A stretch of 57,633 bases of DNA from Methanobrevibacter olleyae (lineage in GTDB: Archaea > Methanobacteriota > Methanobacteria > Methanobacteriales > Methanobacteriaceae): contig SUTG01000009.1 of the NCBI GenBank assembly GCA_015063035.1, positions 1 to 57,633 of the forward strand, written 5' to 3'. How positions within the stretch are numbered: position 1 is the stretch's first letter; each line of letters starts with the position of its first letter. Below the pieces are notes generated by a model. It did not search any database, was not told the DNA's origin, and was given only the letters and a program-made list of their open reading frames with translations. Shown one piece after another: positions 1-57,633 of the stretch. Made by a program: the position numbers and the translations under genes.

Positions 1-82
<82 letters not shown>

Positions 83-146
83 AGAAAGTAAAAAATCAAT
101 GGCAGAGATTTAGAGAAAAATAATAAAAAAGTAAAAGGAAAAATTT

Positions 147-746
147 CTAATCTAAGTCATCACGGAATTGAATTTCATCTCTTTCAATTCCAACAACTTC
201 TTTGAATTCTTTCATTTTACGTTCATTCTTCTTATTCTCTAAAAATGCATAGACAGACTTATGTCTTGATCCGTTGAGAATCATTTCAACCGCTTCCTTA
301 GCAACCATGACATTTTGAAGTTCACCAATCAATGAAACAGTCTTTCCATAAATAGCCATATCCACTTCAGCCATATCAACAATTATTTCCCTGGTTTTTC
401 CATCTTTTCCAATTATCCTACCTTTGTATCTTGCCATAGCCTTCTTGGATTTACCAACATACAAAGGCAATTTGATTATTTCCAAATAAGTATCATCTTT
501 ATTTAATTTTAATGCTACACGAGGATTGAATCCGCGAGCAATAGCTTTCACAATATGATTCGCTTTCCATACACCAAGAGGATCTTCCATATTTTCATTA
601 GGATAAATAGCTACAGTGCATTCATCACTATCAATATCCAAATGAGTATTGGTTGCATTTTCAATTAATTGTTTGGTTTCTCCTTTTGTTCCAATTAAAG
701 CACCTACTCTATCTGCAGGAACTCTAAGATAATCGGTTTCCGGCAA
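147..746 (-). CDS. KH-domain RNA-binding protein, archaeal Dim2/Pno1-like
   Basis: A two-KH-domain RNA-binding protein of the archaeal Dim2/Pno1/Krr1 type, a family implicated in small-subunit rRNA maturation. GxxG loops are visible as GTKG (about residues 19-22) and GKDG (about 113-116), and the tail is Lys/Glu-rich. I place the start at the TTG at 746 (protein begins [10 protein letters not shown]): the upstream in-frame GTG at 755 is itself part of a strong Shine-Dalgarno GAGGTGA, correctly spaced from the TTG. It lies downstream of eIF1A and rio1 on the same strand, the usual archaeal neighbourhood. The 360-nt gap to rio1 suggests its own promoter. Family confidence is high; the exact rRNA role is from family knowledge. 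Confidence 0.88.
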
Positions 747-755
747 TTTATTCAC

Positions 756-1112
756 CTCTTTGATTTTTTTAATAAATTCATCCGCAATTATATATTAAAT
801 ATTTCAATTAAATTTAATAAATATTTTGATAAATTATTATCCTTAATAAATTTAATAAATATTTTGACAATTTATTATTCTTAATAAAATTAAAACTAAT
901 ATTTAAAATTAATATTTAAAATTAATATTTAAAATTAAAAATTAAATTAATATTTAAATTAATAATTAAAATTAATAAACACCCAATGGAAACCTAATTG
1001 GAACTTAAAAATATTTATTTAATATTTATAAAAAATAGGTTTACCAAGAGCATTTGAAAACTAATATTTCTAAACAAAACTTTTACTCCTAAATATTCTC
1101 TTCAAGAGAAGT
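756..1112. repeat. AT-rich gap with short tandem repeats
   Basis: There is no gene in this gap. It holds two imperfect copies of a 38-bp unit (811-847 and 849-885) and then three to four copies of a 14-bp unit of the type AATATTTAAAATTA (about 897-975). These look like simple slippage repeats. The KH-gene promoter must lie here, but no TATA box can be singled out in such AT-rich sequence. Confidence 0.6.
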
Positions 1113-1982
<870 letters not shown>

Positions 1983-2105
1983 AAAAACACCGTTTTTAAA
2001 ATTAGATAAAAATTTAGAAGTAGATAAATTAGAATATTTAAGAAATAAAGTAAAATTTAGGTAAAAAAAAGAAAATAAAAAAGTAAATCAGATGATTTAC
2101 TTGTT

Positions 2106-2411
2106 TTACATTGTCAAATAGCCTTTTCTTTCTAGCCAGTTTGACTCTGTTCTTGTGTATCTCCAAATTACATCAGCCTTTTGGTCTGATTGGAAATCCC
2201 ATGGCTTGACAAGAACGACATCACCTTCACGTATCCAAATTCTCTTTTTCATTTTACCTGGAATACGTGTCATTCTGATATTACCATCAGCGCATCTTAC
2301 TTTAATTTTTCCATGACCCATAATTTGTTCTACTACTCCTGGAATTTCTCCTTTTCTAGGAGTACGTACTCTTCTATATTCTTGTTGATCATTATTTTGT
2401 GGTTTACTCAA
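2106..2411 (-). CDS. eif1A: Translation initiation factor aIF1A
   Basis: Archaeal homologue of eIF1A/IF1, a single OB-fold protein that binds the A-site region of the small subunit during initiation. The core [19 protein letters not shown] followed by [17 protein letters not shown] is the standard family pattern, and 101 aa is the normal length. The start is a TTG at 2411 preceded by a very strong Shine-Dalgarno (GGAGGAG). It heads the minus-strand set aIF1A-rio1-KH protein, a conserved archaeal order. Confidence 0.96.
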
Positions 2412-2854
2412 AAATTCTCCTCCTGCTCATTCTCCAAATATTTAATAACACATCATTTTAATAATTCAATTAAATAAATCATTTATATCAATTTACATAT
2501 GATATATATTTGATTAAACAATTTCTAAATAAATCGTAAAATTATCTTTTTGAAATTATTGTTTAAAAAATACTGCAAATAATTTATTATTATATATTAT
2601 ATATTTCTTAATATAAATACTAACAAGATAATTTATAAAAGTTTTGATTTTTTTATAGGGGATTTTTATAAATTATCTAAAAACAATGAATAAAATATAT
2701 CAATTAATATAGTATAAAAATATAACATATTATTAAAAATAATATAAAAAAATATTATTAAGAAAATTATAAAAAATAAATTTTTAATTTAAATTATGAC
2801 AATTATTCATATAATTTTTTAAAAATAATTTTTAAAAATTTAAAAGGTAATAGA
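2412..2854. other. Divergent promoter region, eif1A / moeA
   Basis: This 443-nt intergenic stretch separates two divergently transcribed genes. It is very AT-rich with many TATA-like strings, so individual promoters cannot be assigned with confidence. No reading frame, repeat array or GC-rich structured element stands out. Confidence 0.5.
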
Positions 2855-4099
2855 ATGGGTGTAGAATTTTTAAAGATAAAAGAAGTGGATGAAGCGAAAG
2901 AAATCATTAATGAAAAGTTTAATGAATACTATACTCCACAATCTGAAATCATTGATATAGCAGACAGCAATAAGAGAATCACATTCAGCAAAATTGAAAG
3001 TAAAATTGATTTCCCACCATTTAACAGATCTTTAAAAGACGGCTTTGCAATAAAGTCAGAAGACAGTTACGGTGTTAATGAGGAAAATCCTAAAAAACTT
3101 AAAGTCATTGACTTCTTAGAGGCAGGGTCATTCACTGACAAAACTGTAGAGCTTGGAAAATGTGTAGAGATAAGTACAGGAGCACCAATCCCAGAAGGTG
3201 CAGATGCTGTTGTCATGGTGGAATTCTCCAATAAGCCAGAAGACAATGATGAGCTCGAAGAAGATGAGATTGAAATATTGACAAGTGTGACTCCTTCCCA
3301 AGACATTGGGCAAAAAGGTTCTGACGTTAAAAAAGGACAGACAATTCTTGAAGAAAACATTTTGCTTAATCCTCCTAAAATAGGAGTGATTGCCGCTCAA
3401 GGAATAGACACCGTTGAAGTGTATAAAAAGCCTAAAGTAGGAATCATATCTACTGGAAATGAACTATTGACCAATCAGGAAGAATTGAAACCAGGAAAGA
3501 TCTATGACGTTAACAGTGAAATGATTAAAGCAGGAGTGGATAACTGCGGAGGAGAAGGAGAATGCTTTGGAATCGTTAAAGACGTTTATGATGACTTAAA
3601 GGCTAAAATTCAAGACTCATTGAAAGAATGTGACATCTTGCTATGCTCTGGTGGAACCTCTGCAGGAGTTGGAGACAATATCAGACACATTCTTGACGAA
3701 CTTGGAGAAGTTCATATTCATGGAATTACTGTACAGCCTGGAAAGCCAACAATTCTTGGAGTGGTTGATGAAAAGATAGTCATTGGCCTTCCTGGAAATC
3801 CTGTTTCTGCAATTGTTATCTTCAATGTGTTTGTCGCCCCGTCAATTAAGAAATTAGCAGGCTACAAAGATGATGGAGAGCAAAAAACAATTAAGGGGAC
3901 TTTAAGAAGGAGAATCCATTCACCGATTGGAAGAATGCAATATCAATTGGTTAGAGTGGAAGGTGACAATGTAATTCCAATATTTAAAGACTCTGGAGCC
4001 ATATTTTCACTTGCAAGCGCAGCAGGATATACAAAAGTCTCTAAACAGACAGAATTGCTTGAAGAAGGAGAGGAAGTTGAAGTAATCCTCTTTAATTAA
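2855..4099 (+). CDS. moeA: Molybdopterin molybdenumtransferase MoeA
   Basis: MoeA inserts molybdate (or tungstate in many archaea) into adenylylated molybdopterin, giving the cofactor used for example by formylmethanofuran dehydrogenase. The 414-aa length and motifs fit: the N-terminal segment DFPPFNRSLKDGFA, STGAPIPEGADAVV, the MoCF-type nucleotide/cofactor site with SGGTSAG, and GLPGNPVSA, followed by a C-terminal beta domain. The ATG at 2855 follows AAAGGTAAT. It is monocistronic as far as visible, with an AT-rich 177-nt repeat-filled gap after it. Confidence 0.95.
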   Translation: MGVEFLKIKEVDEAKEIINEKFNEYYTPQSEIIDIADSNKRITFSKIESKIDFPPFNRSLKDGFAIKSEDSYGVNEENPKKLKVIDFLEAGSFTDKTVELGKCVEISTGAPIPEGADAVVMVEFSNKPEDNDELEEDEIEILTSVTPSQDIGQKGSDVKKGQTILEENILLNPPKIGVIAAQGIDTVEVYKKPKVGIISTGNELLTNQEELKPGKIYDVNSEMIKAGVDNCGGEGECFGIVKDVYDDLKAKIQDSLKECDILLCSGGTSAGVGDNIRHILDELGEVHIHGITVQPGKPTILGVVDEKIVIGLPGNPVSAIVIFNVFVAPSIKKLAGYKDDGEQKTIKGTLRRRIHSPIGRMQYQLVRVEGDNVIPIFKDSGAIFSLASAAGYTKVSKQTELLEEGEEVEVILFN

Positions 4100-4127
4100 A
4101 TCAAAATTAAATTTAAAAAATATGATA

Positions 4128-4240
4128 TAAAAAATATAATTATAAAAATATAATTATAAAAATATAATTATAAAAATATAATTTAAAAATTATAATTTAA
4201 AAATTATAATTTAAAAAATAAATTTAAAAATTATAATTAT
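4128..4240. repeat. AT-rich 16-bp tandem repeat
   Basis: At least four copies of a unit like AAAAATATAATTATA are followed by variants of AAAAATTATAATTTA, between moeA and the GyrI-like gene. These are simple slippage repeats and no function is visible. Confidence 0.7.
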
Positions 4241-4276
4241 AAAATAGACATATCATTATAATTATCAGGTGTAAAC

Positions 4277-4747
4277 ATGGAAATTAAAGAAAAAACTATG
4301 GAAGATCAAAAAGTAGCTATTATGAATTATAAGGGAGCTCTAAAAGATATGGATGTTTTGGTTTCTAAATTAACCGGTTGGATTGAAGTTGAAGAAATCG
4401 AAACTGCTGGAGACTTATTTGCAATATTCTACAATAATCCAAGAACCGCTAAGGAGAATGAAGTTGTATACGATGTAGGAATTCCAATCAATCCGGAATT
4501 AGACCCTGATGAAACTGAAGAAATAAGAATCGTAACCCTTATCGAACACAAGGTATTGTCCGGAATCCATAATGGAACTTTAGATAATATTCAAGAAAGC
4601 TATAATATTATGGCAGAATACTCAATTGAAAACAAGTATGACATTATCGGTTCACCTAAAGAAATTTACATAAAAAACAAGTATGAAGTTGAAAATGAAG
4701 AGGACATGATAACTGAAATTCAATTGCCAGTTATCAAAATGGGATAA
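4277..4747 (+). CDS. Stand-alone GyrI-like (AraC effector-binding) domain protein
   Basis: The 156-aa protein follows the GyrI-like/AraC effector-binding fold pattern: a first half ending in a 'dp.....e...' region (NPRTAKENEVVYDVGIPI), then a second half with a short hydrophobic beta strand, G-x-H-x-G-like spacing (LSGIHNGTLDNIQESYN), a Y-containing SPKEIYI and a final TEIQLPV strand. Such domains bind small hydrophobic or cationic ligands. There is no DNA-binding domain here, so it may be a ligand sensor or carrier rather than a regulator. The start at 4277 follows CAGGTG; the in-frame ATG at 4301 is an alternative. A hairpin sits on the stop codon. Confidence 0.7.
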   Translation: MEIKEKTMEDQKVAIMNYKGALKDMDVLVSKLTGWIEVEEIETAGDLFAIFYNNPRTAKENEVVYDVGIPINPELDPDETEEIRIVTLIEHKVLSGIHNGTLDNIQESYNIMAEYSIENKYDIIGSPKEIYIKNKYEVENEEDMITEIQLPVIKMG

Positions 4748-4757
4748 ATTATCCCAT
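4739..4757 (+). terminator. Hairpin over the stop codon of the GyrI-like gene
   Basis: An 8-bp stem (ATGGGATA / TATCCCAT) with a 3-nt loop starts in the last two codons and includes the TAA. Only a weak T-rich tract follows (AACTCTTAAATCTT), so termination efficiency is uncertain. Confidence 0.5.
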
Positions 4758-4794
4758 AACTCTTAAATCTTAATCCTTTAACTTAAAATCCTAA

Positions 4795-4880
4795 AAATCT
4801 TATAAATATAAAAATCTTATAAATCTAAAAATCTTATAAATCTAAAAATCTTAATAAATCTATAAATCTAAATAATTCTA
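4795..4880. repeat. 18-bp AT-rich tandem repeat
   Basis: About four to five imperfect copies of a unit like AAAAATCTTATAAATCT lie between the GyrI-like gene and the small Lys-rich gene. No function is visible. Confidence 0.65.
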
Positions 4881-4954
4881 AAATATTTTAAATTTTAATA
4901 TAAAAATAAATCATTTAACAAATTCTATCAAATCTACTGGAAGGAAATGATAAA

Positions 4955-5248
4955 ATGGCTAAAGAGAAGACTAAAAAAATGACTAGAAAGGAAGAGAAAA
5001 AACTTAATGAAAAAGTAGATAAAATAATAGAAAAAAACTTCGCAGACTTCTCATCTCAAGATGAACTTGAGAACTTCCTCCAAGATGCATTTGACACCAA
5101 AACATCCAAATTCAATAAAAACCTAAAACAAAAGGAAAAGGAAATAAATAAAAAAGTGTCAAAAGTATATAAAACAGATACAAAAAGAATTGATAGAAAA
5201 ATGAAGGAATTGGATAAGAAAATCAATGCTAGATTTAAAAATTTATAA
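4955..5248 (+). CDS. Small Lys-rich coiled-coil-like hypothetical protein
   Basis: A 97-aa protein rich in Lys, Glu and Asn with no hydrophobic segment. Regular charged heptad-like stretches through most of its length suggest a coiled coil or a basic helical protein. The ATG at 4955 follows GGAAATGAT, a good archaeal ribosome-binding site, and base use resembles neighbouring genes, so I regard it as real. I do not recognise a family. A nucleic-acid-associated role would fit its charge but is a guess. Confidence 0.6.
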   Translation: MAKEKTKKMTRKEEKKLNEKVDKIIEKNFADFSSQDELENFLQDAFDTKTSKFNKNLKQKEKEINKKVSKVYKTDTKRIDRKMKELDKKINARFKNL

Positions 5249-5424
5249 AAAAATTATTTAAGAAAAATAGAATTTAATAAAAAAATTAATTAAAAAAATA
5301 GAAAATAAAATTCTATTTATTTAATTAAAAGTCTATTTATTAAAAAAAATAGAATTTAATAAAAAATTATTAAAATAAATTTATTAAATAAATTAAAAAA
5401 ATAAAAACTAATTTTTAGGTGGGA

Positions 5425-6729
5425 TTAGTTACCCACCACTCTTACATCATGCAAAAGCAATTTAGGAATAATGAAAGACCCTCTTTGCTTTGTCTCTTCA
5501 CCTACAGCTACGGCATCACCTAGCAAATCATAGATATTGCCTGAAATCATAGCCTTTTTAATAGGTTTTTTGACTCCTTTATCAATTAAAAAGGAATTGC
5601 TTGCTTCAACAGAAAAGTCGCCAGTGATAGGATTCGCTGTATGTGCACCTAGAACATCAGTAACCAGAAATGCATCATTTATTTCGTCTTCCATCACATG
5701 ATCTTTGAAATCAAAAATAATATTTGAACCGCTGACAGAAGGAGTTCCTGCATATGAACCTCTAAATCCATTGGAAGTGCTTTTGACTCCATCCTTATTA
5801 GCTGTATAAATATCATATAAATATCCTTTAAGGACACCACATTCAACTAAAGCGGTTCTTCTTGAAGCAGTTCCTTCATCATCACTAACTGCAGAGTTCA
5901 AACCACCATCAACAGTACCGTCATCATAAATGGAAAGGCCTTCAGTGACTATTTTCTCACCGATTTTACCAGCAAGCCTTGATCTTCCCCTTTGAACGTT
6001 ATCTGCACTGAAACCACTCATGAATGTAGAGAGCAGGCCAGTTACTGCATGATAATCCAATATGACATCCTTGTCTGAAGTTTCAATATGCTCCCCATCT
6101 AATGAGGACTTTGCCAAATCACATAAGTCTTCAGCCAATTTTATTCCATCCAAATCATAAAGACATGATGAAACAGAGTCATAAGCGGTTGCCAAATCAC
6201 CATCTCTTAAGGCATTGATGGAAACTCCCAATGAAAAACCAGTTGACTTGTCATGAGCTTCGACACCATTGGAGTTTACAATCAAGACTTCCCCTTCTGC
6301 TGCTGAAAAACCACCAGAAGTTGTTTGACAACCATTATCCTCAATGCAGTTTAACACAGACTTGAGGGAACTTGTAAGCTCATCCAAATCAATTTCCTGA
6401 AACTTCTTATCAAAAGTGCCCTTGATTTTAGGCAATTTTTGAACCTCTGCAAAAGAGAAATTTTCATCCTTTGAATTAAGTTTAGAGTTCAAATAAGCAT
6501 TTTCGCAAGTCTTTGCAATTTCACCCATATCTGATGTGAAAGCAAAGCCCACTGAACCGTCCTTAATAACTCTTATACCAATGCCTAAGCTAATCTCCTC
6601 TTTTGCAAAATTCAAATCAGTCTTTTGGGAATCCAATTGCAGCAATTCAGTATTTTCCAAATATATTTCATAATTGTCTGAATACTTTGAAATTTCCCTT
6701 TTTGCCTCTTCAGCTAATTCATATAACAT
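5425..6729 (-). CDS. TldD/PmbA family protein, TldE (PmbA)-like
   Basis: A member of the TldD/PmbA family. The TldD partner carries the HExxxH protease motif; this protein lacks it and ends with the PmbA-type C-terminal beta-barrel (ISGNIYDLLGDAVAVG), so it is TldE-like. Known TldD/E pairs degrade or process peptides. No TldD partner is adjacent, so it would have to act with one elsewhere. I chose the ATG at 6729 (MLYELAEEAKRE; 434 aa), preceded by GCGTGATAAT. An upstream in-frame ATG at 6774 would add 15 hydrophobic residues and has no ribosome-binding site. Confidence 0.88.
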   Translation of the reverse strand: MLYELAEEAKREISKYSDNYEIYLENTELLQLDSQKTDLNFAKEEISLGIGIRVIKDGSVGFAFTSDMGEIAKTCENAYLNSKLNSKDENFSFAEVQKLPKIKGTFDKKFQEIDLDELTSSLKSVLNCIEDNGCQTTSGGFSAAEGEVLIVNSNGVEAHDKSTGFSLGVSINALRDGDLATAYDSVSSCLYDLDGIKLAEDLCDLAKSSLDGEHIETSDKDVILDYHAVTGLLSTFMSGFSADNVQRGRSRLAGKIGEKIVTEGLSIYDDGTVDGGLNSAVSDDEGTASRRTALVECGVLKGYLYDIYTANKDGVKSTSNGFRGSYAGTPSVSGSNIIFDFKDHVMEDEINDAFLVTDVLGAHTANPITGDFSVEASNSFLIDKGVKKPIKKAMISGNIYDLLGDAVAVGEETKQRGSFIIPKLLLHDVRVVGN

Positions 6730-6798
6730 ATTATCACGCAATAAATGATATAAATAAAAGTAAAAATTTAACAAATCTAGAAATGTGGCTTGGTTTAA

Positions 6799-7503
6799 TT
6801 ATTTATCGTTAAAAACAAATTTTTCAATAGCTTCTGCCACTCCATCACCATACTTATTCTCACAAACGTAATCAGCCATTTCCTTTAGCTCATTACATGC
6901 ATTGGCCACTGCAACCTTAAATCCTCCAGCACGTAAGAAGTCAATGTCATTTTCACTGTCCCCAATGCACATCATGTTTTCAATATTATAACCTAAAAGC
7001 CCAGCCAATTCAACAAGACCGGTTCCCTTATCAACTTCAGGATCTGTCAAGTGTAGTGCAAATCCGCTATCATAGACTTCAACATCAAAGTCTTCGAGTA
7101 GCTCTTTAAGCGGCTCTGAATCCATATTCTTATAGAAACAGATTTCAGATACTCTTGCATCGGAATCCTCTACAATCTTGAATGGAATATCATCACCAAA
7201 CTCCTCAAGTAAAAAGTCATAAGCCTTTTGAGCTTTGGAAATGTCTCCTAAAACAATTACCCTGTTGTCATTATAGCCATCCTGATAAATAACTCCCCCA
7301 TTTTCACAAACCATCCCACCAGTAGTTCCAACAAGAGTGGCAACTGCATAGGTAAAGTGTGAAATGTTTCCAGTGGCAATGATTACAGGAATTCCTGCAT
7401 CCTCTGCCTTACGAAGAGCATCCAAAGCACTATGACAAACTCTTCTTTTTCCGTCTGTAATTGTTCCATCAACATCTACAGCTATCGCTTCTATTTTTAC
7501 CAT
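6799..7503 (-). CDS. Phosphoglycolate phosphatase, archaeal HAD type
   Basis: A 234-aa HAD-superfamily phosphatase of the archaeal phosphoglycolate phosphatase/SPP-like group. HAD motif I is DVDGTITD near the N-terminus, motif II is in the IIATGN segment, and motif IV is GDSENDIDF; a C2-type cap lies between. Family members dephosphorylate 2-phosphoglycolate, but substrate range is broad, so the substrate is an inference. The ATG is at 7503. It ends 70 nt before the start chosen for the TldE-like gene, on the same strand. Confidence 0.88.
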   Translation of the reverse strand: MVKIEAIAVDVDGTITDGKRRVCHSALDALRKAEDAGIPVIIATGNISHFTYAVATLVGTTGGMVCENGGVIYQDGYNDNRVIVLGDISKAQKAYDFLLEEFGDDIPFKIVEDSDARVSEICFYKNMDSEPLKELLEDFDVEVYDSGFALHLTDPEVDKGTGLVELAGLLGYNIENMMCIGDSENDIDFLRAGGFKVAVANACNELKEMADYVCENKYGDGVAEAIEKFVFNDK

Positions 7504-7544
7504 ATTTTCAAATCCTTAGATTGTGTCATAATTGAAAAATTATA

Positions 7545-7789
7545 AAATTTATCATTTGGAAAACTTATCCCCCATATCTGAGCAAATTTATCATTAGAAA
7601 ACTTATAAGCCATATCTATAATCAAATTTATCATTTGGAAAGCTTATCTGCCATATCTATGAGCAAATTTAATCATTTAGAAAACTTATAAGCCATATCT
7701 ATAATCAAATTTAATCATTTAGAAAACTTATAAGCCATATCTATAATCAAATTTATCATTTGGAAAGCTTATCTGCTATATCTGTGAGC
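7545..7789 (-). repeat. Six-unit tandem array derived from the hypD 3' end
   Basis: Six head-to-tail units of 39-42 bp lie at 7545-7583, 7584-7623, 7624-7664, 7665-7706, 7707-7748 and 7749-7789. The last one contains the final codons and stop of hypD. On the minus strand, units fall into subtype A (starting GCTCA: first, third and sixth by coordinate) and subtype B (starting GATTATAGATATGG: second, fourth and fifth). The third unit would still encode AHRYGR-stop. The fourth and fifth are identical. The array fills the 265-nt space between hypD and the phosphatase gene. Confidence 0.9.
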
Positions 7790-8821
7790 AATATTACAGG
7801 TCCCTTCCTTACTTACCATACATGCACCGATTGGATGCATTGGATTGCATGCCTTTCTAAACAATTTGCAGTCAGTTGGCTTTGCCATACCTCTTAAGAT
7901 AGGTCCGCAAATGCATCCTTTAGGAGCCTCAGTCACATCTTTCACTTCAATATCATATTTCTTTCTTGCATCCCACTGGGCAAACTCATCATTAACTTCA
8001 AGAACTGAGTTAGGGATTTTTGGGAAACCTCTCCATTCTCTGCTTTCCACATGGAAAACCTCATCCATCATTTCCTTTCCAATTACATTACCTTCAGTTC
8101 TTACAGCACGCTTATATTCATTGTCAATTCTTGGAGTTCCATTGTCAATTTGTCTTAAGATCATATAAACGGACATTAGAATGTCCAATGGATTGAAACC
8201 TGCCACCGCTTGAGGAATGCTGTATTCAGTTGAGAACTTTTCAAATGGTTCAGTTCCTAAAATTGTACAAACATGTCCAGGTTCAATCAATGCGTTTAAA
8301 TTGGTTTCACCGGAATTGATTAGGAAATCAATGGCTGGTGGAATCAATCTGTGACATGAAACGATTGAAAAGTTTTCAGGAGGCTTTTTCAATAATTCGG
8401 ATGCTGTTGCAGGAGCAGTTGTTTCAAAACCTGCAGACATGAATACCACATCATTATCTATTTTTTCTGCAATTTCCACAGCATTTGGAATGCCGTAAAC
8501 AACCCTTACGTCTGCACCTTCCGCTTTTGCCTCAGCAAGGGAACCGTTGGAACCTGGAACTCTCAACATGTCTCCAAAAGTGGTTACAGTTACCCCTTTT
8601 TCTATCAATTGCAAACATTCGTCAATTTCTCTTGAAGGAACAACACAAACAGGACATCCTGGCCCTGCTACAATCTCCACTTCAGGAGGAAGCAAAGATC
8701 TTATACCGTGTTCCATAATGGTATGTTCATGAGAACCACAAACATGCATAATTTTAACAGGAGTAGCTAAATCATTTATCCTTTTAATTAAAGTATCAGC
8801 CATCTCTTTCATACTTGCCAT
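7769..8821 (-). CDS. hypD: Hydrogenase maturation protein HypD
   Basis: HypD is the [4Fe-4S] scaffold on which the Fe(CN)2CO unit of NiFe hydrogenases is assembled with HypC. The 350-aa protein shows the family signatures CGSHEHTI (about 25-32), GPGCPVCVVP, and the C-terminal cysteine region running through CGPILRGMAKPTDC and CNPMHPIGAC to EGTCNIAHRY. The ATG at 8821 follows AAGGTGT. It would serve the Mvh and Frh hydrogenases. The last codons are part of a tandem array continuing downstream; the terminal residues AHRYSR differ by one base from the AHRYGR encoded by an array copy. Confidence 0.97.
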   Translation of the reverse strand: MASMKEMADTLIKRINDLATPVKIMHVCGSHEHTIMEHGIRSLLPPEVEIVAGPGCPVCVVPSREIDECLQLIEKGVTVTTFGDMLRVPGSNGSLAEAKAEGADVRVVYGIPNAVEIAEKIDNDVVFMSAGFETTAPATASELLKKPPENFSIVSCHRLIPPAIDFLINSGETNLNALIEPGHVCTILGTEPFEKFSTEYSIPQAVAGFNPLDILMSVYMILRQIDNGTPRIDNEYKRAVRTEGNVIGKEMMDEVFHVESREWRGFPKIPNSVLEVNDEFAQWDARKKYDIEVKDVTEAPKGCICGPILRGMAKPTDCKLFRKACNPMHPIGACMVSKEGTCNIAHRYSR

Positions 8822-9074
8822 TATAACACCTTATTCTTAATAATAAATTATCAGATTAATTCTTAAATTTGTTTTAAATTTTTTTTAATAAATTTATTTT
8901 ATTAATCTTTTATAATTAATAAAATTTAATATTAATTAATAATATACTATTATTAGTTTGTCTTAATTAATAATATTTTTTAAAATTCAAACAAAAATAT
9001 AAAATTTTTATAATAGAAATTTTTAAAATTTCTAAATTTCAAAAAATGAAAAATCAATGGCTAAAGGTTTTAAG

Positions 9075-10805
9075 ATGTATAAAGATAATAAGATTTTAGT
9101 TGTGATTCCTGCCAGAGGTGGTTCCAAAGGCATTCCACGTAAAAACATACGATTGCTTGGAGGAAAACCTCTTATAGCACATACAATAGAAATGGGAAAG
9201 GCATCAGAATATGTTGATGATGTTATTGTCACAACCGATGACAATGAAATAAAGTTCATTGCAGAGAAATTCGGTGCAGAAACTGTTAAAAGAGATGGGA
9301 AACTTGCAGAAGACTCAATCCCACTTGATCCTGTAATCCATGACGCTACAATTCAAAAAGAGAAAAAAGAGAACAGGAAATATGATCTTGTAATAACTGT
9401 TCAGCCTACTTCCCCACTTCTTAAAACAAAAACCTTAGATTTAGCTATTGAAACATTATTAAATCCAAATGAAGACAATGAGTTCTATGATACAATAATC
9501 AGTGTTGTCGATGACAGGCACTTAAGTTGGGGATACAATGAGGATGAGAAGAAGTATTTCCCATTATACAAGGAAAGGGTGAATAGGCAATACCTGCCAA
9601 AAGCATATAAAGAAACCGGAAGCATATTTGCTACAAAACGGGAATTCGTAAAGGAAAACAGCCGTCTTGGAGATAATATTGGGCTAATTGAAATCTCAAA
9701 GCAAGAAAGCATTGACATTGACAATTATGAAGACTGGTGGGTAGCTGAGAGAATCCTAAAGAAAAAGAAAATATTGATTAAAGCAGACGCTTCCCATGAA
9801 ATAGGAACTGGACATATCTACAGAGCTTTATCAATAGCTTCCAAATTAGTCAATCATGAAGTTGTCTTTTTGCTTGATGAGGCACAGCCATTGGGAATTG
9901 AAATCGTCAAAAATAACAACTATCCGTACATCACTCATAACATCAATAAAGGCAGAGGAAAAGAAGCAGACGAGGAAGCAAAAGAGGAATTGATTGAAAA
10001 GATAGTTGAATATGATCCAGATATCGTAATAAACGACATACTCAATACAAATTCAAAGTATACAAAATCCCTTAGGGATAAAGGATTCTTCGTAGTTAAT
10101 TTTGAAGATGTCGGCGGGGGAGTGAAATATGCACATATGGTCTTTGATGCCTTATACGAGCATAAAATACCTCTTAAAAACCTTTATTCCGGACATAAAT
10201 ATTACATACTAAAAGATGAGTTTTATTACCAATCATTTAAGGAAATCGAAGAGAATGTCGATAAGGTCCTTCTCACATTTGGAGGAACTGACCCAAATAA
10301 CTTAACTGAAAAGGTTCTTGAAGCAATTTTAAAAAGCAATTACAAAAACAGGATTGAGATTATTCTAGGCCTTGGTTATGGAAACAAAAAGGAAATCCGA
10401 GACAAATACAAGGATAATGAAAGAATAGAAATCTTCGAAAACGTTAAAAACATGAGCGAACATATGCACGATGCTGACTTGATATTCACTTCAGCAGGAA
10501 GAACAATGTATGAAATAGCTTCACTTGGAGTTCCTTGCATCTGCCTTTGCCAAAATGAAAGGGAATTGAGCCATATCTTTGGTAATGTGGAACATGGATT
10601 CATTAATTTGGGTTTAGGCAGTGAAGTCTCTAAAGAAGAAATAAAGGAAACATTTGAAAGCACAATAAATGACTATCAATTAAGACAGGAAATGAACAAG
10701 AGAATGAGTGAAGTTGATTTGAAACATGGATTCGATAACATTAAAAGGCTTATCAAGCAATCATACAAGGAATGGAAAGAAGAAAGGAATGAGGTGAAAA
10801 TATGA
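9075..10805 (+). CDS. Fused CMP-nonulosonate cytidylyltransferase (NeuA) and PseG-like hydrolase
   Basis: A two-domain sugar enzyme. Residues 1 to about 228 form an acylneuraminate cytidylyltransferase (N-terminal IPARGGSKGIPRKN, then VTVQPTSPLL-like core) that activates a nonulosonic acid as its CMP form. From about 229 a PseG-like UDP-sugar hydrolase follows, with GTGHIYR (about 244-250; His is the family catalytic candidate), LLTFGGTDPNN and SAGRTMYEIASLGVP. The fusion couples the first and last steps around NeuB, whose gene overlaps by 4 nt. I prefer the ATG at 9075, preceded by AAAGGT; an ATG at 9057 would add six residues but has no ribosome-binding site. The exact sugar (legionaminic, pseudaminic or other) is unknown. 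Confidence 0.88.
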   Translation: MYKDNKILVVIPARGGSKGIPRKNIRLLGGKPLIAHTIEMGKASEYVDDVIVTTDDNEIKFIAEKFGAETVKRDGKLAEDSIPLDPVIHDATIQKEKKENRKYDLVITVQPTSPLLKTKTLDLAIETLLNPNEDNEFYDTIISVVDDRHLSWGYNEDEKKYFPLYKERVNRQYLPKAYKETGSIFATKREFVKENSRLGDNIGLIEISKQESIDIDNYEDWWVAERILKKKKILIKADASHEIGTGHIYRALSIASKLVNHEVVFLLDEAQPLGIEIVKNNNYPYITHNINKGRGKEADEEAKEELIEKIVEYDPDIVINDILNTNSKYTKSLRDKGFFVVNFEDVGGGVKYAHMVFDALYEHKIPLKNLYSGHKYYILKDEFYYQSFKEIEENVDKVLLTFGGTDPNNLTEKVLEAILKSNYKNRIEIILGLGYGNKKEIRDKYKDNERIEIFENVKNMSEHMHDADLIFTSAGRTMYEIASLGVPCICLCQNERELSHIFGNVEHGFINLGLGSEVSKEEIKETFESTINDYQLRQEMNKRMSEVDLKHGFDNIKRLIKQSYKEWKEERNEVKI

Positions 10806-11872
10806 GCATATTTGATGAAGAGCCATTTTTAATAGCTGAAATCGGTGTAAATTACTACGATATTGCAAAAAAGGAAAATATAAGCAATATGGATGCAGCT
10901 AAGCTAATGGTGAAAGAAGCAAAGGATGCAGGTTGCAATGCAGTAAAGTTCCAATCATATAAAGCCAATACAATAGCTTCCAAGAACTCTCCTGCATATT
11001 GGGATACTAATGAAGAGCCTACAACATCCCAATATGAATTGTTTAAGAAATTTGACTCATTTGGAGAGAAAGAATACCTTGAGATAGCCAATTACTGCAA
11101 AGAGATTGGAATAATGTTCTTATCAACACCTTTTGACTTTGATTCAATTGATTACTTGGATAAATTCATGGATGTCTATAAGATATCCTCATCAGACCTT
11201 ACAAACATTCCTTTCATTAGAAAAATAGCCCAAAAGGGAAAAGACATCATCATTTCAACTGGCGCTTCCACTCTCGATGAGATTGAATTGGCAATAGACA
11301 CTATAGAAAAGACCAATGAAAAATACACAAATGGGGAAGCGGGAATAGGAATTATGCACTGTGTTCTTTCATACCCTACAGACAACAGCGATGCAAACCT
11401 TTTGATGATTAAAAACCTAAAGGATCTCTACCCTAACTATGAAATAGGTTACTCAGATCATACAAAGCCAGATGAAAATATGCTTATTTTAACAACAGCC
11501 TACCTTTACGGGGCAACAATTCTTGAAAAGCATTATACATTAGATAAGACATTGCAGGGTAATGACCATTATCATGGAATGGACCCAAGGGACATTAGAA
11601 AATTCAATGAAAACATAAAACTTATCAAAACAATCAATGGACAATACGATAAGGTTCCTCTCCCTTGTGAAAGCGAATCAAGAAAACAGGCAAGACGTTC
11701 CATAATCGCAAAAGAGGAAATTAAAGAGGGAACCGTTATTTCAGAGGATATGCTTACATACAAAAGGCCTGGAACAGGCATTTCACCGAGTGAAATAGAA
11801 AATGTTATAGGCAAAAAGGCAAAAATTGACATTGCTGAAGATGAATTGATTGAATATGAATATTTAGAATAA
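10802..11872 (+). CDS. neuB: N-acetylneuraminate/nonulosonate synthase NeuB family
   Basis: Condenses phosphoenolpyruvate with a 6-deoxy or N-acetyl hexose to form a nonulosonic acid. The 356-aa protein has the NeuB TIM-barrel pattern (AEIGVNY, VKFQSYKA, STPFDFDSIDYL, KISSSDLTN, ISTGASTLDEIE, LSYPTD, IGYSDHT, LEKHYTLDKTLQGNDH) and a C-terminal SAF/antifreeze-like domain. The usual EIGxNH is EIGVNY here, with a short insertion after it. It overlaps the upstream fusion gene by 4 nt (ATGA), so the two are translationally coupled. The ribosome-binding site GAGGTGA lies in the upstream coding region. Confidence 0.93.
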   Translation: MSIFDEEPFLIAEIGVNYYDIAKKENISNMDAAKLMVKEAKDAGCNAVKFQSYKANTIASKNSPAYWDTNEEPTTSQYELFKKFDSFGEKEYLEIANYCKEIGIMFLSTPFDFDSIDYLDKFMDVYKISSSDLTNIPFIRKIAQKGKDIIISTGASTLDEIELAIDTIEKTNEKYTNGEAGIGIMHCVLSYPTDNSDANLLMIKNLKDLYPNYEIGYSDHTKPDENMLILTTAYLYGATILEKHYTLDKTLQGNDHYHGMDPRDIRKFNENIKLIKTINGQYDKVPLPCESESRKQARRSIIAKEEIKEGTVISEDMLTYKRPGTGISPSEIENVIGKKAKIDIAEDELIEYEYLE

Positions 11873-11933
11873 ATGAATAAATATTGAAATTGTTATTGAG
11901 AATTTATTGAAATAAAACTTTAAAGGAAAGAAT

Positions 11934-13463
11934 ATGGCTTTTACAGTTAAAGAGATTTGTCAAAATATCTGGAATCTTGAAGAGAAATATGAATTGAATC
12001 ATAAAGAGATTCAAGGTTGCTATCCTTGGCAATTGATTAGAATGTATTTATATTACGAAATAACAAGAAAGACAAAGGTTTTTGAATCCGCTCAACAGTC
12101 CAGTCTTTCACTATTTGATAAAATAAACTCATTCTTGCCTTTTCTCAAAAACAGCATTTCATCAAATCCATTAAGCGGAAGTGGAAATGTGGATGTTTTG
12201 ATATTCGACCATCCAAGAAAAGTCATATTTGAAGGTGAATATCAGGATATCTATAGCTATTTTTTAAAAGACACACTTAAGCAATACGGAAAAAGTTTTC
12301 AAACCATTGAATCCCCTTATTTGAATCAGCATTTCAGAAGCAAAGCAAACATTAAGGATAATCACGTTAGATTCAACGATAGAATTCTTTTAGGTTCATT
12401 TATTCATAAGACAAGAAATAGAGGCAAATTGCCTTTTACAGAAGAGGAAAAACAATTCATCAATAGCGTGAAAGAAGAGATTGAAACCACCTTTAAAATT
12501 GAAATTGACTTGTTTAGTATCATGGAAGACCATATCCTGAATTTCCAATATGACTATGAAAAGTATATTGAACTTCTTCAAAGGAAACAGCCAAAAGTGG
12601 TGTTTCTTGTAGTGGCTTATGAAAATAAGGCATTGATTGCAGCATGCAAAAAAATGAACATAGAAATGATCGAATTGCAGCATGGAACCATCAGCCCATA
12701 CCATTTAGGATACAGTTATCCGGAGAGTACAAGGAAATTCAATGGCAAAATCAAGGAAATTGAATACTTCCCAGATAAGATTCTAAGTTTTGGAGACTAT
12801 TGGAAAAATGCTTGTCCATTCCCTATAGATGGTGAAAACATCATTTCAATGGGATTCCCATACTTTGAGGAAAACTCAAAAACATATGTGAAAATAGATG
12901 AAGATAAAAATTCTGAAGATGAAAATAATCAAAAAAATGCTGATAATCAAATATTATTTATTTCACAAGGGGTAATAGGAAAATACTTATCTAAATTAGC
13001 CTATGAAACCGCTTCAAAGATTAATGAAAATAATGAAAATAATGAGAACAATAATACTCAAGACTATAATTTTATCTATAAATTACATCCTGGAGAATAT
13101 GGAACTTGGAAGGAAAATTACGATTATCTGACAAAAGCAGTTAATGAATTCGATAACTTTACTGTAATCGATGAAAGCGAACCTCCCTTATATGAACTCT
13201 TTGCTAAAAGCCACTACCAAATAGGTGCATTTTCAACTGCAATCTATGAGGGGCTTGCATTCAATTGCAAAACTTTCATAATAGATGTTCCTGGAGTTGA
13301 ATATTTAGATGACCTAATAGAAAAGGATATTGTAAAAAAAGTTAAAAGCAGTGAAGAACTAATTAATTACATAATCAATGAAAACATATCACTTCAAGAA
13401 TATGATAAGGATTATTTCTTTAAGAACTTTGATGAAACTATTTTTAAAAATATTCTAAAATGA
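11934..13463 (+). CDS. Capsule-type glycosyltransferase-like protein
   Basis: A 509-aa soluble protein without signal or membrane segments. The C-terminal half resembles GT-B capsule/polysialyl- or glycerophospho-transferases: IELQHGTISPYHLGYSYP, FPDKILSFGDYW, YKLHPGEYGTWKENY and YQIGAFSTAIYEGLAF, ending in an active-site-like C-terminal domain. It follows NeuB by 61 nt and precedes a flippase, so it is a good candidate to transfer the CMP-activated nonulosonic acid. Two Asn/Glu-rich low-complexity insertions interrupt the protein (roughly residues 322-340 and 362-378). The ATG at 11934 follows AAAGGAAAG. The family call is by motif resemblance only; acceptor and donor are inferred. Confidence 0.65.
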   Translation: MAFTVKEICQNIWNLEEKYELNHKEIQGCYPWQLIRMYLYYEITRKTKVFESAQQSSLSLFDKINSFLPFLKNSISSNPLSGSGNVDVLIFDHPRKVIFEGEYQDIYSYFLKDTLKQYGKSFQTIESPYLNQHFRSKANIKDNHVRFNDRILLGSFIHKTRNRGKLPFTEEEKQFINSVKEEIETTFKIEIDLFSIMEDHILNFQYDYEKYIELLQRKQPKVVFLVVAYENKALIAACKKMNIEMIELQHGTISPYHLGYSYPESTRKFNGKIKEIEYFPDKILSFGDYWKNACPFPIDGENIISMGFPYFEENSKTYVKIDEDKNSEDENNQKNADNQILFISQGVIGKYLSKLAYETASKINENNENNENNNTQDYNFIYKLHPGEYGTWKENYDYLTKAVNEFDNFTVIDESEPPLYELFAKSHYQIGAFSTAIYEGLAFNCKTFIIDVPGVEYLDDLIEKDIVKKVKSSEELINYIINENISLQEYDKDYFFKNFDETIFKNILK

Positions 13464-13514
13464 TTAATGGCTATTTTATAATTAAAAGAATAGAAAAAAT
13501 AAAAATGTGATTAA

Positions 13515-14957
13515 ATGAGCGAATATGTGCGATTTATACAAAGAATAGGTTTGGTGGGACTCACAAACATCCTAATATCTCTCAGTAGCCTAATCTTTAT
13601 TCCAATCATTACAAAGTCATTCACCACCGCAGAATATGGTATGTGGGCACAGGTAAACACTACAATCGCACTTGTTCCAAACATTGCAAATCTTGGTCTT
13701 CCATACACAATGGTTAGGTTCCTTTCTGCTGAAAAGGATAAGGAAAAAATCAAGGATTCATTCTATCCAATGATTAGCTTGACATTCATTTCAACATTGA
13801 TAATATGTTTATTGTTCCTAATCTTTGGAAACGCAATTGCAAATGCATTATTCAATGGACGCATGCAAGTGTTGTACATTACAACCCTAATCTCATTCTT
13901 TGCATGCATGAACCTTATGCTCATTAGTTTCTTTAGAACATTCCAGCAAATGAAAAGATACTCATTATTCCTTGTTCTTCAAAGTTACATTGGAGTGTTC
14001 GTAAGCATTTACCTCACTTATGCAGGATATGATATTGAAACTGTAGTGCTTGGTCTTTTGACCGGTTATGTGGCAGTATTCATCATGATGGCATTTCTAA
14101 TTGTGAAATATCTTGGAATTGGAATTGGAAAATGGTCTAACCTAAAGGAACAGCTTGCATTTGCTTTACCTACAATTCCAAGCAATGTGTCCAGTTGGGT
14201 TGTTGATTCAAGCGACAAGTATGTCATTGGAATCCTTATTGGATCAGTTGCTGTTGGATGCTACTCACCGGGATATGCATTGGGAAGCATACTGTTAATG
14301 TTTCTTTCCCCATTTGCAGTTCTCCTGCCAGCAATTTTGCCGGAACACTATGAAAAGGGAGACATAGGTGAAGTGGACAAGTATCTCAGCTATTCAATGA
14401 AATACTATCTCTTGCTAACAGTTCCTGCAGCAGTTGGAATGAGCGTGCTTTCAAAACCATTGCTTTACATAATCACAACTCCTGAAATTGCGCTTGGAGG
14501 TTATATGGTAACTCCTTTCGTTTGCCTAGGAGCAATATTCATGGGAATGTATGGAATTACAAACAATATTCTAATCCTGGAAAAAAATACATTGATTCTC
14601 GGAAAGTTATGGATTGTTGTGGCTATTTCAAATATAGTCTTGAACTTAGTGCTTGTTCCTTACTTAAACATTTTAGGAGCAGCAATTGCAACACTTATCT
14701 GCTACATATTGGCATTTGCTGTAACAGCTATTGCAAGCAGGAAAACAATGAGATTGCCCTTCAACATGACAGAGCTTTTAAAAATAGTCATTGCAGCATC
14801 AATAATGGGAATTGCTGTATATATAATGCATCCAATCGGGATTATTAATGTCTTGATATCCATTATCGCAGGAGTAATTATATACTTTGCAATCATCTTC
14901 ATTTTAAAGGCAGTGACAATTAAAGAAATTAGCATCTTTAAAGATTTGCTTCATTAA
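13515..14957 (+). CDS. Wzx-type polysaccharide flippase (MATE/MVF superfamily)
   Basis: A 480-aa integral membrane protein with about 12-14 hydrophobic helices and the N-terminal pattern of oligosaccharide flippases (GLVGLTNILISLSSLIFIPI followed by TTAEYGMWAQ). Such proteins move lipid-linked oligosaccharides across the membrane. It is the last gene of the plus-strand nonulosonate block, starting 51 nt after the putative transferase, with a GTGATT ribosome-binding site. The context makes it the likely exporter of the lipid-linked glycan built by the neighbouring genes. Confidence 0.9.
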   Translation: MSEYVRFIQRIGLVGLTNILISLSSLIFIPIITKSFTTAEYGMWAQVNTTIALVPNIANLGLPYTMVRFLSAEKDKEKIKDSFYPMISLTFISTLIICLLFLIFGNAIANALFNGRMQVLYITTLISFFACMNLMLISFFRTFQQMKRYSLFLVLQSYIGVFVSIYLTYAGYDIETVVLGLLTGYVAVFIMMAFLIVKYLGIGIGKWSNLKEQLAFALPTIPSNVSSWVVDSSDKYVIGILIGSVAVGCYSPGYALGSILLMFLSPFAVLLPAILPEHYEKGDIGEVDKYLSYSMKYYLLLTVPAAVGMSVLSKPLLYIITTPEIALGGYMVTPFVCLGAIFMGMYGITNNILILEKNTLILGKLWIVVAISNIVLNLVLVPYLNILGAAIATLICYILAFAVTAIASRKTMRLPFNMTELLKIVIAASIMGIAVYIMHPIGIINVLISIIAGVIIYFAIIFILKAVTIKEISIFKDLLH

Positions 14958-14996
14958 ATTGAAGCTAAAATTAATTAAAATGAATGAAATTTTTTT

Positions 14997-15110
14997 GTGA
15001 AAAATAGTTATTTGGCATATGTGAAAAATAGCAATTGTTCATATATGAAAAAATAGAAATTGCGCATATATAGAAAAATAGTTATTGTACATATGTGAAA
15101 ATGCACATTG
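14997..15110. repeat. 24-25 bp tandem repeat between convergent genes
   Basis: Four units (14997-15020, 15021-15044, 15045-15069, 15070-15094) plus a partial fifth follow the pattern GTGAAAAATAG-N8-CATAT. Unit junctions create imperfect palindromes such as TTCATATATGAA. The array sits between the 3' ends of the flippase and acetyltransferase genes, so it could act as a bidirectional termination zone. Confidence 0.8.
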
Positions 15111-15124
15111 AAAAATAATATAAT

Positions 15125-15631
15125 TTAATGGAACTTTCCTTCTTTTTTTAACATTTCATAATGGCCCTTATCTCTTGAGGAAAAGACTTTTGCAGGATGG
15201 CCACCAGCAATAGCATATTTAGGAATATCATTAACTACAACACTTCCTGCCTGAATGATGGCTCCTTCACCAATGGTTACTCCAGGAAGAACAATTACAC
15301 GATTTCCTAACCATACATTATCTTCTATAACAACATCCTTGGAAATGACAGTATCATCATAAGGAATGGCATTCCCTTCGTAATTGTGGGTATCTGTAAT
15401 GATCATGCACTCTATGCCACTGTGAAAATTATCACCAATGAACACATTGGCAGTTCCCTGAATCTTCATGCCATTAAAGTTAACATTGTTTCCAAGACTT
15501 GTTTTATTGGTGATATAGGAATAATCATTGACAGTTAATTCATTCCCACATGATGCAGATACCCTTTTTACTCTAAAGGTATAATATTTCCTTTTGACTG
15601 CCTTGAAAACATTTAAAACTTTAGAAATCAT
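15125..15631 (-). CDS. Left-handed beta-helix acyltransferase (WbbJ/maltose acetyltransferase-like)
   Basis: A 168-aa hexapeptide-repeat transferase. Successive isoleucine/valine-rich turns lead to the catalytic-region pattern DTHNYEG and then VIEDNVWLGNRVIVLPG and GEGAIIQAGSVV, ending in the typical AGGHPAKVF. These enzymes O-acetylate sugars using acetyl-CoA. It lies at the convergent junction of the glycan region and probably modifies a surface glycan. A GTGATG ribosome-binding site precedes the ATG at 15631. Confidence 0.9.
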   Translation of the reverse strand: MISKVLNVFKAVKRKYYTFRVKRVSASCGNELTVNDYSYITNKTSLGNNVNFNGMKIQGTANVFIGDNFHSGIECMIITDTHNYEGNAIPYDDTVISKDVVIEDNVWLGNRVIVLPGVTIGEGAIIQAGSVVVNDIPKYAIAGGHPAKVFSSRDKGHYEMLKKEGKFH

Positions 15632-15747
15632 AGTTCATCACGCTTGAATCTTAGAAACAATTATAAAAATTTTAAAATTTAATTTTAATTTATAATTTTA
15701 TGATTTTATAAAAATGTGAAAATAAATAAAAAAAGTGAAAATTAGTA

Positions 15748-17691
15748 TTATACTACAGAACAATCTGCAGAATAATAGGATAATAATCTTGCTATTTTAG
15801 CAACGGTTAGCTCATCGATTCTTTTTTGACCGCGAATCATTCTATTGAACAACTCATCAATAAACAGATCCTCATTGGTAAGAATTACATTTAAAATAGC
15901 CAAGTCATCATTAACAAAACCGATTAAAGGCTCAATGTAAATTCCACTGAATCCTTTATTATCCAAGAAAATAGCTAAATCTTCATTTAACTCTAAAGCC
16001 TTGCGCTTGATTTGACTATTGTTTACAAAATGAATCTCCTCATTTCCAAATTCAAATCTGGTTTGATTGTCCTTGTAATCAGTTTGAAGCTCTAAAGTGT
16101 TCTTCTTATCCATGTAATTTTGGATAGATGCGGAATCATTCACCATAGTATCTGTTTCATTGTCGGATTTGACCTTATTCTTATAGTCTTTAGAGTCATA
16201 TCTTTTGGATAAAATTGTATATACACCAGTAGGCCCAACAACCACGTGGTTAATTATATCTTTTGATTGTGGAGGTTGAACTGCATAGAATACATAGAAA
16301 TCATTTGGAAGAGCAAGCAACCTTTCACGAATGATTCTTCCACGAGCTATATAATTATTGAAAGCATATCTTTTATAGATACCGTAACTGAGGATAAGAA
16401 CACCTATGGCTACAGCAATCAATACATACCATATTTGGCTAATGAAGTAATAATATGCGGCTGAAACAAGTAAAATGAATGCACCAATGAGCATGTATAA
16501 ATCAGCATTGGTTTTCTTAGGTTCATAAGCCCTATTTTGAGCTTTCATTAACTCAACTGTTTCTGGAGTGACCAATGCATCCTCTTGGCTTGCAGTTATA
16601 TTTCCACGCTTAACGCTTTCTTCACCTTTTTTAATCAAGCGTTTTACAGAACTTCCCTTGTAGAATTCCTTATCCATACTTTTTATATACTCATCCTTGA
16701 GAACATCGGACAATGCAGCATAATACTTATAACGAGCAAGCTTGAATGCTTCGTACTCTTCAGGACTGTCAAAGACCATTTCATTTTGAACCCTTGCAAA
16801 CAGCTTTTGATCTTCTTCAGACAATTCCTGTCTAGCTAAAGAAACTGGAGATTCCGGCATTTCATCTTCTGGAATATCGGTAACTTCAACAAGCCTGGTT
16901 TCTTGACTTTCAATCTCTTCCTCTTCATAATCATCCCTATAAGCAAATCCAGAAGCGATATCTCTTGAAGTTTCCATATGCCTTCTTTCTGCATGAATAG
17001 GAATGATCTCATCAACATCACCAAGTGTAGAGTCATAAATTGAACCGTAGGAAATCATTTCTTCCTCTGCATATGACTCTAATGTATCAGGCAGTATTTC
17101 TTCAGTTTCATAGTAATATTCGTCATCAGAGTATTCATAATTTTGAGCATTTAACTCAGCGTGAATAGGAATAATCTCATCAACATCAGAACCGGAATAA
17201 GCAGAATCATCTACAAAATTAACTTCAGCATGAATAGGAATAATCTCATCAACATCAGAACCGGAATAAGCAGAATCATCTACAAAATTAACTTCAGCAT
17301 GAATAGGAATAATCTCATCGATTTCATCATCAGCGAGTGGGGTTTCTGTGAGTGGGTTTTGTGAAAAATTAGTTGAGTCAGTGGTTTCGGTTGATGCAGA
17401 GACCATATTGGAAACATAATCTAATGCTCCTCCACAGCTATTGCATTCAAATTCATTGATATTGTCATCTTCAGTTAATTGATATTTTAATCCGCAATTT
17501 GTACAATAAACAAGCACTAAACCAGAAGTGTCCTGCGAATCATAATCAGAGGAAACTTTCTCTCCCTCATTAGAGAAACCATCCAATTCCTCAAGATTTC
17601 CAGAACAAACAGAACATTCAAATGCATTAATATCATCTTCATCATCAAGCTGATATTTTTCACCACAGTTCTGACATACTACCACTTTCAT
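15748..17691 (-). CDS. Zinc-ribbon, repeat-containing membrane protein with NERD-like domain
   Basis: A 647-aa multidomain protein. Two N-terminal zinc ribbons (CQNCGEKYQL...CSVC and CTNCGLKYQL...CNSC) are followed by a long acidic low-complexity region with four copies of (V/I)DEIIPIHAE, two transmembrane helices around residues 400-445, and a C-terminal domain resembling NERD (nuclease-related) proteins (FYVFYAVQPPQ, HVVVGPTGVYTILSKRY). NERD domains are linked to DNA processing, but the catalytic residues cannot be confirmed here. I start at the ATG at 17691 (MKVVVCQNCG), preceded by AGGGAT; an upstream ATG at 17832 would add 47 Ile/Lys-rich residues without a ribosome-binding site. Function unknown. 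Confidence 0.75.
   Translation of the reverse strand: MKVVVCQNCGEKYQLDDEDDINAFECSVCSGNLEELDGFSNEGEKVSSDYDSQDTSGLVLVYCTNCGLKYQLTEDDNINEFECNSCGGALDYVSNMVSASTETTDSTNFSQNPLTETPLADDEIDEIIPIHAEVNFVDDSAYSGSDVDEIIPIHAEVNFVDDSAYSGSDVDEIIPIHAELNAQNYEYSDDEYYYETEEILPDTLESYAEEEMISYGSIYDSTLGDVDEIIPIHAERRHMETSRDIASGFAYRDDYEEEEIESQETRLVEVTDIPEDEMPESPVSLARQELSEEDQKLFARVQNEMVFDSPEEYEAFKLARYKYYAALSDVLKDEYIKSMDKEFYKGSSVKRLIKKGEESVKRGNITASQEDALVTPETVELMKAQNRAYEPKKTNADLYMLIGAFILLVSAAYYYFISQIWYVLIAVAIGVLILSYGIYKRYAFNNYIARGRIIRERLLALPNDFYVFYAVQPPQSKDIINHVVVGPTGVYTILSKRYDSKDYKNKVKSDNETDTMVNDSASIQNYMDKKNTLELQTDYKDNQTRFEFGNEEIHFVNNSQIKRKALELNEDLAIFLDNKGFSGIYIEPLIGFVNDDLAILNVILTNEDLFIDELFNRMIRGQKRIDELTVAKIARLLSYYSADCSVV
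17161..17320 (-). repeat. 69-bp in-frame tandem repeat inside the NERD-like gene
   Basis: Copies at 17161-17229 and 17230-17298 are almost identical, and a partial third begins at 17299. Each encodes a 23-aa unit starting with DEIIPIHAE. A fourth, isolated copy of the core motif lies near 16994-17020. The 69-bp period keeps the frame, so copy number can vary without breaking the protein. Confidence 0.9.
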
Positions 17692-17707
17692 CTTATCCCT
17701 ACTCAAT

Positions 17708-17810
17708 TTGATTATAATCAAAAATTTTATCAAAATATAGTCAAAAAAAGTGATTAAAATTTTCAATGATAAAAATTTTATCAAAATATAATCTAAAAAC
17801 TTGATTAAAA
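17708..17810. repeat. Imperfect direct repeat upstream of the NERD-like gene
   Basis: Two copies of an AT-rich segment containing AAAAATTTTATCAAAATATA (around 17718 and 17771) lie immediately upstream of the chosen start. They generate the spurious Ile/Lys-rich N-terminal reading frame. Confidence 0.6.
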
Positions 17811-17924
17811 TTAGAAAAAATTCATAAATCACTCAAATAAACCTATATTAATATATTATATATAATTTATTAGATTTAAACATTGTGTATTTATTTAATT
17901 TTAAATAAAAGAAATTAATAAAAA

Positions 17925-19127
17925 TTAGAGAATTTTGTTGTAAATTTCTAAAATTTGATTATTGATTATGTCCCAATTATATTTTTCCTTGATGAGTTTC
18001 CTGCCGTTTTCAGCAAAAATGAGGGACATTTCTTCATCGAATAGGATTTTTTCAATCGCTTCCCTTAGGGAGTCCTTATTATCATCACAAGCGAGGCCTA
18101 CATTTCCATCAACCCAATCATGAATATGGTTGTTTTTAGTTAAGACCAAAGGCTTTGAACATGCCATTGCCTCAAGCCCACTTGTGGTGAAGGATTCATA
18201 TTTAGATGGCATTACAAATACGTCGCAATCAACTAAAGCTTCCTGCTTTTCCTCATTATATAATGGACCGGTGATTATGACATTCTCTTCAAGCGAATAT
18301 TCCTTAATCATATCCTCAAGTTTTGTTAAGTAACCATCATCAGGACCTACAATAGCTAATTTAATGCTAGAGCTGTCGATATCCTTGGAACTCTTTTTAT
18401 CATTACTCTGATTGATCAAGTCGTTAAAAGAATTTATCAATAAGTCAATCCCTTTAATTTCATGGATCCTTCCTACAAAAAGAATTAATTTATCATGTTC
18501 GGCAATATTGAATTTAGAGCGGAAGGCACCGAAAGACGGAAGATCTTCATATTCTTCCAAATTGATTCCAAGCGGAACGATTTCTATTCTTTCCTCATCA
18601 ACACCCATTTTCAAGTATTGTTCCTTCTCAACTTCAGTAAGTGCAAATACACATGATGCATTGTGAAGGATTTTGAAGCCGAAAACTTTGTCAAAAAAGT
18701 TTTTCATTCCTTCCTTTTGGAAGAAAGGAAGAACAGATCCATGAGCCTGAACAATGTAGGGAATATTGTTTTTTCTTGCAAAATAGCTTGCAATAATGGC
18801 TAAGGTTTGCCTATGCTCATGAATATGCACAATGCCATAGTCTTTAATGTCTTTTCTAATCTTAAACGGAGCTGCCAATGGAGTGTCTAACATGGTCTTA
18901 AGCTTAAATCCATTAGAGAGGTTTCTGAAATAATCAACTTTAATTCCATCCACATCAACATCATAGCGACCGTTTGGGAATTTTAATCTTTCTTTACATG
19001 AATCTGAGCTAATAACCTTCACATCATTATCCCTGCTTTGCATAGATGCGATTTGATAACTTGCATTAACCACTCCTCCTGCAGACAGGCAAGGATAAAA
19101 GAAATGTGCAACATGTAAAATTTTCAT
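17925..19127 (-). CDS. Glycosyltransferase family 4 (GT-B)
   Basis: A 400-aa retaining GT-B transferase. It has an N-terminal acceptor domain beginning MKILHVAHFFYPCLSAGGV, a VHIHEHRQT segment, and the donor half with ILFVGRIHEIKGIDLLINSF and VMPSKYESFTTSGLEAMACS (E-x7-E-type motif). It probably adds a hexose to a surface glycan or lipid-linked precursor. The start is the ATG at 19127; an in-frame GTG at 19136 is part of the Shine-Dalgarno GAGGGTGA and should not be used as start. It belongs to the minus-strand glycan group. Confidence 0.92.
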   Translation of the reverse strand: MKILHVAHFFYPCLSAGGVVNASYQIASMQSRDNDVKVISSDSCKERLKFPNGRYDVDVDGIKVDYFRNLSNGFKLKTMLDTPLAAPFKIRKDIKDYGIVHIHEHRQTLAIIASYFARKNNIPYIVQAHGSVLPFFQKEGMKNFFDKVFGFKILHNASCVFALTEVEKEQYLKMGVDEERIEIVPLGINLEEYEDLPSFGAFRSKFNIAEHDKLILFVGRIHEIKGIDLLINSFNDLINQSNDKKSSKDIDSSSIKLAIVGPDDGYLTKLEDMIKEYSLEENVIITGPLYNEEKQEALVDCDVFVMPSKYESFTTSGLEAMACSKPLVLTKNNHIHDWVDGNVGLACDDNKDSLREAIEKILFDEEMSLIFAENGRKLIKEKYNWDIINNQILEIYNKIL

Positions 19128-19184
19128 AAAATTCACCCTCTTAAATCAATAGATTAATTCCTTAAAAAAACTCTAAAAAACCTT

Positions 19185-19300
19185 ATATAAATATAAACCT
19201 TCTTTTTGATAAATCATTGTATAATTTGATAATAACTCTAATTAACCCTTTCATATAAATATAAACCTTCTTTTTGATAAATCATTGTATAATTTGATAA
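19185..19300 (-). repeat. Exact 48-bp direct repeat of the 3' end of the GT39-like gene
   Basis: Positions 19185-19232 and 19253-19300 are identical over 48 bp, 68 bp apart. The second copy codes for the region LSNYTMIYQKEGLYLY just before the stop of the membrane transferase; the first lies downstream of the stop as a non-coding duplicate. Confidence 0.95.
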
Positions 19301-20986
19301 ATTGAAATTATCATCTGAAATGTAATAAGTGATATTGCTTGACTCCAAATAATCCAATTGGTCATCTGTTATCGGAATTGTATACTTCTTTAAGAACCAA
19401 TTGTAAGACCTTTGATTGAATACGGCAACATCCTTTGACATATACTCAGAGTCATATTCAGTTAAATAATCTGCAATAAGCTTGTTTTTATTGAAATCCT
19501 CATTATAATGAACTGTGGATGTGAATGTAAATGCAGAGAATATGCAAAATACAATCAGGATTATAGGAATGACATTTAAAAGATTTTGTTTTTTAAACTC
19601 AAGGAACTTGAATCTTTTAGACAAATCCAAAATCTCATTTAAGGCATAGATTGCAAAATAAATAAATGCTGGAAAAACGGTTATGATGTATCTATTCACC
19701 TTAATATTCAAGAATGTGAAGAATAGGAAGTAAATTAAAAACCATGCCAACATCAAAATATCTGTTGAATATAACTCTCTATCAATGCCTATTTTCCTGA
19801 AATATGAAAACAGAATAACTAAATCGATCAGCATAATAGTGATTGTAATTAGTGAATTGATTTTAAAGCTTAAGATTGCAATAAGCAACAATACAATAAA
19901 TATGATTCCTACAATATATTTGGATTTGGATTTGAATCTATTTTTAATTTTTTTGCCATTAGAATCTCCTTTTACTTTCGCAATAATCAATTTATAAGAA
20001 AATAGCAGAAGGCCAATAGCAAATAGTCCAATCAATACTAATGACATTAAATTAAAGCCATTTAATACTGGGATTACATTATCAAAGCTAACATAATCAG
20101 AGAATAGGAAATTTGGGAAATCATGAAGGTAAAAGAATGTGTCAGTTGTGTATGCATTATCAATCACTTCTCCCTTAGAACCTGATGCAAATGTTGAGCT
20201 TTGTGTTAAGAATGATAAATTGGATCCGTATGCTAAAATTGTGGCTGAAAAGAGCACAAGTAAAACAAAAGCTATTGCACATGATTTTAGAATATTCCTG
20301 AATTCTTCGCTTTTTATGTAGGATTTGAGTTTTTTTGAAAATTCTTGCCTATTAATGATTAGCAAATCCAAATTTGTGAAAAAATCATGCATGGAAAGAT
20401 AATATAACAGCAACAAAGGGAGCAAGAATAATGCAGTGTAACGTGTGAAAACAGCTAAAACAAATAATGGAATGGCTAGCATATAATATTTTGAAGACTT
20501 ATCAACAGCAAGAATAGTGAAAATTATTGTCCATATGGATAAAGCTACTGCAGGGACATCCAATGTCCCATTTGCCCACCAAAGCAATGAAAGGGAAAAG
20601 CTTCCAAAAAGAAATGCACCACAAAGGCTTAATAATGAACTGAACTTATTCTTTAGTAACACATAAATGCCAATATTTGCAAAGATGCAAAAGATTCCAG
20701 TTATAAAATAAAGGGGCATTTCTGATAAAAATCCTAATTTGAATAGGAATGCTGTCAAAATGCAAATAACCGGTGACAAGTACAGGTATAGGATACTTGA
20801 TTCATAACCTGCAAAAACAAGGGAATTTGATAAATAAATAAAAACGTCAGAACAGTAAATTCCTAAAGCCTGATTGAAATTTATGAGGGTATAAGTAACG
20901 AGAATGCTAAAAATTGTTAAAATGGATAAATGGAAAAAATCATTCTTAGAGATATTTAAATCATCTGAAATATTTTTAAACAACAT
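19238..20986 (-). CDS. GT39/ArnT-like multi-pass membrane glycosyltransferase
   Basis: A 582-aa protein with about 11-12 transmembrane helices and a short extracellular C-terminal part ending in YQKEGLYLYERVN. The layout (first extracytoplasmic loop with acidic residues after TM1, WANGTLDVPAVALSIW region, terminal non-membrane domain) matches dolichyl-phosphate-sugar-dependent transferases (PMT/ArnT class). It would transfer sugars from polyprenyl-phosphate donors on the outer face of the membrane. A ribosome-binding site GTGAAAT precedes the ATG at 20986. Its 3' end is duplicated downstream. Donor and acceptor are unknown. Confidence 0.82.
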   Translation of the reverse strand: MLFKNISDDLNISKNDFFHLSILTIFSILVTYTLINFNQALGIYCSDVFIYLSNSLVFAGYESSILYLYLSPVICILTAFLFKLGFLSEMPLYFITGIFCIFANIGIYVLLKNKFSSLLSLCGAFLFGSFSLSLLWWANGTLDVPAVALSIWTIIFTILAVDKSSKYYMLAIPLFVLAVFTRYTALFLLPLLLLYYLSMHDFFTNLDLLIINRQEFSKKLKSYIKSEEFRNILKSCAIAFVLLVLFSATILAYGSNLSFLTQSSTFASGSKGEVIDNAYTTDTFFYLHDFPNFLFSDYVSFDNVIPVLNGFNLMSLVLIGLFAIGLLLFSYKLIIAKVKGDSNGKKIKNRFKSKSKYIVGIIFIVLLLIAILSFKINSLITITIMLIDLVILFSYFRKIGIDRELYSTDILMLAWFLIYFLFFTFLNIKVNRYIITVFPAFIYFAIYALNEILDLSKRFKFLEFKKQNLLNVIPIILIVFCIFSAFTFTSTVHYNEDFNKNKLIADYLTEYDSEYMSKDVAVFNQRSYNWFLKKYTIPITDDQLDYLESSNITYYISDDNFNLSNYTMIYQKEGLYLYERVN

Positions 20987-21095
20987 AATTTCACAAACCT
21001 AATATTTCCATTTAAACCTTAACGATCAAATTCAACAATAAATGCGCAATAAATAATTGAATTTTAACCTAAATTTAAAAATTAATTTTTAAAAA

Positions 21096-21968
21096 CTATA
21101 CAAAACTAAAAACATTGAAAGAGCCTACTACAAATGCAACAAAACTGATAAGCATAGCTATTTTTAGATTTTTAGAAACCTTAGCACATATCTCTTCAGG
21201 TGGATTCAACTTTAAGCTATAAGCGCTATACAAAAAGATGATTATAGGTACAATCATTATCACCATATATCCAATATTAAATATTTTGAAAATATAAAGA
21301 ATAGGGCACATTAAAGTTGTAACAACAATCAAGATTATAGAAACGATTGAAGGGATTTTCTTGCCATATAGAATAGGGAAAGTTCTTGCCCCTTCCTGCT
21401 TATCCCCTTCAATATCTTCCATATCTTTCACAATTTCACGTGCTAAAGTCATGAACATTGCAAATAATCCTAAATAAATTGAGATAAATAAAATCTTTAA
21501 TGAGCTTGTAGCGCATGCTATGACAACACCTGCTATTACAAAACAGAAACCTGTTAAAGTAGCTACAGTGAGATTTCCAATGAGTGGCATTGCCTTTAAG
21601 TTTCTTGCATAAAGATACATTATGACTGCAGCAGGAATGACAATTACAGAAGGCCAAATTGAATTAACCAAATAACTGTCAACAAGACTTAAAGCAATAC
21701 CTATTCCAAATAGGACATAAGCATATTTTCTTGCATTTTCAAGACTGATTCTTCCTGATGGAATAGGGCGATTCGGCTTGTTGATTTCATCTATCTTCAC
21801 ATCAAAAACATCATTGATAGTGTTTCCTGCGCCGGTGCATACAAAAACAATCAGTGCACAAATGATTATAGGCAAATCATAATAATGACCAACAAACATC
21901 ATCAATATTACAGCAATAGCTGCCATAACTGCATTTCCTGGACGGATTATTTCTAAATAAGCATTCAT
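21096..21968 (-). CDS. Digeranylgeranylglyceryl phosphate synthase (UbiA family)
   Basis: A 290-aa membrane prenyltransferase. The UbiA aspartate-rich motif is seen in NTINDVFDVKIDEINKPNRP, and a second in AREIVKDMEDIEGDKQEGA. Archaeal members of this size with this motif set make the second ether bond of archaeal phospholipids by joining geranylgeranyl diphosphate to geranylgeranylglyceryl phosphate. About eight hydrophobic helices. The ATG at 21968 follows GAGGAAAT. The start of archaeal lipid synthesis fits its neighbour 1.8 kb away, inositol-phosphate synthase. Confidence 0.92.
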   Translation of the reverse strand: MNAYLEIIRPGNAVMAAIAVILMMFVGHYYDLPIIICALIVFVCTGAGNTINDVFDVKIDEINKPNRPIPSGRISLENARKYAYVLFGIGIALSLVDSYLVNSIWPSVIVIPAAVIMYLYARNLKAMPLIGNLTVATLTGFCFVIAGVVIACATSSLKILFISIYLGLFAMFMTLAREIVKDMEDIEGDKQEGARTFPILYGKKIPSIVSIILIVVTTLMCPILYIFKIFNIGYMVIMIVPIIIFLYSAYSLKLNPPEEICAKVSKNLKIAMLISFVAFVVGSFNVFSFV

Positions 21969-22034
21969 TTTATTTCCTCATTTATCCTCTAAATAAATTT
22001 ATTATTTTATAAGTATAAATCTTTTATTTTTTAA

Positions 22035-22225
22035 TATTTGAATTGTTAATCCAATTGAAATCATTAATCTAATTTAAATTGCTAATCTAACTGAAATATT
22101 AATCTTATTTAAATTGTTAATCTTATTGAAAATGTTAATCTTGTTGAAATTGCTAATTAATTGAAATTATTAATCTAATTGGAATTATTAATCTATTGAA
22201 ATTATCAGACTTATTTAAATTGCTA
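22035..22225. repeat. About 19-bp degenerate tandem repeat
   Basis: Roughly ten degenerate units of the type TTAATCTAATTGAAATTA lie between the second GT4 gene and the DGGGP synthase promoter region. They are too diverged for exact unit boundaries. No reading frame is maintained across them. Confidence 0.7.
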
Positions 22226-22228
22226 AAC

Positions 22229-23560
22229 TTATAATTCATTCAATAAATCAGCGAATTTTTTAGCCATATTCTCCATGGAATAATCTTCAATATTTATATC
22301 TGAACCTAATTCAACAGTTCCATTTTCAATGAATTCATTATAAATATCCAATAAAGCTTTTTTAGTTGATTCTAAGCTGGAAACATGATATCCTACTTTA
22401 GTTTCCTCAATTAAATCCTTTAGGGAACCTTCTTTATATCCTATTGATAAAACAGGCTTCTTCAATGCAAAATATTCATAAATTTTTCCTGGAATAAACA
22501 TCTTTTCCTTTTCATTATCCCATGATATCAAAAGGAGAACATCACTATCCACTTGCTTTTTCAAGACTTCATCATGAGTTATTTTTCCTCCAATATGAAC
22601 AATATCCAAAAGACCATAACGATTAGCCATTTCTTCCAAACCAGTGCTGTCGCCATAGAATTCAATTGAAATTTTAGAAGGGTTTAATTTACCCTCATCC
22701 TCCAATTGACGAATGGCTTCAAAGAGATATTTTGGATTTCTTTTTCCGCCATACAATGATCCGGCATAAATAAACTTCAATTTTTCTCTTAAGCCAGCTG
22801 AAAAATCATCATTTTTAGAAACTAATTCATCTAAAAATTTAAAATCCTCCTTGTCATATCCGGATAAAATTGGAACTATCTTATTGCGTGGATGTAAAGT
22901 GGACAATGTCTCTGCAGCCAAATCAGTAGTGGTTGTTAAAGCACCTGCATTTTCAAATGTCTTCAATTCCAATCTTTTTTCAAAATAATTCCTTATGAAA
23001 GTGTGTGAAACATAAGGATTTAGGTTCCAAAGGTCTCTCAAGTCAGCTATCCAAGGAATGGCATACTTCTCATTTAAATCCTTTGCAATGGTATGGCAAG
23101 TGATAGGCCAGGAAGAGCTTATGATAGCATCAATCTCTTCCTCATCCATAATTTTAGAAGCTTCCTTAAATGCAGATTCGTGCCAGTATTTCATTCCATC
23201 AGGGTATGCAAAGACTTCGCCTGCCATTGAAATGGCCTTTGAAGCAATCGGATTGGAATAGGATGTGGAATCTTTTAACTGAATATCATTAGATCCTATA
23301 GAATTTTTAGAATCATTAGAATCATTTGATTTGGATTTCTTAAATTTTTTGGAAAAATGAGTGAACATATCCTCATATTCAGTATAAATGATTCTGCAAT
23401 TCAAATCATTGTTCTCTTTTGGAATAAAACCTAAATCCGGAACAATGACTAGAGGTTCCCATCCAAATTGAGGCAAATACCTTGCTAATGCCCTTAAGCG
23501 CTTTGAAGCAATTTCATTTACCTGATTAAAATAGAATGCTATCAAGATCACTTTTTTCAT
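22229..23560 (-). CDS. Glycosyltransferase family 4-like protein
   Basis: A 443-aa GT-B protein. The N-terminal half begins MKKVILIAFYFNQVNEIAS with the RLRALARYLPQFGWEPLVIV pattern of GT4-like acceptor domains. The donor half carries LKFIYAGSLYGGKRNPKYLFEAI, DVLLLISWDNEKEKMFIPGK and IYEYFALKKPVLSIG. A Ser/Asn/Asp-rich low-complexity insert (about residues 77-97) interrupts the N-terminal domain. The start has a GGTGGT ribosome-binding site. Probably a surface-glycan transferase; donor unknown. Confidence 0.85.
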   Translation of the reverse strand: MKKVILIAFYFNQVNEIASKRLRALARYLPQFGWEPLVIVPDLGFIPKENNDLNCRIIYTEYEDMFTHFSKKFKKSKSNDSNDSKNSIGSNDIQLKDSTSYSNPIASKAISMAGEVFAYPDGMKYWHESAFKEASKIMDEEEIDAIISSSWPITCHTIAKDLNEKYAIPWIADLRDLWNLNPYVSHTFIRNYFEKRLELKTFENAGALTTTTDLAAETLSTLHPRNKIVPILSGYDKEDFKFLDELVSKNDDFSAGLREKLKFIYAGSLYGGKRNPKYLFEAIRQLEDEGKLNPSKISIEFYGDSTGLEEMANRYGLLDIVHIGGKITHDEVLKKQVDSDVLLLISWDNEKEKMFIPGKIYEYFALKKPVLSIGYKEGSLKDLIEETKVGYHVSSLESTKKALLDIYNEFIENGTVELGSDINIEDYSMENMAKKFADLLNEL

Positions 23561-23644
23561 TTAACCACCAAATCGAAAATTCATCTGAATAATTTACTAT
23601 GCTAAAACTTATGAATTCCACTAAAAGTTATCTTTTTTTGAAAA

Positions 23645-23657
23645 GATTTATATAAAC
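23645..23657 (-). promoter_or_regulatory. TATA box for the minus-strand GT4 gene
   Basis: GATTTATATAAAC reads as a good archaeal TATA box in the minus direction, about 85 nt before the ATG at 23560, giving a predicted leader of about 60 nt. It is nearly palindromic, so it could also fire on the plus strand. Confidence 0.5.
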
Positions 23658-23708
23658 AAATGGAAATATATTAAAGTAATATGATTTATATTTATCTTTA
23701 TTCAATAA

Positions 23709-23720
23709 TGTTTATATAAA
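23709..23720 (+). promoter_or_regulatory. TATA box for inositol-phosphate synthase
   Basis: GTTTATATAAAT lies about 88 nt before the ATG at 23808, placing transcription start near 23740 and a leader of about 65-70 nt. Spacing is typical of archaeal promoters, but no start-site data are available. Confidence 0.5.
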
Positions 23721-23807
23721 TTTTTAAAAAAAATTAAAAGATACTTAATTTGACAATGAGAAAAAATAAAAAATTAAACAATTAGAATTATCATTACTGG
23801 TGAAAAT

Positions 23808-24901
23808 ATGAGTAAAATTAAAATAGCTGTAGTAGGAATAGGAAACTGTGCAAGTTCCCTTATACAAGGAATCTATTATTATAAAGATAAGAATCCTGAA
23901 GATGCAATTGGTCTTATGCACTGGAAAATTGGCGAATGGGATCCAACCGACATTGAAGTTGTCGCTGCTTTTGATATCGATGCAAGAAAAGTCGGAAAAA
24001 CTGTCGATGAAGCAATATTTGCAAAACCAAATTGTACTACTGTCTTCCAGGCAGAAATACCAAAAAGCGACGTAGTTGTCCAAATGGGACCTGTTCTTGA
24101 TGGTGTAAGTGAGCATATGGCAGAATTCGAAGAGGATTACACATTTGTAGTGGCTGATGAAGAACCAGTAGATGTTGTAGAAGTCTTGAAAGAAAGAGGA
24201 GCCGAAATATTACTCAGTTATTTGCCAGTTGGTTCTGAAGAAGCTGCAAGATTCTATGCACAATGCGCATTGGATGCAGAGATTGCTTATATTAATTGTA
24301 TGCCAGTATTTATTGTAAGTGACCCGGAATGGGATGCAAAATTCAGAGAAAAAGGCCTTCCTGCTGTTGGTGACGACATTAAAGCACAAATTGGTGCAAC
24401 CATTACACACAGAACCTTAAGTAACTTGTTTAAGGAAAGAGGTGTCAAATTGATTCACACCTACCAAATCAACACTGGTGGAAACACTGACTTCTTGAAC
24501 ATGTTAAACAGAAAACGTTTAGACTCTAAAAAAGAATCTAAAACTGAAGCGGTTAATCTGTACTTGCAGAAAGAATGGACCCTCATGACATTCACATCGG
24601 CCCAAGTGATTATGTGCCATGGCAAAAAGACAACAAGATCTGTTTCTTAAGAATGGAAGGTAAAACCTTTGGTGACGTGCCAATGGACATTGAACTCAGA
24701 TTAAGTGTAGAAGATTCTCCTAACTCTGCAGGATGTGTAATTGACGCTATCCGTTGCTGTAAATTAGGACTTGAAAGAGGTATTGGTGGACAATTAACTT
24801 CAATTTCATCTTATGTTATGAAACACCCTCCAATCCAATTCACTGATGATGAAGCAGCAGCTAATGTTGAAGCATTCATTAATGGAGAATTAGAACGTTA
24901 A
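23808..24901 (+). pseudogene. Myo-inositol-1-phosphate synthase, apparent single-base frameshift
   Basis: Converts glucose 6-phosphate to L-myo-inositol 1-phosphate for archaetidylinositol-type lipids. The N-terminal NAD-binding GIGNCASSLIQGI and the conserved NTGGNTDFLNML are intact. After EAVN near 24556 the frame shifts: the first frame runs out at 24650, while the second frame continues the family sequence (MDPHDIHIGPSDYVPW, then GCVIDAIRCCKLGLERG) to 24901. Restoring one base at 24555-24556 (for example an ACA codon) gives one protein of about 364 aa. The rest shows no decay, so a sequencing error or a very recent mutation is likely. The ATG at 23808 follows GGTGAAAAT. Confidence 0.88.
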
Positions 24902-24929
24902 GAATTATTTCTTAACCTTTTCTTTTTTA
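24897..24929 (+). terminator. Intrinsic-type terminator of inositol-phosphate synthase
   Basis: A perfect 8-bp stem GTTAAGAA / TTCTTAAC with loop TTAT (24897-24916) incorporates the stop codon TAA and is followed directly by CTTTTCTTTTTTA. The same 13-mer follows the hairpin at 41621. Confidence 0.8.
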
Positions 24930-25290
24930 TTCTTTTCTAAATTTTTGAATTTTGTTTTTTAACTATTTTTTAAAATTTATTCTATTCTTTTCTAATTTTT
25001 TGATAACTTTCTTTTTTTTACTAATTTCCCTTAATTAACTTTTTTTAAAAATATTTTTTGAGTTTATATCCTTTTAATAAACTTTTTACACTTTTTTAAG
25101 TATAATCAATTAAATTTAGTTAAAAAATAGATAACTTTTATTAGTAGTTACAACAATAAATAATAATATAATGTAATATAATCGTATGTGATTTAGAAAA
25201 TAATAAATTAGAAATTTATATTTAAAAATCAGAAATATGATTTTGAGTTAAATTTATCATGATATTTAAAAATTTTAGTGAGGTGTAAAG
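24930..25290. other. AT-rich gap before pycB
   Basis: A 361-nt gap without a reading frame or clear repeat. The first half is T-rich after the terminator. The second half must hold the pycB promoter and leader; several TATA-like strings occur around 25160-25260 and none is decisive. Confidence 0.5.
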
Positions 25291-27018
25291 ATGAAAGTGA
25301 AAATAACAGAAACCGCATTCAGAGATGCTCACCAATCCCTTTTAGCAACCAGAATGAGAACAAGAGACATGGTTCCTATTATTGAAGAAATGGATAAAGT
25401 CGGATATCATGCAATAGAAGCATGGGGAGGAGCTACCTTTGATACTTGTATAAGATTTCTAAACGAAGATCCATGGGAAAGATTAAGAATATTGAAGGAA
25501 AACTTTACTGAAACCCCATTGCAAATGCTCCTTAGAGGTCAAAACTTACTTGGATACAAACATTATGCTGATGACATTGTAACTAAATTTGTAGAGAAAT
25601 CCTATGAAAACGGTATTGACATCTTCAGAATCTTTGATGCGATGAACGATATAAGGAACATGCAACAATCCATCAAAGTAGCTAAAGAACAAGGTGCTCA
25701 TGTTCAAGGAACTATCAGTTACACAATCAGCCCAGTTCATACCATTGACAAATTCGTGGAATTTGCAAAAGAGCTTGAAGCGTTAGAGTGTGATTCAATA
25801 GCCATTAAGGATATGGCTGGTTTAATCACCCCATCTGTTGTATTCGAATTGGTTACAAGATTAAAAGAAGAAACTGATTTATTGGTTAATTTACACTCAC
25901 ATTGTACCAGTGGTATGACTCCTATCAGTTATTATGCTGCATGTCAAGCAGGTGTTGACATTTTAGACACTGCTATTTCACCTATCGCTTGGGGTACCTC
26001 CCAACCTCCAACAGAAAGTATTGTAGCATCATTACAAGGCACTGAATTCGACACTGGTCTTGATTTAAAAGCATTGAACCAAATTAAAAAGTACTTCGAA
26101 ACCCTTAGGGAAGAATACGAAGGATACATCGATCCAATCAGTGAAAGAATCGACACTGATGTATTGATGTACCAAATCCCTGGTGGAATGCTTTCCAACT
26201 TGATTTCACAATTAAAACAGCAAAATGCATTAGACAGATACCAAGATGTATTGGAAGAAATGCCTCGTGTGAGAAAGGATATGGGATACCCTCCACTCGT
26301 AACTCCTACCAGTCAAATCGTTGGTATCCAAGCTGTAATGAACGTTATAAACGGTGAAAGATACAAAATCGTTTCTAACGAAGTTAAAGATTACATGAAA
26401 GGTTTCTATGGACGTGCTCCATCACCAATCAATCAGGAAATCGCTAAAAAGATTATTGGTGATGAAGAACCAATTACCTGCAGACCTGCAGATTTAATAG
26501 AACCTGAATACGAAAACTTCAAGAAAGAAGGTGAAGAGTTAGGAATCATCAAGAAAGAGGAAGATGTTCTTACTCTTGCAATGTTGCCTCCAGTTGCTAA
26601 ACAATTCCTTAAAGGCGAACTCGAAGAAGAAGCATTCCCAGAAGTTCATATTGGTGGTGCCAGTGACAACGACTTAAGTGCCATTCCAACAGAATACTCT
26701 GTAGAAGTTGATGGAGATGTCTTCGATGTGAAAATCATGCCTACAGGATATATGCAAATAGGACAACAAGGTTCTGGAGACATTGGACCTATTCCTGGTG
26801 CATTAACTGCATCCATGCAAGGTATGGTGCTTAAAATCAAGGTAAACACTGGAGATAAAGTCCAAAAAGGCACTGTAGTGGCAGTTCTTGAAGCTATGAA
26901 AATGGAAAACGATATCTATGCTGAAGAGGAAGGTATTGTAGAACAAATTTTCGTAGAAGAAGGTGACACTGTCAATGCAGGAGACAACTTAATGTTGATT
27001 AAACCTTTAGACGAATAA
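25291..27018 (+). CDS. pycB: Pyruvate carboxylase subunit B (PycB)
   Basis: The carboxyltransferase plus biotin-carrier subunit of archaeal two-subunit pyruvate carboxylase, which makes oxaloacetate for the incomplete TCA branch. The N-terminal barrel opens KITETAFRDAHQSLLATRMR and has the KDMAGLITP and NLHSHCTSGM segments. A linker leads to a C-terminal biotinyl domain with EAMKMEND; Lys537 is the biotinylation site. The 575-aa length is normal. The biotin carboxylase subunit PycA is not in this window. The ATG at 25291 follows GAGGTG, and a hairpin terminator begins at the stop codon. Confidence 0.96.
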   Translation: MKVKITETAFRDAHQSLLATRMRTRDMVPIIEEMDKVGYHAIEAWGGATFDTCIRFLNEDPWERLRILKENFTETPLQMLLRGQNLLGYKHYADDIVTKFVEKSYENGIDIFRIFDAMNDIRNMQQSIKVAKEQGAHVQGTISYTISPVHTIDKFVEFAKELEALECDSIAIKDMAGLITPSVVFELVTRLKEETDLLVNLHSHCTSGMTPISYYAACQAGVDILDTAISPIAWGTSQPPTESIVASLQGTEFDTGLDLKALNQIKKYFETLREEYEGYIDPISERIDTDVLMYQIPGGMLSNLISQLKQQNALDRYQDVLEEMPRVRKDMGYPPLVTPTSQIVGIQAVMNVINGERYKIVSNEVKDYMKGFYGRAPSPINQEIAKKIIGDEEPITCRPADLIEPEYENFKKEGEELGIIKKEEDVLTLAMLPPVAKQFLKGELEEEAFPEVHIGGASDNDLSAIPTEYSVEVDGDVFDVKIMPTGYMQIGQQGSGDIGPIPGALTASMQGMVLKIKVNTGDKVQKGTVVAVLEAMKMENDIYAEEEGIVEQIFVEEGDTVNAGDNLMLIKPLDE

Positions 27019-27070
27019 TGGTAATTATTTACCATTTCATTTTATTTTATTTTATTTTATTTTATTTTTT
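27017..27070 (+). terminator. Intrinsic-type terminator of pycB
   Basis: A perfect 8-bp stem AATGGTAA / TTACCATT with loop TTAT (27017-27036) starts inside the TAA stop. A run of about six TTTTA pentamers follows, giving an unusually long T-rich tail. Confidence 0.8.
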
Positions 27071-27272
27071 AGTAGATTAATCTGATCTTGATTGGATTTA
27101 ATCTCTTTACACCCTATTTAAAATTAAACAAAAAAGCTATTTTTAGAATTTACAATTCAAAACATATGATAAAATAATAAAAATAATAAAAACAATGAGA
27201 GTTATAATGTTTTAATTGATTCGTAATATATGAAACTATTAGTGATGATAAAAAAGAAATAATAGATGGATA

Positions 27273-27881
27273 TTACCCATTTCCAATTCCTAAAAAGAAA
27301 TAATCAAAAGTGTTTTCTAGAGTTTCTGGAGCCATCCAAGGGTAAGTTTTAGCCAAGTATTCATTAATCTCATCTGATCTGGTGATGACATCTGCCTTAT
27401 TTGCAAATTTTTGAGCCCTGAAATAATCATTCAAATCATCACTGATCTCACGGGATTCCTCATACAAATGCTCTAGGTGAGCAGGTGGAACATGAGGCAA
27501 TATCTCCCTAAGAATATCGATGGGAATCAAGTCGAAATGGTTTGCAATTGCAAAATTAAAAATAACATTTAATATGATGTCTTTAGTATTGAGAACTACA
27601 CGTCTTGGAATGGATTCCGCTTGTTCCTTAGAAATCACACCATCTTTTAAAGCCCTGTCCACATCTGTTTCAACGACAATCTGAAAAGCCTGATTATACT
27701 TTCCTTGTCTTAATCGAATGGCAAATAAAACCATGCAAAGAATAGACAAGACTGCAAATATCAGTGAAATGAATGAAACCAAACTAGATTGAAGTTTAAA
27801 TTCATTATAAATCAATATTACAAGAGCCAATAATATAAACAATCTTGATAAAAATGCTAAATCTATTCTTGGAATTCTCAT
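27273..27881 (-). CDS. Hypothetical protein with two N-terminal membrane helices
   Basis: A 202-aa protein of unknown family. Two hydrophobic helices (about residues 9-25 and 34-58) are followed by a soluble, mainly helical region with many acidic residues and conserved-looking segments such as FDLIPIDILREILPHVPPAHLEHL. The ATG at 27881 follows TGTGAAAAT. It stands alone, convergent with pycB. The arrangement suggests a membrane-anchored cytoplasmic domain, but I cannot assign a role. Confidence 0.65.
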   Translation of the reverse strand: MRIPRIDLAFLSRLFILLALVILIYNEFKLQSSLVSFISLIFAVLSILCMVLFAIRLRQGKYNQAFQIVVETDVDRALKDGVISKEQAESIPRRVVLNTKDIILNVIFNFAIANHFDLIPIDILREILPHVPPAHLEHLYEESREISDDLNDYFRAQKFANKADVITRSDEINEYLAKTYPWMAPETLENTFDYFFLGIGNG

Positions 27882-27988
27882 ATTTTCACATATAATAATT
27901 ACTGTTAGTCTATATTTAAGAATTTCTTTTTAAAATTTCTTCTTAAACTAACAATTTTCCTATAAATGTATTTTCTAATATTTATTGT

Positions 27989-29263
27989 TTACTCTCTATT
28001 GTTTTCCAAATAATCGCGAATCATTGTATTTGCAACATCCCTAACTTCAATTAAAGGAATGTCCTGCTCTACAGAGATTCTGCGTAAATCCTCATATTCA
28101 GCCCTATGGGAAATAATTTCATCTCCAATCAAGCCAATCTTAAAGTTGATTGTATAAATATGATTGCCGACGTTAATATCTAAAGGAATGAATTGCCTTT
28201 CAGCCACTCCTCTATGAGTGTTTTCAGAGACTCTAATGCCTAAAGTGCCTGTTTCCCTAAAGAGGATATTTACTAAATGGTCAACCAAATCAGGTTTGGA
28301 AATAATCTTAATCAAATGTCCCGGCCTATTTTTCTTCATTGTTATAGGCACCATTGAAACATCTGAAGCCCCTTCAATCAAGAGCAAGTCAAACAGGAAT
28401 CCTAATTCCTCACCAGACATATGATCGATATTGGTTTCAATTACAGAGATCTTATGTTTTCCATTTGTATTCCTGGATTTGATGAGCCTTAATACATTAG
28501 GAAAATCGAATTCCTTTGAGCCGCAACCGTATGCAATCTCTTCAGGAGACATCATAGGGGCAAATTCCAAGAATTCATCACAGAACTCCATATACAAAGC
28601 GCAACCTGTAGGTGTTGCAAGTTCAGAATTTACTGGGCCACCAATACATTTAGCTTCTCCCTTTGAGAAATCTCCGAAATTATCTTCATTTAATCCTTTT
28701 AGAATATCCAAGCTTGCAGGAGCTGGGACAGGAATTCTTCCATGGGCAGTTTCAACCACTCCGCCACCAACAGCAATAGGAAGACCAACTACATTATCAT
28801 TATCCATTCCCAAATCAAAGTAAGCGCAAATAGAACCTAAAACATCTGCAACAGCATCTGCAGCACCAACTTCATGGAAATGAACTTCTTCAAGGCTCTT
28901 GCCATGGACTCTAGACTCTGAAATAGCTATTCTTTTAAATACCTTTTTAGCCATTTCAACCATTTCATCAGTTAAATTTTCAATATCTGCATATTTCAAG
29001 AGATCAATTTTTTCCATAAAATCTGGAAAATGAACATGATGATTGTTTTCATTATCTTCATCGATGGTCTTTACATTACAAAATGTAGCATCAATTCCAG
29101 ACTTATTGACCTTATTTAAGGACACTTCAACCTCACCAAAGTCAACCGCTACATCTTCCATAAGATTTTTAACTTTTTCTCCATCAGCTCCCAAATCAAC
29201 AAGAGCCCCAATAATCATATTCCCTGAAATTCCTGCATTTTGAGGGTCAATAATATAAACCAT
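27989..29263 (-). CDS. larC: LarC-like nickel-pincer cofactor biosynthesis protein (DUF111)
   Basis: Member of the LarC/DUF111 family, whose studied members insert nickel into pyridinium-bisthiocarboxylate mononucleotide to make the nickel-pincer cofactor. The N-terminus has the family pattern IDPQNAGISGNMIIGALVDLG, then VHFHEVGAADAVADVLGS, GGGVVETAHGRIPVPAPA, PTGCALYMEF and the C-terminal KKNRPGHLIKIIS. 424 aa is the expected length. No larB or larE is adjacent, and the real substrate in methanogens is not established. A strong AGGAAGTAAT ribosome-binding site precedes the ATG at 29263. Confidence 0.9.
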   Translation of the reverse strand: MVYIIDPQNAGISGNMIIGALVDLGADGEKVKNLMEDVAVDFGEVEVSLNKVNKSGIDATFCNVKTIDEDNENNHHVHFPDFMEKIDLLKYADIENLTDEMVEMAKKVFKRIAISESRVHGKSLEEVHFHEVGAADAVADVLGSICAYFDLGMDNDNVVGLPIAVGGGVVETAHGRIPVPAPASLDILKGLNEDNFGDFSKGEAKCIGGPVNSELATPTGCALYMEFCDEFLEFAPMMSPEEIAYGCGSKEFDFPNVLRLIKSRNTNGKHKISVIETNIDHMSGEELGFLFDLLLIEGASDVSMVPITMKKNRPGHLIKIISKPDLVDHLVNILFRETGTLGIRVSENTHRGVAERQFIPLDINVGNHIYTINFKIGLIGDEIISHRAEYEDLRRISVEQDIPLIEVRDVANTMIRDYLENNRE

Positions 29264-29485
29264 AAAATTACTTCCTTAAGCTTAAATTACAATCAAAATT
29301 AATCTCTAAAAAATTGTCTTAATATTCTTAAATATTTCTTAAAATAATATATATAATTACAATTAAATAATATTTGTTATAAAAATATATTCAATAATAT
29401 AAAATTCAATAATATAAAATCAATCCAAAATTAGAAAAATCACTAAAGGATTAAAGATTCAAAGCAATTGAAAAGAGGAGTTTAA

Positions 29486-30697
29486 TTGTCTAAAAAAAGT
29501 AAAAGCAATAAGAACAACAAAAAAATCCAAAGCATCAAAAACAAGCTTGTGAATGGCGAATTGATTAAAAATGAAGATGCTTTATACATCAATAATCCAG
29601 ATTATTTTTTAACATTCAGTGATTTGGAAATAAGTGATGGTATTGACATTATAGAAAATATCATGGTCTTGTCTGATAATTACATCAGTTTCAATAGAGA
29701 AAATGAGGATGAGCCATTAAATGATGTTGAGTTAATGGAAATCACTGAAGAATATAAAGAAAATAATGATATTGATGGAGGTTATATCGCTCAAAGCTTT
29801 GATAAAATAGATTTTATAAGCAATACCTATGAGGATATAACTGTAATTACTGTAATTTCCAATGACCTTGAAGTTCAGGATTTTTACAATGACCTGAAAG
29901 TGGTTAACAGTTGGAAAGGATTTGAGAATGCAAAAGTTGACTTTGGACAAATAATTCTTTTGAATCATGCATTTAGTCCTAAATTGCTCATACAACTTTA
30001 TAAGGTGGCAACTAAGCAAAAGGCCAAATTCTTTGAATCCCTTCACTTGCCAGCCCATATTAATCATATCCTAAACAACAATGATTTTCTGGTTATTGCA
30101 TCAAATCTTCCAGAAGAAACTTTAGATCAGGATTACATAATGGAAATTGGTTTAGACATTACCAATATGGAATATGAGGATGATGACATAGATTTGGGAG
30201 AATTTATAGAAAGGATTGAAGATGCGGTGGTCATTAGCTGTGAAGATGCATTGGAAAAGATTGATCTAAAGATTGGAATACTTGATTATCTTGTCAGTGA
30301 AGGAATCCAAATTGGAGATATGATTGAAGTTGGAATGAGTCTTTTGGAAAATATTGAAGAAAGTGATGAATTGAAAGAAAGATTTGAAAATCAATTGCTT
30401 AAGTCAATAAGCGATAAGAACATCAATGCACTATTGATTTCAGCAATTGGGCTAGAGGAAGACCTTCAAAAAGGAAGAGTCCGTGAAATAAACTTAAATG
30501 AAAAATTAGTTCATTTCTATCCTGACGAGCTTATCGGCGCAACAATTGCAAACCAAATAGCTGGAACAAAAGCTTTACTGAACTTCAGAAGATACTCAAA
30601 AGAAAAACCTGGAATATTATATGGCTTAGGACCTATTTTATCAAATACATTTGCCGGCTTGATTGCAGGATGCATGACAAAAATACTCGAAGAATAA
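29486..30697 (+). CDS. Protein with C-terminal CobZ/PgpA-like domain, candidate alpha-ribazole phosphatase
   Basis: A 403-aa protein starting at a TTG (29486) with a strong GAGGAG Shine-Dalgarno. The N-terminal about 270 residues are acidic and unrecognised. The last about 130 resemble the archaeal CobZ/phosphatidylglycerophosphatase A-like domain: PDELIGATIANQIAGTKALL, then KPGILYGLGPIL and AGLIAGCMTKI. CobZ removes the 5'-phosphate of alpha-ribazole, the substrate-side neighbour of CobS, whose gene follows 16 nt later; this supports a cobamide role. Where family members usually have two acidic residues (DDIxAG-type), this protein has SNTFAG, so catalysis is uncertain. Family assignment is from memory and moderate. 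Confidence 0.6.
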   Translation: MSKKSKSNKNNKKIQSIKNKLVNGELIKNEDALYINNPDYFLTFSDLEISDGIDIIENIMVLSDNYISFNRENEDEPLNDVELMEITEEYKENNDIDGGYIAQSFDKIDFISNTYEDITVITVISNDLEVQDFYNDLKVVNSWKGFENAKVDFGQIILLNHAFSPKLLIQLYKVATKQKAKFFESLHLPAHINHILNNNDFLVIASNLPEETLDQDYIMEIGLDITNMEYEDDDIDLGEFIERIEDAVVISCEDALEKIDLKIGILDYLVSEGIQIGDMIEVGMSLLENIEESDELKERFENQLLKSISDKNINALLISAIGLEEDLQKGRVREINLNEKLVHFYPDELIGATIANQIAGTKALLNFRRYSKEKPGILYGLGPILSNTFAGLIAGCMTKILEE

Positions 30698-30713
30698 ATT
30701 TTTACGATTATTG

Positions 30714-31601
30714 ATGGGTATTGAAGAATTGATAGATATTAAAGAATTTGATGGATTTGAAAATATGAAAGATCAAAATAATGATGACTACTTTGAAAAA
30801 CAAAGCCCTTCAACATTACGTTCAATTGGAGGATTATTGACTTTTTCAACAATACTTCCTTTAAACATTTACACAACTATTGATGAAATGGCAAAATTTA
30901 CCTGGTTTTGGCCGGTTTTAAATGGGCTTATAGGATTAATGGCCACAATTATCGCATTCCTATTGGCAAAATCCATACATTTTGACCCATTATTGATTGC
31001 TGCAATAGTCTATGGATTCTTATTATTGATAAACGGATTTAATCACTTTGACGGATTGATGGACTTTGGAGATGGAGTTATGGTACATGGCTCCCCAGAG
31101 AAAAAGTTAAGCATTATGAAAGATCCCATGACTGGTGTCGGAGGAATAGCTGTTGGATTTATTGTAGGGACAATTACAATTTCAGCATATGCTTCTTTAA
31201 TGAATTATGCATATGCAATCAACTTTAATTTCATTTTATTAATAATAGTGGCGGAAATATCTGCAAAAATAGGCCTAACAACTTGTTGCATAAGTTCTCA
31301 AGCATCAGAAGAAGGAATCGGCAAATATTTCATCAAGTACATGAACTTGAAGAATTATGTTATTGGTTTGATCATATGCTTCATAATTTCTGTAGCGTTA
31401 AGTTTAGGAACTGGAATTCATATAGGGCTTTTAGGCATTATTGGAGGAGCCTTTGGTGGAGCATTAACCTCACTGATTGCTAAAAAACATCTTAAGATTG
31501 CAAATGGAGATGTTCTTGGAACCTCCAATGAATTAGGCAGACTTTTCTCATTACTCGCTATGTTAGTATTGATTTCAATAAATTTCAGTGCTTTAATTTA
31601 A
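30714..31601 (+). CDS. cobS: Adenosylcobinamide-GDP ribazoletransferase CobS
   Basis: Membrane enzyme joining alpha-ribazole(-phosphate) to adenosylcobinamide-GDP, the last assembly step of cobamides. The pattern LRSIGGLLTFSTILPL, then LLINGFNHFDGLMDFGDGVM and KDPMTGVGGIAVGF is diagnostic, and several hydrophobic helices follow. I use the ATG at 30714; a TTG lies immediately before it. No clear ribosome-binding site is seen, so it may be translationally coupled to the CobZ-like gene 16 nt upstream. A start at 30765 is also possible. CobY (54761-55393) supplies the GDP-activated substrate. Confidence 0.92.
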   Translation: MGIEELIDIKEFDGFENMKDQNNDDYFEKQSPSTLRSIGGLLTFSTILPLNIYTTIDEMAKFTWFWPVLNGLIGLMATIIAFLLAKSIHFDPLLIAAIVYGFLLLINGFNHFDGLMDFGDGVMVHGSPEKKLSIMKDPMTGVGGIAVGFIVGTITISAYASLMNYAYAINFNFILLIIVAEISAKIGLTTCCISSQASEEGIGKYFIKYMNLKNYVIGLIICFIISVALSLGTGIHIGLLGIIGGAFGGALTSLIAKKHLKIANGDVLGTSNELGRLFSLLAMLVLISINFSALI

Positions 31602-31703
31602 ATTATAAATTTAATAAAAAAAATTAAGAATTATAAATAATTAAAACAATGAAAAATAAAAAATTAAAATTATCAAATTATCTTATTGTAAAAGAGTGAA
31701 ACA

Positions 31704-32261
31704 ATGAATATAAATGTTTTAAGATTAGACCACAGAATAGGAAGGGACACACGTATTACAACCCATGTATGTTTAACTGCAAGAGCTTTTGGTGCAAGTA
31801 AAGTATGGTTAGCGGGAGAAGAAGACCACAGCATGATGAAAAGCGTGAGAGATATTGCAGACAGATGGGGAGGCGACTTTGAAATCGAATATAACAATTC
31901 ATATATGGAAGTTATAATGAACTGGAGAGAAAATGGAGGAAAAATAGTTCATTTGACCATGTATGGTTCACAAGCTCATGAAATTGTAGATGAAGTGCGT
32001 GAAACCGGTGATGATGTTCTAATCATCGTTGGTGGAGCAAAAGTACCTACAAAAGTTTATAAAAACGCTGATTGGAATGTTTCTGTTACAACACAACCTC
32101 ATTCTGAAGTTGCAGCGCTTGCCATTTTCCAACATCTTTTGATGGAAGGAAAGGAATTTGATTTGGAATTTGAAAATCCGGTATTTGAAGTTATTCCAAC
32201 AGCTCATGGAAAAACTGTAAATATCCATGATGAAAATAGAAAAATCAATAAAGAAGAATAA
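31704..32261 (+). CDS. tRNA (cytidine(56)-2'-O)-methyltransferase Trm56
   Basis: SPOUT-class archaeal methyltransferase that 2'-O-methylates C56 in the T-loop of tRNA. The N-terminus VLRLDHRIGRDTRITTHVCL and the SAM-knot region DVLIIVGGAKVPTKVYKNADWNVSVTTQPHSEVAALAI match the family; 185 aa is typical. The ATG at 31704 follows AGAGTGAAAC. The last codons are repeated 94 bp downstream, next to a terminator hairpin. Confidence 0.93.
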   Translation: MNINVLRLDHRIGRDTRITTHVCLTARAFGASKVWLAGEEDHSMMKSVRDIADRWGGDFEIEYNNSYMEVIMNWRENGGKIVHLTMYGSQAHEIVDEVRETGDDVLIIVGGAKVPTKVYKNADWNVSVTTQPHSEVAALAIFQHLLMEGKEFDLEFENPVFEVIPTAHGKTVNIHDENRKINKEE

Positions 32262-32356
32262 AAATTTCCTAAAAAAGAAAAATTAACTATTTGACAAAAA
32301 GAAGATGATCATTTAGAAAAATGATTACAAAGAAAAAACCAATAAAGAAGAATAAA
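32246..32356 (+). repeat. Direct repeat of the trm56 3' end
   Basis: CAATAAAGAAGAATAAA (17 bp) occurs at 32246-32262, where it encodes the last codons and stop of trm56, and again at 32340-32356 in the trailer. Weaker similarity extends a few bases on each side. Confidence 0.8.
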
Positions 32357-32385
32357 TTATTTCCCAATAATTTATTTATCTTTTC
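32351..32385 (+). terminator. Terminator hairpin downstream of trm56
   Basis: A perfect 10-bp stem AATAAATTAT / ATAATTTATT with loop TTCCCA (32351-32376) is followed by TATCTTTTCC. It begins inside the duplicated copy of the trm56 end and separates this gene from the convergent DUF763 gene. Confidence 0.7.
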
Positions 32386-32396
32386 CACCATAACAC

Positions 32397-33518
32397 CTAA
32401 GAAATAAAATCATCCAAACGCTTCAAAGCTTTCATTTTATCATATTTATCTAATTTTGCCTGATAAAGCGCATCCTTTACAGTGGCAATTGAATGGTCAT
32501 AAACATCCCTATCAACAGGATAAGGAAAACCATCTTTACCTCCATGACTAAAAGAATATTTTACAGGGTCTTTCCAACTTGCAGGCTCACCAAAGACCAA
32601 ATCAGAGATTAATGCAAGTGCCCTAATCTTTTTAGGGCCAATGCCTTGAAGCAAAATCAAGTCCTCATACTTTTCAGGCTGAATTTCCCAAGCATTCTTC
32701 AAAACTTCAAATTCCTTATCTGATAAATCCATATCCAAGACTTGATGATGCTCAGGCAAGGTCAATGAGTTTGCTTCATTAATGCTAAAGTCTGTTAAAA
32801 GAAGTTGATTTGAGTCTTTTCTTTTGAAATAAGTCCTTAAATGATCCGGATTGTCATTAATCAAATCAACACTGATTTTCTGTGCTTCAACACTATCCTT
32901 TGAAGCCATATTCAATGCAGCAGTTTCTTTCTTATCACATGATATTCCATTATGGGGATCCTCTAAAAAACTTGTAACATTTTCACCTATCCAATGGTAA
33001 CGCCTTGCATATTTTGTTGCAGTGTTCATTCCTTGCTGCACTACTGCCCAATCCCCTTTTTCAGTGATGAAGAAGTTATGGACATATAAATTATATCCAT
33101 CCTGCAAGCATGAGTTGTCTACCTTTGCAGACAATTTGCTTGAATGAATCATATCTTCAACACTAGAGCATTTAAGATTGAATATTTCTCCAGCCATTTC
33201 AATCCCTTGGGGAGTTTTTCTGGAGGCTGTTCCTTTACCTCCAGAGATATAGATTCCATGCTTTTCTGGGTCAATCGAGGATTTTAATGCACCAAGGGTA
33301 GTTGTAGTTGTTCCAGAGGAATGCCAATCAAAGCCAATAACACATGAAAACGCTTGGAACCAGTAAGGGTCAGATATACGGTTTAGGAATTCATTGGTTC
33401 CATACTCTTCTATTACCACTTCAGAAATTGCACCAGACAATTTAGTCATTCTATCAAATAACCATCTTGGCGTATGCCCTCCATGCAGTGGCAGATTAGT
33501 TGTTCCTCTTCGTTGCAT
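32397..33518 (-). CDS. DUF763 family protein
   Basis: A 373-aa protein of the DUF763 family, found in archaea and thermophilic bacteria. The N-terminus RRGTTNLPLHGGHTPRWLF, followed by the conserved FDWHSSGTTTT, FFITEKGDWAVVQQGMN and the C-terminal ILLQGIGPKKIRALALIS (helix-hairpin-helix-like), is characteristic. The HhH-like end hints at nucleic-acid binding, but the function is unknown. An AGGGGTAT ribosome-binding site precedes the ATG at 33518. Confidence 0.9.
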   Translation of the reverse strand: MQRRGTTNLPLHGGHTPRWLFDRMTKLSGAISEVVIEEYGTNEFLNRISDPYWFQAFSCVIGFDWHSSGTTTTTLGALKSSIDPEKHGIYISGGKGTASRKTPQGIEMAGEIFNLKCSSVEDMIHSSKLSAKVDNSCLQDGYNLYVHNFFITEKGDWAVVQQGMNTATKYARRYHWIGENVTSFLEDPHNGISCDKKETAALNMASKDSVEAQKISVDLINDNPDHLRTYFKRKDSNQLLLTDFSINEANSLTLPEHHQVLDMDLSDKEFEVLKNAWEIQPEKYEDLILLQGIGPKKIRALALISDLVFGEPASWKDPVKYSFSHGGKDGFPYPVDRDVYDHSIATVKDALYQAKLDKYDKMKALKRLDDFIS

Positions 33519-33534
33519 TAAAATACCCCTTAAA

Positions 33535-33640
33535 AGTTCTAATAAAAAGTTCTAAATAAAAATTCTTATTAAAAATTCTAATAAAAAGTTCTAATTAAAG
33601 TTCTAATTAAAAGTTGTAATAGTTCTAATTACTATTATCT
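33535..33640. repeat. About 16-bp tandem repeat upstream of the DUF763 gene
   Basis: Six to seven degenerate units like AAAAAGTTCTAATAA lie directly upstream of the DUF763 start, in the presumed promoter/leader. Likely slippage repeats. Confidence 0.65.
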
Positions 33641-33733
33641 AAAAAATAGTATATAAAATTAAAAAGAGCATTTGAAAAATAATGGGAATGAAAAATAGAG
33701 AATGAATAATCTAATCCAATCTGAAAAAATAAG

Positions 33734-34234
33734 CTATAATGACTCACCATGTGCAATAGCTACAATTCCTGGAATGTCTTTAACTTCCAATTCAAAGAAA
33801 GCCTCCATACCTTCCTCTTCATAAGCCACACATTTTTTTGATATGACATTATTTGTCAGTAGTGCTGCCACTGGCGGTGTGACAATGAAAACGGAATTAT
33901 ATTTATCCAATATTTCCTTGGTCTCATCAGATAAGGATCCCTTACCTATATGAAACTTAACCCCTGCTTCAGATAATCTTGGAATTGATGATTCTATTTC
34001 CGCTTTATTGCTTGTAGTTGGAGCAATTCCCGCAACGCTAAAGGCGGTATGCATAATAGCCATGCCCTTAAAGTCAAAGGGATAATTATCCATATCATCC
34101 TTTTCTATAGACCTGGCCAATTTTGGCAATACCGCATCCCTACCGCAATACATTAAGCCAGATAAATATATCTTATCTCCAACTTTCAAATCATTTACAA
34201 CATCATCACTGATTGGAGTTTGTATTTTTTTCAT
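33734..34234 (-). CDS. Fumarate hydratase beta subunit (class I, C-terminal type)
   Basis: The small subunit of the two-subunit iron-sulfur fumarase/tartrate dehydratase family. The pattern LKVGDKIYLSGLMYCGRDAVLPKL and the later FKGMAIMHTAFSVAGIAPTTSNKAE match the C-terminal domain of class I fumarases. It would work with a separate alpha subunit (not in this window) in the reductive TCA branch fed by PycB. The start chosen is the ATG at 34234 (166 aa); no ribosome-binding site is visible and a TATA-like TTTTATAAAT lies about 25 nt upstream, so the transcript may be leaderless. An upstream in-frame ATG at 34315 would add 27 residues unlike the family. Confidence 0.88.
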   Translation of the reverse strand: MKKIQTPISDDVVNDLKVGDKIYLSGLMYCGRDAVLPKLARSIEKDDMDNYPFDFKGMAIMHTAFSVAGIAPTTSNKAEIESSIPRLSEAGVKFHIGKGSLSDETKEILDKYNSVFIVTPPVAALLTNNVISKKCVAYEEEGMEAFFELEVKDIPGIVAIAHGESL

Positions 34235-34583
34235 ATAATTAAATATTCTTTTAGAATTTATAAAATTTTCCAATGAAAAAATTATCTTAAAGTGTGTGAA
34301 ATAATTACTGTGCAAAAGTGAAAATCTTCTAGAAAATTTAATATGTTTTAATTAAAATAAGGAATAATTAAATCATGAGTATTAATAAAAAATGATAAAA
34401 TTATTTAACACATATTCAATATAATAAAATAACATCCAATCAAATAATATAAAAATATTAATTATATACATCAAAGCATGTAAATGTGATAAAAAATTAA
34501 AAAATTAGTGAAAACGAATAGAAAATTATAAAAAAAGAAAAAAAGAAAAAGTTTTAAAAAAAAAACTTTTTAAAATTTGGCAA
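34235..34583. other. AT-rich gap
   Basis: A 349-nt stretch between fumarase beta and the small secreted-type gene. It contains the likely TATA box of fumarase beta (about 34256-34265) and a TTTTTT-rich stretch suited to ending the upstream minus-strand transcript (about 34535-34575, where short A and T blocks can pair). No reading frame or repeat array is evident. Confidence 0.5.
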
Positions 34584-34949
34584 TTATTCTAAATTACCAT
34601 CAATAACACCAAGTTTTTCTTGGTCCTCATCATATGATGATCCTATTAGTTCTCCGCTAGCATTATCAAATTGGCGGAAACCTCCATCTTTGTAAGTGAC
34701 TTCACGGAAGTATCCTTCACCATTCTGATGATTGAATTTTACCACTTCACTTACAATGTCACTTCCACCATCAGAACTTGAACTGTCTGATGAAGTTACT
34801 TTATCCACCTTATCCGCCACCTTATGAAATGTGCCAGAATTGCCACCATCTGCTACGTCTGCAATATCATCCATAAAGACAAATGCAAATGCACCGCCTG
34901 CAAAAAGGATTACTGCAACAACAGCTAAAATTAAAACAGAGCTTTTCAT
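34584..34949 (-). CDS. Small membrane-anchored hypothetical protein
   Basis: A 121-aa protein with one N-terminal hydrophobic helix (about residues 4-25), followed by a Ser/Gly/Asp-rich linker (about 55-64) and a small C-terminal domain, probably outside the cell. An almost perfect ribosome-binding site, AGAGGTGAT, precedes the ATG at 34949. I do not recognise a family. The helix lacks a lipobox cysteine, so it is more likely a membrane anchor or a cleaved signal. Confidence 0.65.
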   Translation of the reverse strand: MKSSVLILAVVAVILFAGGAFAFVFMDDIADVADGGNSGTFHKVADKVDKVTSSDSSSSDGGSDIVSEVVKFNHQNGEGYFREVTYKDGGFRQFDNASGELIGSSYDEDQEKLGVIDGNLE

Positions 34950-35114
34950 ATTATCACCTCTTTTAATCTTTCATTTATTTTATTGAATATGCTTATTAAA
35001 ATACTTTTCTATTTTAAAAAAATAAGATAAACCCTTGAAAATCAATTAAAAGAGAGAATAAGAGATATGGTGGAAGATAGAATAAAAAAAATATCAAAAA
35101 AACAGTCAAAATAA

Positions 35115-36281
35115 TTAGATAGATTGATTGATCTCATCCAAATCATTGATAAGTTCAACTAAATGTTCCTTTTTGATATGATTCATTAAGATAACTCTAA
35201 TGGCTTTAGGATAAGAGGAACAGGATATTTTCCAATTTCTTTCCTCGAGCAATTGAGCCAATTCAAAAGTTTCAAGATAAGGATGATTGAAAGCAACTAT
35301 ATTCAATTTAGGCTCGACAACCAATTCATATCCTAATCTTTTAAGGTTATCCGCTAAAAAGTGAGTTTTTTCCAACGCTTCAATAGCATTGTTTGAATAG
35401 CCTTCTTTCCCCAAATAGCTCATTACAGCATATGTTGCAGCTGCAGAAGCTCCTAAACGAGTGCCTACAATGGTAGACTGATTTTTGATTGTCAGGTATG
35501 GAGAATCTACAGACATTGCATCCAAATAGGATTGGTCCCTAAATAAAATTCCTCCAGAAGGAATAGGTGAAAGCCCCATTTTATGTGGATCTACGGTAAT
35601 GGATTTGACACCTTCAAGTGAAAAGTCGAAGTTTGGTAAATCATATCCTTTCATCTTTAGGAAAGGAATGGAAAACCCACCGAATGCCGCATCCACATGT
35701 AGATGAATATCATTTTGGATTGCTATTTTGGATAAATCTTCTATTGGATCAATCATTCCAAGTTCAGTAGTGCCTGCAATGCCAACAATAGCTACAGTAT
35801 TCTCATTGATGTTTTCTTCCACAGATTTGGGATCGATACGGTAATTCTCATCCAAGTCTACACGAATCAATTTTAAATCAAGCATATCTGCTGCTTTTTT
35901 AAAGGAAAAATGAGCGGATTTAGGAACTATTAACTCTCCTTTTTTAATTGCCTTATTGTCTCTTGCAAGATTTCTTGCAGAGCGGATTGCCATAATGTTC
36001 GCTTCAGTACCGCCAGTTACCATATGGCCAACAGGATTTTCAATAGATAAAAAGGAACCAATCATCTTCAAAACATTATCTTCCAATAATTTGGTTCCCT
36101 TAAATAGGCCAGGATCCCCTAAATTGGAATCAATGAATTTAAAAAAAGCCTCTTTAGCAATAGGATGCGCTTCTGTACACATGGACCCTAAAATCCTACC
36201 GTCAGAATATTTGCAATCCATTGCCTGAAATTTATCCAATTGATTGAAAATTTCATCATGAGATATTGATTTTTCATTCAT
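35115..36281 (-). CDS. mfnA: L-tyrosine decarboxylase MfnA
   Basis: PLP-dependent group II decarboxylase making tyramine for methanofuran. The 388-aa protein shows [25 protein letters not shown] and the PLP-lysine motif DPHKMGLSP (Lys234). Euryarchaeal homologues are MfnA in methanogens; aspartate decarboxylation is the alternative in non-methanogens. The ATG at 36281 follows CAGGTAAT. Monocistronic. Confidence 0.93.
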
Positions 36282-36445
36282 AAAAATTACCTGAACTTAA
36301 AAATAAAATGAAATGAATAAAATTAAAAATTATATTTTATAAAATCTGAAAATAAAAAAAAATAAAGAATAAATTAAACTCTTTAAAATAAATAAAAAAA
36401 TAAAGATTTAAAAGATTTAACTTTTAAATCAAAGTCAATTTAGAA

Positions 36446-38725
36446 TTATAATTGTTTTCTTGCTGCTTCAAGCATGATTTTCTTTTCAGCTCTTGCAACA
36501 GTTTTCCTTACTTCCTCTACTGCATCAGTATTGGAAGATACGCTGGTAATTCCAAATTTAACAAGTTTTTCAACAATATGAGGTACACTACCTGCTTGAC
36601 CACAAATACTGCAGGTTACACCTGCTGCTGCACAATGCTTAATGGTTCTTTCAATTAAAGCCATTACTGCAGGGTGCTCTTCGCGATAGTGTTTTGCAAC
36701 AAACTCATTGTTTCTGTCTACTGCAAGGGTGTATTGGGTCAAGTCATTGGTACCAAGACTTACAAAGTCAATTCCTTCTGCAATGTACTCATCGATTAAG
36801 ATTGCTGCTGCAGGAATTTCAACCATCATACCGAATTCAACATCCACTTGAGGTTCCATACCTACTTCTCTACATAATTCCTTAGCTCTTCTAAGCTCGG
36901 AAGGATGTTGTGATAATGGAATCATGATTCCAATGTTTGTGTAACCTTTATCGTGAAGCTTTTTAATTGCTTTGAATTCTGCTTTTAAGATTTCAGGTTC
37001 ATCCAATTCTCTTCTGATACCTCTCCAACCTAACATTGGGTTGTGTTCTCTAGGTTCATTTTCCCCACCTTCAAGGGTGATGAACTCATCGGTAGGAGCA
37101 TCAAGAGTCCTGTACCATACAGGCTTTGGATAGAATTCATCTGCTACTTTTAAAACACCTTCAGCAATTGTATCAACCAATTTATCTTCTTCACCATCAA
37201 GGATGAATTTTCTTGGGTGAACACCAGTGGATAACATCATGTGTTCAGTTCTGAGTAATCCTACACCATCTGCACCGGTTGCTGCTGCTTTTGGAGCCGC
37301 TTCAGCCATACTTACATTAGCTTTAACTTCGGTTACAGTGATTAAAGGAGTTGCAGACACTTGAACTGCACCAGCACTTGCTTCTTCGCTTTCAGCACCT
37401 TTAATGATACCTTTGTATACTAAACCTTTCTTACCGTCAGCAGTGACTTCATCATTTTCTTTTAAGGTAGTTGTTGCATCTCCAGTACCTACTACACAAG
37501 GAATTCCTAATTCTCTTGAGATGATTGCAGCGTGACAGGTTACTCCACCTTCATCAGTTACAATACCTGTAGCTCTTTTCATAGCAGGCACCATATCAGG
37601 AGTGGTCATAGTGGTTACCATTACATCTCCATCTTGAACTTTATCAAGTTCATCAAGACTTAAAATAACTTTAACGGTACCTGAAGCTAAACCAGGACTT
37701 GCACCAAGACCTCTGATTAAGACTTCCAAATCAACTTCCTCTTCAGATTCTTCTTTCTTAGAATCTCCTAAGGTAGTGATTGGTCTGGATTGCAATAAGA
37801 ATAAGTTGCCATCATGGAATGCCCATTCAGTATCTTGAGGTTTGCCGTAATGACCTTCCACTCTTTTAGCCATTGCAACAAGCTCCAATAATTCCTCATC
37901 AGATAAGACTCTTTCTTTTCTTAACTCTTCAGGAACATCAACTTGAATGGAGGTTCCACCTTCTTCATTAGTGAACATGGTTTTCTTGTCACTGATGGTG
38001 ACATTTAAGACTTCATTTGTTTCTTTATCTACAGCATAATTATCCGGGGTTACAGATCCGCTTACTACAGATTCACCAAGTCCCCAAGAACCTTCAATTA
38101 AAGCAATGTTTTCACCAGTGGATGGGTTTACAGTAAACATTACCCCTGCCTTATCAGAATCAACCATTTGTTGAACAACTACTGCAATGTAAACTTGAGA
38201 GTGCTCAAAGTTATTTTCTTCTCTGTAGAAAATAGCTCTTGCTTCAAATAAGGAAGCCCAACATTTTCTTACATATTCAATTACATTCTCTAATCCTTGA
38301 ACGTGCAAGAAAGTGTCTTGTTGACCTGCAAATGAAGCTTCAGGCAAGTCTTCAGCAGTTGCGGAAGAACGAATAGCTACATCAGCGCCATCTTCCTCTC
38401 CAACTCTTTCGGATAATTGATTGTAAGCTTCAGTAATGTAAGTGGAAATTCCATCAGGTATAGGAGTTTCAATGATAATTGCTTTAATTTTTTCTGCAGC
38501 TTCTTGAAGCTCTTTAGTATTATTAATATCTACTTGGTCTAAAATATCCATAACCTTACTAAAAATTCCAGTGTCTCTCATAAACTTATCATAAGTTTTA
38601 GAGGTTACGACAAATCCTGGAGGAACTGGAATACCTGCTTGGGTTAATTCACCTAAATTAGCACCTTTACCACCAGCAATACCTAAATCATCTTTACTTA
38701 AATCTTCAAATTTTTTAACGTACAT
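36446..38725 (-). CDS. ppsA: Phosphoenolpyruvate synthase
   Basis: Converts pyruvate, ATP and water to phosphoenolpyruvate, AMP and phosphate for gluconeogenesis. The 759-aa protein has the ATP-grasp N-terminal domain (GIAGGKGANLGELTQAGIPV), the swivelling phosphohistidine domain (DEGGVTCHAAIISRELGIPC, with the phospho-His) and the C-terminal PEP/pyruvate barrel (GLLRTEHM, SLGTNDLTQYTLAVDRN, CSICGQA). The start is the ATG at 38725 preceded by AAGGAG; an upstream in-frame ATG at 38761 precedes that ribosome-binding site and is unlikely. Confidence 0.97.
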   Translation of the reverse strand: MYVKKFEDLSKDDLGIAGGKGANLGELTQAGIPVPPGFVVTSKTYDKFMRDTGIFSKVMDILDQVDINNTKELQEAAEKIKAIIIETPIPDGISTYITEAYNQLSERVGEEDGADVAIRSSATAEDLPEASFAGQQDTFLHVQGLENVIEYVRKCWASLFEARAIFYREENNFEHSQVYIAVVVQQMVDSDKAGVMFTVNPSTGENIALIEGSWGLGESVVSGSVTPDNYAVDKETNEVLNVTISDKKTMFTNEEGGTSIQVDVPEELRKERVLSDEELLELVAMAKRVEGHYGKPQDTEWAFHDGNLFLLQSRPITTLGDSKKEESEEEVDLEVLIRGLGASPGLASGTVKVILSLDELDKVQDGDVMVTTMTTPDMVPAMKRATGIVTDEGGVTCHAAIISRELGIPCVVGTGDATTTLKENDEVTADGKKGLVYKGIIKGAESEEASAGAVQVSATPLITVTEVKANVSMAEAAPKAAATGADGVGLLRTEHMMLSTGVHPRKFILDGEEDKLVDTIAEGVLKVADEFYPKPVWYRTLDAPTDEFITLEGGENEPREHNPMLGWRGIRRELDEPEILKAEFKAIKKLHDKGYTNIGIMIPLSQHPSELRRAKELCREVGMEPQVDVEFGMMVEIPAAAILIDEYIAEGIDFVSLGTNDLTQYTLAVDRNNEFVAKHYREEHPAVMALIERTIKHCAAAGVTCSICGQAGSVPHIVEKLVKFGITSVSSNTDAVEEVRKTVARAEKKIMLEAARKQL

Positions 38726-38907
38726 TGTTCTGCTCCTTTTTAAACAATAGTCCTTAATCAATTTTCAATAATTGAATGATAATGACGTTTTGGATATTAA
38801 ATTAAAGTCCAAATAAATATATTTTAAGATTTTCTTAATTTAGAATGAAATGAAATTAAGAATATGGATGAATGAAAAATTTAGAGAATAATCAAACAGT
38901 GCAAGAC

Positions 38908-39390
38908 TTATTTGACTAATTCTGCACCTTTTTCAATAACAATTCTGCAAGATACAGGCATTTTCATACCTGCTCTTTTTAAAGCGGTTTTTGCATCTTG
39001 GAAGTTTTTAGGGTTTACATCAATAGACATGATCTTTTGATTGGTTTTGACTAAAGCTTCAACACTGATTGCTTTACCAAATGCATTTCTCATACCGCTT
39101 TGTACCCTGTCCGCACCTGCACCAGTTGCCATAGGGTTTTCTCTTACGATGTTGTGAGGGTATACTCTTAATTTTAAGTGGTATCCTAATCTACCAGCAG
39201 ATCTTTGCATGTATCTGTTAGAAGCAATACGAGCTGCTTCTAAAGCATTGTGTCTAATTTGAGCTGGTTTTTTAACTGCTAAGGATACTCTTACTGGGAA
39301 ATCTTCTGATAAGTTACCCATATCATATTGAACAATTCTGTTGTTTGGTATTTTTCTAATATATTCTCTTCTTGAATAAGCACGAACCAT
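38908..39390 (-). CDS. rpl10e: Ribosomal protein L10e (uL16 family)
   Basis: Large-subunit protein of the L10e/L16 family near the tRNA-binding sites. It begins [19 protein letters not shown] and has the [19 protein letters not shown] and [15 protein letters not shown] segments. 160 aa is normal. A strong GGAGG ribosome-binding site precedes the ATG at 39390. It is isolated from other ribosomal protein genes, as often in archaea. Confidence 0.97.
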
Positions 39391-39530
39391 TACTAGTCCT
39401 CCATATAATCATAATTAAGAATTTTTTGTGAAAAAAGCTATGTTACAAAACTATTTCTAAATATTGTAGTTTAGAATGATTTATTTAAGTTCTAATCCAA
39501 ATAACACAAAAATTCTTTAAATTTTTTTAA

Positions 39531-39569
39531 TCGGCTGAAAGGCCGAAATGTGAATGTTCTATCAGAACA
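39531..39569 (+). ncRNA. Candidate structured RNA: two hairpins
   Basis: TCGGCT-GAAA-GGCCGA (39531-39546) makes a 6-bp stem (one U-G pair) capped by a GNRA tetraloop when read on the plus strand. TGTTCT-ATC-AGAACA (39555-39569) makes a second 6-bp stem. The element is distinctly more GC-rich than its surroundings. It may be a small RNA, part of the long pcc1 leader, or, on the other strand, part of the L10e leader. No Rfam family is recognised. Confidence 0.4.
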
Positions 39570-39829
39570 AGAAATAATAGCTATTTTGTAAAGTATAATC
39601 CCATATTAAGAAAATATAAGCTATAATTATATTCTTATTATCATACTTTCCTATCCTAGCCATATAAAATTGAGAAATTAATAATTGAATTTAATAATTG
39701 AATATTATATATTATTAATTTATAAAGTTAGATAGAATATTACTATATATTTTTCTAAACATTAATAAATGTTACCCTATATTATATATATTTTTAAAGA
39801 ATATTATATAAATAAAAATATTAAATAAA

Positions 39830-39915
39830 AATCATTATATGAAATCATTATAGAAAACCATTCTATGAAAATCATTCTATGAACTCATTATAGAAAATCA
39901 TTCTATGAAAATCAA
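39830..39915. repeat. 13-14 bp repeat with complementary subtypes
   Basis: Six to seven units alternate between AAATCATTATAGAA-like and AAATCATTCTATGA-like forms, upstream of pcc1. The TTCTAT and ATAGAA ends can pair, so neighbouring units can form stems. Confidence 0.65.
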
Positions 39916-40002
39916 ATAGATTAAAAAATTTATAATTGAAATTACAAATCATTAATTGAATTACAACTTTAACAATTACTAAAAAATTTATCAGGTAAAA
40001 GG

Positions 40003-40248
40003 ATGAAGATTAAATCAAATATCAAAATGCAATATAAAGATTCAAAATACGCTGAGATTGTCTATAAATCTCTTGAAGTGGATAATGACGGTTTCGTTCA
40101 AAGCATCTTGGATGAGGATACAATAAATTTTAAAATTGAAAGCAATAAGTTAGGCAGTTTTTTAGCTACCTCAGATGATCTTATAGCTTCTGAAATATTG
40201 GCTGAAGAAATAATAAAAAAAACAAGTCAAAATGATATTTTGAAATAA
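40003..40248 (+). CDS. pcc1: KEOPS complex subunit Pcc1-like protein
   Basis: An 81-aa protein of the Pcc1/Gon7-type fold: an amphipathic N-terminal strand, AEIVYKSLEVDN, a central strand pair and a C-terminal helix ending SDDLIASEILAEEII. Pcc1 is the dimerisation subunit of KEOPS, which makes the t6A37 modification of tRNA with Kae1 and Bud32. The ATG at 40003 follows AGGTAAAAGG. The other KEOPS genes are not in this window. Confidence 0.78.
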   Translation: MKIKSNIKMQYKDSKYAEIVYKSLEVDNDGFVQSILDEDTINFKIESNKLGSFLATSDDLIASEILAEEIIKKTSQNDILK

Positions 40249-40418
40249 AAAGATTGAAATGAAAATTCATCACAACATTAAAAAATTTTTAAAAGATAAA
40301 TTTAATAATAATTAAAATCATAAATATATTACAATATAATAATATAACACTAAGTTATATTTTTTCTTTATATTTTTTCTTATAATATAATAAACAAGAA
40401 CAAAAATGAAGTGTTAAT

Positions 40419-41612
40419 ATGGAATGTCATAATCACCCAGATAGAGAGGCTGTGGCAAATTGCTCATTTTGTGGAAAAGCGATTTGTCCAGAGTGCAGTG
40501 TGGAAATTGGTGGAAGTGTTTATTGTAAAGATTGCTTAAATGACATCATTGCAAAAACTATGGTGGAAGAGGAAGCTAGAGCAGATTCTCCAAAAACTGC
40601 TGAAGTAGTTGAAGAACCTGCAGATTTATACGAACCAATTACCCCAATTCAAGCAGAGGAACGTCAAGTTGCAGAAGAAATTGCAAAACCAGTCGACAAA
40701 GCTCCTGAAAACTTTGAAACTGATTATGAATATGAAACTGCATATGTTGAAACTTATGAAGAAGATGGGGATGAGGATAGCTATTACGAAAATCCTGAAC
40801 CTATTCCTGAACCTGAACCGGAATACAGGGAACAAGGAAGAAAACTTAAAGCAAAACCTCAACCAAGCAGACCTCCTATTGAACCGATTCACACTGGAGA
40901 TATAGATGAGGATTACTATTATGAACCTATTCCTAAAGAAACTCCAAGCAATGAACTTGAAGCAAAATATGAAAGATATCTAGAAGATTTATATTATGAT
41001 GAAGAAGAGGATGTAGTTCCTCCAGAACTTCTTGAAGAAGTTGTGGAAGAACCTCCTAGGTCTAGAGCTCCTAAAGGAAAAAGGAAAAGGAAAAAACACA
41101 CTAAAAAACAAGGCGCTGAATATTATGAAGAGCCTAGAAGACAAAGACCTAGAAACTATCCTAGAGACGAAAGGGGAGAATACCATATCAACCCTATAGA
41201 TGAATACGATGAAGAGTTTATAGTTCCTTCCCATAATAAAAGAAGATCACCTCAAAGAGACTCTGAAAGTTATGAAGAACTTAAAAGAAGAATTGAAAGA
41301 AACTATGAACTAGAACAGCAAAGCAAAAAAAGAGGTCGTTTCAGAAGATCTAAAAAATCAAAATACGATTATGATGACTATGATGAACTAGAAAATATCC
41401 AAGAGATGCACAGATATCCTGTAGAGGAAGAAAGCGAAAAGCTTTCATTCACAGAGATACTTCTTGCAATCATCTTAATCATTCTAATAATATTGCTTAT
41501 ATTATATGTAATTTACTTATTCAGATTAAGTGGAGATTACTCTGGTTTCATAGAAGCTCTTATGGGATTAGTCCAAAATCCTGGAGAATTCATTAATAAC
41601 GTATTGAATTAA
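40419..41612 (+). CDS. B-box-type zinc-finger protein with disordered region and C-terminal membrane anchor
   Basis: A 397-aa protein. The N-terminal about 40 residues form a cysteine/histidine-rich zinc finger (CHNHPDREAV, CSFCGKAICPECS, YCKDCL). A long disordered region follows, acidic then Lys/Arg-rich, with PI-containing motifs (EPITPIQAEE, PPIEPIHTGD, INPIDEYDEE). A single transmembrane helix near residues 345-368 (TEILLAIILIILIILLILYV) and a short tail end the protein. It looks like a tail-anchored adaptor facing the cytoplasm. The function is unknown. The PIxAE-type motif is shared with the zinc-ribbon/NERD protein. The ATG at 40419 has a GTGTT ribosome-binding site. Confidence 0.7.
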   Translation: MECHNHPDREAVANCSFCGKAICPECSVEIGGSVYCKDCLNDIIAKTMVEEEARADSPKTAEVVEEPADLYEPITPIQAEERQVAEEIAKPVDKAPENFETDYEYETAYVETYEEDGDEDSYYENPEPIPEPEPEYREQGRKLKAKPQPSRPPIEPIHTGDIDEDYYYEPIPKETPSNELEAKYERYLEDLYYDEEEDVVPPELLEEVVEEPPRSRAPKGKRKRKKHTKKQGAEYYEEPRRQRPRNYPRDERGEYHINPIDEYDEEFIVPSHNKRRSPQRDSESYEELKRRIERNYELEQQSKKRGRFRRSKKSKYDYDDYDELENIQEMHRYPVEEESEKLSFTEILLAIILIILIILLILYVIYLFRLSGDYSGFIEALMGLVQNPGEFINNVLN

Positions 41613-42049
41613 TTAAACTAATAGAGAATTTATTTCTCTATCTTTTCTTTTTTAACACTTCTATTATCTTATTTTTTTATTTTATTTTTTTCTTATTTTA
41701 TTTTCTATTTTATTTTCTTATTTTCTTTATTTTACTAATAAAATAAACTTATTTTTTACTTAAAATTTTTGAATACTATTTTTTAAAAGGTTTTATTAAA
41801 AATGAAAAATCATATGCTATTTTGTAAAAATAATAAAAAATGAATGATCTAATTAAAAAAAGATAAGATTGATAAAAGCTAAAAAACTGATTAAAAAGTT
41901 TTAAAAATTAATTAAAAATAGATTATTATTAATTGATTATTAATTGATTATAAATGATAATAAATTGATTATAAATTAATTAAAAATAATAAAAGAAAGT
42001 AAAAAAAGTAAAAAGTAAAAGTAAAAGTAAAAAGAAATAATTAGATTAA
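41613..42049. other. Gap between convergent zinc-finger and FKBP genes
   Basis: A 437-nt gap. It starts with a terminator (41621-41653), continues as a T-rich stretch on the plus strand and becomes A-rich (T-rich for the incoming minus-strand FKBP transcript), including short repeats of ATTAATTGATTAT (about 41920-41985). This mirror arrangement is what two convergent oligo-T terminators would produce. Confidence 0.55.
41621..41653 (+). terminator. Intrinsic-type terminator of the zinc-finger gene
   Basis: An 8-bp stem ATAGAGAA / TTCTCTAT with loop TTTAT (41621-41641) is followed by CTTTTCTTTTTTA, the same pyrimidine tail as at 24917-24929. Confidence 0.8.
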
Positions 42050-42784
42050 TTATTCTTCTGCTTCTTCTTCAGCAGGTTCTTCTACTTTTTTCTCGAATTC
42101 ATCTACGAATTCAACTTTTTCGTAATCCATATTGTCCCAAATGTCTTTGGAAATTCTGAATCTAGCAAAAGTTACATCCATGTATGATTTCTGATCGAAT
42201 CTGGTGATTTCATCTAATTTGATGCTTACTTTGTCACCGTCAATCTTGATTTCTGTTTTGTCTAAGTCCATGTTAGGGTAGGAGTAGTGTAACTCAATCA
42301 TACTTTTGATTTTTTCTTCATCATCTTCAATAACTTCAACTACAGAAACATCATATTCTAAGTTTTTACCAGCTAATTCATGGTTGAAGTCCACTTTAAC
42401 TCTTCCACCGTTTACAGAAATGATTTTACCGGTACCTGCATCTGCAGTAATTTTCATACCTCTAACAGGAGTCATGCCTTGTTTTTTGAATTCTTTCATT
42501 GGAATTAATTGAATGAAATTAGGGTTTCTTTGACCAAAACCATTTTCAGGACTTACAGATACATGAACAGCTTCTCCTGCTTCAGTTCCAATAATAGCAT
42601 CATCAATAGCTTTTAATAAATGGTTTCCCCCAACGATAATTGGAATTGGACCATAAACTTTATTTTCTACTAAGATACCTGCTTCTTCTGCGATATCTTC
42701 GGAAGTGGTATCAAACACTTCATCAGTTTCTTTAATTTTTCCAGTGAAATTTAATCTTACAAAATCTCCTTCTTTAATTGCCAT
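42050..42784 (-). CDS. FKBP-type peptidyl-prolyl isomerase (SlyD-like)
   Basis: A 244-aa archaeal FKBP with chaperone insert. MAIKEGDFVRLNFTGKI, then GPIPIIVGGNHLLKAIDDAI and FGQRNPNFIQLIP, GMKITADAGTGKIISVNGGRVKVDFNHELAGK are typical of archaeal long FKBPs; a C-terminal domain and an acidic tail follow. It catalyses prolyl isomerisation and aids folding in the cytoplasm. The ATG at 42784 follows AGGAGAATT. An upstream ATG at 42868 would add 28 residues unlike the family. Confidence 0.95.
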   Translation of the reverse strand: MAIKEGDFVRLNFTGKIKETDEVFDTTSEDIAEEAGILVENKVYGPIPIIVGGNHLLKAIDDAIIGTEAGEAVHVSVSPENGFGQRNPNFIQLIPMKEFKKQGMTPVRGMKITADAGTGKIISVNGGRVKVDFNHELAGKNLEYDVSVVEVIEDDEEKIKSMIELHYSYPNMDLDKTEIKIDGDKVSIKLDEITRFDQKSYMDVTFARFRISKDIWDNMDYEKVEFVDEFEKKVEEPAEEEAEE

Positions 42785-43204
42785 AAATAATTCTCCTATA
42801 ATCTTTATTAGAAAACAAATTACATTTTTAAATATTAAGAATATGCCTTTACTTTCACAGCATCTCAAGTTCAGAATATCAAATGTAATTATAATAAAAT
42901 TGAATAGTAAATTTAATAATTTAATATCAATATAAAATATCCAGCTAATTAAAATTAAATTTTTTAATTAATCAAATATTCATTATATATTTTTAATAAG
43001 TGATATTATATAATATTTACTAATTTAATAAAAAAATTATAAAAAAATTATCAAAACAGATAAAAAATAGAGGACAGAAACTCTGGGAAAAACCATCAAT
43101 AAAAAAAAATAATTGTAAAAAACAGATCGAAGAATATAAGAATAGAAACTCTGGGAAAACTAATCGGTGAAAAAAATTGTAAAAAATTCTAAAAATGGGA
43201 AATA
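42785..43204. other. Gap upstream of the FKBP gene
   Basis: A 420-nt stretch with the FKBP promoter in its left half (AT-rich, no decisive TATA box) and an imperfect 68-bp duplication in its right half (listed separately). No reading frame is convincing. Confidence 0.5.
43076..43180. repeat. Imperfect 68-bp direct repeat
   Basis: AGAAACTCTGGGAAAA is found at 43076-43091 and 43144-43159; similarity continues to AATTGTAAAAAA about 35 nt downstream in each copy. The shared core is more GC-rich than its background and is not coding. Confidence 0.75.
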
Positions 43205-44356
43205 TTAGTCAGACACTATATTTTTTACAAATTTATTGCCATTTTCAAATACTTTTTCTTTAAATTCCTCTAAAACTGCCTCATTTTTATAATTTAAGAC
43301 ACGTACAGTGCTAGGATAATTATCAATATATTCAGAAATCATCTCTGCATTGATTCTTGTCTCTAAAATGCTTAAAACCCTATTTTTAAAATGGCTGCTA
43401 AAACCATAGAATATGGAATTTTCAATTTCAGAGACTGATTCAAATGGTTTTTCCTCACGTTTAAAGATTAATTCATTAGCCAGCTTATCATTAAAGAAAT
43501 TTAATTTAATCAAATCCTCATAAGGCAAATTGTTTGCAGAATTAATAATATGCTCTTCAACTCTTAAATCATGTAATGGAGCCCTATCCTCATTGATTTC
43601 CCTTTCTAAAATCCTACATGTTTCACTTGGAAGCATTGTTTTTACAGAATCCAAATTATTCTCTGAACAAGCCTTACGAATCAAAGTTCCACTTACGCCT
43701 TCAATACGTGGGACAAAAATGAATTTGTCCTTAAAATCAAACCCTATCTTTTTCAATGATTTTGAGAATGAAACTATTACATAATTGTCCTCTTCCAATT
43801 TTCCATTGTAAATCACTTCTTTAGTGTCCATATCTACAATCTTGTAAGGTTTTGGAGCAACACCATGCCCTAAAGAAATTCTCTCCAATATTTTTTCATA
43901 ACCTGCAAAAGGCCTGTATCCTCTTGGTATGAAATCAGTGTTCAATGCCTGGAACATCTTTGTTAAACATAAAGAGTATTGGCCAGATCCCATAATTCCC
44001 ATAGGAGGTCCTTCAACAACAATATCTGCACCTACAGCAATAGCTATTTCAGCCCTTGTTCTTCTATGTAATATGTAAGGCAAGCCTCTGCCACTTCTTT
44101 CAAACAATCCAGGAACAACAGCTACAAATAAACCATTAGGGATTTTTTCCTTTGCAGTTTTCATGCAGTGAAAATGACCATTGTGAAGTGGAGAATACTC
44201 AGTGAAATCTGCAATTAACGGTCTTGAATTAGAGGATTTTTTGGAAGATGCCTCTTCAAAACCTAATTCGGCATATTTTTTTGAGTTTTCAAAATCCCTG
44301 AAAAAGGTTTTTCTATCATTCTCTTGAATCTCTTTTAAAAAATCTATTGAAGGCAT
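43205..44356 (-). CDS. HIGH-motif nucleotidyltransferase, TmcAL (YlbM)-like
   Basis: A 383-aa protein with a nucleotidyltransferase-like HxGH motif in FTEYSPLHNGHFHCMKTA, followed by VAVVPGLFERSGRGLP, RTRAEIAIAVGADIVVEGPP and VSGTLIRKACSENN. This order parallels bacterial TmcAL, which activates acetate to acetylate C34 of tRNA-Met. Archaea generally use other enzymes for ac4C, so the reaction may differ. An about 45-residue extension precedes the HIGH region. No Shine-Dalgarno is visible; a TATA-like TTTATAAAAT-type box lies about 28 nt before the ATG, suggesting a leaderless mRNA. Family moderately sure, function unsure. Confidence 0.62.
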   Translation of the reverse strand: MPSIDFLKEIQENDRKTFFRDFENSKKYAELGFEEASSKKSSNSRPLIADFTEYSPLHNGHFHCMKTAKEKIPNGLFVAVVPGLFERSGRGLPYILHRRTRAEIAIAVGADIVVEGPPMGIMGSGQYSLCLTKMFQALNTDFIPRGYRPFAGYEKILERISLGHGVAPKPYKIVDMDTKEVIYNGKLEEDNYVIVSFSKSLKKIGFDFKDKFIFVPRIEGVSGTLIRKACSENNLDSVKTMLPSETCRILEREINEDRAPLHDLRVEEHIINSANNLPYEDLIKLNFFNDKLANELIFKREEKPFESVSEIENSIFYGFSSHFKNRVLSILETRINAEMISEYIDNYPSTVRVLNYKNEAVLEEFKEKVFENGNKFVKNIVSD

Positions 44357-44436
44357 AATATATTATTTAATAATTAAAATTTATAAAACTATTTAAAATT
44401 GCAAAGAACAAAACCCAGAATCAAAACATGAGAAAA

Positions 44437-44616
44437 CTATTCAAAATTCTCATTAATATTGTCTTCAATCCATAGATTAACTGCTTCTTCCATAGCTTTA
44501 CTGTACCATTTAGGCTCAAATCTAAATTTTTGAGAGGCCATTTTTCTAAATTTGTAATCTAAATTCTTATCAATAACAATAGTAACTCTTTTTTCGTCAC
44601 TTTCCTTAGATGTCAT
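44437..44616 (-). CDS. Small ribbon-helix-helix-like protein
   Basis: A 59-aa reading frame from the ATG at 44616 to a TAG at 44437-44439. The protein starts MTSKESDEKRVTIVIDKNLD, a short strand typical of ribbon-helix-helix proteins (KRVTIVID), followed by two predicted helices (YKFRKMASQ and SKAMEEAVNLWIEDN). A GTGATT ribosome-binding site lies 4 nt before the ATG. It sits 80 nt upstream of the TmcAL-like gene on the same strand. It could be a DNA-binding regulator or an antitoxin-like protein, though no toxin gene is adjacent. Composition and ribosome-binding site argue that it is real. Confidence 0.72.
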   Translation of the reverse strand: MTSKESDEKRVTIVIDKNLDYKFRKMASQKFRFEPKWYSKAMEEAVNLWIEDNINENFE

Positions 44617-45049
44617 ATAATCACAACTGATGAATTTTTTTACTTAATTTCTATGATTAATTTTTTTATACTATTAATCTGTTTACCATATGTAACTATT
44701 TATAAAAAAACATTCTAAAATCCATGTTTTTTGCAATTACTATAATATATAGTTTTTATTAATAAAAAGATTTTCTATAAAGCTTTTAAATTAGAAAATA
44801 AGAATTATAATTAATAATTGACTTAAAATTGTAGCAATTTAACACATTTAAATCAATGTTAAAATTAAATGAAAAAAAGAAATTTTAGAAATTAATTAAA
44901 AAAAATAAATTAAAAAAATAAATTAAAAGAAATAAATTAAAAGAAATAAATTAAAAGAAATAAATTAAAAAATATGAAATAAAAAAGTAAATTAAAGAAT
45001 TCAATAAAAAAACAAAAAGAGTTAAGAAAGTAAAATAGAAAATGAATAA
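44617..45049. repeat. Gap with 15-bp tandem repeat
   Basis: This 433-nt gap lies between pyrC's 3' end and the small RHH-like gene. At about 44901-44972 there are four to five copies of a unit like AAATAAATTAAAAGA. The rest is AT-rich, with the likely RHH-gene promoter near 44690-44760. On the minus strand the repeat lies about 300 nt downstream of nothing coding, so it is not a coding duplication. Confidence 0.6.
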
Positions 45050-46288
45050 TTAAATTAAAATATCATTTTCCATAACAATCTCCCCATTCACTATTGTCAT
45101 AGTTGCCTTGCCTTTATATGAAAGCCCATCAAATGGAGAATACTCCGCTTTTGTATAGAAATTATCTATATTGAATACACCTTCTTTATTCAAGTCAATT
45201 ACCACTAAATCTGCATCGTATCCTTCTTTAATGAAACCTTTATTCTCCAGATTGAACCTTTTAGCAGCATTTTCTGAAAAAATCTTTGGAATTAGACTTA
45301 AATCCATATTTGATCTATTCACTTCAGTCAACAATAATGATAAAACAGTTTCTAAAGAGGGAATCCCAGGGCTTGAATCCCAAACTCCTCTGGTTTTCTC
45401 TTCCAAACTGTGAGGAGCATGATCTGTACCTATCATTGAAGATTCAGTTAAATCCTTGATTGTGACATTCTTGCCTTTCTCCCTTAAAGGAGGATTGGTT
45501 TTAATAAGTGTTCCGAATTCATTGAATGCTGTATTGTCATACAATAGATGATGAGGAGTGAATTCAAAACTGACATTGTTTGAAATAGCCAACTCCATTG
45601 CATTTTTAGTACTTAAATGGCAAATGTGCAGATCCACACCATATTTTTTAGAAAGTTCAATAGCTTGAGCTACAGATGCATCTTCAGATTCTGCAGGTCT
45701 GCCGTAACTATATGAAATAGCATCATTCTCTTCAGCTAGCTTTTTAGTGGATTCCAAAACAATATCCCTTTTTTCAGCATGAACTGTTACAATTGGCTTT
45801 TTGCTTAAATTTGAAATATCTTCAAATATCCTATCTAAATCATCATCTGTTTCCAAATCCATAAATACTTTAAATGACATTGGGTTCAATTCGAGAATTT
45901 TTTCCATCTCATCAAGTGTGGAATATCCTGCATGAAGTCCAAAATTAACTATGGATTTAGATTCTGCAATCTTCTGCTTTTGCTTAAATGCATTATATGA
46001 ATTGGTTTTTGGAACAGTGTTAGGCATATCCATAACAAATGTAAATCCTCCATGAGCAGCAGCCATAGACCCAGTTTTGAAATCTTCCTTATAAGTCAAT
46101 CCAGGATCTCTGAAATGAACATGAGGGTCAATGAGCCCTGGCAAAACTAGCTGTCCATTAAGGTCAATTTCCTTATCCCCTTCAATTGAAGACTTTGATA
46201 TTTTAGATATCCTACCATCTTCAATAGCTATAGACATACCGTCAGAATAATCCAATAATTTTAGATTTTTTAAAACTAAATCAAACAT
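45050..46288 (-). CDS. pyrC: Dihydroorotase
   Basis: Cyclises carbamoyl aspartate to dihydroorotate in pyrimidine synthesis. The amidohydrolase metal motif DPHVHFRDPG lies near residue 54, followed by GGFTFVMDMPNT, the region VHAEKRD (metal ligand His), HICHLSTKNA and TDHAPH. 412 aa is typical for class I dihydroorotase. The ATG at 46288 has a GTGATT ribosome-binding site. Confidence 0.95.
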   Translation of the reverse strand: MFDLVLKNLKLLDYSDGMSIAIEDGRISKISKSSIEGDKEIDLNGQLVLPGLIDPHVHFRDPGLTYKEDFKTGSMAAAHGGFTFVMDMPNTVPKTNSYNAFKQKQKIAESKSIVNFGLHAGYSTLDEMEKILELNPMSFKVFMDLETDDDLDRIFEDISNLSKKPIVTVHAEKRDIVLESTKKLAEENDAISYSYGRPAESEDASVAQAIELSKKYGVDLHICHLSTKNAMELAISNNVSFEFTPHHLLYDNTAFNEFGTLIKTNPPLREKGKNVTIKDLTESSMIGTDHAPHSLEEKTRGVWDSSPGIPSLETVLSLLLTEVNRSNMDLSLIPKIFSENAAKRFNLENKGFIKEGYDADLVVIDLNKEGVFNIDNFYTKAEYSPFDGLSYKGKATMTIVNGEIVMENDILI

Positions 46289-46499
46289 AAAATCACGAGT
46301 ATTAAAAATAATTTAAATTTGAAACAATTTCTATAATGATTAAAATTTTTAATCAAACAAATTATAATTTTATAATTAATTTAATATTTAATTTAATGTT
46401 TAATAAATTTGATTAAAATCAATGAAAAATTTTAGTTAAAAAAAGATTATGAATAGATTCATGAAAAAAACATGATAAAAAAAAAAAAAGTAAAAAAAA

Positions 46500-46540
46500 G
46501 TAAATAAAAAAAGGCACTTAACCCCATTGTTAAGTGCCTT
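46500..46540 (-). terminator. Strong intrinsic-type terminator of the mvh operon
   Basis: A perfect 12-bp GC-containing stem AAGGCACTTAAC / GTTAAGTGCCTT (46511-46540) with a 6-nt loop CCCATT. On the minus strand it is followed by TTTTTTTATTTACTTTTTTT. A second small palindrome, ACCTAAATATTTAGGT (46543-46558), precedes it. It lies about 47 nt after the mvhB stop. Confidence 0.88.
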
Positions 46541-46586
46541 ATACCTAAATATTTAGGTTTAATTTTGTTTTGTGTTTATAACTTAT

Positions 46587-47819
46587 CTATTTTAAGTTAA
46601 GAGCTTCTGGAGTACATTTTGTGAGACATTGTTCACAGAGAGTACAGAATCCAGCAATAGGTAAGTTAACTTTGTATGCTTTGTGTAACATATCATATGG
46701 ACATGCTTCAATACATTCTCCACATTCGTCACATTTAGATGGGTTGAAGATGATTCTATCTCTAGATACTACTTCACCATCAATTTCCTTGTCTACATAG
46801 TCTAATTGCAATGCGTCGTTAGGACATACATTTGCACAAGCACCACATCTTACACACATGGTGAAAGATTGTTCGCCCATATCTTTCTGACGGGAAGGTA
46901 CTTCCATTCCTCTTTTGGTAACTACTTTTATAGCTTCAGTAGGACATTTTAAAGCACAACCACCGTCAAAGAGACATTTTTCTTCGTCCCAACAGATACC
47001 TTCAGAAGCACTGAATTTAGATGCTCCATATTCAACATCTAAGTCAATTGCATCTACAGGACATACATTTACACAAAGACCACATGCAGCACACATTTCT
47101 GGAAGATCTACAGTCAAGTCAGATTTAGGAGTGATGAAACTTCCAGGACAAATGTCAACACAGGAATTACAACCAATACAGCTTTCAGCGTCTAAAGTGA
47201 ATGATTTCATGTTTTTAGTACGTTTAGCAGGGTTTGCATTTTCTGCGATGAAAATTGCGTTCCATGGACAGGATTGTGAACATACTCCACATTGGATACA
47301 TTTTTCTTCATCTACTTCGATAGGTTCTCCATAAGCAGATAAGGTGATTGCATCTACAGGACATTCAGCTACACATACGCCACATCCTTTACAATCATCA
47401 ATGTAAACAGGTCCTTCTGGTTCAATTACTCTTGCTGCAGGTTCTTTTACTCCAGGAACTCCGATAACGTCTACAGGACAAATGTCAACACATTTTTGAC
47501 ACATTACACAGAATCCTTTGAGGAGTTGAGAATCTTCTGCATCTAATTTGAGAGTTTTGGAAGGACATGCTTCTACACAATCCCCACATTCATCACATTT
47601 GGTTTTGTTAAAGATTAATCTAACTTGAGTGTTTCCATCTTCATCAATAGCTATGTCTTCTACTTGTAAAGCACCATTGGTACATGCATCAGCACATGCA
47701 GGTGCTCCTCCACAAGTATCACAGTAAACGATGTGATCGCCTACTTCAATAGCTGCTGTAGGACAAACGCCTTCACATGCTCCACATTTAATACAGCTAT
47801 TTTCATTGAATACTATCAT
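46587..47819 (-). CDS. mvhB: Polyferredoxin MvhB
   Basis: A 410-aa polyferredoxin with twelve predicted [4Fe-4S] sites arranged as six bacterial-type two-cluster modules. Most show CxxCxxCxxxCP (for example CIKCGACEGVCP, CKGCGVCVAECP, CDECGECIEACP). One is altered by an insertion (CDTCGGAPACADAC) and one lacks the second Cys (CLFDGGCALKCP). It is the last gene of mvhDGAB and probably relays electrons to or from the Mvh hydrogenase. The ATG at 47819 follows TGGAGTG and is 16 nt after mvhA. Confidence 0.96.
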   Translation of the reverse strand: MIVFNENSCIKCGACEGVCPTAAIEVGDHIVYCDTCGGAPACADACTNGALQVEDIAIDEDGNTQVRLIFNKTKCDECGDCVEACPSKTLKLDAEDSQLLKGFCVMCQKCVDICPVDVIGVPGVKEPAARVIEPEGPVYIDDCKGCGVCVAECPVDAITLSAYGEPIEVDEEKCIQCGVCSQSCPWNAIFIAENANPAKRTKNMKSFTLDAESCIGCNSCVDICPGSFITPKSDLTVDLPEMCAACGLCVNVCPVDAIDLDVEYGASKFSASEGICWDEEKCLFDGGCALKCPTEAIKVVTKRGMEVPSRQKDMGEQSFTMCVRCGACANVCPNDALQLDYVDKEIDGEVVSRDRIIFNPSKCDECGECIEACPYDMLHKAYKVNLPIAGFCTLCEQCLTKCTPEALNLK

Positions 47820-47834
47820 TTTAACACTCCAAAG

Positions 47835-49262
47835 TTAGATTTTTTTAATCATATTTCCTTCACTGTCATATACTTCTACAGTAGCTAATCTCATTTGGCT
47901 GTCCATAGTGTGGGTAGCACAAGATAAACATGGGTCGTAAGCTCTGATAACCATTTCCATTAAGTTGAAAATTTTGTCATCTACTTCTACACCAGGTTTA
48001 ATGTAATCTTTAGCTACTTGTTGAATACCCATTTCCATTGCAGGGTTGTTTTGAATAGTTGCTACGATAATGTTAGCTTGGGTAATTAAACCTTCATCAT
48101 CAGTTGTGTAGTGGTGGATTAAAGTACCACGAGCAGCTTCTACAATACCTGCACCTTCACCAGCAGTTCTTTCTAATGCTTCTGGGAATTTGTCACCGGA
48201 TAAGTCTTGTTCTAATGTGTCTACAGCCATTTCAGCAGAAGCTAATAATTCGATTAATCTTGCCCAGTGGAATAATAATGGGTATTGTGCGTAACCGAAT
48301 TTGTCTCTGAAGTCTTCTAAAGCACCTTGTGCTAAAGGAGCTGCATCAGGCATTTTGTCACAAACGTTAATACGGGATAATGGTGCTACTCTGTAAATAC
48401 CTTCTGGGTATCCTAATTCTTTAATGTAAGGGAATTTTAACCAGGAGTAAGGTTTTACGTGTTCAGCAACAATATCTTTGTATTCAAGGTTGTTATATTC
48501 GGTGTAGATAGAACCGTCTTTGTCTTTTATTCTTACTTTACCGTTGTATACATCCCAGTCACCATCTTTGGTTACAATACCACAGTGACGGGTGTCACCG
48601 AAGTACCCTAAGGTTTTGACTAAGTCAATTTTTTCTTCTAAGATAGGTACTGCTAATTCAATGGTTGCTTGAGCTAATTCTACGTTTTCTTTAGCTTTTG
48701 CTAATAAGTCAGCTTGAGTTTCTTCATCTAATTCAGTGGAAATACCACCAGGAGTAGAGGAAGTTGGGTGAATTGGACGACCACCAGTTGCAGATACGAT
48801 ATCTAAACCGTTTCTTCTGATTTTGATAGCTTGTAAAGCAACTTCTGGCATATCTTGGATAATTTGGAAAACGTTTCTAGTTTTTCTAGTTCCGTCAGGA
48901 ATGACTAAATCAGGTGCTGCTAAGAAGTAGAAGTGGAGAGCGTGAGAGTGCATGAAAGATCCCCAGTTCATTAATTCTCTCATTTTGTAAGCATCAGGTA
49001 AGATTTCGTCATCATCAAATCCATAGATTTGGTCAACAGCTTTAGCAGCTGCTAAGTGGTGTTGTACATCACAAATACCACAGATTCTAGGTACAATACG
49101 AGGTACTTCCTCAGCTGGACGTCCTTGTAAGAATTTTTCGAATCCTCTAAATTCCATAACATGTAATCTAGTGTCTTCTACATTTCCTGCTTCGTCAAGG
49201 TGTACAGTAATTTTTGCGTGACCTTCAATACGAGTTACAGGTTCCATAGTAAGTTTTACCAT
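47835..49262 (-). CDS. mvhA: F420-non-reducing hydrogenase large subunit MvhA
   Basis: Carries the NiFe active site. The N-terminal nickel ligand motif is [10 protein letters not shown] and the C-terminal one is DPCLSCATH; 475 aa is the expected length. Together with MvhG and MvhD it oxidises H2 and passes electrons to heterodisulfide reductase by flavin-based bifurcation. The family C-terminal extension past the His, removed by a maturation protease in many hydrogenases, is present ([17 protein letters not shown]). The start overlaps closely with the mvhG stop; the ribosome-binding site GGAGG lies inside mvhG. Confidence 0.97.
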
Positions 49263-49263
49263 A

Positions 49264-50190
<927 letters not shown>

Positions 50191-50210
50191 AAATAATCCT
50201 CCAGTTAAAT

Positions 50211-50636
50211 TTATCCTTCAGCATCTAATTGTGCTTTTAATGGGGAAGGTCCTAAATCTTTAATTCTGTTTACCATCATTTTTACAGAACTAGCGAATTT
50301 TTCTCCTTCAGAAGCAGAAATCCAGTCGTGGTGGACTCTTTCTCTTCCGATTCCCATATCTTCGACTAATTTATAAACTAATCTCATTCTTCTGTCAAGT
50401 TTATAGTTACCTGCATCGTAGTGGCAGTCACCCATGTGGCATCCTGCTACGAATACACCATCAGCACCGTCTCTGAATGCTTTTAAAATAAACTGAGGGT
50501 CAATTCTTCCAGAACACATTACTCTAATAACACGAATGTTAGGTGGGTATTGCATTCTTGCAGTACCTGCAGTATCTGCTCCACCATAGGAACACCAGTT
50601 ACAACAAAACATTACAATTTTTACATCTTCAGACAT
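50211..50636 (-). CDS. mvhD: Hydrogenase subunit MvhD
   Basis: A 141-aa [2Fe-2S] protein connecting the hydrogenase to heterodisulfide reductase Hdr[17 protein letters not shown] near the N-terminus and [13 protein letters not shown], then [15 protein letters not shown] are characteristic. It is the first gene of the operon. A GAGGAGG ribosome-binding site precedes the ATG, about 430 nt downstream of the predicted transcription start; the leader holds the hairpin array. Confidence 0.97.
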
Positions 50637-51120
50637 AGAGTTTATCCTCCTCTATTAAAATTTTAGTTTATAGTCCTAAAAAAAATTTAATTTAATCTAA
50701 GACTCATCCAACTATTTCAATCTAATAATCATCAAACCATATCATCAAATCAAAACTAATACGGTCCAATTCATTTAATACCGATTGAAAATATTAAACT
50801 TTATTAAAATTGAAATAATTGAGATATTCAACCTAAATAGTTTTCACTATTTTTAATCTATAAAGATCCAAATCAAAAAATCTTAATAGATTACTTCTTG
50901 AATCCAAATCAAAAAATTCAAGAATTCCGTTTTAACTTTAAAAACCAAATCAAAATTTTTAAAGTTATAGATTTCAATCTAATTTCTTTTTTAAAAAAGT
51001 TTTTCAAATCTATATTAAAGTATGTTAAGGCATACCTTAATCTCAAATCATCGTACGCTAATGAGCTAGCTCAGCTTAACATTAATGTACTGATTATATA
51101 TTATATTAAAGATTAAATAT
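50637..51120 (-). promoter_or_regulatory. mvh operon promoter and long structured leader
   Basis: Minus-strand TATA-like sequence lies at about 51096-51110 (TTTAATATAATATAT), placing transcription start near 51065-51075 and giving an about 430-nt leader. Around the start are the 12-bp palindrome TGAGCTAGCTCA (51062-51073), an inverted repeat TTAAGG-N4-CCTTAA (51025-51040) and an alternative GTATG/CATAC pair. Downstream comes the hairpin array (listed separately). The region is non-coding on both strands. Confidence 0.55.
50762..50967 (-). ncRNA. Array of hairpins with a shared loop in the mvh leader
   Basis: Three adjacent hairpins lie at 50854-50893, 50895-50924 and 50933-50967. Their stems (14 bp with one mismatch, 9 bp, 12 bp) have unrelated sequences, but the loops, read on the minus strand, are TTTTTGATTTGG, TTTTTGATTTGG and TTTTGATTTGG. 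A degenerate fourth at 50762-50783 has a CGGT/ACCG stem and a loop ending TGAATTGG. A further hairpin at 50835-50852 has the GAAA tetraloop (AAATAGT-GAAA-ACTATTT). Different stems around one conserved loop argue for selection on RNA structure. Confidence 0.6.
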
Positions 51121-51736
51121 AAAGGTTACTTGGAAAGGAAATACACAAGATTTATATACTATAATACTTTTTTAAAAAAAGATATTACATGGTCAAAAAT
51201 TTTATTTTAATTTATACGAAATATTATCGAAAAATAGCCAAGATTATTAATGTATATATAAAAATAACAGATTAATTCTACTGAAATTTAAAATAAGGAA
51301 CTTAAATAAAAATAACTTAAGTTTTAACCTATAAAAACAATTTTTATAATTAGGAATAAAATTTGAAAAAATGGCTAAAAATTAAGGAATGCCTAAATAA
51401 AAGATTTTATGATATTTTTGAAAATTGTAAATTTTGAAAAAAATATATTTTAAAGAAAAATTTTAGAAAAAAATTTTAAAAAAATTTAATTAAAAAATTT
51501 TGAATACTTTAAAAATATTTTAGAAAAAATTATAAAAAAATTTAATTAAAAAATTTTAAAAAATTTAAAAATATTTTAGAAAAAATTATAAAAAAAATTA
51601 GAAATATTTTAGAAAATACTATAAGAATATCTTAAAGTATTTTTGAAAAACTAAAAAATAAAAATTGAAAAAGGTTAAGAGCAAATACTCCCAACTAGAG
51701 AAAAGATTTTGTTCAAACTTTTTCTAAAAGTTTGAA
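51121..51736. repeat. AT-rich gap between sufB and the mvh promoter
   Basis: About 616 nt with no convincing gene. Roughly 51470-51615 contains two and a half imperfect copies of an about 57-bp A/T unit including AAAAATATTTTAGAAAA. The left end holds the sufB terminator hairpin. Confidence 0.6.
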
Positions 51737-51737
51737 C
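51711..51737 (-). terminator. Hairpin at the sufB stop codon
   Basis: A perfect 12-bp stem GTTCAAACTTTT / AAAAGTTTGAAC with loop TCT touches the TAG stop of sufB (51737-51739). On the minus strand it is followed by AAAATCTTTT, a weak T tract. Confidence 0.65.
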
Positions 51738-53007
51738 TACATACCATCTAAACTCATGTCAATCATTTTTTGAGTTTCAGCAGCTAATTCATCTGGCAAT
51801 CCAGTGATGTCCATGCTTAAGAAACCTCTAACAATCATGGAAGCCGCTTCCTCTTCAGTCAATCCTCTTGAAGTCAAGTAGTAAATCTCTTCCTCATCGA
51901 TTTGACCAACTGCTGCTTCGTGAGACATTTCAAGGTTTGCTGCATTTGCCTCAAGTTCCGGAACTGCATAAATGGATGAATTGTCATCCAAAACCAATCC
52001 ATGACATTCTAAGTGTCCTTTTACGTTTGGAACGTTTCCTGATAAATGCCCTCTTGAATATATTCTGGATTGATCATTTGCAACAGAACGGGATATGATC
52101 TCTGCACTGGTATTCGGCGCATTCAAAATAGCCCTTGAACCCATATCAATAATTGAGTCGTTGATACCGCTTTGAATACTTTGGAATAATGCCCTAGCAT
52201 TTTCACCATTACAGTAAGTGGTAGGATAAGACTGGATGGATTTGACAGGACTGGTAAGATGTAATTATTGATGTAAGTACTGTTCTTTTCCTGATAAATT
52301 GCAGTTCTTGGACGCACTTCAACCTGTTCCGCCCAGTTATGGACCATAGTGAAAGTTACTTTTGCTCCAGGCTTGATGTAAATTTCAGAAACCCCAACGT
52401 GAAGTGCAGAGGAAATGTCATCACCAGTTGCACAACCAGTTATAAGGTGAAGCTCAGAATTCTCTTCAGCAATAACAATATTGTGAGCAGTTTGCATAAC
52501 ATCTTGGTCAGCAATGAACATACATGCTTGAACTGGGAAGATTTCCTTGGTTCCAGGTAATGATCTGACGAAATAACCACTATATGCATCATTTTCAGAT
52601 TCCTGTAAGGCACATTGGGCAGTGTATTTGTCAACATCAGGTTTTACAGCTTTCCACAAGTAATCCTTCAACCAGGAATGCTTATCCAATGCAACACCTA
52701 AGTTCATAAGTTCAATGGAATCAGATATGGAATGTGAAAAGATATTTGATTGGTCCATTTGAACAAAAGAACCTGCTCTCTCTTCAGAATTAGCATCCAC
52801 TCCTACTTTTAGGATAGTCTTTTGAGTTTTCTTGTCAATGTCCTTCAAATCGTCAAGTACATCAAAAGCATTAATGTCCTCAGTAGTGAAGTTTTCAATG
52901 ACAACATCTGTACCTAACGCTGCCTTTTTATCTTTAGCCTTTTCGGCATCATGAGTTACATTCTGCACAACCAACACATCCTTTAAATCCTTCTTTTCTA
53001 ATGTCAT
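51737..53007 (-). pseudogene. sufB: SufB/SufD-type Fe-S scaffold, apparent single-base frameshift
   Basis: Scaffold partner of SufC in iron-sulfur cluster assembly. The N-terminal frame runs from 53007 and contains the SufBD core (beta-helix region with HNWAEQVEVRPRTA) to YINNYI; the next bases then read out of frame until 52123. A second frame carries the C-terminal part (MGSRAILNAPNTSAEIISRS, GHLECHGLVLDDNS, LEMSHEAAVGQI). Inserting one base near 52255 (for example TTA ACC) joins them into one about 423-aa protein. No other decay is visible, so a sequencing error or a very recent mutation is likely. It overlaps sufC by 59 nt. Confidence 0.88.
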
Positions 53008-53707
53008 CTAAAATTTCATCAGGGTCACCAGAACAAGCAATTATACCATGCATCAATACATGTGCCTTATCTGCTTTAACAAAATTCAAAATGTAACCTA
53101 AGTGAGTGATTAACAAACCTGCCTTTCTCCTTTGACCAGGTTTTTTATCCTTATCCAATAAAACATTCAATTCACCAGCTAACAATTCAACATTTTCAAT
53201 ATCCACACCGGAATCCGGTTCATCAAACATGGTGAAAAGTGGCCCTTGAGCAAGCAATTGGAGAATTTCGGATCTCTTGACTTCCCCACCTGAAAATCCT
53301 CTGTTAACATCTCTGTCCAAAAATTCATCACTGAATTTTAATTTTTTTGCAAGCTCTTGCATTCTTGGATTCAACTCTTCATCAGGGTCTTGCTTGGATT
53401 CGAATTTCAACAAGTCCCTTACACTAACTCCACGAATAGCTGGAGGGTTTTGGAAACTTACTCCAAGACCTTTTTGAACTCTTTCAGTGGTGGTTAAATT
53501 AGTGATATCCTCTCCATTGAATATGATAGACCCTTCTACAACTTCATATTTTGGGAATCCCAAGATAGTTAAGAATAATGTACTTTTGCCCGCACCATTT
53601 GGACCTAAAAGAACATGGGTTTCCCCTTCTCTTATAGCAAGGTTTACGCCATTTAAAACACGTTTACCCTCTACTTCAACAACCAAATCTTTTACTTCAA
53701 GTAACAT
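52949..53707 (-). CDS. sufC: SufC ABC-type ATPase
   Basis: The 252-aa ATPase of the archaeal SufBC system. Walker A is GPNGAGKST, the ABC signature is in NRGFSGGEVKRSEIL, and Walker B is FTMFDEPDSGVD. The C-terminus carries an unusual cysteine cluster, GCVGCAEC. It precedes and overlaps sufB, a common archaeal order. The AGGATG ribosome-binding site lies upstream of the ATG at 53707. Confidence 0.95.
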   Translation of the reverse strand: MLLEVKDLVVEVEGKRVLNGVNLAIREGETHVLLGPNGAGKSTLFLTILGFPKYEVVEGSIIFNGEDITNLTTTERVQKGLGVSFQNPPAIRGVSVRDLLKFESKQDPDEELNPRMQELAKKLKFSDEFLDRDVNRGFSGGEVKRSEILQLLAQGPLFTMFDEPDSGVDIENVELLAGELNVLLDKDKKPGQRRKAGLLITHLGYILNFVKADKAHVLMHGIIACSGDPDEILDDIRKEGFKGCVGCAECNS

Positions 53708-54049
53708 TGTATAACATCCTAATTGATTTAATTACAAAGTTAATTTTAATTATAATAAAATTTCATATGAAATTAATTTAACAATAGTTATAACATGATT
53801 ATATAATATCATTATATAAAAATATTATATTTATTTCATTATATAAAAACATTGCATATTTGAAAATATTCTAATAAATAATCTATTTAATTTAATATTC
53901 TGAAAAAAGGTTTATAAAAAACAATCTTTCAAATCAATAAAAAAAAATTAGAAAAAATAGACTAAATCAATTAAAAATAGTTAAATTAAGTGTGATTTAA
54001 ATTAAGTGTAATGAAAAAATAAAAAATAAAAAAAGTGAAAATTAGAAAA
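53708..54049. other. Promoter gap upstream of sufC
   Basis: A 342-nt AT-rich gap. Several ATTATATAA-type strings at about 53795-53860 are possible TATA boxes for sufC, none decisive. Short imperfect repeats of the kind TTAAATTAAGTGTAAT occur near 53985-54015. No reading frame. Confidence 0.5.
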
Positions 54050-54328
54050 TTATTCAGTTACAATAATAAATTCTCCAACTTTTTCTATTTTGGTGAATGG
54101 GATTAATAATAAATCTCCTCTACGTTTTGCACCTTTTACATGAATATTACGTCCAGCTTCTACTTTTACTGCAATATCCACGATTTTACCAGTTTTTTCA
54201 TTAATTATTAACTCATCAAGCACCCCTAAAATACGAGCATTATTAGTAGCTACTTGATAGCTTTTAATTTCACTCCATAATTTTTCTTCTCTTCTATGAG
54301 TATTAGGTTTAGCAACAGCATTTTCCAT
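54050..54328 (-). CDS. PRC-barrel domain protein
   Basis: A 92-aa single PRC-barrel protein. ATNNARILGVLDELIINEKTG and DIAVKVEAGR fit the beta-barrel pattern, and RRGDLLLIPFTKIEKVGEFIIV the ending. Archaeal single-domain PRC-barrel proteins are associated with RNA processing or cell-division (CdpB-type) functions; which applies here is unknown. I start at the ATG at 54328, preceded by CGGTGAAAAT; the upstream ATG at 54400 would add 24 hydrophobic residues. Confidence 0.85.
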   Translation of the reverse strand: MENAVAKPNTHRREEKLWSEIKSYQVATNNARILGVLDELIINEKTGKIVDIAVKVEAGRNIHVKGAKRRGDLLLIPFTKIEKVGEFIIVTE

Positions 54329-54760
54329 ATTTTCACCGATAAATTTTATAAAAATGATTGAAGGTATGATTCGTGTTTTGTTTTTTAAAAAAACACTCAA
54401 TTTAAATAACTAATTTTAATAATTAATACATTAGTTTACCTTAATACTGTTTATATTTAAAGAAATATATAAAGTTATTGATATTTTTAGTAAAAATAAA
54501 TGAAAAATAGTATAAAAATCTAAAAAAGGGTAATATATAAGGGGAATAAATGAAAAAGAATAGAAAATTAAAAAAATTTCTAATTTTCAAATAATATTAC
54601 AATGAATAAAACTAAAAAAACTAAAAAAACATGAAAAATTGGATCAGTCAAATAGTGAAGAAAATGCAAAAAATATGTAAAGAATATGAAAAGAATATGA
54701 AAAGAAATTTGCTAAAAAATATGATAAAAATATGTAAAAAAATCTGAAAATTGATGGAAA
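54329..54760. other. Gap between PRC-barrel and cobY genes
   Basis: A 432-nt AT-rich gap, with the PRC-barrel promoter in the left part. Around 54600-54740 the sequence is rich in AATATG-type repeats (GAATATGAAAA repeated about three times), producing a Lys-rich 38-codon frame that I do not consider a gene. Confidence 0.5.
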
Positions 54761-55393
54761 TTATAAAAATTTATTGGTTAATATAGCTGTCTCGATAGTA
54801 TTTACATTAAAAATTAACTCATGCCTTGAAATAATTAAAAGTTGCTCATCCTGAACGACATTTTCACTTCTAAGTATGTTGATTCCTGAAGGGACATTTC
54901 CATTAAATTCATAGGAATAATTCACCCCATATTCATCAAAAATTTCAACAGGAACTGAGACTGATAATGCAGGTTTGTCTTGACTTAAATAATAGTTTAA
55001 AATTTCATCAAGAATATCGGCACCAACCAATGGCAAGTCCGCATTGATGAAAATCAAAATGTCATCCTTTGATCTTGACTCAAAAATTTCTAGAATATTA
55101 GAAAGATCTTCAACAAAACCTTTACCTAAAGTATCCAAATAATAATCCTTTTTTTCGCTATCATAAAAAGAGCTTTCAAAACTTGAAAAGTTCAATTCAT
55201 TGATTAAATACTCCTTTGTGTTTGGAGCATTCGGACTTACTGCAACAACTGTCTTTTCAATTAATTCTGATTCATTGATATTATCCAAAACATAACTCAT
55301 CAATGGCTTATCTTTTAAGGGATAAAGTGGCTTTTCAATTTCTGATTTTAATCTTAATCCTTTTCCACCAGCCATAACAAGAGCTATTATCAT
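54761..55393 (-). CDS. cobY: Adenosylcobinamide-phosphate guanylyltransferase CobY
   Basis: Archaeal GTP:adenosylcobinamide-phosphate guanylyltransferase, the non-orthologous replacement of CobU. Nucleotidyltransferase N-terminus VMAGGKGLRL, then EKPLYPLKDKPLMSYVLD, VAVSPNAPNTKEYLI, PSGINILRSE and the family ending ELIFNVNT match CobY. 210 aa is normal. It provides the GDP-activated substrate to CobS (30714-31601). The ATG at 55393 follows TGGTGTATT. Confidence 0.9.
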   Translation of the reverse strand: MIIALVMAGGKGLRLKSEIEKPLYPLKDKPLMSYVLDNINESELIEKTVVAVSPNAPNTKEYLINELNFSSFESSFYDSEKKDYYLDTLGKGFVEDLSNILEIFESRSKDDILIFINADLPLVGADILDEILNYYLSQDKPALSVSVPVEIFDEYGVNYSYEFNGNVPSGINILRSENVVQDEQLLIISRHELIFNVNTIETAILTNKFL

Positions 55394-55525
55394 AAATACA
55401 CCATTAATAATTGAAATTAAATAAAAAAAATAGAAAAATAAATTATTGATTAGAATTAAATAAATAAAAAATTTAAGAAAAATGAAAAATAATTTAAAAG
55501 ATTGGATTCTTTAAAATCTGATAAA

Positions 55526-57007
55526 TTATTTTGGAATTGTACCTTGTTCTTGCATTCTTTTCTTAAGAATACATCTTTCTCCTTGGTTTCCACCAAGAGG
55601 GTTCTTTTGAGTTCCCATGGAATTCATACAACGAGCCATGATTGCAGAACCGAGAGCAAGTCCATCCTCTACAAATACAACATCCTTGAATTTGTCCTGA
55701 GCATATTCTAAAATGAGTTCTGGTTTCTTACCAGTTATACCTGCTCTTCCGGTAACTCCTAAAATGGAACCGTCGAGAATAAGGTCTTCTTCAAATGCAA
55801 CATCAAGAACTCTGTATACAATATTAGCACTTACATGGTCCATTGTAGCAAGGAGTGTTGGAATACCTTCATCCTCATAGATTTTAGCACCAATTTCCAC
55901 TAATCCACCAAGACCATCTGCATTGGTACCAACATCACAACCAATCAAACAAGTACCTGCTGCTTTAGCACCTGCAGCATCCAATGGAACAGTACCAAAT
56001 CTGTCAATACCCTCTGGAACCTTACAGATGTTAATGAGTTCATGTGCCTCTTTAGCATATTGCTTTGCCTTTTCCTGATGCTTTTTGCCATCTGCTTTCT
56101 TAAGCAATTTAGGATCAAATATGTCCAATGCAGCACCATTATTTTGGTCGATTTGCTTGGAACCTTTTGCTAATGAGTCTGAAATAACACCAGCTAAACC
56201 TAAGAAGTTACCAACGGTACTTGCATAAGGCTCATCCTTATTTACAATCCTACCTGCTAAGGTAGAACCAAAGTCCAAGGATACACATGGGTTTCTATAG
56301 TCTACTTCAGTCCATTTGGCACCTAATTTAATACCTGCAGTAACAAGTTCACCTTCCATCTCGTTAGCAACGACCTCTTTTCCTTTTGGTGGAACTACAC
56401 TTACTACAGCCCCATCAAACATTACATTATCCAATAAAGTGTATTTTTGAAGCCTCTTTGGAAGGTGTGCAGTTGACATGGCAGGAGCCATTTTTGTATG
56501 TGATATGCCTGCATCAAGACAACCATCCGCTAAAGCCTTTACCATTTGCCCCACTTCTTGAGTAGTAGCGAACCCTGCAGTAACCCCTGTAGATCTTACT
56601 ACAAAATCCAAGTCTTCATCCATATCCATATGCGCTTTTTTAAGTGATTCCAAAACAGTGTCTTTAATCATATCTGCTACAGATTCTTTAGAAAGTTCAA
56701 TGCCCCAAACAGTTTTACCGAAGACTTCCTCATCAGGTTTAGGAGCTCTGACATCCCTTGTCATGTTAACTGTTTTATTAATCAAATAAGATTGGCTGTT
56801 GTTTAAATTTGTAGCCATGATAACACATTTTGTAGTGGTGTTTCCTAACTCTACAGAAGCGGTAACATAATATTCATCCTGTTGTGCTGCCATAACACCT
56901 GGACCCTGAGGTCTGTTACCAGCTTTTAAAATACTTAAATCCCTTGGTTGACTTTCAGCAATGATTGGCTTAGGTCCCTTATTAAAAATTTTATCTAAAA
57001 AAGACAT
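55526..57007 (-). CDS. Methanogenesis marker protein 14
   Basis: A 493-aa protein of the methanogenesis marker 14 family, found only in methanogens. Segments VELGNTTTKCVIMATNL and SLDFGSTLAGRIVN resemble ASKHA (Hsp70/actin-like) nucleotide-binding loops, and the family is related to reductive activators of corrinoid enzymes; the precise role is unknown. The chosen start is the ATG at 57007 (MSFLDKIFNKGPKP) after GGGGAT. An upstream in-frame ATG at 57121 would add 38 residues of low-complexity sequence. Confidence 0.9.
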   Translation of the reverse strand: MSFLDKIFNKGPKPIIAESQPRDLSILKAGNRPQGPGVMAAQQDEYYVTASVELGNTTTKCVIMATNLNNSQSYLINKTVNMTRDVRAPKPDEEVFGKTVWGIELSKESVADMIKDTVLESLKKAHMDMDEDLDFVVRSTGVTAGFATTQEVGQMVKALADGCLDAGISHTKMAPAMSTAHLPKRLQKYTLLDNVMFDGAVVSVVPPKGKEVVANEMEGELVTAGIKLGAKWTEVDYRNPCVSLDFGSTLAGRIVNKDEPYASTVGNFLGLAGVISDSLAKGSKQIDQNNGAALDIFDPKLLKKADGKKHQEKAKQYAKEAHELINICKVPEGIDRFGTVPLDAAGAKAAGTCLIGCDVGTNADGLGGLVEIGAKIYEDEGIPTLLATMDHVSANIVYRVLDVAFEEDLILDGSILGVTGRAGITGKKPELILEYAQDKFKDVVFVEDGLALGSAIMARCMNSMGTQKNPLGGNQGERCILKKRMQEQGTIPK

Positions 57008-57181
57008 ATAAAATCCCCATAATCTTTCTATATAATATATACTATTTTCATTAAATAATATAAATTTTGTTAAATGATTTTTAAGAATTAGTAAAATTAT
57101 GAGAAAATGAAAAAAATTCATAAAAAGAGTTAAAATTTAAATAAAAAGTATGAAAAATAGTGAAAAAAATTTTGGTCAAGG

Positions 57182-57202
57182 TTTTTGGCCGTAGGTCAAA
57201 AA
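57182..57202 (+). other. Hairpin in the mtrH trailer
   Basis: TTTTTGGCC-GTA-GGTCAAAAA pairs over 9 bp on the plus strand (one G-U); on the minus strand one pair becomes an A-C mismatch. It lies between the mtr terminator and marker protein 14, and it is more GC-rich than its surroundings. The role is unknown. Confidence 0.4.
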
Positions 57203-57210
57203 GCTGGGAT

Positions 57211-57268
57211 ATAATTTGAAAAAGATTAGATGAAATAATCATCTAATCTCGGACCCTTTCAAATTATA
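57211..57268 (-). terminator. Nested terminator stem-loop after mtrH
   Basis: The inner stem is an 11-bp perfect inverted repeat (AGATTAGATGA / TCATCTAATCT, 57223-57249) with loop AATAA. An outer repeat pairs ATAATTTGAAA (57211-57221) with TTTCAAATTAT (57258-57268), and overlaps the mtrH stop at 57264-57266. On the minus strand the inner stem is followed by TTTTTCAAATT. It probably ends the mtr operon, whose last gene is usually mtrH. Confidence 0.75.
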
Positions 57269-57633
57269 ATAATAAGTTCAATGGGTGTGCTTCAATAGGT
57301 TCGGTACCGATATCTTTTGCTGCTTCAGCAATCATGATATCTGCCATACCACAAGCTGGGAATGCGAGTCTTGAGTTTTCGATAGGACCGAAAAGTACGA
57401 AGTCTCCACCAGCCATTTGTTGTACGATGTTGGAACCTATATCACATACAGGCCATGCTTCTTTGTGTTCTTTTTTGTATTGTCTTAACCAATCCCATGC
57501 GGATGGAACGTTGTGAATACCGGATCCTACAGGGTATCCCCATTTAGCTTTTACAGCGTAAGAGGTTCTTACAGCAGGTCCTGCACCTTGTCCTAAAGGA
57601 GTTACAGCTACGTCCATCCATGGTTTGGTAATT
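57264..57633 (-). CDS. mtrH: Tetrahydromethanopterin S-methyltransferase subunit H, C-terminal part
   Basis: Only the last about 122 residues are in the window; the gene continues past the right edge. The frame stays open to the edge (ITKPWMDVAVTPLGQGAG), followed by GYPVGSGIHNVPSAWDW, CDIGSNIVQQMAGGDFVLFG and EPIEAHPLNLLL, all typical of MtrH. MtrH transfers the methyl group from methyl-tetrahydromethanopterin to the corrinoid of MtrA in the Na+-pumping Mtr complex. Confidence 0.95.
   Translation of the reverse strand, partial: ITKPWMDVAVTPLGQGAGPAVRTSYAVKAKWGYPVGSGIHNVPSAWDWLRQYKKEHKEAWPVCDIGSNIVQQMAGGDFVLFGPIENSRLAFPACGMADIMIAEAAKDIGTEPIEAHPLNLLL

Follow-up and report, generated by a model that had tools for sequence, protein, structure and literature searches.

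In CsrA/RsmA arrays (CsrB, RsmZ and CsrA-bound leaders), stems of unrelated sequence carry one short loop word, A(N)GGA, which is read multivalently by an RNA-binding protein; CsrA is bacterial. ANTAR hairpin pairs (EutV, NasR) likewise stand in tandem in leaders and combine variable stems with fixed loop bases, in this case with six-base loops and an overlap with a terminator. Sm/Lsm sites are U-rich and single-stranded and need U-runs only, and no Sm arrangement with several copies displayed in a single leader is described. Among methanogens, structured mRNA leaders, for example in Methanolobus psychrophilus, serve post-transcriptional control; the abstract on them makes no mention of repeated hairpins with a constant loop. 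Here, we compare with these systems a hairpin array upstream of mvhDGAB in Methanobrevibacter olleyae (genome of 103 contigs and 2.28 Mb, labelled G000), found in a window that comprises the whole analysed stretch of 57,633 nt.

Three adjoining hairpins, A, B and C, lie on the minus strand in the predicted mvhDGAB leader and have the loop (U)UUUUGAUUUGG in common (Table 1), with coordinates and loops as an earlier note on this DNA had described them. That note had also placed a weaker fourth hairpin at 50762-50783; this is a 4-bp alternative that overlaps hairpin D and was not chosen by folding, and D is the true fourth. Across 58 loop-motif hairpins, the loop consensus is UUUUGAUUUGR; GAUUU never varies among them, and UUUU hardly does. 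The base after the loop GG varies (GGT in hairpin A, while D has GAT). In the predicted fold, wobble pairs may form between the last two G of the loop and two U, and UUGAUUU stays open. By comparing this layout with the described systems, we found that it resembles CsrB/RsmZ or ANTAR sets in its unrelated or variable stems and fixed loop letters, and that it departs from each of them in its particulars. The loop word differs from that of CsrA, and with an inconstant base after GG it does not fit ANGGA; no CsrA-family gene was found in the organism's own genome (95.6% complete; positive controls detected). There are more than two hairpins, with loops of 11-12 bases rather than six and no evident terminator, and a search for ANTAR proteins gave no match in the genome, and none in the control genomes either. 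Many of the loops open with U4-U6 after a purine, as Sm/Lsm sites would, whereas the second half of the word, GAUUUGG, is equally constant and falls outside an Sm site, and several copies are displayed in one leader.

Table 1 Features of the mvhDGAB leader and its gene, with positions in the window. Covariance-model E-values are rough.
Feature	Position	Strand	Sequence or stem	Loop (position)	Remark
mvhD (FlpD, PF02662)	50211..50636	minus			gene 1 of mvhDGAB; ATG at 50636
Start-codon hairpin	50634..50655	minus	ATAGAG(GAGGATAAA)CTCTAT; as RNA AUAGAG-GAGGAUAAA-CUCUAU		
Hairpin D	50731..50770	minus	14-bp stem ATTGGACCGTATTA/TGATATGGTTTGAT	GTTTTGATTTGA / GUUUUGAUUUGA	covariance-model E 1.1e-4
Hairpin C	50854..50893	minus	TAATCTAT(T)AAGAT/ATCTTTATAGATTA	TTTTTGATTTGG / UUUUUGAUUUGG (50868-50879)	one mismatch
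Hairpin B	50895..50924	minus	TTCTTGAAT/ATTCAAGAA	TTTTTGATTTGG / UUUUUGAUUUGG (50904-50915)	covariance-model E 8.7e-6
Hairpin A	50933..50967	minus	TAACTTTAAAAA/TTTTTAAAGTTA	TTTTGATTTGG / UUUUGAUUUGG (50945-50955)	perfect 12-bp stem
Hairpin P2	51013..51041	minus	TTAAGGTATG/CATACTTTAA		
5'-end element P1	51053..51091	minus	AGTACATTAATGTTAAGCTGAGCTAGCTCATTAGCGTAC		39 nt; hairpin closed by GUAC/GUAC
mvh promoter TATA box	51113..51125	minus	CCTTTATATTTAA		distance to P1 fixed across mvh promoters

The operon starts with mvhD and continues with mvhG, mvhA and the polyferredoxin gene mvhB. Transcription in archaea starts roughly 25-30 nt downstream of the TATA box. Since a conserved TATA box and P1 are placed upstream of the array, the predicted transcription start also lies upstream of it, and with a start ~30 nt past the TATA box the mvhDGAB leader has a predicted length of about 455 nt. 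The earlier note had put this length at about 430 nt. The whole leader folds 7.8 standard deviations below dinucleotide shuffles (z -7.8), with 0 of 100 shuffles equally stable. Regulation of the operon is seen in M. ruminantium M1, which carries the array: mvhG was up more than 2-fold when this species was co-cultured with an H2-forming bacterium, compared with a monoculture on H2+CO2 (PMC2812497). Elsewhere in the window, two overlapping open frames at 51737-53007 on the minus strand correspond to the N- and C-terminal parts of SufB, an apparent frameshift in sufB that may be an assembly error or real.

Two other paired elements of the leader, P1 and the start-codon hairpin, extend beyond the genus. 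P1 lies about 30 nt past the TATA box and marks the predicted mvh 5' end. Of 139 family genomes, 76 contain its core 16-mer GCTGAGCTAGCTCATT, mostly as a single copy. Nearly all of the Methanobacteriales mvh leaders read (e.g. L016, L025, L028, L037 and L084), spanning Methanothermobacter (AAGTACAATTATAGTAC) and Methanobrevibacter, have a GUAC-closed P1 hairpin whose interior varies yet still pairs. P1 may act as an RNA hairpin at the 5' end or as a start-site operator. Hairpin P2 has no loop motif here or in most species; G015 has the motif on it, and G001 has a one-letter variant there. The start-codon hairpin, which holds the Shine-Dalgarno sequence of mvhD in its loop, is kept across genera, including those free of the array (with GGAG/CTCC in M. 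curvatus and Ca. Methanoflexus). Downstream of P2, a palindrome, CTTTTTTAAAAAAG (50986-50999), occurs in nearly all genus leaders, and TTTTTTAAAAAA occupies the region downstream of P2 in many M. smithii-group leaders.

By scanning both strands of the window, all 57,633 bases of it, for hairpins of 9 or more pairs, we found the array to be the sole site with at least three hairpins in 400 nt having a common 8-letter loop word. Among the copies of TTTTGATTTGG in genus leaders, 41 of 43 are enclosed by a stem of 9 bp or more; outside the leaders of these genomes this holds for only 4 of 24 copies, and with shuffled flanks for 8.7%. The two low copies in leaders, with 6 pairs each, belong to hairpin C of G014 and hairpin P2 of G015, both of which form longer interrupted stems on folding. 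A chance origin of the array is ruled out.

The covariation of the stems was examined both between orthologues and between hairpins. For hairpin D, which has the best covariation among the hairpins, 97.9% of cells were paired in ten leaders, and this value fell to 31-51% when the partner was slid by 1-3 columns; three pairs were changed on both sides, and G·U was counted 32 times versus zero A·C. For hairpin C, 98.0% of cells were paired in nine sequences, again with both-side changes in three pairs. These orthologue alignments are drawn from close relatives and their covariation is modest, the three-pair count being reached by 30 (C) and 54 (D) of 500 shuffles. In an ungapped comparison of 13 sequences that represent hairpins A, B, C, D and P2, all nine stem pairs covary with both sides changed and ten loop columns are invariant, in line with the earlier claim of self-complementary, mutually unrelated stems. 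Pairing between hairpins reached 95.7% versus 55.1% in shuffles (0 of 500), a value from sequences chosen as motif hairpins that shows stems to be unrelated yet complementary and should not be read as an unbiased rate of discovery. Of 54 unique hairpins, 51 have a more stable fold on the sense than on the antisense strand (-10.0 versus -4.5 kcal/mol); random leader positions also favour the sense fold (-5.7 versus -2.8), and the preference is partly one of base composition. Together, the presence of G·U without A·C in hairpin D and the better sense fold point to an RNA of the minus strand as the structured molecule.

To place the array among relatives, MvhD was sought in 100 genomes and the upstream regions of its orthologues were compared, including those of M. 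ruminantium M1 (G012), M. smithii PS (G038), Methanothermobacter thermautotrophicus delta-H (G070) and Methanosphaera stadtmanae (G045). The genus sample consists of M. ruminantium and of metagenome-assembled genomes from ruminants and horse; the mvh leaders of three incomplete genus genomes (G003, G007 and G018) are absent from the comparison. With one-letter variants counted, all 15 of the genus leaders that are readable end to end, own genome included, have two or more motif loops, three or four being usual, and one motif loop is visible in the leader of G017, which is cut off. In the 14 same-genus relatives, M. ruminantium M1 among them, the stems change yet pair and GAUUU is constant. Hairpin A is present in all genus leaders read, with changing stem letters, and hairpin B of G014, G001, G015 and G017 retains its stem with a different loop, while in G015 the loop word is carried by P2 and by a stem at -87. 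As the loop word moves between stems in this way, its position appears to matter less than number and display. In each of 12 comparisons, conservation was higher in the leader than in the 250 nt that precede the promoter, clearly so in closer species (97.8 versus 86.0% and 98.9 versus 85.1%) and barely so in the most distant, G001 (66.1 versus 65.4%). The array is absent from the mvh leaders read in other genera, M. smithii included; M. smithii and its relatives have a leader of about 160-195 nt from P1 to ATG. The expectation of a conserved loop and covarying stems upstream of mvhD in relatives thus holds within the genus; the array is absent outside it. The selection on RNA structure that had been proposed for the array is borne out by the covariation, by a tolerance of G·U confined to the sense strand and by conservation above that of neighbouring non-coding DNA. 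Judging from these comparisons, the array is a cis-acting RNA element that is specific to the genus and kept by selection.

The array is associated with one operon only. The exact 12-mer occurs in a few copies per genome, in tandem only at mvh. With a covariance model, whose E-values are rough, genus mvh leaders score E from 6e-6, and at E <=0.01 all matches in 19 genus genomes are mvh leaders, except for G006:C108 (E 0.008), which has no matching hairpin. Among 139 family genomes, only G119 and G107 from another genus reach E 0.01, the latter with a weak single match. G119 contains three mvhD-type contigs (C3, C10 and C46; L236, L139) and three copies of the P1 core, and its array contig was also retrieved as L139, isolate RGIG7892; the mvhD leader of this contig resembles that of the window's genus, and a home of the array in another genus was rejected in favour of what is most likely a mixed bin. 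A probably mixed bin is also seen in the incomplete genome G010, with mvhD copies on C39 (L096) and C146 (L002), one leader having the array and the other being of the M. smithii type. Candidates for a second home within genomes were rejected as well, as the 28.4-bit matches in G005, G006 and G013 are antisense within a 470-aa open frame and further weak covariance matches lie in other coding or unrelated sequence. A lone TTTTTGATTTGG at a site known from one species only, in G014 (L062, G014:C6:20143-20154), forms a 14-pair hairpin without a long open frame through it. Searches of the genus and family genomes gave no sign of a regulon, with no other gene carrying the array, and an element at mvh only is not a shared regulon site. 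In Rfam 15 no family scored above its gathering cut-off, and none matched the leader alone at E up to 1; the open-licence literature gave no account of a structured mvh leader in methanogens.

The explanation that we favour, at roughly even confidence, is that the array forms part of a structured, cis-acting mvhDGAB leader RNA of Methanobrevibacter sensu stricto whose repeated loop word is bound by a trans-acting factor. The two to four or more hairpins would be interchangeable scaffolds that hold UUUUGAUUUGR single-stranded, and the loop word would be read in trans. The reader is most likely a protein that binds single-stranded RNA sequence-specifically, and it may grip several loops at once. 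Its binding would set either the lifetime of the mvhDGAB mRNA or access to the start-codon hairpin, with the outcome that hydrogenase output may be matched to the supply of H2 or formate. Constant loops on changing stems had been taken earlier as a putative multivalent protein-binding site, which remains a fair reading. The searches for a complementary RNA came up empty, which makes a protein the foremost candidate for the partner. The U-run at the start of the loop makes an Sm-like/Lsm protein a candidate, since archaeal Sm-like proteins bind uridine-rich RNA (PMC4500138), and the genome has two Lsm-type genes; the constant GAUUUGG argues for a reader that is more specific than an Sm-like protein. 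A narrower version, in which a lineage-specific archaeal RNA-binding protein has the mvh mRNA as its sole target, reads the copies of UUUUGAUUUGG and tunes the H2-uptake hydrogenase of major rumen methanogens to the H2 or formate available, is put forward only tentatively and is rather doubtful as it stands. It would be unusual for a factor to have one target mRNA per genome, which speaks against the favoured explanation. The occurrence of the start-codon hairpin in genera that lack the array speaks against it too, as any link between the two is then conjectural.

Constant loops on changing stems would also suit an RNA partner through kissing loops, and small RNAs that target mRNAs exist in archaea (e.g. 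PMC3510493). The loops could then be targets of a trans-encoded small RNA with CCAAAUCAAAA that pairs with several of them at once. We consider this quite improbable, as outside mvh the 12-mer is single-copy and mostly within or antisense to open reading frames, at sites that differ by species, and the operon's own sense RNA has no loop complement of more than 7 letters, though a shorter or interrupted complement may exist. That the hairpins are mRNA stabilizers or insulators, shielding the message from nucleases with a loop word that has no dedicated reader, is an unlikely reading; it is in keeping with a leader that is strongly folded throughout and with structured methanogen mRNA leaders that have been tied to post-transcriptional regulation (PMC5378194), but it leaves unexplained both the fixed loop letters on changing stems and the placement of the loop word on different stems in different species.

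Termination in archaea employs U-tracts, and with U5-U6 in many loops the U-runs could be pause or termination sites (intrinsic U-tract or FttA/aCPSF1-type) in a transcriptional attenuation mechanism, where folding or a factor would decide on read-through. However, the run is no longer than U4 in several orthologous loops (those of hairpin A in most species and of hairpin B in G005, G006 and G013) while GAUUUGG is constant, and attenuation is accordingly a poor prospect. A long, conserved and structured leader beside a nickel enzyme operon might also suggest an aptamer or composite riboswitch that senses a small ligand directly, such as nickel or an H2-related cofactor. The hairpins are separable, though, and differ in number and position by species, there is no conserved junction or core, and Rfam offers no match even at the relaxed threshold, leaving a riboswitch very improbable. 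A feature of the DNA itself (cruciforms, repeats of a small mobile element or an operator array) is the least probable of these readings: inverted repeats in DNA look alike at first sight, but stem D has G·U with no A·C, the stems are mutually unrelated and the array has no copies elsewhere in the genome. A REP- or MITE-like mobile repeat was rejected with dispersed copies absent and the array at mvh only, and a phage or mobile-element origin has no support, with no phage match.

Returning to a leader RNA whose loops are read by a factor in trans, its meaning would lie in the enzyme that it may tune. In hydrogenotrophic methanogens, MvhADG with HdrABC catalyses the H2-dependent step that couples the reduction of ferredoxin and heterodisulfide. 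To our knowledge, control after transcription has hardly been explored in methanogens. The array is a compact, single-operon element in which hairpins appear to be gained and lost one by one between close species, in a lineage that holds M. ruminantium and many of the rumen species responsible for ruminant methane. Importantly, the loop word would provide a clear probe for the partner, by which the tuning of hydrogenase in these archaea may become directly testable.
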